Shown here: piece after piece, positions 1-64,000 of the stretch
Numbering within the stretch: position 1 is the first letter of the stretch
Layout of the letters: each line of letters opens with the position of its first letter
NCBI RefSeq assembly: GCF_002252665.1
Contig: NZ_NQKZ01000001.1
Coordinates: 124,001-188,000, forward strand
Direction of reading: 5' to 3'
Origin: Synechococcus sp. 8F6
GTDB taxonomy: Bacteria; Cyanobacteriota; Cyanobacteriia; PCC-6307; Cyanobiaceae
DNA length: 64,000 nt
Program-made: the position numbers and the translations under genes
The notes under the pieces: generated by a model
What the model saw: the letters and a program-made list of their open reading frames with translations, nothing else
Told to the model about the DNA's origin: nothing
The model's database searches: none

Positions 1-1158
1 TCCCCTACCTCTGCTGAGCCACCTCCAGGCCTGTCGCTGTTGGAGCAGGCCGCCGCCCAGCGGGCTGAGCGCCAGCAGGCCATCACCGCCAGTGCTGCCG
101 TCGCTCCGGTCGAGGCAGCCCCCGCAGACTCCGCCGAGCCCTGCCTGGGCGACTTCGACACCACCTTCACCTGGTCGGCGGAGGTGCTGGCGGCCCAGGG
201 CAAGCGGGTCGATCAGGTGTCGCTCGAGGAGATCGACTGGCTGGGGCGCCTGCGCCAGGGCCTGGAGCAGACCCGGCAGGGTTTTGTCACCCAGCTGCTG
301 GACACCCTCGGCGACGATCCGCTCACCCCTGAGGTGGTGGACGACCTGGAAACCACATTGTTGCGGGCCGATGTGGGCGTGCGGGCCACCGATCAGGTGC
401 TGGACGCCCTGCGCAAACGCATGAACGAGGAGGTGGTTGATCCGGCCGAGGGGCTGCGCTTCCTCAAGGAACAGCTCCAGGACCTGCTGGATGCCCCGAC
501 CCGGGCCAGCGGTTCCCCCCTGCTGGCCCCCGAACGCGATCGGCTCAACGTGTGGCTGATGGTGGGCGTCAACGGCGTCGGCAAGACCACCACCCTCGGC
601 AAGCTGGCCAACCTGGCGGTGCGCAGCGGCTACAGCTGTTTGATTGCCGCCGCCGATACCTTCCGGGCCGCGGCGGTGCAGCAGGTGCAGGTGTGGGGCG
701 ACCGCAGCAACGTGCCGGTGATTGCCAATCCCAGCGCCAACGCCGATCCGGCCGCCGTTGTGTACGACGCCATTGGCGCTGCCCAGGCCAAGGGCACCGA
801 GCTGGTGCTGGTGGACACGGCCGGCCGCCTGCAGACCAAGCACAACCTGATGGAGGAGCTCAGCAAGGTGCGCCGCATCGTCGACAAGCTGGCGCCGGAG
901 GCGGTGGTGGAGTCGCTGCTGGTGCTCGATGCCAGCCAGGGCCAGAACGGCCTGCGCCAGGCCATGGCCTTTGCCAAAGCAGCTGGGCTCACGGGCGTGG
1001 TGCTCACCAAGCTCGATGGCAGTGCCCGTGGTGGGGTGGCCCTGGCGGTGGCCTCCGAGGCGGGTCTGCCGATCCGCTTCATCGGTGCCGGCGAAGGCAT
1101 CCGCGACCTGCGGCCCTTCAACAGCTTCGAATTTGTGGAGGCCCTGTTGGCCCGTTAA
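1..1158 (+). CDS. ftsY: Signal recognition particle receptor FtsY (5' end outside window)
   Basis: FtsY is the SRP receptor GTPase that docks ribosome-SRP complexes at the membrane for co-translational insertion. The frame is open from base 1, so the gene starts upstream of the window; the TTG at 40 is only the first possible internal start. Visible in order: an acidic, variable A-domain-like N-terminus, a helical N domain (about 190-490 nt), then the G domain with P-loop GVNGVGKTT (near nt 565), DTFRAAAVQQ, DTAGRLQTK, TKLDGSARGG and the closing FIGAGEGIRDLRPF. All GTPase motifs of the SRP54/FtsY family are intact and the C-terminus is complete. The SpoIIE-type phosphatase gene follows on the same strand 68 bp later. 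Identity is certain; only the start is unknown. Confidence 0.96.
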   Translation, partial: SPTSAEPPPGLSLLEQAAAQRAERQQAITASAAVAPVEAAPADSAEPCLGDFDTTFTWSAEVLAAQGKRVDQVSLEEIDWLGRLRQGLEQTRQGFVTQLLDTLGDDPLTPEVVDDLETTLLRADVGVRATDQVLDALRKRMNEEVVDPAEGLRFLKEQLQDLLDAPTRASGSPLLAPERDRLNVWLMVGVNGVGKTTTLGKLANLAVRSGYSCLIAAADTFRAAAVQQVQVWGDRSNVPVIANPSANADPAAVVYDAIGAAQAKGTELVLVDTAGRLQTKHNLMEELSKVRRIVDKLAPEAVVESLLVLDASQGQNGLRQAMAFAKAAGLTGVVLTKLDGSARGGVALAVASEAGLPIRFIGAGEGIRDLRPFNSFEFVEALLAR

Positions 1159-1226
1159 GCCGATCAGGCACCGCCGGATTCGAGAGCTATCTTGCGGGCT
1201 CGCCGCGGCCGTCCCGTGAGCAATCG

Positions 1227-2627
1227 GTGAGCAACAAGCCGCCCCCCCACCCGCATCAGCAGGCCGCGTCTGCCGCCGCCCCGGTGCTCTCGGCTGCGGC
1301 CTCGCTGCGTCAGTTGCTCGACAGCCTCAACCGGGAGCAGCGGCGCAACCAGGAGCTGCTCGCCTCGTTGGCCTTCGCCCTGCGCAGCTTCACCAACCTG
1401 GGCCGGTTTCTGGAGCTGGTGCCCGTGGTGGCTACCCGCCTGGTGGAGGCGAAAGGGGCCGTGCTGGTGGTGTTCCACGAGGACGGTCGCCTCTGGCGCG
1501 AGCAACTGCAGGCCACCCCGGTGGAGCGCTGCGCTGAGTTGGTGCGCCAGTTGGCGGCCCTCGGTGATGCCGAGCTGGCGGCCCTCAGCGGCGAAGCGGC
1601 GGTGGTCGCCCTGCTCGACCAGCGCATCGGCCGGCTGCTGGGGGGAGAGCAGGTGTTTGCCACGTCGGTGGTGTCCCGCAGCCTGCAGCGGGGTCGTTTG
1701 TATGTCTTCAGTGGCCGCAAGGGGTTTGCCTGGAGCGAAGTGCACCGCCGCCACCTGCAGCTGGTGGCCGATCTCACCGCCGTGGCCCTGGAAAACGAGG
1801 CGCTGCTGCAAACCATGCGGCGCCACGAGCGCTTGGACCGTCAGCTCAGCATTGGCGCCGAGATCCAGGCCCAGCTGTTGCCGGATCGCTGTCCGCTGAT
1901 CGACGGCGTGGAGCTGGCGGCCCGCTGCCGCCCCGCCTTCCAGGTGGGGGGTGATTACTACGACTTCATCCCCACCCGGCCCCAGCTGTTGGGCCGCCGC
2001 CGTGAGCAGGCTCGCTGGGCTCTGGTGATGGGGGACGTGATGGGCAAGGGAGTGCCGGCCGGCCTGCTGATGACCCTGCTGCGCGGCATGTTGCGGGCCG
2101 AGGTGCTGAGCGGCCACTCCCCCGAGCGGATCCTCCACGACCTCAACCAGCTGGCCCAGGAGGACCTGGCCCAGTCGCACCGGTTCGTCACCCTGTTCTA
2201 TTCCGACTACGACCCCCGCACCCGCCTGCTGCGCTTTGCCAATGCGGCCCACAATCCGCCCTTGATCTGGCGCCGCCAGCGCAACCAGGTGGAGCGCCTC
2301 GATGCCCCCGGGCTGCTGATCGGTTTGCAGAGCGAAGCCGATTACGGGCTCGAGCAGACCGTGCTCGATCCAGGCGATGTCCTGCTCTATTACACCGATG
2401 GCGTGACGGAAGCCACGGGCTTCAGTGGCGACCGTTTCGACGAGGAGCGGTTGGTGCGGCACCTGCAGGGGGCCTGCCGCTCCGGCATCGGCGCCCAGGG
2501 GATTCTCGATCAGCTGTTCGCCCGGCTCGATCGTTTTGTGGGGGCCGATCGGCAGCTCGACGATGACGCCTCGATGGTGGTGCTCAAGGTGCGGGAGGAG
2601 GTGATGCTGCCCTCCCTGCCAAGCTGA
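1227..2627 (+). CDS. GAF-domain SpoIIE/RsbU-type protein serine phosphatase
   Basis: A 466-aa soluble signalling protein. The first ~45 residues are low-complexity and Pro/Gln/Ala-rich. A GAF-like sensor region follows (about residues 50-195), then a PPM/SpoIIE phosphatase domain (about 210-455). In the latter I see FQVGGDYYDF, LVMGDVMGKGVPAGLLM, FVTLFYSDYD, NAAHNPPL, YYTDGVTEA and DDDASMVV, which carry the metal-binding aspartates. Family members dephosphorylate anti-sigma-factor antagonists in partner-switching pathways, but no partner gene lies nearby, so the substrate is unknown. I chose GTG at 1227: the frame stays open far upstream, but that part only mirrors ftsY in another frame. The gene lies between ftsY and argH on the same strand. 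Confidence 0.88.
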   Translation: MSNKPPPHPHQQAASAAAPVLSAAASLRQLLDSLNREQRRNQELLASLAFALRSFTNLGRFLELVPVVATRLVEAKGAVLVVFHEDGRLWREQLQATPVERCAELVRQLAALGDAELAALSGEAAVVALLDQRIGRLLGGEQVFATSVVSRSLQRGRLYVFSGRKGFAWSEVHRRHLQLVADLTAVALENEALLQTMRRHERLDRQLSIGAEIQAQLLPDRCPLIDGVELAARCRPAFQVGGDYYDFIPTRPQLLGRRREQARWALVMGDVMGKGVPAGLLMTLLRGMLRAEVLSGHSPERILHDLNQLAQEDLAQSHRFVTLFYSDYDPRTRLLRFANAAHNPPLIWRRQRNQVERLDAPGLLIGLQSEADYGLEQTVLDPGDVLLYYTDGVTEATGFSGDRFDEERLVRHLQGACRSGIGAQGILDQLFARLDRFVGADRQLDDDASMVVLKVREEVMLPSLPS

Positions 2628-2675
2628 TTGCCTGCGAAGCAAACCTTCTGCCCCGCGCAGCTTGCCAAGTCCCGA

Positions 2676-4070
2676 ATGGCCGTTGATTCCACCGCCTCCA
2701 CCTGGAGCCAGCGCTTCGAGCAGGGTCTGCATCCGGCCATCGAGCGTTTCAACGCTTCGATCGGCTTCGACATCACGTTGTTGCAGCAGGACCTCGATGG
2801 CTCGATCGCCCATGCCCGCATGCTGGGTCGCTGTGGCGTGATTGCCGAGGACGAAGCCAGCCGGTTGATCGAGGGGTTGGAGGCGATCCGCGCTGAAGCC
2901 GCCAGGGGTGACTTCAACCCAGGGCTGGAGGCCGAAGACGTCCATTTCGCCGTGGAGCGGCGCCTGATCGAGCTCCTGGGGCCCCTGGGCAAAAAGCTCC
3001 ACACCGGCCGCTCCCGCAACGACCAGGTGGGCACTGATCTGCGCCTTTGGTTGCGGGGCCAGATCGACGCCATCGATGCGGCGCTGCTGCGTTTTGAGCG
3101 GGCCCTGCTGGCCCAGGCCGAGCGTCACAGCAGCGTTTTAATCCCCGGCTACACCCACCTGCAGCGGGCCCAGCCGGTGTGCCTGGCCCACCACCTGCTG
3201 GCCTACATCGAGATGGCAGAGCGGGATCGCTCCCGGTTTGCCGATGTACGCCAGAGGGTCAACATCTGCCCGCTGGGGGCGGCGGCCCTGGCCGGCACTC
3301 CCGTGCCGATCGATCGGCGCCAGACGGCCGAGGAGCTGGGCTTCGAGGCCATCTACGCCAACAGCCTCGATGCGGTCAGCGACCGGGATTTTGCGGTGGA
3401 GTTCATGGCGGCCGCCAGCCTGGTGTTGGTGCACCTCAGCCGCCTCAGTGAGGAGGTGATTCTCTGGGCTTCCGAGGAGTTCGGCTTCGTGGGCCTCACC
3501 GACCGCTGCGCCACCGGCAGCAGCCTGATGCCCCAGAAAAAGAACCCCGACGTTCCGGAGCTGGTGCGGGGCAAGAGCGGCCGCGTGTTCGGCCACCTGA
3601 TGGGGCTGCTCACCATGATCAAGGGCCTGCCCCTTGCCTACAACAAGGACTTCCAGGAGGACAAGGAAGCCCTGTTCGATGGGGTGCGCACCTGTCTTGA
3701 TTGCCTGGAGGCGATGGCGATTCTGTTTGAGGAAGGTCTGGAGTTTCGGCCCCAGCGGCTGGAGGCGGCGGTGGCGGCGGATTTCTCCAATGCCACCGAT
3801 GTGGCCGACTATCTGGTGGCGAAGGGTGTGCCCTTCCGCGAGGCCTATCAACTGGTCGGCGGCCTGGTGAAGGGATGTCTGGCGGAGGGGATTTTGCTGC
3901 GGGACCTGCCGCTGGAGCGCTGGCAGCAGCTCCATCCTGCTTTTGAAGCCGACATCTACGCCGCCATCACTCCCCAGCAGGTGGTGGCGGCCCGCCGCAG
4001 TGAGGGCGGCACCGGTTTCGAGCAGGTTCAGCAGCAGTTGCAGCGAATCCGGATCCGTGTTGCCCCCTGA
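2676..4070 (+). CDS. argH: Argininosuccinate lyase
   Basis: Catalyses the last step of arginine synthesis, splitting argininosuccinate into arginine and fumarate; a cytosolic homotetramer of the fumarase/aspartase superfamily. The 464-aa product has the family signature [19 protein letters not shown] near residue 280, the substrate-binding TGRSRNDQV near residue 110 and the [10 protein letters not shown] segment. Length is normal for ArgH. ATG at 2676 was chosen because it begins the conserved region; an in-frame TTG at 2628 directly abuts the previous stop and would add 16 unconserved residues. It follows the phosphatase gene by 48 bp and precedes the RNA-binding protein gene, with no other arginine genes in the window. 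Confidence 0.96.
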
Positions 4071-4128
4071 GGGGAAGTAGGCCTCGCCGGGGGTCTTAGG
4101 CTGTTTTGGTTAGCGGCCCCTCTGGTTC

Positions 4129-4641
4129 GTGAGCATTTTTGTCGGCAACCTTCCCTTCCGCGCTGAGCAGGACGACGTAGCGGAATTGTTTGCACCCTTC
4201 GGTGAAGTGGTCAACTGTTCGCTGCCCCTCGAACGCGAGACCGGGCGCAAGCGTGGTTTCGCGTTTGTGGAAATGTCGGATGACACCGCGGAAAGCAAAG
4301 CCATTGATTCGCTGCAAGGCGCCGAGCTGATGGGCCGCCCCCTGCGCATCAACAAGGCGGAGCCCCGGGGAGCTGGTGGTGGCGGAGGAGGAGGAGGTCA
4401 GCGTCGTGGTGGCTACGGCGGTGGCGGCGGCTATGCAGGCGCTGGTGGTTATGGCGGCGGCGGGGGCTACAACCGCGGAGATAGCGGCGGGGGCTACGCC
4501 GGTGCCGGTGGTGGTGGAGATCGGGGTTCAGGGGCTCGGGGCTGGGAAGACCGCAGCTACGGCGCTGGCAGTGCTGCGCCGAGCGATGGCTTTGATGCCG
4601 GCCGCACCCGGCGCCGCCGCAGTGGCAGCGCCGAGGGTTAA
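4129..4641 (+). CDS. Glycine-rich RRM RNA-binding protein (cyanobacterial Rbp type)
   Basis: A 170-aa protein with one RNA recognition motif (residues 1-80) and a Gly/Tyr/Arg-rich tail. RNP2 is IFVGNLPF at the very N-terminus and RNP1 is KRGFAFVEM at about residues 43-51. The tail (about 84-150) is a degenerate GGGGYGGAGG-type repeat, followed by RTRRRRSGS. Cyanobacterial Rbp proteins of this design bind single-stranded RNA, and several are cold-induced; cold control is not demonstrable here. Start is GTG 4129, the only start that keeps RNP2 at the N-terminus. The last 4 bp overlap the convergent dusA gene, so the two transcripts must meet there. Confidence 0.9.
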   Translation: MSIFVGNLPFRAEQDDVAELFAPFGEVVNCSLPLERETGRKRGFAFVEMSDDTAESKAIDSLQGAELMGRPLRINKAEPRGAGGGGGGGGQRRGGYGGGGGYAGAGGYGGGGGYNRGDSGGGYAGAGGGGDRGSGARGWEDRSYGAGSAAPSDGFDAGRTRRRRSGSAEG

Positions 4642-5663
4642 TACCCCCGTTCCTCCAGGGCCCGAGCGGCGGCCTCCAGCACCTCAGCACCGGCCTGCCG
4701 GTCTCCGGCGGCTTGGGTGAGCTGCTGGCGCCAGCGCCGGGCGCCGTTCACACCCTCCACCACGTGCACCAGGTGGCGCGCGATCGGCCAGAGCCGCTCG
4801 CCCCGGCTGCGCCACTGCTCGGCGTAGGGAATCAGCCCGCGCACCACGTGCGAAGCGCTGGCCGGAGGCCGGCTGGTGTCGGCGAACACCCGCTGATCCA
4901 CTGCAGCCCACTGCAGGGGATGGGCATAGGCGGCCCGGCCCACCATGGCCCCATCCAGCTGCTCCAGGTGTGTCAAACAGCTCTCCAGGCTCTCCAGGCC
5001 CCCGTTGAGTTCGATGGTCAGCCCGGCCCGATCCCGTTTGAGCTGGTGCACGATGTCGTAACGCAGGGGCGGAATCGTGCGGTTTTGCTTGGGATCCAGC
5101 CCCTCCAGCCACGCCTTGCGCGCGTGCACCGCAAAGCGCTGAGCTCCCGCGGCAGCCACCGCATCCACGAAGGCCAGCAGCTCGGCGTAGGAGTCGCGGG
5201 CGTCGATGCCAATCCGGTGTTTCACCGTCACCGGCAGTGGGCTGGCGGCGGCCATGGCGGCGACGCCGCGTGCCACTTGGTCGGGTTCGGCCATCAGGCA
5301 GGCTCCGAAGCGACCCTTCTGGACTTTTTCGCTGGGGCAGCCCACGTTGAGGTTGATTTCGTCGTAGCCCCAGTCGGCCGCCAGCTGGGCGGCCTCCGCC
5401 AGCAAGGCCGGATCATCTCCGCCCACCTGCAGGGCCAGGGGTTTCTCGATCGGATCGAAGCCCAGGAGCCGCTCCAGCCGGCCCCCCGGCGCGCTGGCTC
5501 CGGGTTCCAGGCGGGCGTGGTGCAGGGCCTGGGCCACCACCATTTCGGTGTATAGCAGGCTGCGCCGGGTGATCTGCCGCATCAACACCCGGAAGTGCCG
5601 ATCTGTGTAGTCCATCATCGGAGCCACACTGAAGCGAAAGCTGGCTGGATCGGTCTGGCCCAT
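4638..5663 (-). CDS. dusA: tRNA-dihydrouridine synthase A
   Basis: An FMN- and NADPH-dependent enzyme that reduces uridine to dihydrouridine in the tRNA D-loop. The 341-aa product starts with the FMN-binding region FSVAPMMDYTDRHFR. It contains the Dus signature LNVGCPSEKVQKGRFGACLM with the catalytic cysteine near residue 100, followed by VKHRIGID, FAVHARKAWL and IELNGGL. The GRFGACLM form is typical of the DusA subfamily. ATG 5663 is preferred; a GTG one codon upstream (5666) is equally possible. It is divergent from the flavoprotein gene at 5705, leaving only about 40 bp for both promoters, and overlaps the RNA-binding protein gene by 4 bp at its end. Confidence 0.94.
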   Translation of the reverse strand: MGQTDPASFRFSVAPMMDYTDRHFRVLMRQITRRSLLYTEMVVAQALHHARLEPGASAPGGRLERLLGFDPIEKPLALQVGGDDPALLAEAAQLAADWGYDEINLNVGCPSEKVQKGRFGACLMAEPDQVARGVAAMAAASPLPVTVKHRIGIDARDSYAELLAFVDAVAAAGAQRFAVHARKAWLEGLDPKQNRTIPPLRYDIVHQLKRDRAGLTIELNGGLESLESCLTHLEQLDGAMVGRAAYAHPLQWAAVDQRVFADTSRPPASASHVVRGLIPYAEQWRSRGERLWPIARHLVHVVEGVNGARRWRQQLTQAAGDRQAGAEVLEAAARALEERGY

Positions 5664-5704
5664 CACCCCATGCTGCCCACCCGTGTCCCCCGCCCTGCTG
5701 CTCC

Positions 5705-6973
5705 GTGAGCCTCCCGAGCCATGCCGCCGTGGTGGTGGCAGGTGGTGGCGCCGCCGGATTCATGGCCGCCATCGCAGCCGCTGAGGCGGGCGTCCGCAAC
5801 ATTGTTCTGCTCGAGGCCACCGCCGAGCCGCTGCACAAGGTGTTGATCAGTGGCGGCGGGCGCTGCAATGTCACCCATGCCTGCTGGGATCCGCGGGCGC
5901 TGGTGGGTCACTACCCCCGCGGCGGCCAGGCCCTGCGGGGCCCTTTCTCTCGCTTCGCCACGGGCGATGCGGTGGCCTGGTTCGACGCGCACGGCCTGGA
6001 GCTGGTGGAGGAGGCCGACGGCCGGCTGTTCCCTCGCTCCAACCGCTCCGAGTCGGTGGCCGCCACCCTGCGCCGGGCGGCCCTGCAGGCCGGCGTGCAG
6101 CTGCACACCGGGGTGGCGCTGCAGCAGGCCAGTCCCCGGGCTGGGAGCGGTTTTGACTTGCGGCTGCGCGGTGGCCAGACGATGGCCGCCGATCGGCTGG
6201 TGTTGGCCACGGGGAGTCACCCCAGCGGCCGCCAGCTTGCCGCCGCCCTCGGCCATGGGCTGGTGTCGCCCGTGCCGTCGCTGTTCACGCTCGCTCTGGC
6301 GGGCGATCCCCTGCTGGAGTTGGCGGGAGTGGTGATGGATCCCGTGGAGCTGGCCCTGCATCTGCCAGCGGATCCGCAAGCCGGCGGCGGTGGCGCTGAA
6401 CAGCGTTTCCGCCAGCGCGGGCCGGTGCTGATCACCCACTGGGGGTTGTCCGGTCCGGCCACCCTGCGTCTCACCGCCTTTGCCGCCCGGGCCCTCAAGG
6501 CCGCCGGCTACCGGGGGGAGTTGCGGCTCGACTGGAGCGGCGGCCAGTCCCAGCAGGATCTCGACGCCCTGTTTGCCGAAGCGAAGCGGGTTCAGGCCAA
6601 GCGGCAGCTGGCCAATTGGCGGCCCTGGCCCGCCCTCAGCCGGCGCCTCTGGCTGGCCCTGCTGCAGCGCCATGGCCTCGATCCCCAGCAGCGCTGGGCC
6701 GACCTGGCCAAGCGACACCAGCAGCTGCTGATCACGGCGCTGCGCGACACCCGGGTGGCGGTCACGGGACGGGGCCCCTTCGGCGAGGAATTCGTGACGG
6801 CGGGCGGCATTCCCTTGGGGGAGGTGAATCTCGCGACGATGGAGAGCCGCCAGCACGCCGGCCTCTACCTGGTGGGTGAACTGCTGGATGTGGATGGCGT
6901 GACCGGGGGATTCAACTTTCAGCACTGCTGGAGCAGTGGTTGGCTGGCCGGTCAGGCTCTGGCAACTGAATAA
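5705..6973 (+). CDS. NAD(P)/FAD-dependent oxidoreductase, HI0933/BaiN-like family
   Basis: A 422-aa flavoprotein. The N-terminus has the dinucleotide-binding VVVAGGGAAGFMAAIAAAEAG, then the family motif SGGGRCNVTHACWDP (about residues 52-66). The C-terminus carries the second FAD-binding region with VAVTGRGPFGEEFVTAGGI, LYLVGELLDVDG and FNFQHCWSSGWLAGQA, which defines the HI0933/YhiN group. The family is widespread but the physiological substrate is unclear in most bacteria; the BaiN bile-acid function should not be transferred to a cyanobacterium. GTG 5705 starts just before the Rossmann fold. It ends 9 bp before the convergent pilC stop. Confidence 0.88.
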   Translation: MSLPSHAAVVVAGGGAAGFMAAIAAAEAGVRNIVLLEATAEPLHKVLISGGGRCNVTHACWDPRALVGHYPRGGQALRGPFSRFATGDAVAWFDAHGLELVEEADGRLFPRSNRSESVAATLRRAALQAGVQLHTGVALQQASPRAGSGFDLRLRGGQTMAADRLVLATGSHPSGRQLAAALGHGLVSPVPSLFTLALAGDPLLELAGVVMDPVELALHLPADPQAGGGGAEQRFRQRGPVLITHWGLSGPATLRLTAFAARALKAAGYRGELRLDWSGGQSQQDLDALFAEAKRVQAKRQLANWRPWPALSRRLWLALLQRHGLDPQQRWADLAKRHQQLLITALRDTRVAVTGRGPFGEEFVTAGGIPLGEVNLATMESRQHAGLYLVGELLDVDGVTGGFNFQHCWSSGWLAGQALATE

Positions 6974-6982
6974 CCCCCAGCA

Positions 6983-8242
6983 CTATTTGATATTTTCAAA
7001 AACGGCAAACATGGGCATATACATTGCCAGAAGAATGGAGCCAACGATTCCGCCCACTAGCACGATCATGGCTGGCTCCAACATCGAGGTGAGGGCTTTG
7101 ACAATGGCTTCCACTTCGTCTTCGTAGAAGTCGGCAACCTTGGAGAGCATGGCATCCATCTCGCCCGTTTCTTCGCCGATCGAGAGCATGCTGATTGACA
7201 TATCTGGAAAGACATTCATGCGTCCGAGGGCCACGCTCAATGGAATGCCCTGGAGAACATCTTCGCGACTGTTGGTGATCGCGTCTGAAATGATGGAGTT
7301 GTTGGTGATTTCTCGCACAATGTCCAGCGACATCAAAATCGGGACACCAGCTCGGGTTAGGGAGCTGAAGGTTCGGCAGAATTGAGCTGTGGCTGTCTTT
7401 TGAATCAGTTCGCCAAACAGAGGAAGTTTGAGAATGATGGCATCCACCCGGCGACGGCCAATGGGAGTGGCATAGAATTTGCTGAAGAGATAGACGAAAA
7501 CAATCAGACCGAGCCCTAGGTAGAGCGAAAAGGTTGAGCGCAGAAGACTGCTGAGATCCACCATCATTTGGGTGAACCAAGGCAGATCGGCGCCCAGGCT
7601 GTCAAAAATCTCAGCGAAGGTAGGAACGAGGAAGATTGTCATTCCTAGAAAAACTGCAACAGCGATGACAAGCACTGCCACCGGGTAGCCCAGGGCGCCT
7701 TTGATCTGGTTCTGCAACTTGGCGTTGTCCTCCAGCAGCTTGGCCAGCCGCCTGAGCGATTCATCAAGGACGCCACCGGCCTCACCGGCTTCCACCATGG
7801 CGATGCTCAGCTTGTCGAACACCTTGGGCCAACGGCGCAGCGCTTCACCCAACGACATTCCTTGGTTCACTTCTAGACTGACCGACTGGAGGGCACGTTT
7901 GAACAGCGGCATCTTCTGCTGGGATGCCATCAAGTCGATGCTGCGCACAATCGGTACCCCGGCATTGACGAGGGCGGCCATCTTGCTGGCAAATACAGCT
8001 TTCTCCTTGATGCCGGGCTTGGCTTCCAGCAGTTCATTCAGCTTGGAAAACCTCAGCTTGTTGTTCAGTTGGGCAGCTGCACTTGAGCTGGTGGCGGTCG
8101 CATTTGGTTTGACTTTGATTTCGGTGGCTCGAATGCCCCGCAGGCGCAGGCTGCGTTTGGCCTGGACTGGATCGGCTGCCTCAACGTCGATCAGCGCCGA
8201 CTTGCCCTGGGGATTGATGTAGGTGGCGATGAATGTGGCCAT
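6983..8242 (-). CDS. pilC: Type IV pilus inner-membrane platform protein PilC
   Basis: A 419-aa GspF/PilC-family polytopic membrane protein, the platform on which the PilB and PilT motors act. It has two repeated GspF domains: about residues 75-200 (FASKMAALVNAGVPIVRSID, AGEAGGVLDESL) and 275-400 (FCRTFSSLTRAGVPILMSLD, GEETGEMDAMLSKVADFYEDEVE). Three hydrophobic segments lie near 185-210, 235-255 and 390-410. It is last in a pilB-pilT-pilC operon (gaps of 7 and 21 bp). Its DNA is clearly less GC-rich than the flanking genes. These motors normally serve DNA uptake or motility; pilins and the secretin are not in the window. Confidence 0.95.
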   Translation of the reverse strand: MATFIATYINPQGKSALIDVEAADPVQAKRSLRLRGIRATEIKVKPNATATSSSAAAQLNNKLRFSKLNELLEAKPGIKEKAVFASKMAALVNAGVPIVRSIDLMASQQKMPLFKRALQSVSLEVNQGMSLGEALRRWPKVFDKLSIAMVEAGEAGGVLDESLRRLAKLLEDNAKLQNQIKGALGYPVAVLVIAVAVFLGMTIFLVPTFAEIFDSLGADLPWFTQMMVDLSSLLRSTFSLYLGLGLIVFVYLFSKFYATPIGRRRVDAIILKLPLFGELIQKTATAQFCRTFSSLTRAGVPILMSLDIVREITNNSIISDAITNSREDVLQGIPLSVALGRMNVFPDMSISMLSIGEETGEMDAMLSKVADFYEDEVEAIVKALTSMLEPAMIVLVGGIVGSILLAMYMPMFAVFENIK

Positions 8243-8263
8243 GGCTCTGGGGGTGGCCGAAGA

Positions 8264-9343
8264 TCAGCTCAGTTGGGTCACGAGGCGTTTGAGTTCCTCG
8301 GGCCGAGAGGTTTTCAGCAGGGCTTCGTCCATGGTCACCTGGTTGCTGAGCACCAGATCGCCCAGGGCTTTTTCAAGGGTTTGCATGGAGAGCTGGCCAC
8401 CGGTCTGGATCTGGGAGTAGAGCTGAGCCGTTTTGCCCTCCCGAATCAGGTTGGCGGTGGCCGGCGTGTTGATCATGATTTCCTGGGCCATCACCCGTCC
8501 AAATTGACCAGGACTTGGGTTGTGGCGTTTGCAGAGGGTCTGGGCGAACACGGCCACGAGGCTGCTGCTCAGCTGGACGCGAATCTGGGTCTGCTGGCTG
8601 GGTGGAAAGACGTCCACCATGCGATCGACCGTTTGGGCTGCGGAACTGGTGTGCAGGGTGCCGAACACCAGGTGACCGGTTTCTGCCGCTGTGATGGCTA
8701 GCTGGATGGTTTCCAGATCGCGCAGTTCTCCCACAAGGATTACATCCGGATCTTCCCGCAGGGCGGCTTTAAGGGCGTTGGCAAAGCTACGGGTGTCGTC
8801 ATTGAGTTGACGCTGGTGGATCACACTCTTGACAGGTTTGTAGGTAAATTCGATCGGATCTTCTATGGTGAGGATGTGTTCAGCACGTGTTTGGTTGATG
8901 TGCTCCAGAATGGCAGCCAGGGTCGTTGTTTTGCCTGAGCCGGTGGGTCCGGTAACAAGAATTAGCCCCTTTGGCATGTGACTCATTTCCTCAACAATTG
9001 GAGGCAGACCGAGGTTTTCCAGGGCGGGTACGCTGTTGCCGAGAGCTCTCAGGCAGGCAGCATAGGTCCCCCGCTGGCGATACACATTGACCCGGAATCG
9101 TGCGACCCCTTTGAGACCGTAGGCGCAGTCCAGTTCCCAGGTTTGCTCGAGTTGTTTGCGCTGGGCATTGTTGAGCATCGAGAAGATCAGCTTGTTGCAA
9201 TCTTCTTCAGCTAATGGTTCATCCTGTAGGGCCCTGAGTTGACCATTGAAACGCCCGTAGGGTGGCACCCCGGCGCTGATGTGGAGATCACTGCCACCAT
9301 CTCTCACCAGTTGGCTCATCAGGTCTTCGATCATCACGGCCAT
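8264..9343 (-). CDS. pilT: Type IV pilus retraction ATPase PilT
   Basis: A 359-aa hexameric secretion ATPase that powers pilus retraction. It shows the PilT order: N-terminal DLHISAGVPPYGRFNGQL, Walker A GPTGSGKTTTLAAI near residue 135, Asp box ILTIEDPIEFTY, Walker B DPDVILVGELRD and the His box TGHLVFGTLHTSSAAQTVDRM. The AIRNLIRE retraction motif of classic PilT appears here as TANLIREGKTAQLYSQIQTG. Start ATG 9343 follows pilB by 7 bp, so translation is probably coupled. The cysteine motif of PilB is absent, which separates the two ATPases. Confidence 0.95.
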   Translation of the reverse strand: MAVMIEDLMSQLVRDGGSDLHISAGVPPYGRFNGQLRALQDEPLAEEDCNKLIFSMLNNAQRKQLEQTWELDCAYGLKGVARFRVNVYRQRGTYAACLRALGNSVPALENLGLPPIVEEMSHMPKGLILVTGPTGSGKTTTLAAILEHINQTRAEHILTIEDPIEFTYKPVKSVIHQRQLNDDTRSFANALKAALREDPDVILVGELRDLETIQLAITAAETGHLVFGTLHTSSAAQTVDRMVDVFPPSQQTQIRVQLSSSLVAVFAQTLCKRHNPSPGQFGRVMAQEIMINTPATANLIREGKTAQLYSQIQTGGQLSMQTLEKALGDLVLSNQVTMDEALLKTSRPEELKRLVTQLS

Positions 9344-9350
9344 GGGGCGT

Positions 9351-11147
9351 TCAGCGGCTGGTCAGACAGTAGGGACATTCAAGCCATTCATCCTGCAGTC
9401 CTGCACCGCAGCAGTTGCAGGTGAGCGTGCTGAGCGAGCGAGACCGACGTTCTGATTCGAGCCCGGAGTCGGTCAACAGCATGCGCTCAACTTCCGTCAA
9501 CGTTGTGAGACCTTCTCGGACGAGTTGGAGTCCATAGCCTAAAAGGGTTTTCATGCCGCCTTCCAGGGCCATCCGGCGGATCACATCTGTGGTTTCCCGT
9601 TTGGCCACAGCCGCAGCGAGCGTGTCGTTCATTCGTAGAACTTCGTAGACACCGACGCGCCCCTTGTAACCAGACCCGTTGCAGGTTGGGCAGCACCCCT
9701 CCTGGCTGTTCTGCTGGGTGTTTGCCCGAAAGAAGTTCACATTCGTTTCGTGGCTGCTCAAGAGGCCAAAACGGCCGAGATCTTCATGGCTGGGCTTGTA
9801 AGGTATGCGGCAATCGGGGCACACGCGTCGTACCAGCCGCTGGGAGACGATGCCCAGCAGCGAGGCGCTCACCATGAAGGGCTCCACGCCCATTTCGTCC
9901 AGTCTGGCGATAGCACTGGCCGTGTCGTTGCAGTGCAGAGTGGTCATCACCAGGTGGCCGGTGAGTGCGGCTTCAATCGCGGTTTTTGCTGTCTCTAAGT
10001 CGCGCGTTTCTCCTACCAAGAGTACGTCCGGGTCTTGACGCATGAAGGCACGTAGGGCTGTGCTGAAGTCGAGGCCCTTTTCGCGGTTGACCTGGGTTTG
10101 GGTGATGCCGTGGAGGGTGTATTCGATCGGGTCTTCAACGGTGGAGATGTTGATGCCGGGGTCGTTGCGTTCCGACAGCAAGGCGTAGAGCGTGGTCGAT
10201 TTGCCCGAGCCGGTTGGACCCGTGACCAAAAGCATCCCGTAGGGCTTGGAACCCAAGTCCCGCACGATTTTTCGGGCTTCTGAGTCGGTGATGAGCGTAT
10301 CCAGGCCCAGTTGGGTGGCGCCGCTGTCGAGCAGCCGCATGCAGATCTTTTCGCCGTTGCGGCTGGGCAACGTGCTCACCCGGAAATCCATTTTGCGGCC
10401 CCGAAACAGGCGTCGGACCCGGCCGTCTTGGGGCAAGCGCCGTTCGGCGATGTCCAAGTCAGCCATGATCTTGATTCTTGAGGTCACGGCCGGCGTCAGG
10501 CTCTTCGGCAGATCGTCAAACTGCTTCTGCAGCACCCCGTCAAGGCGAAAGCGGATCTCCAGGGAGTTTTCCTGGGGTTCCACATGTATGTCACTGGCTC
10601 CCGAAGTCAGCGCCTCGATCAGAATCCGGTCCACCAAGCTGATGATGGGGGAGGCGTTCGCGCTCGCTGTCGCGGTGTCGTTGATTTCGAGGTTTTCGAT
10701 AGCGGCGGTCTCCTGGAGATCGCCGTCCGATGCACCGGGGATGTCCAGATCCTGGGTGAGGGATCGGGGGGTGCTGGAGGTCGAGGTGGGCTTGGGTTGG
10801 GGGGGTCTGGCGTGGAGAACTGCGGTCAGGTTGCTGGCCAAGGCCAGCTGGAGATCGGCGCCAAACCCCGCCCGTTGCAGTTCCTCGCGCAGCTCCTGGC
10901 GCTGCTGGGGGGTCCAGTGGCTGGGAACAGCCACGACCAGCCGGCCATCGGACTCGTGGAGGGGTAGGGCGCCCAGCTCGCGCCAGCGATCGGTGCACAG
11001 TCCCTTGCCGCTCAGAAGCAGGTCTTGGCCGACAGCTTGCAGCTGGATGTCCTCCAGCACTGGTTCGCCCATCAGCAGTTCCACCTCCAGGCGTTGCTGC
11101 TCCTCGCTGGCGGCTTCAGGAACAGGACGCGAGGGTGTGAGAGTCAT
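9351..11147 (-). CDS. pilB: Type IV pilus extension ATPase PilB with an extra C-terminal zinc-ribbon-like tail
   Basis: A 598-aa GspE/PilB ATPase for pilus extension. An MshEN-like N-terminal region (1-110) and a variable linker precede the core: SDIHVEPQE, Walker A GPTGSGKSTTLYALL, STVEDPIEYTL, Walker B DPDVLLVGETRD, and the His box MTTLHCNDTASAIARL. The internal zinc knuckle CPDC...CPTCNGSGYKGR is present. After the usual end of the family (GLTTLTEVERMLL) there are about 40 further residues ending TCNCCGAGLQDEWLECPYC, four extra cysteines that look like a small zinc ribbon. It is first in the pil operon and divergent from grpE, with 79 bp between starts. Confidence 0.95.
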   Translation of the reverse strand: MTLTPSRPVPEAASEEQQRLEVELLMGEPVLEDIQLQAVGQDLLLSGKGLCTDRWRELGALPLHESDGRLVVAVPSHWTPQQRQELREELQRAGFGADLQLALASNLTAVLHARPPQPKPTSTSSTPRSLTQDLDIPGASDGDLQETAAIENLEINDTATASANASPIISLVDRILIEALTSGASDIHVEPQENSLEIRFRLDGVLQKQFDDLPKSLTPAVTSRIKIMADLDIAERRLPQDGRVRRLFRGRKMDFRVSTLPSRNGEKICMRLLDSGATQLGLDTLITDSEARKIVRDLGSKPYGMLLVTGPTGSGKSTTLYALLSERNDPGINISTVEDPIEYTLHGITQTQVNREKGLDFSTALRAFMRQDPDVLLVGETRDLETAKTAIEAALTGHLVMTTLHCNDTASAIARLDEMGVEPFMVSASLLGIVSQRLVRRVCPDCRIPYKPSHEDLGRFGLLSSHETNVNFFRANTQQNSQEGCCPTCNGSGYKGRVGVYEVLRMNDTLAAAVAKRETTDVIRRMALEGGMKTLLGYGLQLVREGLTTLTEVERMLLTDSGLESERRSRSLSTLTCNCCGAGLQDEWLECPYCLTSR

Positions 11148-11226
11148 GGCGTCAGGAGGTGCGGGCTTCCGCCGCTTGTGGGAGGTGGGCCCTGAGCTTC
11201 AACATGTCTAGAAACAAAGTCTGACC

Positions 11227-11928
11227 ATGTCAGCCATGAGCGGGGACACCTCGATGAGCGGTGATAGCAATCCGGGAGCCGAGGTCTCCCATCCCGGCGA
11301 ATCCATCGAGACCCCGCCCAGCCCGGGGAGTGCCTCAGAACAGGCCGTGGACGCCGATCAGACTGATGGAGCTGAGGCCACTGGTTTGGACCGGGCCGCC
11401 CAGCTCGAGGTCCAGCTGGCAACACTGAAGACCGAGCACGAGGCCCTCAATGGCCAGTACATGCGGCTGGCGGCCGACTTTGACAACTTCCGCAAGCGTC
11501 AGAGCCGTGACAGCGAGGACCTGCGCCTGCAGATCACCTGTTCAACGCTCGGCGAAATCCTGCCGGTGGTCGACAACTTCGATCGAGCCCGTCAGCAGCT
11601 CAACCCCCAGCATGAGGAGGCCCAAAGCCTGCACCGCAGCTACCAGGGCCTCTACAAGCAGTTGGTGGATGTGTTCAAGCTGCTCGGCGTCTCGCCGATG
11701 CGGGTGGAGGGTGAGCCCTTCGACCCCAGCCTGCACGAAGCGGTGCTGCGCGAACCGAGCGACGCCCACCCGGAAGATGTGGTGATCGAGGAGTTGCAGC
11801 GTGGTTACCACCTCAATGGCCGGGTGCTGCGGCATGCCCTGGTCAAGGTGTCGATGGGCCCTGGTCCGGCCGATGCTGGTGCAGCGACCGTTTCGGAGAG
11901 CGGCCCGGTTGAGGAGCAAGGCGGCTGA
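11227..11928 (+). CDS. grpE: Nucleotide exchange factor GrpE
   Basis: The co-chaperone that releases ADP from DnaK. The 233-aa product has an unconserved, acidic N-terminal tail (1-55), a coiled coil ([33 protein letters not shown]) and a C-terminal beta domain with [45 protein letters not shown], the GrpE signature. Its stop overlaps the dnaJ start by one base (TGATG), giving translational coupling. dnaK itself is not in the window. No CIRCE-like inverted repeat was seen in the 79-bp gap upstream. Confidence 0.95.
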
Positions 11929-13049
11929 TGGCCGACTACTACGACCTGCTGGGCATCGCCCGCGATGCTGATCCCGACACCCTCAAGCGGGCTTACCGGC
12001 GTCTGGCGCGTCAGTACCACCCGGATGTCAACAAGGATCCGGGCGCTGAGGACAAATTCAAGGAGATCGGCCGGGCCTATGAGGTGCTGAGCGATCCCCA
12101 GACCCGCGCTCGCTACGACCAGTTTGGTGAGGCGGGCCTGGGCGGCGGCGGTGGCATGCCCGACATGGGCGACATGGGCGGCTTCGCCGATCTGTTTGAA
12201 ACTTTCTTCAGCGGTTTTGGCGGTGCCTCCCCCGGTGCGTCGGGCCCCCGGCGCCGAGGGCCCCGGCAGGGCGACGACCTGCGCCTCGATCTCAGCATCA
12301 GCTTCCAGGAGGCCGTGTTCGGCATCGAGAAGGAGGTGCAGATCCGCCATCTCGAAACCTGCACCACCTGCCAGGGCTCCGGTGCGAAGGCGGGCAGCGG
12401 TCCCACCAGCTGCGGCACCTGCGGTGGCGCCGGTCAGGTGCGGCGCGCCACCCGCACTCCCTTCGGCAGCTTCACCCAGGTGGCGGCCTGTCCCACCTGT
12501 GAAGGCTCAGGTCAGGTGATCGCCGACCCCTGCAGCGCCTGCGGCGGCCAGGGGCTCCAGCAGGTGCGCAAGAAGCTGCGGATCAACATCCCCGCCGGCG
12601 TCGATTCGGGCACACGGCTGCGGGTCGCCAATGAAGGCAACGCCGGCCAGCGGGGTGGCCCGGCCGGCGATCTGTATGTGTTCCTGAGTGTGCAGTCGGC
12701 CTCCGGCTTGCGCCGCGATGGCATCCACATCCACTCCGAGGTGACCCTCAATTACCTCCAGGCCATCCTGGGCGACACCATTGAGGTGACCACGGTCGAT
12801 GGCCAGGAGCAGCTGGAGATTCCAGCCGGCACCCAGCCTGGTGCCGTGCTCACCCTGCAGGGCAAGGGGGTGCCCAAGCTCGGCAATCCCGTGGCCCGCG
12901 GCAACCATCTGGTGAGCATCAAAGTGCAGTTGCCCACCAAGCTCAACAGCGAGGAACGGGAGTTGCTGGAGCAGCTGGCCGGCCACCACACCAGCAAAGG
13001 GCAGAAACACCCCCACAAGAGTGGCCTGTTTGGAGGTTTGTTCGGTTGA
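11928..13049 (+). CDS. dnaJ: Chaperone DnaJ
   Basis: Hsp40 co-chaperone that stimulates the DnaK ATPase. The 373-aa protein is a full type I DnaJ: J domain with HPD at about residues 31-33 (ADYYDLLGI...YHPDVNKD), a Gly/Met-rich linker (65-110), four CxxCxGxG-type zinc repeats starting [13 protein letters not shown], and a C-terminal substrate-binding region ([23 protein letters not shown]). The start is fixed by the one-base overlap with grpE. The stop is contained in a TTGA overlap with the next gene, so three proteins are made in tight coupling. Confidence 0.95.
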
Positions 13050-13306
13050 CGCTGGGGTGCGCTGATGACGAACCGGCCGCCCAGCTCGACTTGCGGGGCA
13101 CCCCCTGCCCGCTCAACTTCATCCGCACCAAGCTCGCCCTGGAGCAGGTTGCCCCTGGCAGCTGTCTCCAGGTGGATCTCGATGCTGGCGAGCCCCAGCA
13201 GCTGGTGACCCAGGGCTTGGAGAGTGCCGGCCACGGGGTCGACTGCCAGCCCCATCCTGACCAGGACGGGGCGGTGCGGCTGCGGATCCGGCGCCATGGG
13301 GGCTGA
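13046..13306 (+). CDS. TusA/SirA-like sulfur-carrier family protein
   Basis: A small 86-aa protein with [35 protein letters not shown]. The TPCP-type motif near residue 19 provides the persulfide-forming cysteine in TusA relatives, and the overall two-layer fold and length match the family. In E. coli TusA passes sulfur to tRNA thiolation; the role of cyanobacterial homologues beside dnaJ is not established. Start is TTG 13046, whose last two bases begin the dnaJ TGA stop. The 3' end overlaps rsgA by 11 bp. It is therefore embedded in the grpE-dnaJ-rsgA unit and probably only translated by coupling. Confidence 0.8.
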
Positions 13307-14414
13307 ACCCGGGCACAGCGAACCCGGGCTGGTGGTGGCCCTGCTGGCCAATTACTGCTGGGTCGAGCTGGAGCGGGCGGGCCCGAGTGGCGTGAGCCGG
13401 TTGCTGTGCACCCGCCGCACCCGGCTGGGCAAGAGTGGCCAGACCATCGCCGTGGGCGATCGGGTTCGGGTTGACGGCATCGATTGGTCGGCAGGCCGTG
13501 CGGCCGTGGCGGCCCTGGATCCCCGCAACGGCCTGTTGGAGCGGCCCGCGGTGGCCAATGTGGCGCGGGTGGTGGTGGTGGTCGCCTTGGCTGAGCCCGC
13601 GCTCGACCCCCTGCAACTCACCCGCTTCCTGCTCACCGCCGAGGCCACGGGCCGGCCGGTGTTGTTGGTGTTTTCCAAGGCCGATCTGGTGCCCCCAGAC
13701 GTGGCCGACGACTGGTGCGGGCGGGCCAGCGCCTGGGGGTACGAGGCCCTGGCGGTGTCCACCCGCACCGGCCAGGGCCTGGAGCGGCTGCAGCAGCGTC
13801 TGGCCCAGCCGGGCATTGCCGTGCTCTGTGGCCCCTCCGGGGTGGGCAAAAGCAGCGTGCTCAACGGGCTTTGCCCGGAGCTGGGTCTGCGGGTGGCGGC
13901 GGTATCGGGGCGGCTGCAGCGGGGGCGGCATACCACCCGCCATGTGGAGCTCTTCCCCCTGGCGCCCGGGGCCCTGTTGGCCGATACGCCCGGCTTCAAC
14001 CGTCCGCGCTTACCCGCTGATCCCGCCGCCCTGGGGGCCTTGTTCCCAGAGATCCGGCAGCGGCTCGGTTCCGCGTCCTGTCGGTTCAGCAATTGCCTGC
14101 ACCAGGGTGATCCGGGCTGTGCCGTGGGCTGCGACTGGGAGCGGTACGGGCTGTATGGCCAATGCCTCGCCGATCTGCTGCTGGAGGGCGAGCGGGCCGG
14201 CCGCAGCCAGGGCCGGTCCGCGGAGCCCGGTCTGCGTCGCCGCAGTCAGGGGTTGGAGCCGCGCTTGGCTCCAGGCTTGCGTCAGTCTTCCCGGCGGCGT
14301 CAGCGCCAACAACTGCTCGACGGGGAACCAGACCAGGAATCAGACGGGCAATCGGGTGCCGAAGACGGGCAAGACCCCAGCAGCGAGCTCAGCTCCCCAG
14401 ACCCGGCAAATTGA
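13296..14414 (+). CDS. rsgA: Ribosome biogenesis GTPase RsgA (YjeQ)
   Basis: A circularly permuted GTPase that checks maturation of the 30S subunit. The 372-aa product has an N-terminal OB-fold ([27 protein letters not shown]), then G4 VFSKADLV, G5-like VSTRTGQG, G1 [14 protein letters not shown] near residue 180, G2 [10 protein letters not shown] and G3 DTPGF. The zinc knuckle follows with [16 protein letters not shown]. About 80 unconserved Arg/Gln/Ser-rich residues end the protein, longer than usual. ATG 13296 begins just before the OB-fold and overlaps the TusA-like gene by 11 bp. The 3' end overlaps the convergent ebfC by 26 bp. Confidence 0.93.
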
Positions 14415-14730
14415 GATTGAGACCGCCGGTGAGCTCTTCCATTCGGCCTTTCATGGTGCCGGTGGAGAGCTCATAGGCCGCCTTCAGGGCTTCGAGCACA
14501 GCGGCCTCGCTGGCTGCGGCCCCTTCGGCCACCAGCTCCGGCGCCAGCTGCACCCGCAGGGGCTGCTGGTTGCCGGAGAGCCAGACGCTGGCTCGGCCAT
14601 CGCTGCTGCGGCCTTCCAGTTCCATGCCATCGAGCTCCTCCTGGAGCTTCTGGGCGTTCTGCTGGAGTTCCTGGGCCTTCTTGAAGGCCTCGGTGAGCTG
14701 ACCGAAGTTGGGGAGTCCGAAGCCAGCCAT
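14389..14730 (-). CDS. ebfC: YbaB/EbfC nucleoid-associated protein
   Basis: A 113-aa dimeric DNA-binding protein of the YbaB/EbfC family. It starts [42 protein letters not shown], giving a helical arm, then a central beta-sheet region and a C-terminal helix with [20 protein letters not shown]; length and order match the family. In many bacteria the gene sits beside dnaX or recR; here it lies 35 bp upstream of neither but before murB's stop on the same strand. Its final 26 bp overlap the tail of rsgA on the other strand. Confidence 0.9.
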
Positions 14731-14765
14731 GCCAAGGGAGGTGTTTGTTGCAGGCTAAGGGTCGG

Positions 14766-15677
14766 CTAGGGGGCTGGCTGGAAGCCCAGCCGTTTCACTT
14801 CCGGGTGAAGGGCGATGCCGTGGCTGGCCATCACCCGATGTTGCACCTCCAGGATCAGGGCATCGATGTCGGCGGCGGTGGCCTGGCCCGTGTTGACGAT
14901 GAAATTGGCATGGATCGGCGACACCTGGGCCTCACCGATTTGCAGCCCCTTGAGCCCCAGCTCCTCGATCAGGCGCCCGGCTTTGTGCGGTTCTGGGTTG
15001 CGAAACACACTGCCGCAACTGGGTTGCTGGTAGGGCTGGGTGCTGGTGCGGCTGTGCAGGTTGGCGCTGGTGCGCGCCGTGATCGCCACGGGATCGTGGC
15101 CGGGCTCCAGCTGGAAGCAGGCCGACAGCACGATCCAGGATTCGGCCTGGAGGCGGCTGTGGCGGTAGGCGAACGCCAGCTCGTCGGCCGGCAGTTCGAA
15201 GGGCGTTTCGGGTTGGGCGGGATCCAGTACGCGTACCGTCCGCAGCCAGTCGGCGGTGCAGCCACCCTGGGCTCCCGCATTCATCACCACAGCCCCCCCC
15301 ACGGTGCCGGGGATGCCCACGGCCCACTCCAGCCCGCTGAGCCCCAGGCGGGCTGCCTTGCGCGCCAGGCTGGGAATCGGCTCGCCGGCCTCCGCCTCCA
15401 CCAGGCCGCTGCTGGCCTCAAGCCGGCTGCCTTGCAGGCGGCGGTTGCAGAGGGTGAGGCCCGGCAGCCCGGCATCGGCGATCAGCAGGTTGGAGCCGGC
15501 GCCGATGCAACGCAGGGGCAGGCCCTGGATCTGGGCCCAGGTCGCCAGAGCGATCAGCTCGTCCTGGGTGCCAGGTTCGGCGAACCACTCGGCCGGGCCC
15601 CCCACTTTCCAGGTGGTGAAGGCGTGCAGCGCCACGGCCTGGCGCAGCGCGGGAGGGCAGCTGGAGGCCGCAACCAT
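14766..15677 (-). CDS. murB: UDP-N-acetylenolpyruvoylglucosamine reductase
   Basis: FAD enzyme that reduces UDP-GlcNAc-enolpyruvate to UDP-MurNAc in peptidoglycan synthesis. The 303-aa product contains the FAD-binding [31 protein letters not shown], and [19 protein letters not shown], then SYRHSR-like AYRHSRLQ and [24 protein letters not shown] with the catalytic serine. Length fits type II MurB. ATG 15677 is only 4 bp after the murC stop, which matches the usual murC-murB operon; the frame is open further upstream only inside murC. Confidence 0.95.
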
Positions 15678-15681
15678 GGGG

Positions 15682-17148
15682 TCAGGCCGCCAGGGCGGTG
15701 TCCGCGTCGGCCGTGCTGCCATGAGCACCTGGTTGCCATTGGCCGAGGCGATCCCAGAGGCTGTTGACATCGCCTGCCCCCATCGCCAGCACCAGGTCGC
15801 CCTCGCGGCTGGCGCTGGCCAGCTGGGCTGCCAGTTCCTCGAGGCTGCCGGCCACTTGAACCGGCAGCTGCGGCGCCCGTTTGCGCACAGCGTCAGCCAC
15901 CGCCGCGCTGCTGATGCCCGGGATCGGGGCCTCACCGGCCGCGTAGAGGGGCGCGATCAGCACGGAATCGGCCTCGCTGAGGGCCGCGGCGAAGCCCTCC
16001 AGAAACTGGGCTGTGCGGCTGTAGCGATGGGGCTGAAACACCGCCACCACACGCCGAGGCGCCACGGGCAGGGAGCTGCATCCGCTCGTCACCATCAGGC
16101 GGGCCATGGCCAGGGTGGCCGCCACTTCGCTGGGATGGTGGGCATAGTCGTCGACCACCAGCCGGCCTTCCCAGAGCCCGCGGAAATCAAAGCGACGCCC
16201 GGGGGTTTTCAGGGCGGCGACGGCCTGGCGCAGCTCGGCAAACGACACCCCCTCCAGCCGGCAGGCGGCCATGGCGGCGACAGCATTGCTGAGGTTGTGG
16301 CGGCCGGGCAGGGGCAGCTCGAAGCAGCCCACCGCGACGCCGTCTTCGTAGAAGTCGGCCACGGTGCCGTCCCCACGCTCTTCGCGGGCAATCGCGGCAA
16401 ACGAGACCCCTTCAGACGTTTCGATCGACCACCAGTGCGCCGGTTTGAACCGTTCCCGCAGGATCGGACAGTCCCGGTTGGCCAGCAGTCGCTCGGTGTT
16501 GCCGGCAAACCGCTGCAGGGTATGGATCAGGGCCTCGAGGTCGGGGTAGTGGTCGGTGTGATCAAGCTCAACGTTGGTGAGCACGCCCAGGGAGGCGCGG
16601 AATTTCACCAGCGATCCATCTGATTCATCAGCTTCGGCCACCAGCAGGCGCCCTTGCCCATGGCGGCCATTGCTGCTGAAGGCGGGCACGATGCCACCGA
16701 TCACGGCGGTGGGGTCGTGGTGGGTGGCGGCCAACAGCGTGGCCACCAGAGAGCTGGTGGTGGTTTTGCCATGGCTGCCAGCCACGGCGATCGAAGCCTG
16801 GCTGTTGATCAGGGCGGCCAGCACATCGGAGCGATGGCAGATGGCCAGCCCCACGCGACGGGCTTCGACCAGCTCCGGATTGGTCTCCGGAACGGCGGAG
16901 CTGATCACCACCCGGGGAGCGACGGAGGTGCCGCTGCGGATTGCAGCCACGGTGGCGGCGCTCTGCTCGAGGAACACCCGCACGCCCAGCCGGCGCAGGC
17001 GGTCGAGCACGGCGTGATCGCGGGGATCCGAGCCGCTTACCGCATAGCCCCGTTCCGCCAGGATCCCAGCCAGGGCCGACATGCCGATGCCGCCAACCCC
17101 GATGAAATGAAGCGGCTGGTGGCGATCGAGCAGGGGTGCCAAGGGCAA
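15682..17148 (-). CDS. murC: UDP-N-acetylmuramate--L-alanine ligase
   Basis: ATP-dependent ligase adding L-Ala to UDP-MurNAc. The 488-aa product begins with [28 protein letters not shown] (UDP-binding), has the ATP loop [16 protein letters not shown] near residue 120, [23 protein letters not shown] and the C-terminal [13 protein letters not shown] and [15 protein letters not shown] 17148 gives the longest product; TTG 17142, two codons in, has a GGAG six bases upstream and may be the real start. No ATG or GTG is available before the conserved fold. Followed by murB in an operon. Confidence 0.95.
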
Positions 17149-17281
17149 CTCCGGTTCAGGGCTTCGGTGAGCACGAAACTAAGCCGACAACGGCCCGTAA
17201 ACCTTTACGAGATGCTGCGCGTCTGTGCATGGTCCGTCGTGAACGCCCCGTTTGCAAGAGGGGAGAGCGGATCAATTTCTG

Positions 17282-17287
17282 TATGAT
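17282..17287 (+). promoter_or_regulatory. Probable -10 element of the gap2 promoter
   Basis: TATGAT lies 47 bp before the gap2 ATG in a locally AT-rich part of the 185-bp murC-gap2 gap and matches the sigma-70 consensus at five of six positions. No convincing -35 is placed 16-18 bp upstream; the nearest TTG-rich hexamer (17252-17257) is too far. This is an inference from sequence only. Confidence 0.4.
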
Positions 17288-17333
17288 TTGCAGCCAAAAC
17301 CACCTTCGCTAGCGGCTTTTGCCGTTTTCGGCC

Positions 17334-18356
17334 ATGACTTTGCGCGTTGCGATCAATGGATTTGGCCGGATCGGTCGCAACTTCACGCGCTGCTGGCTGA
17401 GCCGTGGGGCCAATACCGGCATCGAACTAGTGGGCATCAATGGCTCCGGTGACACCAACACCAACGCCCACCTGCTCAAGTACGACTCGATGCTGGGCCC
17501 CCTGCGGGGCGTTGACGTCACCACGACCCAAGACACGATCGTTGTCAACGGCAAGACGATCAAAACCTTCTACGACCGCAACCCTGCCAACCTTCCTTGG
17601 AAGGAATGGGGCGTCGATCTGGTGATCGAGTCCACCGGCGTGTTCAACGACGATGTGGGAGCCAGCAAGCACTTTGAAGCTGGTGCCAAGAAGGTGATTC
17701 TCACGGCTCCCGGTAAGGGAGCCAAAGTCGGCACTTTTGTTGTCGGCGTCAACGCTGATCAATACCGCCACGAAGACTGGGACATCCTCAGCAATGCCAG
17801 CTGTACCACCAACTGCATGGCTCCCGTCATCAAGGTGCTGGACCAGGAGTTCGGCATCATCAAGGGCACGATGACCACCACCCACAGCTATACCGGCGAC
17901 CAACGCATTTTGGATGCGGCCCACCGCGACCTGCGCCGTGCCCGTGCCGCTGCGGTGAACATCGTGCCCACCAGCACCGGGGCCGCCCAGGCTGTGGCGT
18001 TGGTCTACCCGCCGATCAAGGGCAAGCTCAGCGGCATTGCCATGCGGGTGCCAACCCCCAACGTGTCGGTGGTCGACATGGTGCTCGATATCAGCCGCGA
18101 CACCACCAAGGATGAAGTGAACGCTGTGCTCAAGGCGGCATCGGAAACGTCCATGAAGGGCATCATCAAGTACTGCGATCTGCCCCTGGTGTCAAGCGAC
18201 CACGGTGGCACTGATGAATCCACGATCATCGATTCTCTTCTCACCCTGGTGATGGGCGGCAATATGGTCAAAGTCATCGCCTGGTATGACAACGAATGGG
18301 GTTACAGCCAGCGCGTTGTCGATCTCGCCGAAATCGTTGCCAAGAACTGGAAGTGA
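17334..18356 (+). CDS. gap2: Glyceraldehyde-3-phosphate dehydrogenase, Gap2 type
   Basis: The dual NADP/NAD enzyme used in the Calvin cycle and gluconeogenesis by cyanobacteria. The 340-aa product has [13 protein letters not shown] at the N-terminus, the catalytic SNASCTTNC with Cys near residue 154, HSYTGDQR and [21 protein letters not shown]. The order and the [18 protein letters not shown] spellings resemble Gap2/GapB rather than glycolytic Gap1. ATG 17334 is used; a TTG five codons upstream is unnecessary. A clear rho-independent terminator follows 23 bp after the stop, so the gene is probably monocistronic. Its codon use is more T/A-ending than its neighbours, perhaps linked to high expression. 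Confidence 0.95.
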
Positions 18357-18379
18357 GTTGAGCCGATCAGCTCTGGTTC

Positions 18380-18405
18380 AAAGCCGCCCCACAGGGCGGC
18401 TTTTT
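18380..18405 (+). terminator. Rho-independent terminator after gap2
   Basis: A perfect 10-bp stem, AAAGCCGCCC / GGGCGGCTTT, with a CACA loop (18390-18393), ends in a run of five T (18401-18405). It starts 23 bp after the gap2 stop and ends 14 bp before the convergent cyclophilin gene's stop. Read from the other strand the leading AAA gives a short T run too, so it may work in both directions. Confidence 0.88.
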
Positions 18406-18419
18406 CATGCCCGTTCGTT

Positions 18420-19523
18420 TCAGCCTTGGGGCTTGAGGTTTTCGCCACCTGCCAGCACCCGAGCTTTGACGATCCCGTCATCGGCGGTGAGTTCCTCGAG
18501 CACGTCAAAGCCATCCACTACATAGCCAAAGGCGGCGTAGCGGCCATCGATCAGATTGAGGCCGGCGGGGGTCAGTTCCGGTTCGAACAGAAACAGGAAG
18601 AACTGGGAGGAACCATCGTCGAGCACTTCGTCGGAGTGGGCCCAACCGAGGGTGCCCTTGGTCGAGAAGGGCAGCTCCGGGGCAGCCTTGAACAGGCCCA
18701 GGTCTTCGAAGGTCTCGTTGTAGAAGGGCGCCGGCTGACCGGGAACCTTGATCTCCAAGGGGACTCGGCGCTCGGATTTGGTGTTGGGGTCGATGAATCC
18801 GTCTTCCGGGCCGGCTGGATCACCGGTTTGCAGCACGTAAAAGTCTTCGGCGCGGATGAAGGGCAGGCCGTCGTAGAAGCCGCGCTGCACCAGATCCACG
18901 AAGGCGCCGGCGGTCAGGGGCGCGTTGTAGCCGTCCACCACGGTGGTGAGGTCGCCCTTGGTGGTGGTGAGCTGCACGGTGGCCCGGCCCAGCAGCCGCG
19001 GCAGACCAGCAAATTCGGCTGGAATCTCAAAGGGGAAGGGGCCCACCAGCAGGTCTTCCGCGTCCCCGATCGTGGCGAGGGCATCGCGGCGGGCGGCCAG
19101 GAAGGGATCGCGTTCCTGCTGTTCGGCGGCCGCGGCGAGCACCTGCAGCTGGTCTTCCAGCTGGTCGAGCAGGGTGGCGGCCTGGGGTCTGGTGTCGTTG
19201 GAGAAGCCCTCCAGGATGGCGGCCTTGCGGGTGCCGAGCAGGGAGCCGCAGCGCCGCACCGTGCTGTTCAGGGCTGGCCAGCGCTTGGCCCGGAGGTCGT
19301 CGCTGGTGCTCTCCAGCCGGTGCTGGAGATCCTGCAGGTTGGGGGCCTGGATCGGCAGGGCATTGCGCAGCAAAGCCGCCGGATCGGAGACGGCATTGCC
19401 CTGGGGCAGGGCTGCCCAGGCGGCGGGGGCTGACAGCGTCAGGAGCACCATCAGGCTGATCAGGCCGGCCCATATAGGCGCCCATCCGGACCGATGCGTC
19501 CACCCGGATTGGCGCCGTGCCAT
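18420..19523 (-). CDS. Cyclophilin-type peptidyl-prolyl isomerase, TLP40/CYP38-like, exported
   Basis: A 367-aa protein resembling the thylakoid-lumen cyclophilin CYP38/TLP40, needed for photosystem II assembly in plants. It has an N-terminal signal peptide (WAGLISLMVLLTLSAPAAWA), a helical region with a leucine-rich coiled-coil character (residues 50-170), and a divergent cyclophilin domain (about 180-367) with TVVDGYNAPLTAGAFVDLVQRGFYDGLPFIR, LGWAHS and SSQFFLFLF. Several active-site residues of canonical cyclophilins are not obvious, as in CYP38, so isomerase activity is doubtful. ATG 19523 gives a normal signal peptide; a GTG at 19556 would add 11 residues. Confidence 0.85.
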   Translation of the reverse strand: MARRQSGWTHRSGWAPIWAGLISLMVLLTLSAPAAWAALPQGNAVSDPAALLRNALPIQAPNLQDLQHRLESTSDDLRAKRWPALNSTVRRCGSLLGTRKAAILEGFSNDTRPQAATLLDQLEDQLQVLAAAAEQQERDPFLAARRDALATIGDAEDLLVGPFPFEIPAEFAGLPRLLGRATVQLTTTKGDLTTVVDGYNAPLTAGAFVDLVQRGFYDGLPFIRAEDFYVLQTGDPAGPEDGFIDPNTKSERRVPLEIKVPGQPAPFYNETFEDLGLFKAAPELPFSTKGTLGWAHSDEVLDDGSSQFFLFLFEPELTPAGLNLIDGRYAAFGYVVDGFDVLEELTADDGIVKARVLAGGENLKPQG

Positions 19524-19609
19524 GGCAATGCTGTGTTGTTGAGCGGACTTTGGCACAACTCTCCAGCCCTCGGGATGCCCGGCGTCGGGCCCGCTCTGGT
19601 AGCCAGCCG

Positions 19610-19615
19610 TACAAT
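19610..19615 (+). promoter_or_regulatory. Probable -10 element of the efp promoter
   Basis: TACAAT lies 22 bp before the efp ATG in the gap between the divergent cyclophilin and efp genes and matches the -10 consensus at five of six positions. I do not see a good -35. Inference only. Confidence 0.38.
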
Positions 19616-19637
19616 CGCCCAGATCTGAACTGCCGGA

Positions 19638-20198
19638 ATGATCTCCAGCAACGACTTTCGCACTGGTACTTCAATTGAGCTGGATGGCCAGGTCTGGAGG
19701 GTCGTTGAGTTTTTGCACGTGAAGCCCGGCAAGGGATCGGCTTTCGTGCGCACCAAGCTCAAGGCGGTGCAGAGCGGCAACGTTGTGGAAAAGACCTTCC
19801 GGGCGGGCGAGATGCTGCCCCAGGCCGTGCTCGAGAAGAGCACCCTCCAGCACACCTACATGGAGGGCGACGACTACGTGTTCATGGACATGGGCACCTA
19901 TGAGGAAACCCGGCTCACCGCCAAGCAAATCGGTGACAGCCGCAAGTACCTCAAAGAGGGCATGGAGGTGAACGTGGTGGCGTGGAACGGCAAGCCTCTC
20001 GAGGTGGAGCTTCCCAACTCGGTGGTGCTCGAGATCACCCAGACCGATCCAGGCGTCAAGGGCGACACCGCCACCGGCGGTACCAAGCCCGCCATTGTCG
20101 AAACCGGAGCTCAGGTGATGGTGCCCCTGTTCCTCTCGATCGGCGAGAAGATCAAGATCGACACGCGCACCGACAGCTACCTCGGTCGGGAGAACTGA
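19638..20198 (+). CDS. efp: Translation elongation factor P
   Basis: EF-P relieves ribosome stalling at polyproline stretches. The 186-aa protein has the three-domain layout: KOW-like domain I ([40 protein letters not shown]), with the tip lysine in PGKGSA near residue 32, then domain II and domain III ending [22 protein letters not shown], the EF-P C-terminal signature. Many Pro-rich proteins in this window (DnaX linker, RNase J tail, AccB) would be natural clients. accB starts 5 bp after the stop, forming an efp-accB operon seen in many bacteria. Confidence 0.96.
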
Positions 20199-20203
20199 TC
20201 GCC

Positions 20204-20689
20204 ATGCAGCTCAACCAAGACCAGCTACACCAGCTCCTGGCCCTTCTGGGAGACAGTGACATCCAGGAATTAAAGCTCGAGGGCGACGATTTCCGTCTGG
20301 AGGTGCGTCGCAATCTCCCCGGCGTGGCACCGGCGGCGGTGGTTCAGGCCGCAGCGGCTCCTCCCCAAGCGATGTCACTGCCCGCGGCCGCTCCCCTGCC
20401 CGCCACCCCTTCAGCCCCGCCTCCGCCCGCCGCGGCCAGCCGCGGCGATCTGCTGGAGGTCACGGCTCCGATGGTGGCGACGTTCTATCGGGCCGCGGCT
20501 CCTGGCGAGCCTCCGTTCGTGGAGGTGGGTGCTCGCATCAAGGTGGGCCAAACCGTCTGCATCCTCGAGGCGATGAAGCTCATGAACGAGCTCGAGTCGG
20601 AGGTGGGTGGCGAGGTTGTCGAAATCCTGGTGGAAAACGGCACCCCAGTGGAATTTGGACAGGTGCTGATGCGGGTGCGGCCGGCCTGA
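20204..20689 (+). CDS. accB: Biotin carboxyl carrier protein of acetyl-CoA carboxylase
   Basis: Carries biotin for the first committed step of fatty-acid synthesis. The 161-aa product has an N-terminal helix region (MQLNQDQLHQLLALLGDSDIQELKLEG), an Ala/Pro-rich linker (about 45-85), and a biotinyl domain with VGQTVCILEAMKLMNELES, in which the lysine of EAMKLM is biotinylated. Start ATG 20204 follows efp by 5 bp. AccA, AccC and AccD are not in the window. Confidence 0.95.
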   Translation: MQLNQDQLHQLLALLGDSDIQELKLEGDDFRLEVRRNLPGVAPAAVVQAAAAPPQAMSLPAAAPLPATPSAPPPPAAASRGDLLEVTAPMVATFYRAAAPGEPPFVEVGARIKVGQTVCILEAMKLMNELESEVGGEVVEILVENGTPVEFGQVLMRVRPA

Positions 20690-20707
20690 TCGGTTGCGCT
20701 TAAATCC

Positions 20708-21757
20708 TCAGCCCAGATCCCGGGCCGTGCGCAGGGCTGCCGTCATGCTGTCGGCCCGGGCCAGGCCCTGGCCGGCGATGGCGAAGCCGGTGCCGTGATC
20801 CGGCGAGGTCCGCAGAAATGGCAGGCCCAGGGTGGTGTTCACCGCCGCATCAAAGGCCAGCAGCTTCACCGGAATCAGGCCTTGGTCGTGATACAGCGCC
20901 AGGTACCCATCCGGTCCCGAGCCTGAGCCCCTCCAGGCGCTTGCTGCGCTGAGCCAGCAGGTGTCGGGCGGCAGCGGCCCCTCCAGCCGCACCTGGGGAT
21001 GCCGCTGGCGCCAGGCGTCCAGGGCCGCTTCCAGCCAGGTGGATTCTTCGCCGCCCAGTTGACCCACCTCCCCCGCATGGGGATTAAGCCCGGCCACCAC
21101 CAGGTGGGGGGAGGCGCTGAAGCGCTGGCAGAAGGCCAGCAGGGCATCGAGCTTGCGCTGCACCAGGGCTGCATTGAGCTGCAGGGGCACGGCGGCCAGG
21201 GGGATGTGGGTGGTGGCCAGCAGGGTGTTCAGGCGCCACTGGCCTACGGGCGCCAGGGCGGTGAACAGCATCGAGGCCTCCGGGCTGCCCGTCAGTTCGG
21301 CCAGCCGCTCGGTCTGGCCTGGGTAGGTGTGACCCGCGGCGTGCCAGCTGGCCTTGGCGATCGGCGCGGTGACCAGGGCCTGGCAGCGACCGCTTTGCAC
21401 CAGCTCGACGGCGTCGGTGAGCCAGGCGAAGCTGGCGTCTCCGCAGGCCGGCGTGCTGAGGCCAGGCCGGCAGGCCTCCGCCAGGGGCCTGTCGATGATC
21501 TCGAGCTCAGCGGGATCCCGCAGCGGTTCGAGGCCGTTGCTGGCAGCTGCGTGGCGGCGCAACTGCTGGTAGCTGGTTTCCAGCCAGCGGCGACAGCCCA
21601 CCAGCAGGGGCTGGCGGGCCTCGGCTGAGCACCATTCAGGATGGGCCAGGGCTTTGAGGATCACCTCGGCGCCGATGCCGGCGGGATCCCCCAAGGCAAT
21701 GGCCAGCCGGACGGGCCTGGGGTTGGATGGGGCCTGGCTGCTGGTGGACGAGCCCAT
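20708..21757 (-). CDS. pdxA: 4-hydroxythreonine-4-phosphate dehydrogenase
   Basis: Zn-dependent enzyme of the DXP-dependent pyridoxal phosphate pathway. The 349-aa product has RLAIALGDPAGIGAEVILKAL at the N-terminus, VTAPIAKASWHAAGHTYPGQTERLAEL with a metal-binding histidine, LNPHAGEVGQLGGEE and YHDQGLIPVKLLAFD, NTTLGLPFLRTSPDHGTGFAIAG. ATG 21757 is chosen; the frame stays open to 21814 but the additional residues are Pro/Ser-rich and unconserved. The start codon shares its CATG with a small gene on the other strand (21756). Convergent with accB, 18 bp apart. Confidence 0.94.
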   Translation of the reverse strand: MGSSTSSQAPSNPRPVRLAIALGDPAGIGAEVILKALAHPEWCSAEARQPLLVGCRRWLETSYQQLRRHAAASNGLEPLRDPAELEIIDRPLAEACRPGLSTPACGDASFAWLTDAVELVQSGRCQALVTAPIAKASWHAAGHTYPGQTERLAELTGSPEASMLFTALAPVGQWRLNTLLATTHIPLAAVPLQLNAALVQRKLDALLAFCQRFSASPHLVVAGLNPHAGEVGQLGGEESTWLEAALDAWRQRHPQVRLEGPLPPDTCWLSAASAWRGSGSGPDGYLALYHDQGLIPVKLLAFDAAVNTTLGLPFLRTSPDHGTGFAIAGQGLARADSMTAALRTARDLG

Positions 21758-21959
21758 GCTGCGCTGGTTGGTGCTGGGGGGGTTGGTGCTGGGTCTGGGG
21801 ACGGGATTCAGCAAGGGCTGGCTTGAGCTGCGCTGGGGTCGCTTGCTGGGCGACCTGGGCTTGCCCTATGTGGCGGATCCTGGTGATCTGGGGGACTGCC
21901 CGCCCCCCCGGCCTTCAGCCGCTCCTGCTCCCCCTTCCTCAGCCAGGCAGGCTCGGTAG
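21756..21959 (+). CDS. Small single-pass membrane protein, uncharacterised
   Basis: A possible 67-aa protein: a hydrophobic helix (MLRWLVLGGLVLGLGTGF), then GWLELRWGRLLGDLGLPYVADP and a Pro/Ser/Ala tail. The helix followed by a short W/L-rich amphipathic segment looks protein-like rather than random, and small proteins of this look occur beside pdxA in related picocyanobacteria as far as I recall. Its ATG overlaps the pdxA start codon on the other strand, and its last 94 bp overlap the epimerase-like gene, so it would be expressed only from inside pdxA sequence. It may be spurious. Confidence 0.4.
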   Translation: MLRWLVLGGLVLGLGTGFSKGWLELRWGRLLGDLGLPYVADPGDLGDCPPPRPSAAPAPPSSARQAR

Positions 21960-22816
21960 CCCTCCCGGTAGCTGGGGTAGCGCAGCACGTAGCCGAGGCT
22001 CTGGTGCAGCAGCTGGTTGCTGGCTCTCCGGTTTTCGGCCCAGAAGCTGCGGGCCATGGGTCTCATGCTGGCGGCAATGGTGTCGTAGCGCTCCATCGGC
22101 GGCAGGGTTTGCCCCAGCAGGTGGGCGGCGTAGCCCAGGGTCTCGCTGGAGGGGCAGGGGCAGTCGTCGGCCACGTTGACCACAGGCGGGCGTTGCTCCA
22201 GCAGCAGGTTGAGGCAATGCAGCAGGCAGCCGACGATGTCATCCACGTGCACGCGCGAAAACACCTGGCCGGGCTTGTGGATCAGGCGGCTCTGGCCGGC
22301 CCGTAGGGCCGTAAACGGCGAGCGGCCGGGGCCGTAGATCGCCGGCAAGCGGAACAGCTGCACAGGCAGCCCACTGGCCAACCAGGCCTGCTCCGCCTCG
22401 AGGCGGAGCAGGCTGCGGCCGGCTCGGGCGGGGGTGGGGGCGGTTTCGTCCACCCAGGCCCCGCCGGTGTTGCCATAGACGCCGGTGGTGGAGAGGTAGC
22501 CCAGCCACTGCAGTGGCAGCTCCCGCAGCATCGGCCCCAGCAGCCGCAGCACCGGATCGCCCAAGCCCGGCTCCGGGGGCACCGACACCACCACGTCGGT
22601 GGTGTCGGCCAGGGCTGCGGCTGGCGGCAGGACGAGCGCTTCGGGATCGCTGTTGAAGGGGAGCCAGGCCAGGCCGCCCGCGTCTGGGCGCGGTTGACGG
22701 CTGGTCAGCTTGACCGCCATGCCCTGCTGGCGGGCTGCCCTGGCGAGACGCACACCGGTGTAGCCACCGCCAATCACCAGCAACCGCCGCTCGGACTTGA
22801 CAAGCTCCTGCGTCAT
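21866..22816 (-). CDS. NAD(P)-dependent epimerase/dehydratase-like protein (extended SDR, YeeZ-like)
   Basis: A 316-aa Rossmann-fold protein. It begins LLVIGGGYTGVRLARAARQQGMAV, where GGGYTG replaces the usual GxxGxxG. Other visible points are YLSTTGVYGNTGGAWVDE, an SDR-like substrate region with the YGNTGG motif, RLPAIYGPGRSPF and RVHVDDIVGCLLHCL. This pattern resembles the atypical/extended SDR group with YeeZ, whose substrates are unknown. The catalytic YxxxK pair is not evident, so it may act as a sensor or reductase. ATG 22816 was chosen; a start at 22843 adds nine residues. Divergent from the next small gene by 26 bp. Confidence 0.8.
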   Translation of the reverse strand: MTQELVKSERRLLVIGGGYTGVRLARAARQQGMAVKLTSRQPRPDAGGLAWLPFNSDPEALVLPPAAALADTTDVVVSVPPEPGLGDPVLRLLGPMLRELPLQWLGYLSTTGVYGNTGGAWVDETAPTPARAGRSLLRLEAEQAWLASGLPVQLFRLPAIYGPGRSPFTALRAGQSRLIHKPGQVFSRVHVDDIVGCLLHCLNLLLEQRPPVVNVADDCPCPSSETLGYAAHLLGQTLPPMERYDTIAASMRPMARSFWAENRRASNQLLHQSLGYVLRYPSYREGYRACLAEEGGAGAAEGRGGGQSPRSPGSAT

Positions 22817-22842
22817 GAGTACATCTGTATCAACGCTTTGCA

Positions 22843-23115
22843 ATGCTCGCCATGACAGCTTCTCTCGCTCCCACTTCTCTGACTCCGGCTTCCCTCTCCC
22901 GTCCCCGCATCGCCCGGGTCTCCCGTTCCCTGCGCAGCCAGTCTGGGCCGTTGTCCGCCTCCCCGTCGCGTCCTGCTGCTTCGGGTGTCATGGTCCCGGC
23001 GGCCCTGGCCGCGGTGTTGCTGGTGGTGGCGGTGGTGCTGGCCCCCGAGCGGCCCCAGGATCAGGAAGCCATCTGCCAGCGCCACAACGGGGTGGACGCC
23101 TGTCGCGTTTGGTGA
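22843..23115 (+). CDS. Small membrane protein with conserved-looking C-terminus, uncharacterised
   Basis: A 90-aa protein with a basic Ser/Pro/Arg-rich N-terminus, one membrane segment (VPAALAAVLLVVAVVLAP, about residues 50-68) and a short cysteine-containing end, AICQRHNGVDACRVW. The two cysteines, at the probable lumenal or periplasmic side, could form a disulfide. ATG 22843 or ATG 22852 are both possible. The last 55 bp overlap the end of the HNH gene on the other strand. No function is recognisable. Confidence 0.6.
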   Translation: MLAMTASLAPTSLTPASLSRPRIARVSRSLRSQSGPLSASPSRPAASGVMVPAALAAVLLVVAVVLAPERPQDQEAICQRHNGVDACRVW

Positions 23116-23483
23116 GGCCCTGGAGCCGCCTGGGGCTGGTCGGGATGGGCCCACTGCAACAGGCGTAGGGCTAGGCGCAGATCTCCGTCGGTCCAGGCCC
23201 GGATGGCCATGGCGCGGCGCGGGTCGTAGAAGGGCTGGCGGCGATACCACTCAAAGGCGTCGGCGTCGCCTTTGTGGCCGTTGCAGGCCAGGCAGGCCGG
23301 TACACAGTTTTCGGTCACGCTCAGACCGCCCCGGCTTTGGGGATGCACGTGGTCGATGGATTCCGACCGCTCGCCGCAATAGATGCAGCGTTGGTCGGTG
23401 GCGTAATGCAGGGATTGGCGCCAGCGTCTGACGCGCAACTTGGGGCAGAGATCTTCAAGGAAAACCGCATCCCTGGCCTGCAT
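23061..23483 (-). CDS. HNH endonuclease family protein
   Basis: A 140-aa protein dominated by one HNH nuclease fold. The zinc-binding CIYCG (residues 33-37), DHVHPQSRGG with the catalytic His (about 45-53), the asparagine and CLACNGHKGD (about 64-73) are all present, so the metal site and nuclease residues look intact. C-terminal residues 85-120 carry FYDPRRAMAIRAW typical of cyanobacterial members. It is divergent from an SNF2-type helicase gene, with only 50 bp between starts, suggesting co-regulation and perhaps a shared role in DNA processing. Confidence 0.87.
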   Translation of the reverse strand: MQARDAVFLEDLCPKLRVRRWRQSLHYATDQRCIYCGERSESIDHVHPQSRGGLSVTENCVPACLACNGHKGDADAFEWYRRQPFYDPRRAMAIRAWTDGDLRLALRLLQWAHPDQPQAAPGPHQTRQASTPLWRWQMAS

Positions 23484-23533
23484 CGGCGCGTCTCGGTTGG
23501 CGGCAGTTTGCCCCCAGCGTCTGGGCTGTCAAT

Positions 23534-25147
23534 GTGTCGAGGGTTGCACTTCCGCGGATGCGCTGTCTGCTGCGGTTGGGGGCGACGGGCCAGATCGAGG
23601 TGGTCAGTCCCTACGACGCGGTGACCCAGGCCCAGTTGCGGGCGATTCGCCCCCGGGGCGTCTGGTCGGGCCGGCAGCGCTGTTGGCACTTTCCCCTGGA
23701 GGCCGCCCCAGCGCTGCAGCGGGTGCTGGCGGGCCGCTTCCCCGTGGAGCCCGAGCTGGCCCAGTGGCTGGCCTGGATGGAGCAACCGCTGCCCCCTCTG
23801 CCACTCCACCGGCAGCTGGTGGCGGCGGCCGATCTGCAGCGGCCCTTGCCGGATGGTCGTCAGCTGTTTGCCCACCAGCGGGCGGCGGTGCGGTGGTTGC
23901 TGGCCCGGCGTGGGGCGGTGCTGGCTGACGCCATGGGCCTCGGCAAGACCCTCTCCGCTCTGGCGGCAGCCCGGGCGATGGTGCGGCTGGCGGATTTCCG
24001 CATCCTGGTGATTGCCCCGGTTGGTCTGCATGGCCATTGGCAGAGCGAGGCGGCGGCCCTCGGCCTGCGGCTGGAGCTGCACAGCTGGGCGCGCCTGCCG
24101 CAGGCGCTGCCCCCGGCTGGCACCGTGCTGATTGCAGACGAGGCCCATTACGCCCAGAACGGCCAGACCCGACGCAGCCAGGGGCTGTTGCGGTTGGCCC
24201 GTCACCCCCGCTTGCGGGCCATCTGGCTGCTGACGGGGACTCCGATGAAAAATGGCCGGCCGGCCCAGCTGTTTCCACTGCTGGCCGCCATCGGCCATCC
24301 CCTGGCCCGCGACCAACGGTCCTTCGAGGAGGTGTTCTGTCAGGGCCACTGGCGCGAGCAGGGGGGACGCCGCCTCTGGCAGGCCAGTGGCGCCAGCCAT
24401 CTCGAGGAGCTGCAGCGGCTGGTTCGGCCCCTGGTGCTGCATCGGCGCAAGCAGGATTGTCTCGATCTGCCCCCCAAGCACCGGCAGCTGTGGCCTGTGG
24501 CGTTGGACGACCTCCAGGCCCGTGGCTTTCAACACCGCCTGCAGATCAAGGTGGACGACTACCGCCGCCGAGCAGCTAGCGGTGAGGTGCGCCGCGATGC
24601 CGAGGTGTTGGCGGTGCTGACGGCCCTGCGCCAGATCGGCTCCGACTACAAGCTGCCGGCCACCTGCTCGTTGGTGGCGTCGTTGCTGGCCCAGGGCGAG
24701 GCGGTGGTGGTGTTCACCGCTTTCGTGGCCACCGCCCAGTTGCTGCATGGCCGTTTCGCCGCCAGTGCACTGCTCACCGGGGCCCTGCCGCCGGCCCAGC
24801 GGCAGGCGCAGGTGGATGCCTTTCAACGGGGCGATCACCCCCTGCTGATTGCCACCTATGGCACCGGCGGGCTGGGCTTCACGCTGCATCGGGCCCGGCA
24901 TGTGGTGTTGGTGGAGCGCCCCTGGACGCCGGGTGATGCGGAGCAGGCCGAAGATCGCTGCCACCGCATCGGCATGGGAGCCGCCCTGACCAGCCACTGG
25001 TTGCAGTTGGGGGTGGCCGATCAGTTGGTGGATGGCTTGATCGCCAGCAAGGCCGAGCGCATTGCCCTGTTGTTGCAGCGCCGCCCCCATCAGCTCGAGC
25101 GCCGCAGTTTGCCGGCCATGGTGCGCGATCTGATCGATCGCTGGTAA
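23534..25147 (+). CDS. SNF2-family DNA translocase/helicase, SMARCAL1-like
   Basis: A 537-aa superfamily 2 ATPase. Motifs in order: LFAHQRAAVRWLLARRGAVLADAMGLGKT (Q-like motif and Walker A, about 113-140), LVIAPVGL (Ia), IADEAHYAQN (II, about 200), LLTGTPMKN (III), then the C-terminal lobe with VVVFTAFV, GTGGLGFTLHRARHVVLVERPWTPGDAEQAEDRCHRIGM (V and VI). An N-terminal ~100 residues, with WSGRQRCWHFPL, resemble the HARP-like region of SMARCAL1. GTG 23534 is used; ATG 23558 is a close alternative. Paired divergently with an HNH gene. Likely acts in fork remodelling or repair; this is inferred from the family. Confidence 0.87.
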   Translation: MSRVALPRMRCLLRLGATGQIEVVSPYDAVTQAQLRAIRPRGVWSGRQRCWHFPLEAAPALQRVLAGRFPVEPELAQWLAWMEQPLPPLPLHRQLVAAADLQRPLPDGRQLFAHQRAAVRWLLARRGAVLADAMGLGKTLSALAAARAMVRLADFRILVIAPVGLHGHWQSEAAALGLRLELHSWARLPQALPPAGTVLIADEAHYAQNGQTRRSQGLLRLARHPRLRAIWLLTGTPMKNGRPAQLFPLLAAIGHPLARDQRSFEEVFCQGHWREQGGRRLWQASGASHLEELQRLVRPLVLHRRKQDCLDLPPKHRQLWPVALDDLQARGFQHRLQIKVDDYRRRAASGEVRRDAEVLAVLTALRQIGSDYKLPATCSLVASLLAQGEAVVVFTAFVATAQLLHGRFAASALLTGALPPAQRQAQVDAFQRGDHPLLIATYGTGGLGFTLHRARHVVLVERPWTPGDAEQAEDRCHRIGMGAALTSHWLQLGVADQLVDGLIASKAERIALLLQRRPHQLERRSLPAMVRDLIDRW

Positions 25148-25152
25148 TGGTT

Positions 25153-25626
25153 TCAGCGGCCGGGGCGTGGTTCCCGGCAGAGCTCCTGGCGCAAGGTCAG
25201 ATCGGTGCGCAGCTGGGGGTCGAGGCGGTTGGCCGGCAGCGCGCGGGCCAGGGCTGCCGCCCGGGCGATGTCGGCGCAGGCGGCCACCTCGTTGCCCGCC
25301 AGGCTGTGCAGCAAATAGCGGTCGTTCAGCGGGGCGGGGTTGGTTGGGAAGGCGGCCACCACGGCGTCGCAGCGGCGGATCTGCTCGGCCAGCTGGTCGA
25401 GCTGCACGGCCTGGAGACAGTCATCGCTGCGCACCTGCCGCTGGGGCAGGGGTTCCTCCGCACAGCCCGTGGCCAGGAGCAGCAGCCCGCTCAGGCCGGC
25501 CAGGCTGATGCGCCGCCATGGGTCATGGGCCGACCTATTGCCCGAGTCGATCGCTGCGGGTGACGCCGCTGGGGGCCGTGTTGGTGCTGGCCTCTGGCTT
25601 GGGTTCGGGCTTTGTGAACAGGTCAC
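25153..25626 (-). CDS. Small lipoprotein, uncharacterised
   Basis: A protein with a clear lipobox: RRISLAGLSGLLLLATGC, so the mature part begins at that cysteine and is about 105 residues. The mature part is helical and has four cysteines (DDCLQAV, RRCDAVV, AACADIA, QELCREP) spaced as if forming two disulfides. The start is uncertain: no ATG, GTG or TTG lies close to the signal sequence in this frame, and the nearest, GTG 25626, leaves a long Pro-rich leader that overlaps the preceding gene by 92 bp. A non-standard start is possible. No function recognised. Confidence 0.62.
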   Translation of the reverse strand: MTCSQSPNPSQRPAPTRPPAASPAAIDSGNRSAHDPWRRISLAGLSGLLLLATGCAEEPLPQRQVRSDDCLQAVQLDQLAEQIRRCDAVVAAFPTNPAPLNDRYLLHSLAGNEVAACADIARAAALARALPANRLDPQLRTDLTLRQELCREPRPGR

Positions 25627-25987
25627 CGAGATACCGGCCGCAGTCGGGAAAGACACTGGGGTTCTGGACCACCGCTTCGGTGATCATCACCGCGGCGTGC
25701 TCCGGCGAGGTCTTGAACAGCTTGTCGCTCTGGCGCTTGATCACGGCATAGGCCGCATCCCAGCTCACCTGATGGTTGTTGCCGCTGTTGCGCATGAAGC
25801 AATAGATCTGGGCGCCCTTGCCACCGGGCCCGGCGTTGGCGGCAGCGGTGTTGTTTTCCGCTGTCTGGGCCCGAACGGGCAGGCCACCGAGGCCCAGTCC
25901 CGCACCACCAAGGGCGCTGATCAGGCCCACGCGGAGCAGGGCCCGGCGCAGCCGAGGACACAGCGGAGAAGACAGGCTCAGAGCCAT
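25535..25987 (-). CDS. Secreted picocyanobacterial protein, uncharacterised
   Basis: A 150-aa exported protein: signal peptide with basic start and ALLRVGLISALGGAGLGLGGLPVRA (cleavage near residue 40), then a globular part with IYCFMRNSGNNHQVSWDAAYAVIKRQSDKLFKTSPEHAAVMITEAVVQNPSVFPDCGRYLGDLF and a charged tail. The two cysteines could pair. The SWDAAYAVIKRQ...AAVMITEAVV block looks conserved and I recall it from marine Synechococcus, where it is unassigned. ATG 25987 gives a normal signal peptide. It precedes the small lipoprotein gene on the same strand. Confidence 0.72.
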   Translation of the reverse strand: MALSLSSPLCPRLRRALLRVGLISALGGAGLGLGGLPVRAQTAENNTAAANAGPGGKGAQIYCFMRNSGNNHQVSWDAAYAVIKRQSDKLFKTSPEHAAVMITEAVVQNPSVFPDCGRYLGDLFTKPEPKPEASTNTAPSGVTRSDRLGQ

Positions 25988-26131
25988 GGCTGGGGGCAAC
26001 GTCGAACAACCTGGCCCCAACGTATCGATCGGCCCGGCCTGGGTCGAGCCCTGGAGCAGCAGTCTGGTCTTGGCTTGGTCTTGGCCGTGGCGGCTGGGTG
26101 TGTTGTCATCGGTTCCTCTGCTCGTTGCACC

Positions 26132-26389
26132 GTGGTTTCTGAGTCCGTGTCCTTCCGCATCAGCCGCAACGCTGAAGATCTGGCCCACACCGTGCATGCC
26201 CTGTCGCAGCGGTTGGTGAAGTTGGAGCAGCGCCTGGAAGCCCTGGAGCTGCAACTGGATCGCCAGGTCGAACGGGATCCGCAGGAGATCAGCAGTCTCG
26301 ACAATGTGGAGCGGTTGTTGCTCGACTGCCGCGCCCTGCTCGAGATGGCAGAGCCGGCCGAGGACGTGTCCTACGCGACGGCAGCTTGA
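26132..26389 (+). CDS. Small coiled-coil protein, uncharacterised
   Basis: An 85-aa protein. VSFRISRNAEDLAHTVHALSQRLVKLEQRLEALELQLDRQ forms a clear coiled coil with leucines at a and d positions (about 20-55), followed by an acidic helix NVERLLLDCRALLEMAEP. Starts GTG 26132 and GTG 26147 are both possible; neither has a clear ribosome-binding site. The frame extends upstream but that part mirrors the secreted-protein gene on the other strand. It is divergent from that gene. Function unknown; oligomerisation is the only safe statement. Confidence 0.62.
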   Translation: MVSESVSFRISRNAEDLAHTVHALSQRLVKLEQRLEALELQLDRQVERDPQEISSLDNVERLLLDCRALLEMAEPAEDVSYATAA

Positions 26390-26433
26390 ACACGGGGGCT
26401 GGCCAGCGGTGTCACAATGGGAAGAAAGTGGAC

Positions 26434-26679
26434 ATGGCTTACCCCACTGCATCTCATCCGGGTCCGTCTCACCTTGGCTCCCAGCACGGATCCTCCAGCC
26501 GTTTCACCCAAGCTTCTCGCCCTGGATTTCCCCCCTCGTCTGGTGAGGGAGAGCATCAGTTGGAGAAACTAGAATTTGCCCTGGCTGTGGCCCTCACCCG
26601 CGGCGATCTTCAGCGCTCCCAGGCTCTGAGAGATCAAATTGCGGCATTGGGTGGCAATCAGGAAGAGCCCGGTACGTGA
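26434..26679 (+). CDS. Small protein with a UVR-like helical motif
   Basis: An 81-aa protein with a Ser/Pro/His-rich, disordered N-terminus (1-45) and a helical C-terminus LEKLEFALAVALTRGDLQRSQALRDQIAALGG. The pattern of leucines, alanines and LRDQI resembles the UVR motif that UvrB and UvrC use to bind each other (compare [13 protein letters not shown] in this window's UvrB), though the length is minimal. It may also be a generic helical hairpin. ATG 26434 sits behind GAAAGTGGAC, a weak ribosome-binding site. Second of three small genes in a row on this strand. Confidence 0.58.
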   Translation: MAYPTASHPGPSHLGSQHGSSSRFTQASRPGFPPSSGEGEHQLEKLEFALAVALTRGDLQRSQALRDQIAALGGNQEEPGT

Positions 26680-26767
26680 TGGCTGATCCCGTGGCCTGAG
26701 AGCCCATCCAGGCCACGGTTTTGGGGTTCGCCCTTCTTGGCGACAACTTTTGACAGCAGGCGTTGCG

Positions 26768-27001
26768 ATGACAGCTATTTTTTCCACGCCCATGCGATCG
26801 CCATCGGCAGCTCCCATTCCTGACGAGCGTCGCGGCCAGCTGAAGCAAGCCATTCGAGACAATGAGGCCCGGGCTCAGCTCGCGGCTGAACAGGGGGATC
26901 TGGCTCAGTCTGCGCGCTTCATTTTGGCGGCTTTGGACGGTGAACGCCGCATGGCATCAACGGGTCCCCAGGTGCTGCAACTGATCAAGCCCCGGAGCTG
27001 A
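26768..27001 (+). CDS. Small helical protein, uncharacterised
   Basis: A 77-aa protein: about 15 variable residues, then a helical hairpin IPDERRGQLKQAIRDNEARAQLAAEQGDLAQSARFILAALDGERRMAS and a short tail. Charged and alanine-rich residues alternate as in a two-helix bundle. ATG 26768 is preferred over an upstream in-frame TTG at 26750. It shares the QGDLAQSARF / RGDLQRSQAL pattern with the preceding small gene, so the two may be related by duplication. It ends 85 bp before tRNA-Gly. Function unknown. Confidence 0.6.
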   Translation: MTAIFSTPMRSPSAAPIPDERRGQLKQAIRDNEARAQLAAEQGDLAQSARFILAALDGERRMASTGPQVLQLIKPRS

Positions 27002-27085
27002 GGTGCTTTGTTGCTTGTATCAGATTGTTGCTTGAATCCGGCGCTATTTCTAACGACTGCGAAATAAAGCTGTTTGCGAACCGAA

Positions 27086-27156
27086 GCGGGTGACCGGACT
27101 CGAACCGGCGACGTTCAGCTTGGGAAGCTGACATTCTACCACTGAATTACACCCGC
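27086..27156 (-). tRNA. tRNA-Gly (anticodon CCC)
   Basis: A 71-nt cloverleaf on the minus strand. Acceptor arm GCGGGTG/CACCCGC, D-arm around ATTCAGTGGTAGAAT, anticodon stem TCAGC/GCTGA with loop TTCCCAA (anticodon CCC), and T-arm GCCGG-TTCGAGT-CCGGT are all seen. The 3' CCA is not encoded (TTCGG follows). It lies between small protein genes and the aminotransferase gene. The match to the standard tRNA fold is complete. Confidence 0.95.
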
Positions 27157-27216
27157 AGAAGTGAAGTAAAGCTGTTTGGAATTTGCTTCACTTCACCAAT
27201 GTACCCGGTCAGGACA

Positions 27217-28368
27217 TCAGCCGGCCAGAGCTGCTGCGCAGGCGGCCACGCCAGCGCCTGGTGTGCCCTTGTGCAGGCCCAGATCGGCGAGGGTGGCTTC
27301 GATGGCGGCCACGGCGGTGAGCACGTCGCGATCGCACACGAAGCCCAGGTGGCCGATGCGGAACACATGACCCTTGAGATGGTCCTGGCCGCCGGCCAGC
27401 AGGATGTCGAACTTCTCCTTCACGGCCTTGCGCAGGGCCTCGGCGTCGATGCCCTCGGGGGCCACGGCGGTGATGGCGGGGCTGCCCGTGCCCTCAGCGG
27501 CGTAGAGGGGCAGGCCGATGGCCTTCATGCCGGCCTGGGCGGCGGCGCGGTGGCGGCTGTGGCGGGCAAAGATCGCCTCCAGTCCCTCGGTCTGCATCAT
27601 CTCCAGGGCCGCCTCGAGGGCGAAGTAGAGGTTGATGGCGGGCGTGAAGGGGTTGCTGTCGGCTTGGGCCGATTTGCGGTACTTGCCCAGATCCAGATAG
27701 AACTTCGGCAGGTCGGAGCGCTCGTAGGCGGCCCAGGCGCGCTCGCTCATGGCCACGAAGGCCAGGCCCGGCGGCATCATGTAGCCCTTCTGGGAGCCGG
27801 ATCCGATCACATCGAGGCCCCAGGCATCCATCGGCACGTTGCAGGCGCCGAGGCTGGTGACGCAGTCGGCAATCGTGAGTGCCGTGCCATGGGCACGCAC
27901 GTGCTCGGCGATGGTTTCCAGGTCGTTGATCACGCCCGTGGAGGTTTCCGAGTGGGTGAGGATCACCGCCTTGATCGCCTTGGCGGTGTCGGCCTCCAGG
28001 GCAGCGCGGAAGGCCTCGGGATCGAGGGGCTGGCCCCACTCAGCCTTGATCACCTGCACATCCAGGCCATAGGCCTGGGCCACCTTCACCCAACGCTCAC
28101 CGAATTTGCCGTTGTCGCCGCAGAGCACCGTGTCGCCCTTGCTCAGCACGTTGATGATCCCGGCTTCCATGGCGGCGGTGCCGCTGCCGGTGATCACCAG
28201 CACGTCGCTGCTGGTTTGATGCAGCCACTGCAGCTGCTCGGTGGTGCGCTTGACGATCTTCTGAAAGTCGGCGCTGCGGTGGCCGATCGGGTGGCGGCCC
28301 ATCGCCTGCAGGACGGTTTCCGGCACCGGGGTTGGGCCGGGGATCATCAGGGTGAGCTTGTCCTGCAT
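27217..28368 (-). CDS. Serine/alanine--glyoxylate aminotransferase (class V, PLP)
   Basis: A 383-aa class V PLP enzyme. MIPGPTPVPETVLQAMGRHPIGHRS, TGSGTAAMEAGIINVL, HSETSTGVINDLE, VTSLGACNVPMDAWGLDVIGSGSQKGYMMPPGL (Schiff-base lysine near residue 195 in GSQKGY) and PSRHRA-like regions match the AGT/SGT family also mislabelled as soluble hydrogenase small subunit. In cyanobacteria this would act in photorespiration, converting glyoxylate to glycine. ATG 28368 is the conserved start; upstream frame only mirrors cbiD. It is divergent from cbiD, with 60 bp of AT-rich DNA between them. Confidence 0.9.
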   Translation of the reverse strand: MQDKLTLMIPGPTPVPETVLQAMGRHPIGHRSADFQKIVKRTTEQLQWLHQTSSDVLVITGSGTAAMEAGIINVLSKGDTVLCGDNGKFGERWVKVAQAYGLDVQVIKAEWGQPLDPEAFRAALEADTAKAIKAVILTHSETSTGVINDLETIAEHVRAHGTALTIADCVTSLGACNVPMDAWGLDVIGSGSQKGYMMPPGLAFVAMSERAWAAYERSDLPKFYLDLGKYRKSAQADSNPFTPAINLYFALEAALEMMQTEGLEAIFARHSRHRAAAQAGMKAIGLPLYAAEGTGSPAITAVAPEGIDAEALRKAVKEKFDILLAGGQDHLKGHVFRIGHLGFVCDRDVLTAVAAIEATLADLGLHKGTPGAGVAACAAALAG

Positions 28369-28428
28369 GGGTAGGGGGGCGCTGCGGCGGGCGGCGGCGG
28401 ACCGCACAATCGACCACCATAAAAAACA

Positions 28429-29625
28429 GTGCTCCCCAGGCCCTTGGCCGAGTCGATCCAACCCCAGAACACCGCCGGGGATTTCACCGGGGGCTACACC
28501 GGGGGCTACACCGTGCCGGTGTGGCTCACGGCGGCGGCGAGGGCAGCCCTGCTGACCCTGCGCAGTGAACCCTGGGAGCGGCTCCAGCTGCTCTGGCTTG
28601 ATCCTGCAGCCGCCCCTGGTGCACCTGGTAGCGAGCCCCGGCACGTGCCGGTGGAGGCGGCTGCCCCCCTGGCGGATGGCTGGGTGCTGGCCATCGCCCG
28701 CTGCGATCCCGGCCCTGGCGTGCTCGATCTCACCCGCGACCTGGCCCTGTGGGTGCTGCTGCGTTGGCAGGAGGGGCCCGGCGACTGGCTCACCTTGCGG
28801 GCCGGCGCGGGCGTGGGGGTGCTGCAGGCCAGCGGCGAGCCCTGTCTGTCGACCTATGCCCGCCAGTTGCTGGAGGTCAATCTGCGCCCCCTTGTGCCGC
28901 CGGGGCGTCGTTTGGAGCTGCAGGTGGTGATTCCCGAGGGCCGCCGGCTGGCGGAGCGCACCAGCAACGCCGCCTTCGGGGTGGTGGAGGGCCTGGCCCT
29001 GATCGGCACCCAGGCCGAGGTGCAGCGCAGTGCCGCCCCCGATCAGCTGGAGGCGGCTCTGGCGGCGCTGCGCCAGCGAGCGGCAGCTCCGCAGTTCGCT
29101 GGCGATCTGGTGCTGGTGATCGGCGAGAACGGCCTCGATCTGGCGCCGCGTCTGGGCTTGCCGCCCGAGCTGGTGGTGAAGGCGGGCAACTGGCTCGGCC
29201 CGTTGTTGGTGGCCGCGGCGGAAGCGGGGGTGCAACGGCTGCTGCTGCTGGGCTACCAGGGCAAGCTGATCAAGCTGGCCGGGGGCATCTTCCACACCCA
29301 TCACCACCTGGCCGATGGCCGCGCCGAGGTGCTCACGGCCCTGGCGGCCCTGGCGGGCCTGGGGGGTGAGGCGCTGCAGGCCCTGCACGACGCCCCCACG
29401 GTGGAGGCGGCCCTGGCCGAGGTGGCCCAGCGCGATCGCCCCCGGGCTGATCAGCTCCGCCAGCGCATTGCCGCGGCGGTGGAGCAGCGCAGCCAGCGCT
29501 ACCTGGCCCGCTATGGACAGGAGTCGATGGCGGTAGGGGCGGTGTTGTTTGATCGGTCCCGCCAGATCTGCGGCCAGGGCCCGGTGGGTCTGGATCTGCT
29601 CACGGCGCTGCGGGGTGTTGCCTGA
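28429..29625 (+). CDS. cbiD: Cobalt-precorrin-5B (C1)-methyltransferase CbiD
   Basis: Adds the C-1 methyl group in the anaerobic corrin pathway to vitamin B12. The 398-aa product has the CbiD entry segment [19 protein letters not shown] near residue 28, PGVLDLT-like, [42 protein letters not shown] and the C-terminal [32 protein letters not shown]. The GYT[TL]P-type entry is altered here: [12 protein letters not shown] is a short tandem repeat. GTG 28429 is the chosen start; no better start is nearer the conserved part. cobH, another corrin gene, is in the same window at 61 kb. Confidence 0.9.
28489..28512 (+). repeat. 12-bp tandem duplication inside cbiD
   Basis: GGGGGCTACACC occurs twice back to back (28489-28500, 28501-28512), encoding the doubled GGYT in CbiD just before its conserved entry motif. 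A third degenerate copy (GGGATTTCACC) precedes. It is in frame and does not disrupt the gene. Confidence 0.85.
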
Positions 29626-29672
29626 GGGCGCCGCCTAGTGTGGTCCGAATGCCCCTGGGCCCAGCGTTGTCG

Positions 29673-31277
29673 ATGTCTCAAACCGCGTCTCCCCGGCTCG
29701 ACGCCGCCTCCCAGTCGACGCGCCATCCGGCGATTGTGATCCTGGATTTCGGCTCCCAGTATTCGGAGCTGATCGCCCGGCGGGTGCGGGAAACGGAAGT
29801 GTTTTCCCTGGTGATGGCTTACACCACCACCGCCGAGGAGCTGCGGGCGATTGCGCCGAAGGGGATCATCCTCAGCGGCGGCCCCAGTTCGGTTTACGAG
29901 GCGGGTGCGCCGGTGTGCGACCCCGGCATCTGGGAGTTGGGCATTCCGGTGCTGGGGGTTTGTTACGGCATGCAGCTGATGGTGCAGCAGCTGGGCGGCT
30001 CGGTGGTGGCCGCTGGCCGCGCCGAATACGGCAAGGCGCCGCTGCATGTGGATGATCCGGTGGATCTGCTCACCAACGTCGACGACGGCTCGACGATGTG
30101 GATGAGCCATGGCGACTCGGTGCAGCGCCTGCCGGAGGGGTTTGCGCGCCTGGCCCACACCGACAACACGCCCGAAGCGGCGGTGGCCGATCACCAGCGC
30201 CGGCTGTATGGCGTGCAGTTTCACCCCGAGGTGGTGCACTCCATCTGCGGCATGGCGATGTTGCGCAATTTCGTGTACCACATCTGTGGATGCGAAGCCG
30301 ACTGGACCACTGCCGCCTTCATCGACGAAGCGGTCGCCGATGTGCGCGCCCAGGTGGGCGACAAGCGGGTGCTGTTGGCTCTTTCGGGCGGCGTCGACTC
30401 CTCCACCCTCGCCTTTTTGCTGCACAAGGCGATCGGTGATCAGCTCACCTGCATGTTCATCGACCAGGGTTTCATGCGCAAAGGCGAGCCCGAGTTTTTG
30501 GTGGAGTTCTTCGACAAGCGTTTCCACATCAACGTCGAATACATCAACGCCCGTGAGCGCTTCATCAGCAAGCTCGATGGCGTGACCGATCCGGAGGAGA
30601 AGCGCAAGCTGATCGGCACCGAGTTCATTCGCGTCTTTGAGGAGAAGAGCAAGCGCCTCGGTCCCTTCGACTACCTGGCCCAGGGCACCCTCTATCCCGA
30701 TGTGATCGAGAGCGCGGGCACGGGCATCGACCCGAAAACCGGTGAGCGGGTGGCGGTGAAGATCAAGAGCCACCACAACGTGGGCGGCCTGCCCAAGGAT
30801 CTGCAGTTCAAGTTGGTGGAGCCCCTGCGCAAACTGTTCAAAGACGAGGTGCGCAAGGTGGGCCGCAGCCTGGGCCTGCCTGAGGAGATCGTCGGCCGCC
30901 ACCCCTTCCCGGGGCCGGGTCTGGCGATCCGCATTCTGGGCGAGGTCAACAGCGAGAAGCTCAACATCCTGCGCGATGCCGACCTGATCGTGCGTGAGGA
31001 GGTGAAGGAAGCTGGGCTCTACAACGAGATCTGGCAGGCCTTCGCCGTGCTGCTGCCGGTGCGCAGCGTGGGCGTGATGGGCGACAAGCGCACTTATGCC
31101 TTCCCGATCGTGCTGCGCTGCGTGTCGTCGGAAGACGGCATGACGGCGGATTGGTCACGCCTGCCCTACGACCTGCTGGAGACCATCTCCAACCGCATCG
31201 TCAATGAGGTGAAGGGCGTCAACCGGGTGGTGCTCGACATCACCAGCAAGCCCCCCGGCACAATCGAGTGGGAGTAG
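29673..31277 (+). CDS. guaA: GMP synthase (glutamine-hydrolysing)
   Basis: Converts XMP to GMP with glutamine as ammonia donor. The 534-aa product has the class I amidotransferase domain: [49 protein letters not shown] (nucleophile Cys in GVCYGMQ), QFHPEVVHS; and the ATP-pyrophosphatase domain: [20 protein letters not shown] (PP-loop), [11 protein letters not shown], ending with the GMP-synthase dimerisation region [45 protein letters not shown] 29673 was chosen; TTG 29640 would add 11 residues. Followed by an uncharacterised membrane protein gene. Confidence 0.96.
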
Positions 31278-31337
31278 GGGGGTGGGAGTAGCCCCGGCGG
31301 TCGACGTTCGATACCATCGGCTCCCAGCCCAGCCGTC

Positions 31338-31967
31338 GTGACTGCCGCCTCCGCGCCCCCCAGCTCGACACCCCCGGATCCCGACATGCAGCGCCGGTTG
31401 CAGCAGGACAGCATCGTGCTGGGCGGGAAAACGGTTTACCTCAACCCCTTTCTCTACTGGCGCCGCTTCGACGCCAACACCGACCGATGGCTGCGGGAGC
31501 CCGGTCAGTTGATGGAGGATCAGATCGCCAGCAATCGGGCGCGCTTCTACCCCGAGATCGACTGGGAGTTGCTTGATGACGCCGAACGGGCTGCCAAGGA
31601 TGGCGCCGTGGAGATGTTTCTCAAGAGCCTGGAGCTGATCAGCACCTTCAACCCCGAGCTCACGGCCGGCCACCTGCTTGAGGTGGAGCGCAAGATGGCG
31701 GTCACCAAGAAGAAGTCGTTTGAGCGCTGGGTGGCCCGCTCCCTGCGCCGGCGCCAGCAGGAGGAGGACAAGGCCCGGCGCCGCTTCGATCGGGAGCGCA
31801 CCCTGCGGGCCTGGGGCGAGTGGCTGGCCTTGGATGTGACCCGCCAGGCCCTGGTGCCGCTGGCCTCGCTGCTGGTGATCGCCGTGGGGGCAGGCTGGTG
31901 GTGGGGCAGCCAGCAGAATTGCCGCCAGGTGATCGTCGATCCGGGCATCCAGCGCCCGGCTCCCTAA
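31338..31967 (+). CDS. Membrane-anchored protein, uncharacterised
   Basis: A 209-aa protein with a disordered N-terminus (1-15), a mostly polar helical domain (LNPFLYWRRFDANTDRWLREPGQLMEDQIASNRARFYPEIDWELLDDAERAAKDGAVEMFLKSLELISTFNPELTAGHLLEVERKMAVTKKKSFERW), an Arg/Lys/Glu-rich helix, and one C-terminal membrane segment (ALVPLASLLVIAVGAGWWWG, about 180-200). The anchor is near the end, so most of the protein would face the cytoplasm. GTG 31338 is the start. I do not recognise the family; it looks lineage-specific. It heads a run of three genes to mrdA. Confidence 0.68.
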   Translation: MTAASAPPSSTPPDPDMQRRLQQDSIVLGGKTVYLNPFLYWRRFDANTDRWLREPGQLMEDQIASNRARFYPEIDWELLDDAERAAKDGAVEMFLKSLELISTFNPELTAGHLLEVERKMAVTKKKSFERWVARSLRRRQQEEDKARRRFDRERTLRAWGEWLALDVTRQALVPLASLLVIAVGAGWWWGSQQNCRQVIVDPGIQRPAP

Positions 31968-32017
31968 CGCCGACCCGGCGCGCGTCAGACTGGAGGCCCT
32001 GTGCCTGGATCGCCGCC

Positions 32018-32401
32018 ATGGCCACCGACCCCCTCGATGCCCTCCGGCTCACCCTCATGCAGGACGTGCTGCCCGTGGGGCTGGCCGTGGTGGAGCGGGC
32101 CCGCAAAGGCGGTGCCCAGGAGGTGATGGCGGCCTTCGATGGCCGCTCCGCCGATCCCCTCGGCACGTTGCGCCAGGAAGGGGAGCCCGCCGCCAGCGAG
32201 CTGCGCCAGGGGCTGGATCGTGTGCGGCCCGGCCTGGGCAATCCCGTGATGAAGGTGGAGGTGCACGATGTCGCTGCTGAAACGGCTGATCCCCAGGACG
32301 CCCTGGAGCTGCAGCACGGGTTGGCCCGCATTGCCGAGCGGTTGGAGCAGCTGGAGCAGCGGCTCGGCAGCCCAGAGCGTTTGGCCGCCGGCAGCAACTG
32401 A
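32018..32401 (+). CDS. Soluble helical protein, uncharacterised
   Basis: A 127-aa protein. A helical N-terminus DPLDALRLTLMQDVLPVGLAVVERARKGGAQEVMAAF is followed by a linker and a C-terminal coiled coil ELQHGLARIAERLEQLEQRLGSPERL. No membrane segment or signal peptide is present. ATG 32018 is used; the same frame runs further upstream only within the previous gene. It stops 2 bp before mrdA and may be coupled to it. Its place before PBP2 hints at cell-envelope work, but nothing in the sequence shows this. Confidence 0.62.
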   Translation: MATDPLDALRLTLMQDVLPVGLAVVERARKGGAQEVMAAFDGRSADPLGTLRQEGEPAASELRQGLDRVRPGLGNPVMKVEVHDVAAETADPQDALELQHGLARIAERLEQLEQRLGSPERLAAGSN

Positions 32402-32403
32402 TC

Positions 32404-34161
32404 ATGGCGTTTGGTCCGGCAGCGTCGCGCCACACCGGCATGGGCCGTCAACCGGCCGTGTTGCTGGTGGTGGTGGTGCTGTTCAGCAGCGCCATGGTGG
32501 CGCGCCTGGCCTGGCTGCAGCTGGCCCACGGCGCTGAGAACCGCGCCCGGGCTGATGAAAACCGGATCCGGTTGATGCCCCGCAATCCGATCCGGGGCCG
32601 GCTGTTAGATCGCCATGGCCAGGTGCTGGCCACCAGTCGCCTCACCTACAACCTCTACATCCAGCCCCGGGAGGTGGGCGATGCCCAGTGGCCGGCCCTG
32701 CGGGAGCGGCTGGCGGCGGTGATCGGCGTTGCGCCGTCCCAGCTGGAGGAGCGGCGCCGCAGCGGCGCCAATGCGGAAGGGTTTCGCATCCCCCTGGCCA
32801 GTGGCCTCAAGCCCGAGCAGGTGCTGCGCTTCCGCGAGCAGGCCAACGGGCTGACGGGCGCCGAGGTGGATGTGGACATCCTGCGCAGCTATCCCCATGG
32901 CCGGCTGGCGGCCCACGTGCTGGGTTACACCAGCGGCATCACGGAGGAGGAATACGACCAGCTACAGGTCAAGGGCTACCGGATCCGCGATCGGGTCGGC
33001 CGCAGTGGGATGGAGAAGCAGTTTGAACGCCACCTGCGCGGCGAGTGGGGTGGCCAGCAGGTGGAGGTGAATGCGGCGGGCCAGGTGCAGCGGATCCTGG
33101 GGGAGAAGCCCGCCCGGGCCGGCAAGGACCTGCGCCTCACCCTCGATCTGGCCTTGCAGCAAGCGGCGGAGCGGGCCCTCGATGGGGTGCGCAAGGGGGC
33201 GATCGTGGCGCTCGACCCCCAGACCGGGGCGATCCGGGCCCTGGCCAGCCGCCCCAGCTTCGATCCCAACGTCTTTTCCCCCGCTCCCAGCTCCAGCCAG
33301 TGGGCCAAGCTCAACGCCCCGGATTCGCCCCTGCTCAACCGCGCCTTCCAGGGCTTCCCCCCCGCCAGCACCTTCAAGATCGTCACCTCCGTGGCGGGGC
33401 TGGAATCGGGCCGCTATGCGGCCGATTCCAAGGTGATGACGATGAATTCGTTCTGCTACGCCGGCCTCTGCTACGGCGACCATGGCGCCCATGGGGCCAT
33501 CGGCTTTCCCTTCGCCCTAGCGGTGAGCAGCAACACCTTCTATTACCAAGTGGGGCTGAAAGTCGGCCCCGATGAGCTGTTTAAGGCGGCGCGTCGCATG
33601 GGCTACGGCCGGGTCACCGGCGTGGAGCTGGTGGAGGAGGAGACCCCAGGGCTGCTGGGTGATCAGGCCTGGAAACGGGAGGTGCTGGGTGAGGGCTGGA
33701 CGCCGGTCGACACCATCACCTCGGCGATTGGCCAGGGGGCCCTGCAGGTGACCCCGATCCAGATGGCCCGGCTCTACGCCGCGGTGGCCAATGGCGGCTG
33801 GCTGGTGACGCCCCACCTGGTGGAGCGCCCCACCGAACGCACCTGGATCGGCCTCAAGCCAGCCACCCTGCAGGTGCTGCGCGATGGCCTGCGTCAGGTG
33901 GTCACCAACGGCACCGCCACCCTGCTCAACGATCCCAGCCTGCCGCCGGTGGCTGGCAAGACCGGCACCGGCGAGGATCCTCCCCGGCCCGACCATGCCT
34001 GGTTCGGCGGCTATGCGCCGTCCGACAAACCCACCTTGGTGATCATTGCCTTCGGGGAAAATTCCGGCGGCTATGGCGGCACCGTGGCGGTGCCGATGGT
34101 GAAGGCCCTGATGATGACCTGGTTCCGAGGCAGCCTGCCCAGCGCGGCCGCCCGAACCTGA
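32404..34161 (+). CDS. mrdA: Penicillin-binding protein 2 (peptidoglycan DD-transpeptidase)
   Basis: The elongasome transpeptidase that cross-links lateral wall peptidoglycan. The 585-aa product has a single N-terminal membrane segment (AVLLVVVVLFSSAMVARLAW), a dimerisation/pedestal region with LLDRHGQVLATSR, and the transpeptidase domain with the active-site PPASTFKI (serine near residue 320), SSNTFYYQVG (SxN) and the KTGTGEDPP motif. GAIVALDPQTGAIRALASRPSFDPN is typical of PBP2. ATG 32404 begins 2 bp after the previous stop. rodA is not in the window. It ends 1 bp before the convergent sqdX stop. Confidence 0.94.
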   Translation: MAFGPAASRHTGMGRQPAVLLVVVVLFSSAMVARLAWLQLAHGAENRARADENRIRLMPRNPIRGRLLDRHGQVLATSRLTYNLYIQPREVGDAQWPALRERLAAVIGVAPSQLEERRRSGANAEGFRIPLASGLKPEQVLRFREQANGLTGAEVDVDILRSYPHGRLAAHVLGYTSGITEEEYDQLQVKGYRIRDRVGRSGMEKQFERHLRGEWGGQQVEVNAAGQVQRILGEKPARAGKDLRLTLDLALQQAAERALDGVRKGAIVALDPQTGAIRALASRPSFDPNVFSPAPSSSQWAKLNAPDSPLLNRAFQGFPPASTFKIVTSVAGLESGRYAADSKVMTMNSFCYAGLCYGDHGAHGAIGFPFALAVSSNTFYYQVGLKVGPDELFKAARRMGYGRVTGVELVEEETPGLLGDQAWKREVLGEGWTPVDTITSAIGQGALQVTPIQMARLYAAVANGGWLVTPHLVERPTERTWIGLKPATLQVLRDGLRQVVTNGTATLLNDPSLPPVAGKTGTGEDPPRPDHAWFGGYAPSDKPTLVIIAFGENSGGYGGTVAVPMVKALMMTWFRGSLPSAAART

Positions 34162-34162
34162 T

Positions 34163-35299
34163 TCAGGCCACCAGCTGCAGTTTCGGTTGCTCCAGCAGCG
34201 TGCGGTAGTAGCCGCGCAGCTGCTCGGTGGCCCCGGCCCAACCCCAGCGTTCGGCTTCCTCGCGGGCGTTCTGGCGCAATTGGGCCCGTTGGCTCGCATC
34301 CCCGAGCAGGCGTTCCACGGCGGCGGCCAGGCTGCCCTCCTGGTTGGGCTCGTACAGACAGCCGTTCACCCCGTCACTGACGATGTCGGGAATGCCGCCC
34401 CGGTTGGCGCCCACCACCGGGCAGCCTGCAGCCATGGCTTCGAGCAGCACCAGCCCCAGGGTTTCGGTGCTCGACGGGAACAGGAAGGCATCACCGCTGG
34501 CGTAGGCGGCCGCCAGATCTTGGCCGGCCAGGTAGCCGACGAAATGGGTGGGGGTGCCGGCAAAGATCTTTTCCAGTTGCTGGCGGTAGGGGCCGTCGCC
34601 CACCAGGGCCAGGCGCGCATCGGGCATGGCGTCGAGCACCGGCCGGATCCGCTCGATCTGCTTCTCGGCCGAGAGGCGGCCGATGTAGAGCAGCAGCTTG
34701 CCCGTGTCGCGCTGGCCGTTGAGCAGCCGTGCCCGCATGGCGTCGGAGCGCAGCGAGGGCTGGAACAGCTCGGTGTCGACACCGCGTTGCCACAGGTCGG
34801 TGTGCTGGATGCCCTTCTCGCTTAGTTCCTGCACCATCGCTGTGGAGGTGCAGAGGTTGAGGCGGGCCTGGTTGTGGGCGGCCTTGAGCAGCTCCCACAG
34901 CAGGGGCTCCAGCATGCCCATGCCGTAGTGCTCGAGGTACTTGGGCAGGTGGGTGTGATAGCTGGCCACCAGGGGGTAGGCCTTGGTTTTCGCCAGCCAG
35001 ATGCCGCCCAGGCCCAGCACCGCCGGGTTCACCACGTGCACAAGGTCGGGCTGGAAGCGATCGAGGGCTTCGGCCACCGCTGGCCGCGGCAGGGCCAGTT
35101 TCAGCTCGGGGTAGAGGGGCAGCGGCATGGCCGGCACCCCCACCACCCGGGCTCCCATGTAGGTGTCCGGCGCGCCTTCGGGACAGAAGATCAACACTTC
35201 ATCGCCGGCGGCCACGAGGTGCTGCACCGTCTTGGTGAGGCGCGTGACGATGCCGTCCACCTTGGGCAGGAAGGTCTCGGTGAAAAAGGCGATCTTCAA
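34163..35299 (-). CDS. sqdX: Sulfoquinovosyltransferase SqdX
   Basis: A GT4 glycosyltransferase that moves sulfoquinovose from UDP-sulfoquinovose to diacylglycerol, the last step of SQDG synthesis for thylakoid membranes. The 378-aa product begins KIAFFTETFLPKVDGIVTRLTKTV, has SYHTHLPKYLEHYGMGMLEP, RGVDTELFQP, and the GT4 donor motif FLFPSSTETLGLVLLEAMAAGCPVVGANRGGIPDIV. TTG 35299 is chosen: it lies 17 bp after the sqdB stop and gives the family's N-terminus; the longer frame would run into sqdB. Forms the sqdB-sqdX operon. Confidence 0.94.
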   Translation of the reverse strand: MKIAFFTETFLPKVDGIVTRLTKTVQHLVAAGDEVLIFCPEGAPDTYMGARVVGVPAMPLPLYPELKLALPRPAVAEALDRFQPDLVHVVNPAVLGLGGIWLAKTKAYPLVASYHTHLPKYLEHYGMGMLEPLLWELLKAAHNQARLNLCTSTAMVQELSEKGIQHTDLWQRGVDTELFQPSLRSDAMRARLLNGQRDTGKLLLYIGRLSAEKQIERIRPVLDAMPDARLALVGDGPYRQQLEKIFAGTPTHFVGYLAGQDLAAAYASGDAFLFPSSTETLGLVLLEAMAAGCPVVGANRGGIPDIVSDGVNGCLYEPNQEGSLAAAVERLLGDASQRAQLRQNAREEAERWGWAGATEQLRGYYRTLLEQPKLQLVA

Positions 35300-35315
35300 G
35301 GGTGGGGGGCCGGCG

Positions 35316-36509
35316 TCAGACCGTTTGGATGGCCTGGGCCTGGGTGCGGGTCCAGGCGGACTGGCAGGGGATGCGGCTGCGGTCGCAGCGGTCGGCCCAG
35401 CGGCGGGCCACATCCACCACCTCCGCCAGCAGGCCGTCGTCGAGGGTGGTGGGGTTGAGGCCCAGCTCGATGAAGCAGCGGTTGTCGACGATCAGGTCGT
35501 TTTCGACGGCCTCATTGCGGGGGTTGGGCAGGTAGTTGAGCTCGGCACCCGTCAGGGCGGCCACCTTGCGGGCCAGTTCACCCACCTGGTGGCTCTCGGT
35601 CATCTGGTTGAAGATCTTGACCCGTTCGCCCCGGGCTGGCGGGTTCTCCAGCGCCAGCTGCACGCACTTCACCGAGTCGCGGATGTGGATGAAGGCGCGG
35701 GTCTGGCCGCCGGTGCCATGCACCGTGAGCGGGTAGCCGATGGCTGCCTGCATCAGGAAGCGGTTGAGCACGGTGCCGTAGTCACCGTCGTAGTCGAAGC
35801 GGTTGGTGAGGCGCGGATCCCGCTCGGTGGCTTCGGTGTTGGTGCCCCAGACGATCCCCTGGTGCAGGTCGGTGATGCGGATCTGGTCGTTTTTGTTGTA
35901 GTAGAGGAAGAGCAGCTGATCCAGCGTCTTGGTCATGTGATAGACGCTGCCCGGGCTCGCCGGGTGCAGGATCTCCTCCTCGAAGCGGCTGCCATCGGGC
36001 TGGGGCACCTCCACCTTGAGATAGCCCTCGGGGATGGTGGCGCCGCGGTGGGAGCCGTAGCCGTACACGCCCATCGTGCCCAGGTGCACGATGTGGATGT
36101 CGAGGCCGCTCTCCACAATGGCGGCCAGCAGGTTGTGGGTGCCGTTGACGTTGTTGTCGACGGTGTAGCGCTTGGTGGCGCTGCTCTTCATCGAGTAGGG
36201 CGCGGCCCGCTGCTCGGCAAAGTGCACGACTGAATCAGGGCGCTCGGCCACCAGCAGATCCACCAACCGCTGGTACTCATGGGCAAGGTCGAGGTGCACG
36301 AAGCGCATCGGCTTGCCGCCCACTTGCTCCCAGGCCTTGAGGCGGTCGCCCATGGTGGCGATTGGGGTGAGCGAGTCGACCTCCAGGTCGACATCGATCT
36401 TGCGGCGGCTGAGGTTGTCGATGATCACCACCTCGTGGCCCGCATCGGCGAGGTTCACCGCGCAAGGCCAACCACAGAAGCCGTCGCCACCGAGAACGAA
36501 GACCTTCAT
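35316..36509 (-). CDS. sqdB: UDP-sulfoquinovose synthase SqdB
   Basis: An NAD-dependent extended SDR that makes UDP-sulfoquinovose from UDP-glucose and sulfite. The 397-aa product has MKVFVLGGDGFCGWPCAVNLADAGHEVVIIDNLSRRKID at the N-terminus, VHFAEQRAAPYSMKS, the catalytic YHMTKTLDQ (Tyr-Lys), NKNDQIRITDLHQGIVWG and a C-terminal QVGELARKVAALTG. This spelling is close to the known SqdB/SQD1 family. ATG 36509 puts the Rossmann motif at the very start; four extra residues are possible. It is divergent from no gene but followed by sqdX 17 bp on. Confidence 0.95.
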   Translation of the reverse strand: MKVFVLGGDGFCGWPCAVNLADAGHEVVIIDNLSRRKIDVDLEVDSLTPIATMGDRLKAWEQVGGKPMRFVHLDLAHEYQRLVDLLVAERPDSVVHFAEQRAAPYSMKSSATKRYTVDNNVNGTHNLLAAIVESGLDIHIVHLGTMGVYGYGSHRGATIPEGYLKVEVPQPDGSRFEEEILHPASPGSVYHMTKTLDQLLFLYYNKNDQIRITDLHQGIVWGTNTEATERDPRLTNRFDYDGDYGTVLNRFLMQAAIGYPLTVHGTGGQTRAFIHIRDSVKCVQLALENPPARGERVKIFNQMTESHQVGELARKVAALTGAELNYLPNPRNEAVENDLIVDNRCFIELGLNPTTLDDGLLAEVVDVARRWADRCDRSRIPCQSAWTRTQAQAIQTV

Positions 36510-36608
36510 CCCAACCCCCATTCCGACCTCATTCCGAAAAACCCCAGACCCCTGCAGGACGAGCGGATGCTCTGCCTCGCAAGCTACTACAGGCGTTCGG
36601 CAGGGAGC

Positions 36609-37439
36609 TCAGCTGCCCACCCGACCGGCGCTGGGGGAACTGGCGCTGGCCTGGCCCCGGACCGGCAGCCGGCCGGCGTGGAAGGCCGTGCGGCCGGCTT
36701 CCGCCGCCAGGGCCATGGCGCGGGCCATGGCCGGGGGATCGCCCGCCAGGGCGATGGCGCTGTTGATCAGCAGGGCGTCGGCCCCCATTTCCATCGCTTG
36801 GGCAGCCTCACTGGGCACACCGATGCCCGCGTCCACCACCACCGGCACCGTGGCGTTTTCGATGATCAGGGCGATGTTGGCGGCGTTGCGGATCCCCTGG
36901 CCCGAGCCGATCGGTGAGCCCAGCGGCATCACCGTGGCGCAGCCCGCCTCCTCCAGCCGCTTGGCCAACAGCGGATCGGCATTGATGTAGGGCAGCACGG
37001 TGAAGCCCTCCTTCACCAGTTGCTCGGCCGCCTCAAGGGTGCCGAAGGGGTCGGGCAGCAGATGCTTCGTGTCGGGGATTACTTCCAGCTTCACAAACGT
37101 GTTGTCTTCCTGGCCGGCCAACTTGGCCAGTTCCCGCCCCAGGCGGGCTACGCGGATCGCTTCCTCGGCAGTGGCACAGCCGGCGGTGTTGGGCAGCATC
37201 CAGATCCGCGTCCAGTCGATGGCGTCCATCAGGCCTTCATGGCCGGCGGCCTGGCTTTGCACACGCCGCACCGCCACGGTGACGATCTCGCAGGCGCTGG
37301 CGGCCAGGCTGGCTTGCATGGCCTGCAGGCTTGGGTACTTGCCGGTGCCGGTCATCAGGCGGCTGCGGAAGCGGCGACCGCCGATCACGAGCGGATCCCG
37401 GTCGGTGTGCGGATCGCTTGGACGGACGGGGGTGACCAC
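36609..37439 (-). CDS. thiG: Thiazole synthase ThiG
   Basis: Builds the thiazole phosphate half of thiamine from DXP, glycine-derived imine and sulfur. The 276-aa TIM-barrel product has [62 protein letters not shown] (Schiff-base lysine), [14 protein letters not shown] and [33 protein letters not shown] 37439 is the start that allows the full barrel. It is divergent from a secreted-protein gene 58 bp upstream; the 99-bp gap to sqdB holds no clear signal. thiS and other thi genes are not in the window. Confidence 0.95.
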
Positions 37440-37497
37440 GGAGCAGGCCCAGATCTCGGCAACGGTCCTAGCCTCCCATCAGTTGGTAACCCTTGTC

Positions 37498-38115
37498 GTG
37501 TCCATCGCCGTGCTTCGGGCCGCCTGGCCGTTGGCTGCTCTGCCCCTGGCTGTTCTGCCCCTGGCGGCGTCTGCCGCGATGGCCGCCACCCCCCTGGCCA
37601 GCGACGCATTTGTGCCGTTCACGCCCCCTGTTGCGTCAATTCTGGGCGGTGAGTCGCTCAGCGGCCTCGGTGGCGCCGAAACCTTTGATCCTGTGGCCAG
37701 AGCTCAGCTGTTGGCGCGGGAGATGCCGCTCAACTGGAGCGGGCGCTATCAGTCGTTTGGCCAGTCCCAGGCCGTCAACGCCGAGCTGCGGTTGGCCAGT
37801 GTTGTGCCGATGGGCCAGATGATTGACCTACGCGGTGAGCTCACGCTGGGCGGGGTCACCACGCCGGTGCAGGGCAATCTCAATGCGGAGTCGGACCAGC
37901 TCGATTTATTGATGCTCTGCCAGTGCGAGGTGGCAGGTCTCGAGCCCGGCGGGGTGTTCACGGGCTTGCAGGGGCTGCAGCTGTCCGGTTGGCAGGCCCC
38001 TCGGCTCACCAACCCAGGCGGGCGTTTGGATCTGAGCCCGGTGAGCGCCAGCAGCGCAGGCAGCCCTGGCGGGATGGGCAGTGCTTCTGGTGCAGCGGTG
38101 CGCGGACTCTGGTGA
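37498..38115 (+). CDS. Exported protein of unknown function
   Basis: A 205-aa protein with a signal peptide (AAWPLAALPLAVLPLAASAAMA, cleavage near residue 25) and a beta-rich mature part: MPLNWSGRYQSFGQSQAVNAELRLASVVPMGQMIDLRGELTLGGVTTPVQGNLNAESDQLDLLMLCQCEVAGLEPGG...GLQLSGWQAPRLTNPGGRLDL. The alternating pattern suggests a lipocalin- or AsmA-like beta structure. GTG 37498 is used. I do not recognise the family. It is divergent from thiG and convergent with ycf37, 19 bp apart. Confidence 0.7.
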   Translation: MSIAVLRAAWPLAALPLAVLPLAASAAMAATPLASDAFVPFTPPVASILGGESLSGLGGAETFDPVARAQLLAREMPLNWSGRYQSFGQSQAVNAELRLASVVPMGQMIDLRGELTLGGVTTPVQGNLNAESDQLDLLMLCQCEVAGLEPGGVFTGLQGLQLSGWQAPRLTNPGGRLDLSPVSASSAGSPGGMGSASGAAVRGLW

Positions 38116-38134
38116 GCCCAGGGGATTGGCCGGT

Positions 38135-38677
38135 TCAGGCGGCTTGGTTGAGGCCAGCCTTGCGCTCGAGCAGCTTCAAGCGTTTGCGCGCTGTTTTGTT
38201 GCTGGCATCCAGGGCGATCACCTGCTCGTAGGTGGCCCGGGCTTCTTCAAGCTTGAGCTGCTTTTCGAGGGCGTAAGCCAAATTGTTGAGCGCCACGGGA
38301 TAGGCCGGCTTGGCCTCCAGGGCCAGGCGGTAGTGGCGAAGGGCGCCCTTGTAGTTGTTTTGGGCAGCTAACGCAAAACCCAGGGCGTTTTGGATCACGG
38401 CCTGGGCTTCGGGAGGTTCCTTGGAGGCTTCAGCCTTTTTCAAGGCCTGTTTCAGAGACTCGGCCGCCTGACCGTAGAGCCGCTTGCGCAGTTGGACGGA
38501 GCCGAGTTCGTAGAGCGTTGCTGCATCGGAGGGCTTGGCTGCATCCTTCTGTTCCAGCTTGGCGAGGGTGACCTCATCGGCCCGCACCCGCCAGATCTGA
38601 CGGGCCACCACCACAGCGGCGACCCCGAGGAGAACAATCAGCCCAATCAGGTAGGCCTGCGGCAGGAGGGCGTCCAA
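38135..38677 (-). CDS. ycf37: TPR protein, Ycf37/Pyg7-like photosystem I assembly factor
   Basis: A 180-aa protein with one N-terminal membrane helix (AYLIGLIVLLGVAAVVVARQIW) and three tetratricopeptide repeats (about residues 50-170, e.g. AVIQNALGFALAAQNNYKGALRHYRLALEAKPAYPVALNNLAYALEKQLKLEEARATYEQVIALD). Length and layout match Ycf37, which helps assemble photosystem I in cyanobacteria; identity as Ycf37 rests on architecture, so a generic TPR protein remains possible. Start is TTG 38677, the only start before the membrane helix. It follows rplT by 19 bp in the same operon. Confidence 0.8.
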   Translation of the reverse strand: MDALLPQAYLIGLIVLLGVAAVVVARQIWRVRADEVTLAKLEQKDAAKPSDAATLYELGSVQLRKRLYGQAAESLKQALKKAEASKEPPEAQAVIQNALGFALAAQNNYKGALRHYRLALEAKPAYPVALNNLAYALEKQLKLEEARATYEQVIALDASNKTARKRLKLLERKAGLNQAA

Positions 38678-38696
38678 GGAGACCTACGGGTGAAAC

Positions 38697-39044
38697 TCAG
38701 TTGTTGGCGGCACCCACCACGCTGGTGAAGCTGGCCGGATCGACCACGGCGAGCTGGGCCAGCATCTTGCGGTTGATGCGCACGTCAGCCTTTTTCAGAC
38801 CCCCCATCAGGCGGCTGTAGCTGAGGCCGTTGAGGCGGGCGGCGGCGTTGATGCGGGCAATCCACAGACGGCGGAAGTCGCGCTTGCGGCGGCGACGGTC
38901 GCGGTAGGCGTTGCACAGCGCCTTCATCACCCGCTGGTTGGCGGTGCGGAAGAGGGAGCCGTTGCCGCCGCGGAAGCCGCGGGCGAGGCGAAGGATCTTG
39001 TTACGGCGTTTGCGGGCAACGTTGCCCCTCTTGACGCGAGCCAT
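38697..39044 (-). CDS. rplT: 50S ribosomal protein L20
   Basis: A 115-aa ribosomal protein that binds 23S rRNA early in assembly. [99 protein letters not shown] is a full match to L20. The C-terminus [12 protein letters not shown] is normal. It follows rpmI, separated by 53 bp. infC, often first in this operon, is not adjacent here. Confidence 0.97.
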
Positions 39045-39097
39045 GGCAGGGAATCAGAAAAAATAAAAACTTGAGGATGCGGCGGCGGGCCTGCAGG

Positions 39098-39295
39098 TCA
39101 GGCGTAGGGGAGCATGGCGCTCACGTTGTCTGCATCGCGCTCGTCAACCACTGCCATGGTGCCCAGGTAGCGCTTGCGCTTGGGGCTCTTGTGGTCGAGC
39201 AGGTGGCTGCGGAAAGCCCGACGACGCAGGAACTTGCCGCTGCCGGTGGCCTTGAACCGCTTGGCGGCTGCTTTGCGGGTCTTGAGCTTCGGCAT
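39098..39295 (-). CDS. rpmI: 50S ribosomal protein L35
   Basis: A 65-aa basic ribosomal protein: [65 protein letters not shown] matches the L35 family along its length. ATG 39295 is certain from the conserved MPKLKT start; the open frame upstream is not coding. Gene order rpmI-rplT is conserved. The gene is divergent from the SpoIID-like gene. Confidence 0.97.
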
Positions 39296-39372
39296 GTCTC
39301 GCGTCGCGGCGGGCACAAACAGGCAGAGTACGACGTGGCAGTGCCTTCCACCAAGACCCCCGACCCACCGCG

Positions 39373-40971
39373 ATGCCCTCCTCCCGGATCTCCCCGCCCC
39401 AATTGCTGATGCCGGCGGCGGTCTGGATGGGTTCGCTGCTGCTGGCCGGGGGCTGTCGGGCGGCGGTGCCTCCGGTCCCTTCGGCCGTGGTGCCCCCCTC
39501 TGCTCTGCATTGGCCCGTACCGCCGCCGCCGGCGGTGGCCGCTGCCTCACCCGTGCTCTGGGTGGCCCTGGCGGCCCATCTGCGCCCGCCGGCTCCCCTG
39601 GAGCTGCGCAGTGCCGCCGGCAACCTCACCCTGCAAACCGCCAGCGGCCAGCGGTTTCAGGCGCCCCAGCTGCAGTTGCACTGGCGCAGCGAGCCCCTGG
39701 CTGAACCCCTGACCCTGCGGCGCCAGGTGTGGGGCCCCTTCGCCAGTCATGAAAGTGCCCAAGAGGCTGCAGCCCGCTGGCGCCAGGCCGGAGCCAGCCC
39801 GGTGATCGCCCATCCGGGGGAGTGGGAGGTGTGGGCCGCTGCCGATGCGCCGGTGCCTGCGGGGGTGACCGTTCGCCGGCTGGAGCAGCTGCAGCGCCAG
39901 CGCCTGGTGTTGGAGCTGCGGCGCCCCGCTGGCCCGCTGCTGCTGGAGGGTCCGCTGCGACTCGAGGCGCCGGGGGGCCTGCGCTGGCAGGGGGGCGTGT
40001 TTGCCGGCCCGTTCCGGCTGCAGAGCGATGCCTACGGCAGCTGGACGCTGGTGGAGGAGGTGCCCCTGGAGCGCTATCTGCTCGGCGTGGTTCCCCACGA
40101 GATCGGGGCCGGTGCTCCCCCGGCCGCCTTGGCAGCCCAGGCGGTGCTCGCCCGCACCTGGGCCGTGCGCAACCAGGAGCGGTTTGCGGTGGATGGCTAC
40201 CACCTCTGCGCCGACACTCAGTGCCAGGTGTATGGCGATCCGCGCCAGGCCGGTGCGGCGGTGCGCCAGGCGATCGGGGCCACCCGCCACCAGGTGTTGG
40301 CCTGGCAAGGCGCCCCGATTCATGCGGTGTATCACGCCACCAACGGCGGCATTGCGGCCGGGTTTGAGGAGGTGTGGAGCGGCGACGCGCTGCCCTACCT
40401 GCGGCCGCGGGTGGATGCTTCGCCTGCTGTGCAGGCTCGCGTCGCCCTACCCCTAGATCCGGCCGGCGTGCCGGCGGCCCTAGCTGCCACCGCCCGGGCC
40501 TACGGCTTCGACCATCCCCGCTTCCGTTGGAGCCGCAGCCTCGATGCCGCCCAGATCCAGCAGGCACTCAGCCGTGCCGCCCTGCCACTGGCTGCCCCCA
40601 CCCGTGTGGCGGTGCTGCAGCGGGGCCCCAGCGGCCGGGTGCTGGCCTTGGAGATCGAGGCGAAGGGCTCGGCAGGTGCCCCGCAGCGCCAGGTGCTGCG
40701 CCGCGATGCCATCCGCCGCACCCTGCGGCAGTTGCCCAGCACGTTGTTTGTGGTGCGGCCTGATGGTTTGGGGCGCTGGCGCTTTGAGGGCGGTGGTTTT
40801 GGCCATGGCGCCGGTTTGTCGCAGGCCGGTGCCATCGATCTGGCCCGGCGTGGCTGGAGCCTGGCGCGGATTCTCGAGCACTACTACCCGGGCACCAGTC
40901 TGCAGCCCTTGGGCGCCTTGCCAGGTGCGAACCCCACGGGGCCCAACAGCCCTGCCGCAAGCTCCCCTTAG
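39373..40971 (+). CDS. SpoIID/LytB-domain lipoprotein
   Basis: A 532-aa exported protein. A lipobox (SLLLAGGC, near residue 23) marks it as a lipoprotein. A SPOR-like segment follows ([28 protein letters not shown]), then the SpoIID domain (about 210-460): [63 protein letters not shown] and [34 protein letters not shown]. SpoIID is a lytic transglycosylase for denuded glycan; the catalytic glutamate lies in the PHE segment. Cyanobacteria do not sporulate, so it probably serves division or wall turnover. ATG 39373 is used. Confidence 0.9.
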
Positions 40972-40995
40972 AGTTTGGCCACTTCCGGGATCGCC

Positions 40996-42339
40996 ATGGC
41001 TGCGGGTGACCGTTCCACCGATCACCGTCGTGGCAAGTCCGCCCTCTTCCTGATCGGTTGTGGCTGGGCGGGCCTGTCCCCCCACTGGCTGGCCGAATCG
41101 CTGCGCCTGATTCCCGCCCTCAGCCTGGCGCTGCTGCTGGGCAGCTACAGCTTGCGCACCGTGTTGCTGCAGGCTTTCAGACCCGCGTCTCCCCCTTCCA
41201 TAGACCCCTCCCATCCGCCTGAGTCGCTGCCGGCGGTGGATGTGGTGGTGGCCGCCCGCGACGAGCAGGCCGTGATCGGCCGGCTGGTGGAGCGCATCGC
41301 CCAGCTGCGCTACCCGGAGGGCCAACTGCGGCTCTGGGTGATCGACGACGCCAGCCGCGACCGCACCCCTCAGGTGTTGGCGGAGCTGCAGGAGCGCCAT
41401 CCTTTTCTGCAGGTGCTGCGCCGGGAGCCCGATGCCGGCGGTGGCAAATCCGGCGCCCTCAACCTCGTGCTGCAGCAATTGCAGGGGCGCTGGATGTTTG
41501 TGCTCGATGCCGATGCCGATCTCCAGAGCGACACCCTGGAGCGGCTGATTCCCTACGCCGAGGCGGGTGGCTGGTCGGCGGTGCAGCTGCGCAAGGCGGA
41601 GGTGAATGCCAACGCCAACTGGCTCACCCGGGCCCAGGCCATGGAGATGGCCCTGGATGCGGTGATCCAGCAGGGCCGACTGGCGGTGGGCGGTGTGGCG
41701 GAGCTGCGGGGCAACGGCCAGTTGCTGCGCCGCGATGCCCTGCTCAGCAGCGGTGGCTTCAACGAGGCCACGGTCACCGACGATCTCGACCTCAGTTTCC
41801 GGTTGCTGCTTGATGGTCAGCCGATCGGGATCCTGTGGGACCCGCCGGTGCAGGAGGAGGCCGTGCTCAGCCTGGCGCCCCTGTGGCGCCAGCGTCAGCG
41901 CTGGGCTGAAGGCGGCCTGCAGCGCTTCTTCGACTACGGGCCGGGCCTGCTCTCGGATCGGCTTAACGGCACTCAGAAACTCGATCTGGCCAGCTTTTTC
42001 CTGCTCCAGTACGTCTTGCCCGTGGTGGCGATCGCCGATCTGCTCGGCGCCGTGCTCACCCGCACCCCACCGACGATCTGGCCCCTGTCGTTTGTGGCCT
42101 TCGGTCTGTCGGGCGGCGCGATCCTGGCCGGCTGCCGCCGTCCTTGCGAAGGTCCGGCGCTGCCGGCGATGAATCCCTGGAACCTGGCCCTGGGCATCGC
42201 CTATCTGGCCCACTGGTTTGTGGTGATTCCCTGGACCAGCCTGCGCATGGCGCTGTTGCCCAAGACCCTGGTGTGGGTCAAAACCATGCACCTCGGCGAA
42301 GACGAGGACACCCCGATCGAGGATCCGGCCACCGCCTGA
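40996..42339 (+). CDS. mgdA: Membrane GT2 glycosyltransferase, MgdA-like (monoglucosyldiacylglycerol synthase)
   Basis: A 447-aa GT2 enzyme. Two membrane-like segments near the N-terminus, a GT-A domain with VDVVVAARDEQAVIGRLVERI, WVIDDASRDRTP, GGGKSGALNLVLQQLQG, VLDADADLQ, GNGQLLRRDALLSSGGFNEATVTDDLDLSFRL and QRQRWAEGGLQRF (DXD, ED and Q/RxxRW motifs), then three to four C-terminal membrane helices. The ALDAVIQQGRLAVGG / VAELRGNGQLLRR section resembles cyanobacterial MgdA, which makes GlcDG, precursor of galactolipid. Other cellulose-synthase-like lipid glycosyltransferases are possible. ATG 40996 is preferred over TTG 40975. Confidence 0.65.
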   Translation: MAAGDRSTDHRRGKSALFLIGCGWAGLSPHWLAESLRLIPALSLALLLGSYSLRTVLLQAFRPASPPSIDPSHPPESLPAVDVVVAARDEQAVIGRLVERIAQLRYPEGQLRLWVIDDASRDRTPQVLAELQERHPFLQVLRREPDAGGGKSGALNLVLQQLQGRWMFVLDADADLQSDTLERLIPYAEAGGWSAVQLRKAEVNANANWLTRAQAMEMALDAVIQQGRLAVGGVAELRGNGQLLRRDALLSSGGFNEATVTDDLDLSFRLLLDGQPIGILWDPPVQEEAVLSLAPLWRQRQRWAEGGLQRFFDYGPGLLSDRLNGTQKLDLASFFLLQYVLPVVAIADLLGAVLTRTPPTIWPLSFVAFGLSGGAILAGCRRPCEGPALPAMNPWNLALGIAYLAHWFVVIPWTSLRMALLPKTLVWVKTMHLGEDEDTPIEDPATA

Positions 42340-42384
42340 GCCAGGGGGACCGTTTGAGCCCTGGCTGGTTCAGACCGCCGAGGT

Positions 42385-44196
42385 TTAGGCCGCCGCTTCG
42401 TTGGAGGGAATGCCGTCGAGCGGGCCATCGAGTTCGATCACCTCGCCGTTGAAGAACTCGGCCAGCCGCCTCGCCTTTTTATCGAGGGGGGCGGCCGGAG
42501 CTGGAGCCGGAGCGGGGGTTGGAGCAGGCGTTGGAATCGCAGCCGCAGCCGGCTGGGCCATTGGGGTCTGGGCCACCGGCGCTGAGGGACTCATGGCCGC
42601 GGGAGTCGGGGTTGGGGCTGGGGCAGGAGTTGCGGCAGGAGCTGGGGGCGCAATCACCCGGGTGACCGCTGGCGCTGGGGCGGCGCTGGGGGGGGGCGTG
42701 TGTTCGCCCCCGCCTTCCAAAACCAGCTGCCGCGGGCTGCCCAGGGCCTTGGCCACGGCGGCCTCCAACAGGGAGGCGCGGCTCTGCACCATGGCCATCC
42801 AGTTGCCGGCCACCTGCACCACCGCCCGGCGCTCGTCGAGGCGCACCAGCTGGGCCTGCTGGGACAGCAGCATGCGGGTGGAAGGCAGCTCCAGCCCAGC
42901 CAGGATCTGTTGCCACAGCTCTGGCAGGTTGGTGGCGTTTTCGGCGGCCGGAGCGACTGCTGGTGCGGCTGCTGGTGGTGCCGGGGTGGCCGGCAGGGGG
43001 GCGGCCGCGGCCACGGGAACCGGAATTGGAGCTGGGGCGGGTGCGGGGGTTGATGCAGGCGCGGAGACTGGAGCGGCCATCGGAGCCGCTGTGGCTGTGG
43101 CAACCGGTTCGGCCAGCAGGCCTAGCAGCAGCACCTCCAGCCATAGGCGTGGGTTGACGCTGTGGCGCAGCTGCTGCTCGCTGCCCTTGAGCTGGGCCTG
43201 CCACTGCAGCAGGCGCGCCTTGCCGATGGCTCGGGCCAGTTCGGGCAGCTCGGCGCGGAACTGGGGCGACACGCTGGTGAGCTCGAGCCGGTCGGGGGCG
43301 GTGCCGGCCAGCACCAGATCGCGCAGCAGGCTCACCAGCCCCTGCAGCACCGCGGCGGGCTCCCGGCCCCGCTCCAGCAGCTCCCGGCTGCCCTCCAGCA
43401 GGGCGAGGGGTTCGGCGCCAGCCAGGGCCCGGGCCAGCGCCAGCAGCTCCTGCTCTGGCACTGCCCCCAGCAGCTCCCACACCGCCGTGGCCTCGATCGG
43501 CGCCGGCAGCAGGCTGAGCTGATCCAGCAGGCTCTCGGCGTCGCGCAGGCCCCCCTGGGCCCGCTGGGCCACCACGTGCAGGGCTTCAGGGGTGATGCCG
43601 ATCGATTCCTGCTCGGCGATCCAGCCCAGGTGCTGCTCCAGAGCCTGCAGGGGGATGCGGCGGAAATCGAAGCGCTGGCAGCGGCTGAGGATCGTGGGCA
43701 GCACCCGCTGGGGGTCGGTGGTGGCCAGCACGAATACCACCCGCGGCGGCGGCTCCTCGAGGGTTTTGAGCAGGGCGTTGAAGGCGGCGGTGGAGAGCAT
43801 GTGGCACTCGTCCACCACGTACACCTTCCAGCGGGCCTGCACCGGTGCGAAGCGGGAGCGCTCGATCAGCTCGCGGATGTTGTCGACGCCGGTGTTGGAG
43901 GCGGCGTCGATCTCGATCACATCGAGGGCATTGCCGGCGGCGATGGAGGTGCACAGCTCGCACACACCGCAGGGCTCAGGCGTGGGCCCATCACTGCCGA
44001 TGCAGTTGAGCGAGCGGGCCAGGATGCGGGCGCTGGAAGTTTTGCCGGTGCCGCGCGGGCCGCAGAACAGGTAGGCCGGGGCGATTCGGCCGGTGCGCAG
44101 GGCGTTGCCCAGGGTGGCGGCGATCGCCTCCTGACCCACCAGCTGGTCGAAGCGCTGGGGCCGGTACTTGTGGTGGAGGGGCTGGTAGCTGGACAT
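42385..44196 (-). CDS. dnaX: DNA polymerase III subunit gamma/tau
   Basis: The clamp-loader ATPase. The 603-aa product has the AAA+ core: YRPQRFDQLVGQEAIAATL, CGPRGTGKTSSARILARSLNC (Walker A), the four-Cys zinc module C...CGVCELC, EIDAASNTGVDNIRELIE, VYVVDECHMLSTAAFNALLKTLEEPP, and SRCQRFDFRRI. A collar domain follows, then a very long Pro/Ala-rich linker (about 360-420 and 510-560) and a C-terminal region ending VIELDGPLDGIPSNEAAA. I saw no clear programmed frameshift heptamer for a shortened gamma form. ATG 44196 is used. It is followed by an LRAT-like gene upstream, 12 bp away. Confidence 0.94.
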   Translation of the reverse strand: MSSYQPLHHKYRPQRFDQLVGQEAIAATLGNALRTGRIAPAYLFCGPRGTGKTSSARILARSLNCIGSDGPTPEPCGVCELCTSIAAGNALDVIEIDAASNTGVDNIRELIERSRFAPVQARWKVYVVDECHMLSTAAFNALLKTLEEPPPRVVFVLATTDPQRVLPTILSRCQRFDFRRIPLQALEQHLGWIAEQESIGITPEALHVVAQRAQGGLRDAESLLDQLSLLPAPIEATAVWELLGAVPEQELLALARALAGAEPLALLEGSRELLERGREPAAVLQGLVSLLRDLVLAGTAPDRLELTSVSPQFRAELPELARAIGKARLLQWQAQLKGSEQQLRHSVNPRLWLEVLLLGLLAEPVATATAAPMAAPVSAPASTPAPAPAPIPVPVAAAAPLPATPAPPAAAPAVAPAAENATNLPELWQQILAGLELPSTRMLLSQQAQLVRLDERRAVVQVAGNWMAMVQSRASLLEAAVAKALGSPRQLVLEGGGEHTPPPSAAPAPAVTRVIAPPAPAATPAPAPTPTPAAMSPSAPVAQTPMAQPAAAAIPTPAPTPAPAPAPAAPLDKKARRLAEFFNGEVIELDGPLDGIPSNEAAA

Positions 44197-44208
44197 CGCC
44201 GCTTGAGG

Positions 44209-44856
44209 TTACTGGTCCTGTCCCGGTTCGAACTGACGCCGCAGCCGCTCTTCCAGTTCTTCCACCTCCGTGAGCCGGTCGGCCAGGTTCTGGGCGGCCA
44301 GCCGCAGGCTTTCGAAGCGATCCTGGCCCCAGCGCGCCTCAGCCCGGCTCAGCTCCTCCTCCAGCTTCTGCTGCAGGCTCAGGCGCAGCTGGTCGAGTTG
44401 GGCCAGGCTGCGGCGGGCCAGCTCCTTGCCCTGCTCGAATTGGATGTTCTGGCGCAGCAGCAGCCGGGCGCCGGTGAGCACAGCAGCTGGCATCCATTGG
44501 CCGAGGGCCAGGGCCCCGAGGCTGCCGGTGCGCAGCCAGTCTTCGACCTGGGCGCTGCGGTGGCGGCCGGTTTTGCACCAGTGGGCGAAGTGCTCGCAGT
44601 TGTTGAACAGCAGGTTGTAGTTCTGCTCGCCCAGCCGGCCCATGGCCCGCCGCAGGGTCACTCCGGCTGGCGAGCAGGTGCCTGCGGCGTAGGGCACCGC
44701 CGCCATCGGTTCGCCGCGGCTGAACTCAGCCACCGGGCTGCGCAGAATTTCGCGGCCCTCCAGGTAGTGGGCCACGCTGCCGTCGCCCAGGTCGATGCCG
44801 TGGTGCAGGAACAGGCCGTGCTGGCGCGGCACCTGCAGGTGGTCGGCGGCGGACAT
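44209..44856 (-). CDS. LRAT/NlpC-P60-like domain protein with coiled-coil tail
   Basis: A 215-aa protein. Residues 1-105 form a domain like LRAT/H-rev107: HHGIDLGDGSVAHYL supplies the two histidines, and NYNLLFNNCEHFAHWC supplies the nucleophilic cysteine of the NCEHF motif. Such permuted papain-fold proteins act on lipid or peptide esters or amides; the substrate here is unknown. Residues 120-145 are mildly hydrophobic and 145-212 are a long charged coiled coil (QLDQLRLSLQQKLEEELSRAEARW, LTEVEELEERLRRQFE). The gene lies between dnaX and clpX with gaps of 12 and 26 bp, so it is part of a minus-strand run with them. Confidence 0.8.
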   Translation of the reverse strand: MSAADHLQVPRQHGLFLHHGIDLGDGSVAHYLEGREILRSPVAEFSRGEPMAAVPYAAGTCSPAGVTLRRAMGRLGEQNYNLLFNNCEHFAHWCKTGRHRSAQVEDWLRTGSLGALALGQWMPAAVLTGARLLLRQNIQFEQGKELARRSLAQLDQLRLSLQQKLEEELSRAEARWGQDRFESLRLAAQNLADRLTEVEELEERLRRQFEPGQDQ

Positions 44857-44882
44857 CGGTGCAGGGGCAGCGGGGCCCGGCC

Positions 44883-46262
<1,380 letters not shown>

Positions 46263-46340
46263 TCGGGGCGACGACGGGCGGGCAGAGGGCCTGGATCCAG
46301 GATCGACGGGAAACGACCGTTCGTCAGCCGACCTTAAGGA

Positions 46341-46988
46341 TCAAACCGGGCCGGAGTCGGTCACAACCCGATCGATGAGGCCGTATTCAACCGCTTCCGC
46401 CGGTGAAAGGAAGTAGTCCCGGTCTGTGTCTTCGGTGATCTTTTCGAGCGGTTGGCCGGTGTGCTCGGCCATCAGCCCGTTGAGGGTGTCTTTGAGGAAC
46501 AGGATTTCCTTGGCCTGGATTTCAATGTCGACGGCCTGGCCCTGGGCGCCGCCGAGGGGCTGGTGAATCATGATCCGGGCGTTGGGCAGGGCGAGCCGCT
46601 TGCCCTTGGTGCCACCCGAGAGCAGGAAGGCGCCCATCGAGGCCGCCAGGCCGTAGCAGATGGTCACCACGTCGGGAGCCACCTGCTGCATGGTGTCGTA
46701 GATCGCCAGGCCGGCTGTCACCGAGCCGCCGGGCGAATTCACGTAGATCTGGATGTCCTTTTCCGGATCTTCGGCTTCCAGAAACAGCAGCTGGGCCACC
46801 AGCGAGTCGGCCACCTGGTCGTCGATGCCAGTGCCCAGGAAGATGATCCGCTCGCGCAGCAGGCGCGAGTAGATGTCGAAGGCGCGATCGCCCTTGCCCG
46901 ACTGCTCTACCACCGTGGGCAGCACCCCGGGGGAGCCGCTGGGGCTCCAGCTGCTGTGGATGGGATGGCGGATGGTGGCGTCGATCAC
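46341..46988 (-). CDS. clpP: ATP-dependent Clp protease proteolytic subunit (ClpX-linked ClpP)
   Basis: The serine protease partner of ClpX. The 215-aa product has an unconserved N-terminal stretch (1-25) that may be cut as a propeptide, then [77 protein letters not shown] (active-site Ser in ASMGA), [11 protein letters not shown] (His) and [20 protein letters not shown] (Asp). Catalytic residues are complete, so it is not ClpR. Cyanobacteria have several clpP genes; position before clpX points to the one called clpP2 in Synechococcus. GTG 46988 is used. Confidence 0.94.
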
Positions 46989-47046
46989 GCGCGGGGGAGG
47001 GCTCGTGGTTGCAATCTATGGGCTTTGACCCGGCACCGGGCCCGGA

Positions 47047-48483
47047 TCAGGCGTCGGTGGTCGCGGCGGCCTTGCTTTCGGTCTTGGTCGCTTTCGCTTT
47101 AGCTTTCGCCTTGGGCTTGGCCTGATCACCGCTCTTCGGAGCGTCCTCGGAAGCTTTTTCGGTGATGGTGCTGTTGGCTTCCAGCCACTCCAGCAGCTTG
47201 TCGCGCAGCAGGTCGTCGGCCACGGCCAGGCGCAGCCGTTCGGGATCGATGTTGCCCTGCTGGCTGAGGCCGCGGCTGATCTCCTTCACCTTGGCTTCCA
47301 GCTCCTGGGCTTCCACCTCGATCTTTTCGGCGGTGGCCAGGGCCTTGAGGGCCAGGCTGCGGCGCAGACGCTCCTCGGCCTCGGGGCGAGAGGTGTCCAT
47401 CAGGCTGCGCACCAGGTCGGGGGTGAACAGCTTTTTGACGTCCATCCCCTGCTGGGCGATCTGGCCGGCGGTCTGCTCCACCAGGTTGCGGATTTCCTGC
47501 TGCACCAGGGTTTCGGGCAGCTCCACCTCGAGCTCCTCCACCAGGGCGGCCAGCAGGGCGTCGTGACGGCTGGCCTTGGCCCGGCGCTCGGCGTCGTCCT
47601 TGAGCCTGGTTTCCAGATCGGCGCGCAGCTCCGCCAGGGTGGCTTTGTTGCTGGCCTGCTGGGCGAAGGCGTCGTCGAGGGCGGGCAGCTCCCGGCTTTT
47701 GAGGTCTTTGAGGCTGATCTCGAAGCGGGCCGCTCGACCGGCGGCGTCCTCCTGGGGGTAGCTCTCGGGGAACTGGCAGTCGATGGTTTTGCTGTCGCCC
47801 ACCGCCATGCCGATCACGCCCTCAACGAAGCCCGGGATCATGCGGCCCTCCTCCAGCTCCACCTCCATGGCATCGCTGCTACCGCCGCTGATCGCCTCGT
47901 TGGTGTCGGTGTAAACGCCGCTGAAGCTGAGCACCGCCACATCGCCGCTGGCGGCGGGGCGGCCCTCCACCGGCACCAGGGTGGCGAGCTGCTTGCGCGA
48001 TTGCTCGATCAACTCGTCCACGCGGGCGGGGTCGTAGGCAATCGCTTCGGCCTCGGCCTTGAGCCCCTTGGTGGCCTTGAGGCTGGGGGTTGGCTCGACG
48101 TCGAGCTCCAGGGTGATCGTGAGCGCGCTGCCGGGTTCGAAGCGCTCCAGCACGGCCTCAAAGCCTTCGCTCAGCTCGGGCCGGCCGATGGCCGCCACCG
48201 GCTCCTGCTCCAGGGCGTCGCGGAAGGCGGCATCCACCAGGTCTTCCAGGGCGGTGGCCCGGATGCGCAGGGGGCCGATCTGCTGCAGCAACACTGGGCG
48301 GGGCACCTTGCCCTTGCGGAAGCCGGGCAGCTTGATGCTGCGGCTCAGCTTCTCCACGGCCGCGTCGTAGCTGGCCTGGCTGCGGCCGCCGGGGATGGCC
48401 ACCTCCAGGGCCACGCGGCTGCCCGGGCGGGGGGTGGCCTTGACGGTCAGCGTGGCGGTGGCGGTGGCGGCGGCAGAGCTCAT
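47047..48483 (-). CDS. tig: Trigger factor
   Basis: A ribosome-bound chaperone and peptidyl-prolyl isomerase. The 478-aa product has the ribosome-binding [17 protein letters not shown] (residues about 55-71), a PPIase domain (about 165-255) with [14 protein letters not shown] and the FPESYPQ segment, and the C-terminal chaperone arms ([19 protein letters not shown]...[34 protein letters not shown]). The C-terminal 45 residues are Lys/Ala/Ser-rich and specific to this lineage. ATG 48483 is used. It heads the tig-clpP-clpX operon and is divergent from asd. Confidence 0.95.
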
Positions 48484-48699
48484 GGAAAACAGTTGCAGCC
48501 CTTTATCCTAGAAACTGACCGTTCCGAGCTCTGAACGCGTATTGTCCGATCGGCGCACGACGAAGGCGATAGCTTCCCAATCAGCGAGGTTTCGGTCTGG
48601 TTGCAGGCCTCTTCTTTGCGGCAGCGTCTTGCCCTCGGCACGGGTCCGTTTCAGCCCGCTCCGCTTCCGCCACCAGTTTTTGATTCCAGTCCCGTTCCC

Positions 48700-49779
48700 T
48701 TGACCGCCGCCCAGACCGCCCCTTCCCCCACCCCCACTTCCCTTCCCAACCGACCCCTGCGGGTGGCGGTGTTGGGCGCCACTGGCGCGGTGGGCCAGGA
48801 GCTGCTGGAGCTGCTCGACGAGCGGCAGTTCCCCGTGGCGGAGCTGATCCCCTTGGCGTCGCCCCGCTCCGCGGGCCAGAGCCTGCGCTGGCGCGATCAG
48901 GCGCTCACGATTCAGCCCGTGGAGGCCTCGGCCTTTGACGAGGTGGATGTGGTGTTGGCTTCGGCCGGGGGTTCGGTGTCGCGCCAGTGGGCCCCGGTGG
49001 CGGCGAGCGCTGGTGCCGTGGTGATCGACAACTCCAGTGCCTTTCGCATGGACCCTGAGGTGCCGCTGGTGGTGCCCGAGGTGAATCCGGAGGCCGCCTT
49101 CGGCCATCGCGGCATCATTGCCAACCCCAACTGCACCACGATCCTGCTCACCCTGGCCCTGGCTCCCCTGGCGACCAAGCGGGCGATCCGCAGGGTGGTG
49201 GTGAGCACCTATCAGAGCGCCAGCGGGGCCGGGGCCCGCGCCATGGAGGAGCTGCGCAACCTCAGCCGCACGGTGCTCGACGGGGGCGAACCGGTGAGTG
49301 AGGTGCTGCCCCACTCGCTGGCCTTCAACCTGTTTCTGCACAATTCGCCGCTGCAGCCCAACGGCTACTGCGAGGAGGAGCTCAAGATGGTTAACGAGAC
49401 CCGCAAGATCATGGGCACGCCCGAGCTGCGGCTCTCGGCCACCTGTGTGCGGGTGCCGGTGCTGCGGGCCCACTCGGAAGCCGTCAACATCGAGTTTCAC
49501 GAGCCCTTCCCGGTGGATGAGGCCCGGGCCTTGCTGGCGGTGGCGCCCGGCGTGGAGCTGCTGGAAAACTTCGAAGCCAACCGCTTCCCCATGCCCACCG
49601 ACGTGACCGGGCGGGATCCGGTGGCCGTGGGCCGCATCCGCCAGGACCTCAGTGAGCCCAACGCCCTGGAGCTGTGGCTCTGCGGCGATCAGATCCGCAA
49701 AGGTGCCGCCCTCAATGCCATCCAGATCGCCGAACTGCTGATCCAGGGCCCGACAGAAGTGCCAGGAGGTGCCGCTTGA
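48700..49779 (+). CDS. asd: Aspartate-semialdehyde dehydrogenase
   Basis: Makes aspartate semialdehyde, branch point to lysine, threonine and methionine. The 359-aa product has [54 protein letters not shown] with the catalytic Cys, and the substrate-binding [19 protein letters not shown] 48700 was chosen as the likely start just before the Rossmann fold; the frame is open to a TTG at 48601 but the extra Pro-rich 33 residues look non-coding. The 216-bp gap to tig therefore holds both promoters; I see no conserved RNA in it. dapA follows, overlapping the stop. Confidence 0.93.
49764..49770 (+). promoter_or_regulatory. Ribosome-binding site deciding the dapA start
   Basis: AGGAGGT lies inside the last codons of asd, five bases before the TTG at 49776. 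It is a full anti-16S match and is among the strongest in the window, which supports a TTG start for dapA that overlaps the asd stop. Confidence 0.8.
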
Positions 49780-50681
49780 GCCTCGCCCCGGGGTCGTCCG
49801 CGCCATTTGGGCGCGTGCTGACGGCGATGGTGACGCCGTTTGCCGCCGATGGTTCGGTGGATCTGGCGCTCACGGCCCGGTTGGCCGAGCACCTGGTGAG
49901 CCAGGGGTCCGATGGCTTGGTGGTGTGCGGCACCACCGGCGAGTCGCCCACCCTCAGCTGGGCTGAGCAGCATGCCTTGTTTGCGGCGGTGAAGGGTGCC
50001 GTGGGCGGCCGCGCCAAGCTGATTGCCGGCAGTGGCAGCAACTGCACCGCCGAGGCGGTGGAAGCCACCCGGGAGGCGGCGGCCCTCGGTGCCGACGGCG
50101 CCCTGGTGGTGGTGCCTTACTACAACAAGCCCCCCCAGGACGGTCTGGAAGCTCATTTCCGCGCCGTGGCCGCGGCGGCTCCTGAGCTGCCTCTGATGCT
50201 CTATAACATCCCGGGCCGCACCGGCACCAGCCTGGAGCCGGCCACCGTGGCCCGGCTGCTCGACTGCCCCAACGTGGTGAGCTTCAAGGCCGCCAGCGGC
50301 ACCACCGAAGAGGTGAGTGCCCTGCGGGCCCTCTGCGGCGACCGCCTTGCCATCTACAGCGGCGACGACACCCTCACCCTGCCGATGCTGGCGGTGGGGG
50401 CCGCGGGCGTGGTGAGTGTGGCCAGCCATCTGGCTGGGCCTCAGATCAGCGCCATGATCCGCGCCTTCCTCGCCGGCGATCTGGCCGAGGCCCTTGCCCT
50501 GCATGAGCAGCTGTTGCCCCTCTGCAAGGCGCTGTTCTGCACCACCAATCCCATCCCCGTCAAAGCCGCCCTGGAGCTCTGTGGCTGGCCGGTGGGTGCC
50601 CCCCGTCTTCCATTGCTTTCTGCCACCGCCGACGTGCGACAACGCCTCTCTGAAACCCTGGCCGCCCTGCGTCCTACCTGA
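49776..50681 (+). CDS. dapA: 4-hydroxy-tetrahydrodipicolinate synthase
   Basis: First enzyme of lysine/diaminopimelate synthesis, condensing pyruvate with aspartate semialdehyde. The 301-aa TIM-barrel product has [72 protein letters not shown] and SFKAASGT with the Schiff-base lysine. The start is TTG 49776, overlapping the asd stop as TTGA and preceded by a perfect ribosome-binding site. With lysC at 57-59 kb, three steps of the aspartate pathway are in this window. Confidence 0.95.
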
Positions 50682-50743
50682 CGCCAAGGCTTGAGACCAG
50701 TTCCGTTCCGATTGTTTCCATTCCCTAAATCGTTTTTGTTTGT

Positions 50744-52741
50744 ATGACCCATTCCAACGACACCAACCCATCCGGTATCAAGAAGCCGGCCCTGCGGGTG
50801 ATCCCCCTCGGCGGCCTGCATGAGATCGGCAAGAACACCTGCGTGTTCGAGTACGGCGACGACATCATGCTGGTGGATGCCGGCCTGGCCTTCCCCAGCG
50901 ATGGCATGCACGGCGTCAACGTGGTGATGCCGGACACCAGTTATCTGAAGGAAAACCAGAAGCGCATCCGCGGCATGATCGTGACCCACGGTCACGAAGA
51001 TCACATCGGTGGCATTGCCCACCACCTCAAGAACTTCAACATCCCCGTGATTCATGGGCCGCGCCTGGCGCTGGCCATGCTCACCGGCAAGATGGAGGAG
51101 GCCGGTGTGACTGACCGCACCATTCTCCAAACCGTCGCCCCCCGCGATGTGGTGAAGGTGGGCCAGCACTTCTCGGTGGAGTTCATCCGCAACACCCACT
51201 CGATGGCTGACAGCTTCTCGCTGGCCATCACCAGCCCGGTGGGCACGGTGATCTTCACCGGCGACTTCAAGTTTGACCACACGCCGGTGGATGGCGAAAC
51301 CTTCGACATGGCCCGCCTGGCCCACTACGGCGACCAGGGCGTGCTCTGCCTGTTCAGCGATTCCACCAATGCTGAGGTGCCGGGCTTCTGCCCCCCCGAG
51401 CGCTCGGTGTTCCCAGCGCTGGATCGTCACATCGCCCAGGCGGAAGGCCGGGTGATCATCACCACCTTCGCCAGCTCGATTCACCGGGTGTCGATGATCC
51501 TGGAGCTGGCCCTCAAGAACGGCCGCAAGGTGGGATTGCTGGGCCGCTCCATGCTCAACGTGATCGCCAAGGCGCGTGAGTTGGGCTACATGCGCGCCCC
51601 TGATGATCTGTTTGTGCCGATCAAGCAGATCCGTGATCTGCCCGACCGCGAAACCCTGCTGCTGATGACCGGTAGCCAGGGTGAGCCGCTCGCCGCCCTG
51701 AGCCGCATCTCCCGTGGTGAGCATCCCCAGGTGCAGGTGAAGAGCTCCGACACGATCATCTTCTCGGCCAGCCCGATCCCCGGCAACACCATCTCGGTGG
51801 TGAACACCATCGACCGGCTGATGATGCTCGGTGCCAAGGTGGTGTACGGCAAGGGCGAAGGCATTCACGTGTCTGGCCACGGCTTCCAGGAAGACCAGAA
51901 GCTGATGCTGGCCCTCACCAAGCCCAAATACTTCGTGCCGGTGCACGGTGAGCACCGCATGTTGGTGGCCCACAGCAAAACCGCCCAATCGATGGGCGTG
52001 CCCGCCGACAACATCCTGATCATCGACAACGGTGATGTGGTGCAGCTCAGCCCCGATTCGATCAGCAAGGGCGATCCGGTGAAGGCCGGCATCGAGCTGC
52101 TCGATGCCTCCCGCAACGGCATCGTCGATGCCCGGGTGCTGAAGGAGCGCCAGCAGTTGGCGGAAGACGGCGTGATCACCCTGCTGGCCGTGATCAGCAC
52201 CGATGGGGTGATGGCCGCGCCGCCGCGGGTGAACATCCGCGGTGTGGTGACCACGGCCGATGCCCGCAAGCTCTCGATGTGGGCCGAGCGGGAAATCGGC
52301 TGGGTGCTGGAGAACCGCTGGAACCAGCTCTGCCGCAACACCGGCGGCAAGGCTCCCGACGTGGATTGGGTGGGCGTGCAGCGCGAGGTGGAGGTGGGCC
52401 TGCAGCGCCGCCTGCGCCGGGAGCTGCAGGTGGAGCCCCTGATCATCTGCCTGGTGCAGCCCGCTCCCGCCGGCACGCCGGCCTATAAGGGCCGCGTCGA
52501 CGCCGAGCCCGATAGCCGTCCAGCTCCCCGGGGTCGGGGCGGCCGTGATGGAGGCGGCCGTGGCCGCGACGGTGCAGTTCCGGCACCCCAGCGTCAGCTT
52601 GCTGCCGTTGGCGCCCCTGCCCCCGCAGCTGCCGCCGCGTCTGCCCCAGCTGTGGCTGTGAAAACACCGGCACCAGCCGAACTCGAGCCCGAACACTCCG
52701 GCCGCACCCGCCGCCGCGGCTCCGCCGCCGCCGTGGGCTGA
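50744..52741 (+). CDS. rnj: Ribonuclease J
   Basis: A metallo-beta-lactamase/beta-CASP exo- and endoribonuclease for rRNA and mRNA processing. The 665-aa product has the zinc ligands TVTHGHEDHIGG near residue 85, FTGDFKFDHTP, SDSTNAEVPGFCPPERSV, the beta-CASP region (TGSQGEPLAALSRI), HVSGHGFQEDQKLML and PKYFVPVHGEHRMLV. The C-terminus (from about residue 600) is a Pro/Ala/Arg-rich extension typical of cyanobacterial RNase J, ending HSGRTRRRGSAAAVG. ATG 50744 is used. It follows dapA by 62 bp and ends in a hairpin shared with the next gene. Confidence 0.94.
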   Translation: MTHSNDTNPSGIKKPALRVIPLGGLHEIGKNTCVFEYGDDIMLVDAGLAFPSDGMHGVNVVMPDTSYLKENQKRIRGMIVTHGHEDHIGGIAHHLKNFNIPVIHGPRLALAMLTGKMEEAGVTDRTILQTVAPRDVVKVGQHFSVEFIRNTHSMADSFSLAITSPVGTVIFTGDFKFDHTPVDGETFDMARLAHYGDQGVLCLFSDSTNAEVPGFCPPERSVFPALDRHIAQAEGRVIITTFASSIHRVSMILELALKNGRKVGLLGRSMLNVIAKARELGYMRAPDDLFVPIKQIRDLPDRETLLLMTGSQGEPLAALSRISRGEHPQVQVKSSDTIIFSASPIPGNTISVVNTIDRLMMLGAKVVYGKGEGIHVSGHGFQEDQKLMLALTKPKYFVPVHGEHRMLVAHSKTAQSMGVPADNILIIDNGDVVQLSPDSISKGDPVKAGIELLDASRNGIVDARVLKERQQLAEDGVITLLAVISTDGVMAAPPRVNIRGVVTTADARKLSMWAEREIGWVLENRWNQLCRNTGGKAPDVDWVGVQREVEVGLQRRLRRELQVEPLIICLVQPAPAGTPAYKGRVDAEPDSRPAPRGRGGRDGGGRGRDGAVPAPQRQLAAVGAPAPAAAAASAPAVAVKTPAPAELEPEHSGRTRRRGSAAAVG

Positions 52742-52767
52742 GGCCCCGGTTCAGGCGGGGTCTCAGC
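52737..52767. terminator. Hairpin between convergent genes rnj and the 205-aa gene
   Basis: GCTGAGGCCCCG (52737-52748) pairs with CGGGGTCTCAGC (52756-52767) with one G-T wobble across a 7-nt loop, forming a 12-bp GC-rich stem that includes both stop codons of the converging genes. There is no T run, so it may act as a barrier or Rho-dependent site rather than a classic terminator. Confidence 0.45.
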
Positions 52768-53380
52768 GGATCACCACCCGCAACAGCCCCTTGGAGAGCT
52801 CGGCTGTCTCCTCGGGGCTCAGGTGGTTGATGGGCTCGATCGGCAGCTCCTGAATGGCAGCCGGCAGCTCTTGGCTGACGGCCACTTCGATCAGCTCGGG
52901 TTCGTCGATCACCTCCACTGCCAGCTGCGGCAGCTCCACCGCGAGCTCGGGCAGCGTTGATGGGGCTGCCGGATCAACGCCACCCAGTTGCTCCATCCAG
53001 GGCATGGCAGGCAGGGCGACGGGCCTCGCTTCTGCTGGGGCCGGCTCGGGTGTCGGCGGTGGGGTCACCGTTTGGCTGCTGCACTGCTGGAGTCCCAGGG
53101 CGGCGATCTCCACAAGCACCGGCTCCTGGGTGGCGGCCTGCACCCGGCTGTAGAAGCCGGATGCCGTAACGGCGTCTTGGTAGCCATACAGGTAGGTGTG
53201 ACCGAGCAGCAGCTGCAGGCGCTGGCGCAGGGGATGGCCGGGGTCGTCGGGTAGCTCCAGCAGCAGTTCTTCGCTCCGCCGGGCCACGTCGTCCCACCGG
53301 CGTTCGCTGTACACCCGCTCAATCGCCTCGTAGCGCTGCTGCAGAGGGTCTGGTGTGGCGGCCATGGAGGCGGCGGTCAT
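52763..53380 (-). CDS. TPR-like protein coupled to tilS, uncharacterised
   Basis: A 205-aa protein. Residues 10-95 form a helical repeat region (LQQRYEAIERVYSERRWDDVARRSEELLLELPDDPGHPLRQRLQLLLGHTYLYGYQDAVTASGFYSRVQAATQEPVLVEIAALGLQQC) that reads like a TPR hairpin pair. A Pro/Ala linker and a C-terminal acidic, hydrophobic-patterned stretch (SPEETAELSKGLLRVVIR) follow. ATG 53380 overlaps the tilS stop (ATGA), so translation is coupled; ATG 53365 is an alternative. I do not recognise the family; it looks cyanobacterial. Confidence 0.7.
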   Translation of the reverse strand: MTAASMAATPDPLQQRYEAIERVYSERRWDDVARRSEELLLELPDDPGHPLRQRLQLLLGHTYLYGYQDAVTASGFYSRVQAATQEPVLVEIAALGLQQCSSQTVTPPPTPEPAPAEARPVALPAMPWMEQLGGVDPAAPSTLPELAVELPQLAVEVIDEPELIEVAVSQELPAAIQELPIEPINHLSPEETAELSKGLLRVVIR

Positions 53381-54456
53381 GGCGGCGGCTGTGGGGCAGG
53401 AGGGTCGAGCCACAGTGTGAAGCGATCCCAGCGCAGCTGCCAACCCGCGCCCAGATGGGCGCCGCCTGGAGCCTGGCCGGATTGCAGCCGCTGCCGCAGG
53501 TCCTCCAGCGGGCGGGCCGCCAGCACCTGCCCGGTGTGGCGCTCGAGCCAGCGGTGCAGCAGCTGGCGCTGGTTGGCGGGCGCCAGGGCCACCAGCAGCC
53601 GGCGTTGCAGGGCTGGCGTGGCTTGCGAGGCGCTGGTGCTGCTGAGGGCTTGCAGGGCCAGGTCCACCAGTTCGCCGCCACAGTCCACCTCGTCCACCAG
53701 CCGCTCGGCCTGGGTGCTGATGCGCACTGCGGCGCCGGGATGCAGGGCTTCCAGCACGGGCAGCACCTCGGCTCGGACGCGGTTGCGGCTGTAGCGGCGG
53801 TCGTTGTTGCACGGGTCGTGCAACAAGGGCAGATCCAGTTGCCCGCAGAGGCGGCCCGTGTCGGCGCGGGAGAAGGGCAGCAGCGGCCGGGCCAGCAGCA
53901 GCGGGCTCGCTCCGGCGGCGAGGGGGCGCAGGCTGCGCAGGCTGGCCAGGCCGCGGCGGTGGCTGCCGCGGGCCAGGTGCAGCAGCAGGGTTTCGGCCCG
54001 GTCGCTGGCGGTGTGGGCTGTCACCACATGGCTGGCCCCCAGCTCCCGGGCTCGGGCCTCCAGCTGGCTGTAGCGCCAGGCGCGGGCGCCGGCCTCACTG
54101 CGCTGATCTGTGGTGTTGGGCGCTGCGGGCGGTTGCTCCCAGCGATCGATGTGGAGGGTCAGCCCCTGGGCGGCGGTCCAGGCGGCCAGCTCGGCAGCTT
54201 GGCGGCCGGATTCGGGGCGCCAGCGGTGATCGCCGTGCCACAGCAGCAAGCGCCAGTGGTGCAGCCGCTGCAGGTCGTGCAGCAGGGCCAGCATTGCCAT
54301 GGAATCCTGGCCGCCGGACACCGCCAGCAGCAGCGTGGCCCCTTCCGGCAGCAGCTCCGGGTGGCGCCGCAGGTGGCGGTGCAGGCGCAGGTGGTCGGGG
54401 CTCCAGCGTGGACCGGATGGGAGAATCACCCCACTATTCCAATGGTTGTGTCCCAT
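53377..54456 (-). CDS. tilS: tRNA(Ile)-lysidine synthase
   Basis: Modifies C34 of tRNA-Ile(CAU) to lysidine so it reads AUA. The 359-aa product has the PP-loop ATLLLAVSGGQDSMAMLALLHDL (SGGxDS), WRYSQLEARARELGASHVVTAHTASDRAETLLLHLARGS and HDPCNNDRRYSRNRVRAEVLPVLEAL, the TilS N-domain motifs. The C-terminal lysidine domain is short and variable. ATG 54456 shares its CATG with the ycf23 start on the other strand; GTG 54429 is an alternative that would open a short promoter gap. Coupled to the downstream 205-aa gene. Confidence 0.93.
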   Translation of the reverse strand: MGHNHWNSGVILPSGPRWSPDHLRLHRHLRRHPELLPEGATLLLAVSGGQDSMAMLALLHDLQRLHHWRLLLWHGDHRWRPESGRQAAELAAWTAAQGLTLHIDRWEQPPAAPNTTDQRSEAGARAWRYSQLEARARELGASHVVTAHTASDRAETLLLHLARGSHRRGLASLRSLRPLAAGASPLLLARPLLPFSRADTGRLCGQLDLPLLHDPCNNDRRYSRNRVRAEVLPVLEALHPGAAVRISTQAERLVDEVDCGGELVDLALQALSSTSASQATPALQRRLLVALAPANQRQLLHRWLERHTGQVLAARPLEDLRQRLQSGQAPGGAHLGAGWQLRWDRFTLWLDPPAPQPPP

Positions 54457-55240
54457 GGTTGCGAAGTCGCGTCTCGATCAGCTGCCCAGCGCGCTGCAGG
54501 CCGCGTTGGCCGAGCGTCGCCTGCTCAAGGTGATCGCCGGCCTCACCAACTTCGATGCCGCCGCCGTGGAGCGCATCAGCCAGGCGGCCGGCCAGGGTGG
54601 CGCCGACCTGATTGATGTGGCCTGTGATCCGGCGCTGGTGCGCCGCGCCGCCGAAGCCAGCCAGCTGCCGATCTGCGTCAGCGCCGTGGAGCCTGAGCTG
54701 TTCCCCGCCGCCGTGGCCGCCGGCGCCGCCATGGTGGAGATCGGCAACTACGACGCGTTCTACCCCCAGGGCCGGATCTTCGACGCCGCCGAGGTGCTGG
54801 AGCTCACCCGCCGCACCCGCGCGCTGCTGCCCCAGGTGGTGCTGAGCGTCACCGTGCCGCACGTGCTGCCCCTGGATCAGCAGGAGCAGCTGGCGGTGGA
54901 TCTGGTGGCTGCCGGCGCCGACATCATCCAGACCGAGGGCGGCACCAGCGCCAAGCCCTTCAGCGCCGGCACCCTCGGCCTGATTGAGAAGGCGGCCCCC
55001 ACCCTGGCGGCGGCCCATGCGATCAGCCGCGCCCTGGCGGCGGCCGGTTGCGAGGCTCCCGTGCTGTGCGCCTCCGGCCTGTCGGCTGTCACCCTGCCGC
55101 TAGCGATTGCCGCCGGCGCCGCCGGGGTGGGCGTGGGCTCGGCCGTCAACCGGCTGGAGGATCCGCTGGCGATGGTGGCGGTGGTGCGCGGCCTGCAGGA
55201 AGCCCTGGCGGCCTTGATCACCGCAACTCCAGTGGCCTGA
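54455..55240 (+). CDS. ycf23: Ycf23 / DUF561 family TIM-barrel protein
   Basis: A 261-aa protein with a TIM-barrel pattern: [102 protein letters not shown] and [33 protein letters not shown]. These are hallmarks of Ycf23 (DUF561), conserved across cyanobacteria and red-algal plastids, with no established function. ATG 54455 overlaps the tilS start on the other strand. uvrB follows after 16 bp. Confidence 0.9.
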
Positions 55241-55256
55241 CCCCGACAATGGGGGC

Positions 55257-57259
<2,003 letters not shown>

Positions 57260-57263
<4 letters not shown>

Positions 57264-59077
57264 ACGGCGGCTTCGGTGCCTTCGGCCCGGTGGCTGATCG
57301 CGCCACCCAGGCCAAAGGCGGCGTGCACGGCCTGCAGGGCCCGCACGCCGTCGGCTTCGGCCACCACGCAGCTGGTGCGGATTTCGCTGGTGGCGATCAG
57401 CTCGATGTTGATGCCGGCATCGGCCAGGCAGCGGAACATGCGGGCGGCGGTGCCGGGGGTGCAGGGCATGCCGGCACCGACGGCGCTGACGCGGGCGATG
57501 GCGGGCCCCTGCTCGAAGTGGGCGCCAGGCCACTGGCGCAGCAGGGGGGCCAGGGTCTGCTCGGCCCGGGCCAGATCGTCGCGCTTGAGCACGAAGCTCA
57601 TGTCCCTGCTAGGGCCGTCATGGGTGCGCTCCGATTGGACGATCGCGTCGAGGCTGATGCCGGCATCGGCCAGGGTGCGGCACACGGCCGCGGCAGTGCC
57701 GGGACGATCCGGCAGGCGCTGCACCGCCACCTGGGCCTGGTCGCGGTCGAGGGCGACACCGCGCACGGCCGGATCGCCCAGATGGCAGAGGCCGGGATCG
57801 TGGCGCAGGTGCTGCTCCGGCAGCTCGAAGGCCTCGGCGGCGGCCCGCAGGGCCTTGGCAGCCTGGTGGCCGGCCACCAGCACGCTCACCTTCACCTCGC
57901 TGGTGGCGATCAGGCGCAGGTTGATGCCGGCGCGGGCCAGGGTGTCAAACAGGCGGGCGGCGACGCCCGGCCGGCCCATGATGCCGGCGCCGGAAATGCT
58001 GAGCTTGGCCAGGCCGGCTTCGGCGCTGAGCTGGGCGCCGCCATCGCCAAGCGCCGCCCCCATCCCGGCCAGCACCTCGCGGCACACCAGCTGGGCCCGG
58101 TCGCTCTCGGCGGCCGCCAGGGTGAAGGCGATGTCGTTGGAAGCCCCTTCGTGGGTGGCCTGCACGATCAGGTCGACGTTGAGGCCGGCCGCGCCCAGGG
58201 CTTCGAACAGCTGGGCAGCCACCCCGGGCCGGTCGGGCACATGGGAGAGGGCCAGAACGGCCTGGTCGGTGTCGAGCTCGGCGCCATCCACCGGCTTGCC
58301 CAGCTCCAGCCCCTCGTGGCCAATCGGCCGGGCTGTGCCGCTGGTAAGCAGGGTGCCGGGCTCCTCGTTCCAGCTGGAGCGCACCACCAGGGGCACGCCG
58401 TAGTTGCGGGCGATCTCCACCGCCCGCGGATGCAACACGGACGCTCCCAGGCTGGCCAGCTCGAGCATCTCGTCGCAGGTGACGGTGGCCATCAGCTGGG
58501 CATCGGCCACCTTGCGGGGGTCGGTGGTGAGCACACCGGGCACATCGGTGTAGATCTCGCAGGCGTCGGCCCCGAGCGCTGCGGCCAGGGCCACCGCCGA
58601 GGTGTCGGAGCCGCCGCGGCCCAGGGTGGTGATCTCGGGGGTGCCGCCGGCGCCGCTGCTGGTGCCCTGGAAGCCCGCCACCACCACCACCTGGCCTTCG
58701 GCCAGCAGGCGCTGCAGCCGTTCGGTGCGGATCTCGAGGATGCGGGCACGGCCGTGGGCCGACTCGGTGACGATCCCCGCCTGGGTGCCGGTCATCGACA
58801 CCGCTGGCACGCCCTCGGCATGGAGCGCCATCGAGAGCAGGGCGATCGACACCTGCTCGCCCGTGGCCAGCAGCATGTCCATCTCCCGCTGGGGCGGATG
58901 GGCGCTGATCGCCCGGGCCAGGCCCGTGAGCTGGTCGGTGGTGTGGCCCATCGCCGACACCACGATCACCAGCTCATGGCCGTCTTCGCGGCAGCGGGCG
59001 ACGCGGCGGGCCACCGCCTGGATCCGCTCCACATCGGCCACCGAGGTGCCACCAAATTTCTGAACCAGCAGGGCCAT
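57260..59077 (-). CDS. lysC: Aspartate kinase with four ACT domains
   Basis: Phosphorylates aspartate, the entry to lysine, threonine and methionine synthesis. The 605-aa product has a kinase domain ([102 protein letters not shown]) and then four ACT domains (about 270-600), in two paired blocks that resemble each other ([17 protein letters not shown] ... [18 protein letters not shown] and [19 protein letters not shown] ... [18 protein letters not shown]). The four-ACT layout is typical of cyanobacteria, giving allosteric feedback. ATG 59077 is used. Convergent with uvrB, overlapping 4 bp. Confidence 0.95.
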
Positions 59078-59151
59078 GGCGGGGGCGACGGTGGTGGGGG
59101 TCTGGGACAGAAGGGTTGATTATCCGTCCTGGTCTGTGGTGGGGGTTGGGC

Positions 59152-60132
59152 TTAGGAGCTGAGCAGGAAACCGTCGCGAAAGGCGTCGCCGGCTTCGGTG
59201 CCGCGTTTGAGGGCGGCTTCGACATCGAGGAGCTGGCTGAGCAGGCGCAGGAAGACGGCGGGCTGGCGGCCGCGGATCTGTTTGCGCATCACGTAGATGC
59301 GTTTGGGGTTGCCAATGCCGGCGGCCTTGGCGATCACGGCCACGTCCTGCTCGCCGGCCCGCTCCAGCAGCGTCACCCAGAGCCAGCCGCGGATCTGACT
59401 GGTGAGGGCGGCCACGATGCGCAGGGCCGGTTCGTTGGCCTCCAGCAGGGCATCCAGCCGGGCGATGGCCTCGGCCGGCTGGCCCGCCAACAGCGCATCG
59501 CCCACCGCCAGGGCGCTGGTGCTCTGGCCGCCCACCAGGGCCTGCACGGCGGCCAGAGAGATCGGCGCGCCCGGTGTCGCGTAAAGGCTCAGCTTTTCGA
59601 GCTCACTGGCCAGGCGGGCGCTGTCGCTGCCCACGGCGTCGGCCAGGGCTTCGGCTGCGGCCGGCTCCAGCTTCAGCCCCAGCTCCTGGGCGGTGCGGCT
59701 CACCAGCTCCACCTGGCCGGCGCCGTCCCAGATGGCCGGCAGGGCAAAGCTCTGCTCGCTGGCCTCGCCGGCCTTCACCAGCTTCTGCAGGGCCTTGGTG
59801 GTGCGCAGGCGGGCGTCGGGTTTGCCGGGGCTGACCAGCAGCAGGTGGCAGCTGTCGGCCACCTGGGCCAGGGCCGCCTCAAAGCCTTCCGCCAGCTCGG
59901 CCGGGCACTGGCTGCAGAACGGGCTGCGCTGCAGCAGCACCACCCGGGCCCCGGCGCCGAAGGGGGGCGTGCGGGCTTCCTCCAGCGCCTGGGCCGCCTG
60001 GGCGCTGTCGTTGCCATCGAGGCGGCTCAGGTTGAGGCTGGCCCAGCTGGGATCGAGCTGCTCCTGCACCAGCGCCTCCACGGCACGGTTGCGGGCCGCC
60101 TCGTCGTCGCCCCAGAACAGGTGAATGGGCAT
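59152..60132 (-). CDS. holA: DNA polymerase III subunit delta
   Basis: The clamp-loader delta subunit, the wrench that opens the sliding clamp. The 326-aa product has MPIHLFWGDDEAARNRAVEALVQ, LLLVSPGKPDARLRTTKALQKL, a domain II helical region with SDSARLASELEKLSLYA, and a domain III with LRIVAALTSQIRGWLWV, QDVAVIAKAAGIGNPKRIYVMRKQIRG, which match cyanobacterial HolA. Walker motifs are absent, as expected for delta. ATG 60132 is used. It follows the toxin-antitoxin gene by 11 bp on the same strand and may be co-transcribed with it. Confidence 0.9.
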   Translation of the reverse strand: MPIHLFWGDDEAARNRAVEALVQEQLDPSWASLNLSRLDGNDSAQAAQALEEARTPPFGAGARVVLLQRSPFCSQCPAELAEGFEAALAQVADSCHLLLVSPGKPDARLRTTKALQKLVKAGEASEQSFALPAIWDGAGQVELVSRTAQELGLKLEPAAAEALADAVGSDSARLASELEKLSLYATPGAPISLAAVQALVGGQSTSALAVGDALLAGQPAEAIARLDALLEANEPALRIVAALTSQIRGWLWVTLLERAGEQDVAVIAKAAGIGNPKRIYVMRKQIRGRQPAVFLRLLSQLLDVEAALKRGTEAGDAFRDGFLLSS

Positions 60133-60143
60133 GGGGTGGGGGC

Positions 60144-60905
60144 TCAGAGGCGCAGGGCGGTGAGCACGGGGTGCTGGCCAGTTTGGGCCAGGGCGGGATG
60201 GTCGGTGACCAGCACCGTCGCATCGGTGTGGATGGCGGTGGCCAGTTCGATGGCGGCGCTGTCATCGAGCTGGGGCTCCTGGCGGCGCAAGCGCACGGCC
60301 GCTGCCGCAATGGCCGCATCGGCGGGCACCAGCTGCCAGTGCTGGGGGTTGTCGAACGCCTTGGCGTAGCGCTGGGCCAGGGCCTCGTCGCCTTGGGCCA
60401 GGGGCCCCTCGAGCACCCGGATCAGGCTCACGGCGCTCACGACCCCGATCCAGTAGCCCGCGGCGATGCCCTGCATCAGGGGTTGGAGATGCTTGCCGGC
60501 GTTCTTGGCATCTGCCAGGAACGCCACCAGGGCCGTGCCATCGAGGGCGATTCGCGAGCCCTGGGCCAGCAGCCGCGGATTGAAGGTGCGTTGCCCTGGA
60601 GCCTGAGGGCCGAGGTTTTGAACCGGCTGAACGAAGGCCGGTGGCGGTGGCGCCGGCCGCGCCGGGTGGCGCTGGTTGGGGTCCCAGCAGCCGCGGCCGC
60701 TGCCCTGCAGGGCCATCAGGCTCTGCACCTGCTGCTGGCGCCTGCGGGGATCGGTGGGTGCTCGCCCCGCCAGCGGCACCAGGGCGGCCATGGGGGTGCG
60801 ATGCCGCTGGATGACGAAGCGCTCGCCGGCGGCGGCCCGCTCCAGCAGTTCCGGGAGCCGGCGGCGAGCCTCCTCCACGCCCAGGGTTGTGTCGGGGTTG
60901 GTCAC
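60144..60905 (-). CDS. Single-gene fusion of a Phd/YefM-type antitoxin and a PIN-domain (VapC-like) toxin
   Basis: A 253-aa protein with two parts. Residues 7-48 (LGVEEARRRLPELLERAAAGERFVIQRHRTPMAALVPL) match the N-terminal DNA-binding fold of Phd/YefM antitoxins. Residues 118-250 match a PIN nuclease: D122 (IALDGTALVAFL), E166 (SLIRVLEG), D214/D215 (LDDSAAIELATAI) and D235 (LVTDHPAL), so the metal-binding acidic set is complete. A linker (52-115) is Arg/Gln/Pro-rich and holds LMALQGSGRGCWDP, like antitoxin tails. Antitoxin and toxin are normally separate overlapping genes; here there is no stop between them and one continuous frame. GTG 60905 is the start. A palindromic operator lies 36-60 bp upstream. 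Confidence 0.83.
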   Translation of the reverse strand: MTNPDTTLGVEEARRRLPELLERAAAGERFVIQRHRTPMAALVPLAGRAPTDPRRRQQQVQSLMALQGSGRGCWDPNQRHPARPAPPPPAFVQPVQNLGPQAPGQRTFNPRLLAQGSRIALDGTALVAFLADAKNAGKHLQPLMQGIAAGYWIGVVSAVSLIRVLEGPLAQGDEALAQRYAKAFDNPQHWQLVPADAAIAAAAVRLRRQEPQLDDSAAIELATAIHTDATVLVTDHPALAQTGQHPVLTALRL

Positions 60906-60940
60906 GGTGCTGCGGCGGGGTCGCCGCCGGGTGTGTGCCT

Positions 60941-60965
60941 AATTCTGTACAGGCTGTACAGAATT
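60941..60965. promoter_or_regulatory. Perfect 11-bp inverted repeat, likely operator of the toxin-antitoxin gene
   Basis: AATTCTGTACA (60941-60951) and TGTACAGAATT (60955-60965) are exact reverse complements separated by GGC. Each arm holds TGTACA, the core hexamer recognised by YefM-family antitoxins in the yefM-yoeB operator, with centres 9 bp apart here. It is AT-rich in a GC-rich setting and sits between the toxin-antitoxin gene (start 36 bp to the left) and cobH (start 56 bp to the right). Autoregulation is an inference; it could also affect cobH. Confidence 0.72.
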
Positions 60966-61020
60966 TAGGAGCGCTCGCGCCCACAGGGCACAACCTGGGC
61001 TGAGTTTGCTGCCGTTGTTC

Positions 61021-61698
61021 ATGCCCTCAGAAGGCGAGCAGGCGTTTGAGCAGGCCTTTGATCACCCGATCTTTCGCGAGAGCCTGCGGCTGATTTGGGA
61101 GCTGCCGGGGGTGGCGGCGGCCCTGGCTCCACTGACGCCCTTGCAGCAGGACGTGCTGTTGCGGCTGATCCACAGCAGCGGCGATCCGAGCCTGGTGGCC
61201 GAGCTGCGTTGGTCGCTGGGGGCTTGTGAGGCGGGGCTAGCAGCCTTGGCCGCCGGGGCGCCGATCCTTACCGACACGGCGATGGCGGCGGCGGCGGTGG
61301 CGCCAATGGCGCGGCGCACCTTCGGCCATCCGGTGCGCAGCGTGCTCGATTGGGCGCCGGATCAGGCGCCGGCGGGCTCCACGCGCACAGCGGCGGGCAT
61401 GGCCGCGGCCCTGGCGGAGCTGCAGCAGCCCGCGGTGGTGCTGATCGGCAGCGCGCCCACAGCCCTGGAGGTGTTGCTGGCACAGGGTGCAAAGCCGGCC
61501 CTGGTGATCGGCATGCCGGTGGGGTTTGTGGGGGTGGCGGAGAGCAAGCGTCACCTGGCTGCGAGTGGCCTGGCCCACATCCGGCTCGAGGGCTCCAAGG
61601 GCGGAGCCGGACTGGTGGCCGCGGCCTGCAACGCCCTGCTGCGGGCGGCCTGGCTTCAGGCGGCGAGCGCACCGTCTGCCCCGCCGGCTTCCTGCTGA
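61021..61698 (+). CDS. cobH: Precorrin-8X / cobalt-precorrin-8 methylmutase
   Basis: Moves the C-11 methyl group to C-12 to give hydrogenobyrinic or cobyrinic acid in B12 synthesis. The 225-aa product has [32 protein letters not shown] (a family signature with the metal/substrate region), [70 protein letters not shown]. The AESK and KGGSxxA-type ends match CobH/CbiC. ATG 61021 is chosen; a TTG at 61006 adds five residues. It is divergent from the toxin-antitoxin gene and overlaps mutS by 43 bp at its end. Confidence 0.92.
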
Positions 61699-64000
61699 CC
61701 CACGCGTACGACGCTGTTGGCTTCGATGCGGCCCAGCACCTGGCGGGCGCGCAGCACCACCGCCGCCGGCACGCCGGCCAGGCGGGCGGCCTCGATGCCG
61801 TAGCTGCGGCTGGCGCCGCCCGGGGCCACCTGATGCAGGAACAGCAGGGCGTCGCCGGTTTCCTGCACCAGCACCTGGGCATTGGCGACGTTGGGCAGCA
61901 GCTCCGCCAGCGCGTTGAGCTCGTGGTAATGGGTGGCGAAGATGCTGCGGGCGCCGAGGCCGCCGCGCTCGGGCGGGGTGGCCAGGTGTTCGGCCACGGC
62001 CCAGGCGATCGAGAGACCGTCGAAGGTGGCGGTGCCGCGGCCGATCTCGTCGAGCAGCACCAGCGAGCGTGGCGTGGCGTGGTGAAGGATGTTGGCGGTT
62101 TCGGCCATCTCCACCATGAAGGTTGACTGGCCGGCCGCCAGGTCGTCGCCGGCGCCGACGCGGGTGAAGATGCGGTCGGCGATGCCGAGGCGGGCCGATT
62201 TGGCGGGGATCCAGCTGCCCATCTGGGCCATCAGCTGCAGCAGGCCGGTCTGGCGCAGGTAGCAGCTTTTGCCGCTGGCGTTGGGGCCGGTGAGGATGAT
62301 GAGGTCGGGGGTGGCCCCAAGGCGGATGCTGTTGGCGGTGAAGGGCTCCTCCACCAGCAACTGCTCCACCACCGGGTGGCGGCCGGCCTCGATGGTCAGC
62401 AGGCGGGCTTCGGGGCCGCTGGGGTCGGTGATCTCGGGGCAGCAGTAGCCGCTGGTGGCGGCCACCTCCGCCAGCGATGCGATCGCATCGAGCTCGGCCA
62501 CCAGCCGGGCGGCGTGGCGGATGGCGGTGCCCTGCTCGCCCACCTGGGCCCGCAGGGCGCAGAACAGCTCGTATTCGCGCTGGGCGGCGCGGGCCTTGAG
62601 CTGCTGGATGGCGCCCTCGCGGTGGCGCAGGGCCGGGGTGACGAAGCGCTCCTCGTTGGCCAGGGTTTGGCGGCGGATCCAGTGCTGGGGTACCGCTTCC
62701 GCCTTGGCCTTGGACACCGCCAGGAAGTAGCCGAAGGTGCGGTGGTACTGGAGTTTAAGGGTGCTGACGCCGCTGAGCCGGCGCTCTTCGGCCTCCTGCT
62801 GGGTTAGCCAGGCGTCCTGGTCGTCGAGCTGGTTGCGCAGCTCGTCGAGGCTGGGGTCGACGCCGTCGTGGATCAGGCCGCCTTCAGTGAGCGATAGGGG
62901 CGGGGTGTCGAGCAGGGTGTGGCGCAGCGCGGCGGCCAGGGTGTCGAGCTCGGGCCAGGGACGGGCCAGGGCCCGCAGCGGGGCGCTGGTGGCCTGGGCG
63001 AGCTGGGCCGCTAGCTGGGGCAGGCGCTCCAGACCATCGGCCAGGGCCACCAGATCACGGGCCGAGGCGCTGCCGGCGCCGGCTCGGCCGGCCAGGCGCT
63101 CCAGGTCGCCCATGGGGCGCAGCAGCCGGCGGATCGCCAGCCGCAGGCTGCGCTGCTCCACCAGCTCGCTGACGCCGCCCTGGCGCTCCAGGATCGCGGC
63201 GCGCTCCACCAGCGGTGCCAGCAGCCAGCGGCGCAGGCAGCGGCCGCCCATGGCGGTGTGGGTGCGATCCAGCGCCCACAGCAGGGAGCCCTGCAGCTGG
63301 CCGCCCAGCTGGGTTTTGGTGAGCTCCAGGTTGCGGCGGGTGGCGGCATCGAGCACCAGCTGGTCGCCGGCGTGCCAGGTGGTGGGGGGATCCAGGGGCA
63401 CCTGCTGCTCCTGCAGGGTGCTGTCGAGGTAGGCCACCAGGCCGCCGGCCGCCCGCAGCGCCAGGGGCAGCTCGCCCAGCCCCAGGCCCGACAGGCTGGC
63501 CAGGCTGAAGCGTTGCTTGAGGGTGGTGCTGGCTTCCAGCGCTTCAAAGGGGGTGCGGGGCAGGGGCGTCAGTCGCAGGGCGTCGGGGCACCAGGCGGGG
63601 CTGGTGGCGTCTGAGCTGGCGGCGGGCCAGAGCACCTCGGCGGCTTCCACCTGCAGCAGCTCCTGGTGCAGGGCGTCGCTGCCTTCGCGCTCGGTGACCC
63701 GGAATTCGCCCGTGCTGACATCGGCCACCGCCAGACCCCAGCGGGCGGCTGAGCTGCCGGCGCCCTCCAGCACCACGGCGCACAGCCAGTTGTTGCGGCG
63801 GGCCGCCAGCAGGCCTTCCTCGAGCACGGTGCCGGGGGTGAGCACCCGGGTGATGCCGCGCTTGAGCAGTTCGCCCTTGGCGGGGGTGGTTTCGAGCTGG
63901 TCGCACAGGGCCACGCACAGGCCGCGGCGCACCAGTTCGCCGCAGTAGCGCTCGGCGGCATGGTGGGGGATGCCCGCCATCGGCACCCGGCCGATGCCCT
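61656..64000 (-). CDS. mutS: DNA mismatch repair protein MutS (5' end outside window)
   Basis: The mismatch-recognition ATPase. The frame is open to the right edge, so the N-terminus lies beyond it; about 780 residues are visible. Present are the end of domain I ([24 protein letters not shown] and CDQLE), connector, lever and clamp domains, and the ATPase with [34 protein letters not shown] (Walker A), [41 protein letters not shown] (Walker B) and FATHYHEL. The extra C-terminal 30 residues end in a low-complexity tail. Overlaps cobH by 43 bp. The mismatch-binding Phe-X-Glu lies outside the window. Confidence 0.95.

Follow-up and report, generated by a model that had tools for sequence, protein, structure and literature searches.

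Proteins in which a toxin and its antitoxin are fused have mostly been treated as toxins that inhibit themselves, and the question raised by the present locus is whether this description fits a gene in which a Phd/YefM-type antitoxin part and a PIN-type toxin part are read as one chain. The window, the whole stretch of 64,000 nucleotides of Synechococcus sp. 8F6 DNA that was analysed, contains the following features around this gene. We take its neighbours to be cobH and holA; these labels, as well as those of ftsY, ribH, GNAT, and smpB below, were assigned by eye.

59152 to 60132, minus strand: holA (label by eye), the next gene downstream on the same strand.
60144 to 60905, minus strand: fusion gene (Phd/YefM-type antitoxin part, linker, and a half that looks like a pseudo-PIN), GTG start, 253 codons.
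60156 to 60554, minus strand: PIN fold, residues 118-250, with quartet positions D122/R163/A217/H236 (PF01850, AlphaFold model, alignment).
60585 to 60677, minus strand: Pro-rich, low-confidence linker, residues 77-107 (pLDDT below 50 at 79-106; L214 compared by eye).
60615 to 60635, minus strand: FVQPVQN-encoding stretch in the linker, a degenerate palindrome core in the window (by eye).
60693 to 60719, minus strand: antitoxin-tail motif LMALQGSGR, residues 63-71, conserved in the fusions and similar in split antitoxins.
60705 to 60890, minus strand: Phd/YefM-type DNA-binding part, residues 6-67 (PF02604; VapB46).
60938 to 60969, no strand: operator-like imperfect palindrome CCTAATTCTGTACAGGCTGTACAGAATTTAGG, core TGTACAGGCTGTACA at 60946-60960.
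61006 to 61698, plus strand: divergent cobH/cbiC-like gene (label by eye), which has its operator region in common with the fusion gene.

The frame runs unbroken from 60905 to 60144 over 253 aa, as the first-pass annotation had claimed, and an assembly or frameshift artefact was rejected because the same fusion is present as an open frame in many further genomes. In a first survey, 33 of 197 relatives gave some match at E<=0.001, many of them to the Phd part alone. Among 400 genomes drawn from the family, the family profile matched in 119 at the same threshold, and 45 genomes of several genera carried an intact, near-full-length fusion as read from coverage and open-frame data. Ten more had broken or remnant copies (G265, G015, G241, G214, G275, G020, G272, G004, G001, and G011, the last consisting by eye of about the final 13 residues), and partial matches in G320 (48.7 bits) and G298 (25.6 bits) were left out of the fusion count. 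At all 29 of the loci L106-L134, the fusion is flanked by cobH and holA (neighbours by eye). The carriers are freshwater picocyanobacteria, and the fusion records are named as Cyanobium, Vulcanococcus, Synechococcus, and Synechococcaceae assemblies, and cultures of carriers may exist, several of the Cyanobium records having no metagenome-assembly label. In one assembly (probably G344), two contigs each carry a fusion copy next to holA (L200 and L201); the copies differ, and this metagenome assembly may be a mixture of two strains. The prospect raised beforehand that many relatives share the fusion and that it had already been described was correct in its first part only: relatives with it are many (45/400), but a search of open-licence papers found no description of a VapBC/Phd-PIN fusion family, and no such fusion appears in the part of a report on Synechococcus CB0101 that was consulted (PMC5498466).

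Regarding the N-terminal half, PF02604 matched residues 6-67 of the window protein with 26.5 bits, which is 3.3 bits short of the gathering score of 29.8, and TIGR01552 gave 19 bits, under its cut-off of 20.8. PF02604 was matched by all 12 scanned family members at E<=0.1, the best at 2.2e-9, and the best solved relative of the 12-member family profile was the antitoxin VapB46 (6jqy, E 4.8e-5). The Phd part is followed by an LxGSGR motif, the L66, G68, and S69 of which are present in 30/30 fusions and R71 in 24/30. The Phd/YefM-like N-terminus and the antitoxin-tail-like sequence proposed from the letters alone are thus both borne out. As compared by eye with the two-gene relative L214, the linker occupies the place of the last ~15 residues of the split antitoxin, while the antitoxin's LRGSGRGCW is kept. 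The same linker holds a copy of the palindrome core in G005 and G006, and in G012 a copy with one core mismatch. PADLOC, run on the 12 family members, matched one of them to one unnamed model (E 0.033) and returned no further matches.

The PIN fold of the C-terminal half, also claimed by the first-pass annotation, was confirmed by PF01850 (residues 120-235, 25.9 bits, above the cut-off of 23.6), which only 8 of the 12 scanned members matched at E<=0.1, and by structure. The AlphaFold model has a mean pLDDT of 76.8, with ten-residue blocks at 81-95 over residues 111-240 and at 59 over 241-250; residues 61-70, by comparison, average 90, and residues 79-106 fall below 50. VIA-align placed the PIN part on VapC structures, the matches covering model residues 112-253 and the best being VapC15 (4chg_A, Z 14.2, rmsd 2.0 over 123 residues).

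The same annotation had assigned all four catalytic acids (D122, E166, D214/215, D235), and this assignment did not hold. With the register set by L018, the best-matching canonical VapC among the compared proteins (75 bits to the fusion PIN profile), the window protein has D122, R163, A217, and H236 at the four canonical VapC acid positions; E166, D214/215, and D235 were rejected as catalytic acids, standing 3, 2-3, and 1 residues out of this register. Over 30 fusions (29 loci plus L002), position 122 is D in 28 and E in 2; position 163 is R in 20, T in 4, E in 2, and G, Q, D, and H in one each, and is thus no longer E in 28/30; position 217, the third PIN acid, is D or E in 0/30; and position 236 is H in 16, D in 9, N in 4, and Q in one. 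Residue 220 is E in 28 and D in 2, and this acid is regarded as derived because Q stands there in L018 and the split relatives L214, L215, L216, L217, and L219 (by eye). The change from E to R at 163 combined with residue 220 suggests that a salt bridge between R163 and the acid at 220 replaced the metal site, and the toxin half looks catalytically dead, i.e. a pseudo-PIN.

These columns bear directly on one of two functions offered in advance, a self-inhibited nuclease, in which the PIN domain would be an active RNase kept in check by the LxGSGR tail, either that of its own chain or that of the partner in a dimer, and freed by proteolysis or another signal. The near-fixed acid at 122, an acid at 220 in every fusion, D236 in 9/30, and the conserved tail motif are compatible with this model, and EzeT provides a precedent for a cis-inhibited fusion (PMC4826407). 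However, the third acid is gone in 30/30 fusions, the second position is E or D in only 3/30, and the acid at 220 is derived, so that the proposal was not supported and is considered to be improbable.

The gene appears to descend from a two-gene module. In L214, from the cyanobacterium REEB417, the Phd-type part (82 codons) and a four-acid PIN part are two frames immediately next to holA, and a GTAC-type palindrome lies upstream of them. Proteobacterial and myxobacterial records (L215, L216, L217, and L219) likewise have two-frame relatives with four acids (acids by eye). With the antitoxin and a canonical PIN encoded by two genes at this position in L214, the fusion event probably took place on the spot, between cobH and holA. 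In an unrooted PIN tree of 29 fusions and six other proteins, one branch divides the groups with support of 100/99; several branches are long, and the details are unsure. A single fusion event in place followed by the loss of catalysis is the simplest history, and the in-frame fusion of an antitoxin and a toxin from a two-gene module, as proposed at the outset, is supported, the LxGSGR tail having been retained.

Both halves appear to have remained under selection. The dN/dS ratio was 0.10-0.47 for the PIN part (14 pairs) and 0-0.26 for the Phd part (13 of the 14 pairs gave a ratio), and that of the linker was often higher. Ratios well below 1 in both halves argue for a pseudo-PIN and against a pseudogene: the dead toxin half would still be constrained. 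A decaying, functionless toxin-antitoxin remnant would account for the genomes that keep only the PIN part or a C-terminal piece (G015, G004, G001, and, by eye, G011), and for the internal deletion in L221, the broken frame in L213, and the split frame in L017, but the intact frame in 45 of 400 genomes across several genera, values below 0.5 in both halves, and the conservation of the operator-like palindrome make this explanation very improbable indeed.

The palindrome between the divergent genes was absent from the first-pass annotation. Its core, TGTACAGGCTGTACA, lies ~40 bp before the gene and is the sole match with one mismatch or fewer in the 64-kb window, with 0 matches in 100 shuffles. 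The pattern YGTACR-N3-YGTACR occurs between cobH and the fusion gene exactly in 24/30 loci, with one mismatch or fewer in 29/30, and with two or fewer in 30/30, against 0.1%, 0.1%, and 3%, respectively, of 1,200 first-order resampled sequences. Three or four palindrome units with a 9-bp period are present at several of the loci. Scanning of this operator gave no sigma-70-like promoter match and no terminator-like match, and an intrinsic terminator was rejected on the latter ground; the flanks of a few dispersed palindromes, inspected by eye, had no T-run.

YefM and Axe, which are Phd/YefM-type antitoxins, bind paired TGTACA-core palindromes at the YefM-YoeB and Axe-Txe operators, and differ in a spacing of 12 bp centre to centre versus 9 bp here and in that dispersed copies are not mentioned in the part of the source consulted (PMC7730913). 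Given this common TGTACA core, the Phd part would, by analogy, most naturally be expected to regulate its own gene. We assign a probability of approximately two in three to the gene being a domesticated, catalytically dead VapBC fusion, the product of which would act as a sequence-specific DNA-binding autorepressor. Of the two functions offered by the first-pass annotation, a transcription factor that kept its PIN domain is accordingly the better fit, considering the operator-like palindrome, the lost acids, and dN/dS below 1. Points against the autorepressor reading are the absence of a sigma-70-like match at the operator, the PIN match in only 8 of 12 members, and the exceptions to the co-occurrence given below.

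Under this explanation, the antitoxin and toxin genes would have fused between cobH and holA in an ancestor of these Cyanobium-like bacteria, after which the PIN half would have lost its metal-binding acids and the product would have been retained for its sequence-specific DNA binding. TGTACA half-sites would be bound by the Phd half, the pseudo-PIN would probably serve as a dimer or tetramer scaffold locked 1:1 to the DNA-binding half, and autorepression may take place at the gene's own operator. With the two parts held at 1:1, the switch of ordinary modules, which depends on the toxin:antitoxin ratio, would be lost.

The palindrome is not confined to this operator. In the genome from which the window was taken (G000), the exact core is found at 9 positions, and at 17 if one mismatch is allowed, against 0 for the reversed control. 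A covariance model, built from 55 sites that were chosen by their core and applied at E<=0.01, found 22 places in G000, 20 in G006, 31 in G004, 5 in G103, 6 in G227, and 7 in G221, and 5 to 13 in each of six further fusion genomes. Among the 400 family genomes, the exact core was present in 46 (up to 11 copies) and the reversed control in 13 (one copy each).

These sites co-occur with the fusion. Independently of the model, at least two copies of the exact core were found in 34 of the 55 genomes with a fusion or remnant versus 3 of the 345 without. The model itself, scored on at most 16 candidates per genome with a site usually counting on both strands, gave matches in 52/55 versus 17/345; by class, these were 44/45 with an intact fusion, 8/10 with a broken or remnant copy, and 17/345 of the others. 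Within four genera, the corresponding proportions with and without a fusion or remnant were 12/12 versus 1/4, 15/16 versus 3/26, 17/17 versus 5/8, and 6/6 versus 1/7. At least four matches, which goes beyond the gene's own operator, were found in 44/55 versus 5/345 genomes, and by genus in 11/12 versus 0/4, 13/16 versus 0/26, 12/17 versus 3/8 (g10, not significant), and 6/6 versus 1/7, as judged by Fisher tests on related genomes that were not phylogeny-corrected.

Exceptions occur in both directions. G298, G333, and G362 are rich in elements and have no fusion by profile search, G333 being 84% and G362 68% complete; G385 lacks the fusion but has 5 exact cores; the exact core is missing from 11 of the 45 intact-fusion genomes; and G004, with a remnant only, has more places than G000 or G006. 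At the smpB locus, the element was present in 6/8 intact-fusion genomes of the genus (with one core mismatch in G014; absent in G005 and G013) and absent in 4/4 remnant or PIN-only and 4/4 fusion-free genomes, and only the remaining genomes count as a test, this locus having been chosen since G000, G007, and G008 had the element.

In the 55-site consensus, the core letters are nearly fixed, partly as a result of the core-based selection, and the outer arms are variable. These arms keep pairing while changing, with 81 double-changed cells versus 53.4 (sd 7.5) after shuffling and 0/500 shuffles as high. The consensus has no fixed GTAG/CGTC tag, which REPIN/RAYT-type repeats have at one end (PMC3733652). 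As placed by crude codon-based gene calls, the 17 core sites of G000 lie in 7 tandem gaps, 5 convergent gaps, and 2 divergent gaps (one being the gene's own operator), and 3 are inside called frames. Because only 2/17 are in divergent gaps, a promoter regulon is not favoured, these being too few for a test. In 4 of the 6 species compared by eye (G059, G100, G261, and G344), the variant at a genome's own operator is met again among the dispersed sites, such as TGTACGGCCTGTACA at both in G059 and CGTACGGACCGTACG and CGTACGGGCCGTACG in G100; in the other two, G290 and G250, it does not clearly recur.

Side observations were made on individual sites. In four genomes, a palindrome copy falls within a coding linker near the N-terminus of an ftsY-like frame (L089:2501, L055:2501, L070:2501, and L074:2501). 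At three g6 sites (L181:2287, L177:5656, and L193:2247), TGTACA-N3-TGTACA with a CAA/TTG spacer is framed by long arms of another sequence, roughly TTTCCAACC / GGTTGGAAA, and in g6 genomes (L174, L175, and L191), clusters of two to four sites spanning about 10 kb or less lie among vapBC-type gene pairs.

A separate two-gene Phd+PIN pair, flanked by ribH-like and GNAT-like genes, was found in two genomes without an intact fusion, at about 8480-9000 of L257 (G004) and about 1379-1920 of L105 (G015), with an upstream palindrome of the form TGTACA-NN-TGTACA; the ribH spot in G000 (L101) and G008 (L052) has the palindrome only and no such pair. Places spanning 42 nt instead of 43 make up 13/31 in G004, 1/22 in G000, and 2/20 in G006, and the shorter span in G004 suggests a 2-nt spacer, which was directly seen at one place. 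Since some elements in G004 and G015 have a 2-nt spacer like the operator of this other Phd+PIN pair, part of the palindrome family may belong to other Phd-type modules.

These findings give substance to a serious rival for the dispersed sites, to which we grant somewhat less than an even chance: the fusion represses only itself, and the dispersed palindromes are REPIN/SDR-like mobile or hairpin repeats or relic operators of lost Phd-type modules, their co-occurrence with the fusion being historical. It is compatible with the autorepressor part of the best explanation. The largely non-divergent placement in G000, the hairpin-like maintenance of arm pairing, the ribH spot with a Phd+PIN pair in G004/G015 versus the palindrome alone in G000/G008, the g6 sites among vapBC-type genes, and the abundance of elements in G004, which lacks an intact fusion, all agree with this rival, and REPINs are likewise tied to specific RAYT genes (PMC3116915). 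On the other hand, co-occurrence beyond the own operator is significant in three of the four genera, a fixed core with variable arms fits a protein-bound site (though the sites were chosen by their core), the dispersed sites of 4/6 species repeat the variant of the own operator (by eye), and no fixed tag is present.

The dispersed signal combined with the dead toxin half suggests that a former toxin system has been retired into a DNA-binding job. Judging from shared sequence and co-occurrence, the dispersed sites may be bound by the fusion protein, and any effect of such binding is likewise inferred. A more specific version of this idea, which we hold only tentatively and regard as rather unlikely, is that the protein bridges hairpin-forming copies of its operator as a form of genome punctuation or as a local nucleoid organiser in the manner of MatP or SlmA, proteins that serve as the comparison for a chromosome-wide binder. 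It would draw on the 5-22 places per genome in the 11 scored intact-fusion genomes, their over-representation near the gene in some Cyanobium, and co-evolution, the protein and its sites tending to be lost together.

With regard to the position of the sites, 17 of the 22 element places in G000 are on contigs C82 and C39, which make up about 22% of the genome, and the cumulative GC-skew minimum of G006 (20 samples) is near 2.3 Mb, with the fusion gene at 2.25 Mb. Sites within 100 kb of the gene number 19/30 in G004 (1.9 expected), 8/21 in G000 (p 1e-4), and, weakly, 4/18 in G006 (p 0.04), versus no significant excess within that distance in G103 (1/4), G227 (0/5), and G221 (2/7), the distances having been chosen after the data were seen. 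Since the excess is limited to the former three genomes, the idea of a macrodomain is only a lead.

Besides the antitoxins discussed above, several known systems resemble the fusion in part. PIN-PHD pairs are common as two genes, 285 being given in PMC2701414, and two-gene VapBC modules, such as L214 and those of the M. tuberculosis VapB46 and VapBC-5 structures, share the Phd-type part, an LRGSG-like tail, the PIN fold, and a GTAC-type palindrome upstream, L214 also occupying the same place beside holA; the window differs in having one gene, a Pro-rich linker in place of the tail end, and lost catalytic acids. The Phd-RelE fusion YB_293189 of Ralstonia eutropha similarly joins a Phd part to a toxin judged inactive, but its toxin is RelE, its antitoxin is also judged truncated, and its function is left open in the part of the source consulted (PMC4826407), whereas the present family has a PIN domain, is conserved across genera, and has a conserved operator-like palindrome. 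EzeT and the HicA-HicB fusion Slr1999 also place an antitoxin and a toxin in one chain (PMC4826407, PMC4963859); however, EzeT is an active kinase toxin quenched in cis (PMC4826407), and Slr1999 has no detectable fused homologue elsewhere according to the portion of PMC4963859 drawn on here. REPIN/RAYT systems resemble the dispersed sites in being extragenic palindromes with predicted hairpins that are linked to a dedicated gene, and differ in that this gene is a transposase (PMC3116915), whereas here it encodes a Phd-PIN protein and the palindromes have a TGTACA core.

Taken together, the course of domestication can be traced in this family, from two genes with an intact active site, at the same locus in L214, to fusions in which that site is dismantled, with remnants in several relatives. 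If the protein does bind the dispersed palindromes, a toxin-antitoxin operator would have been turned into a genome-wide family of sites, and what chromosomal toxin-antitoxin genes can be kept for, a question of long standing, would become directly testable in these bacteria.
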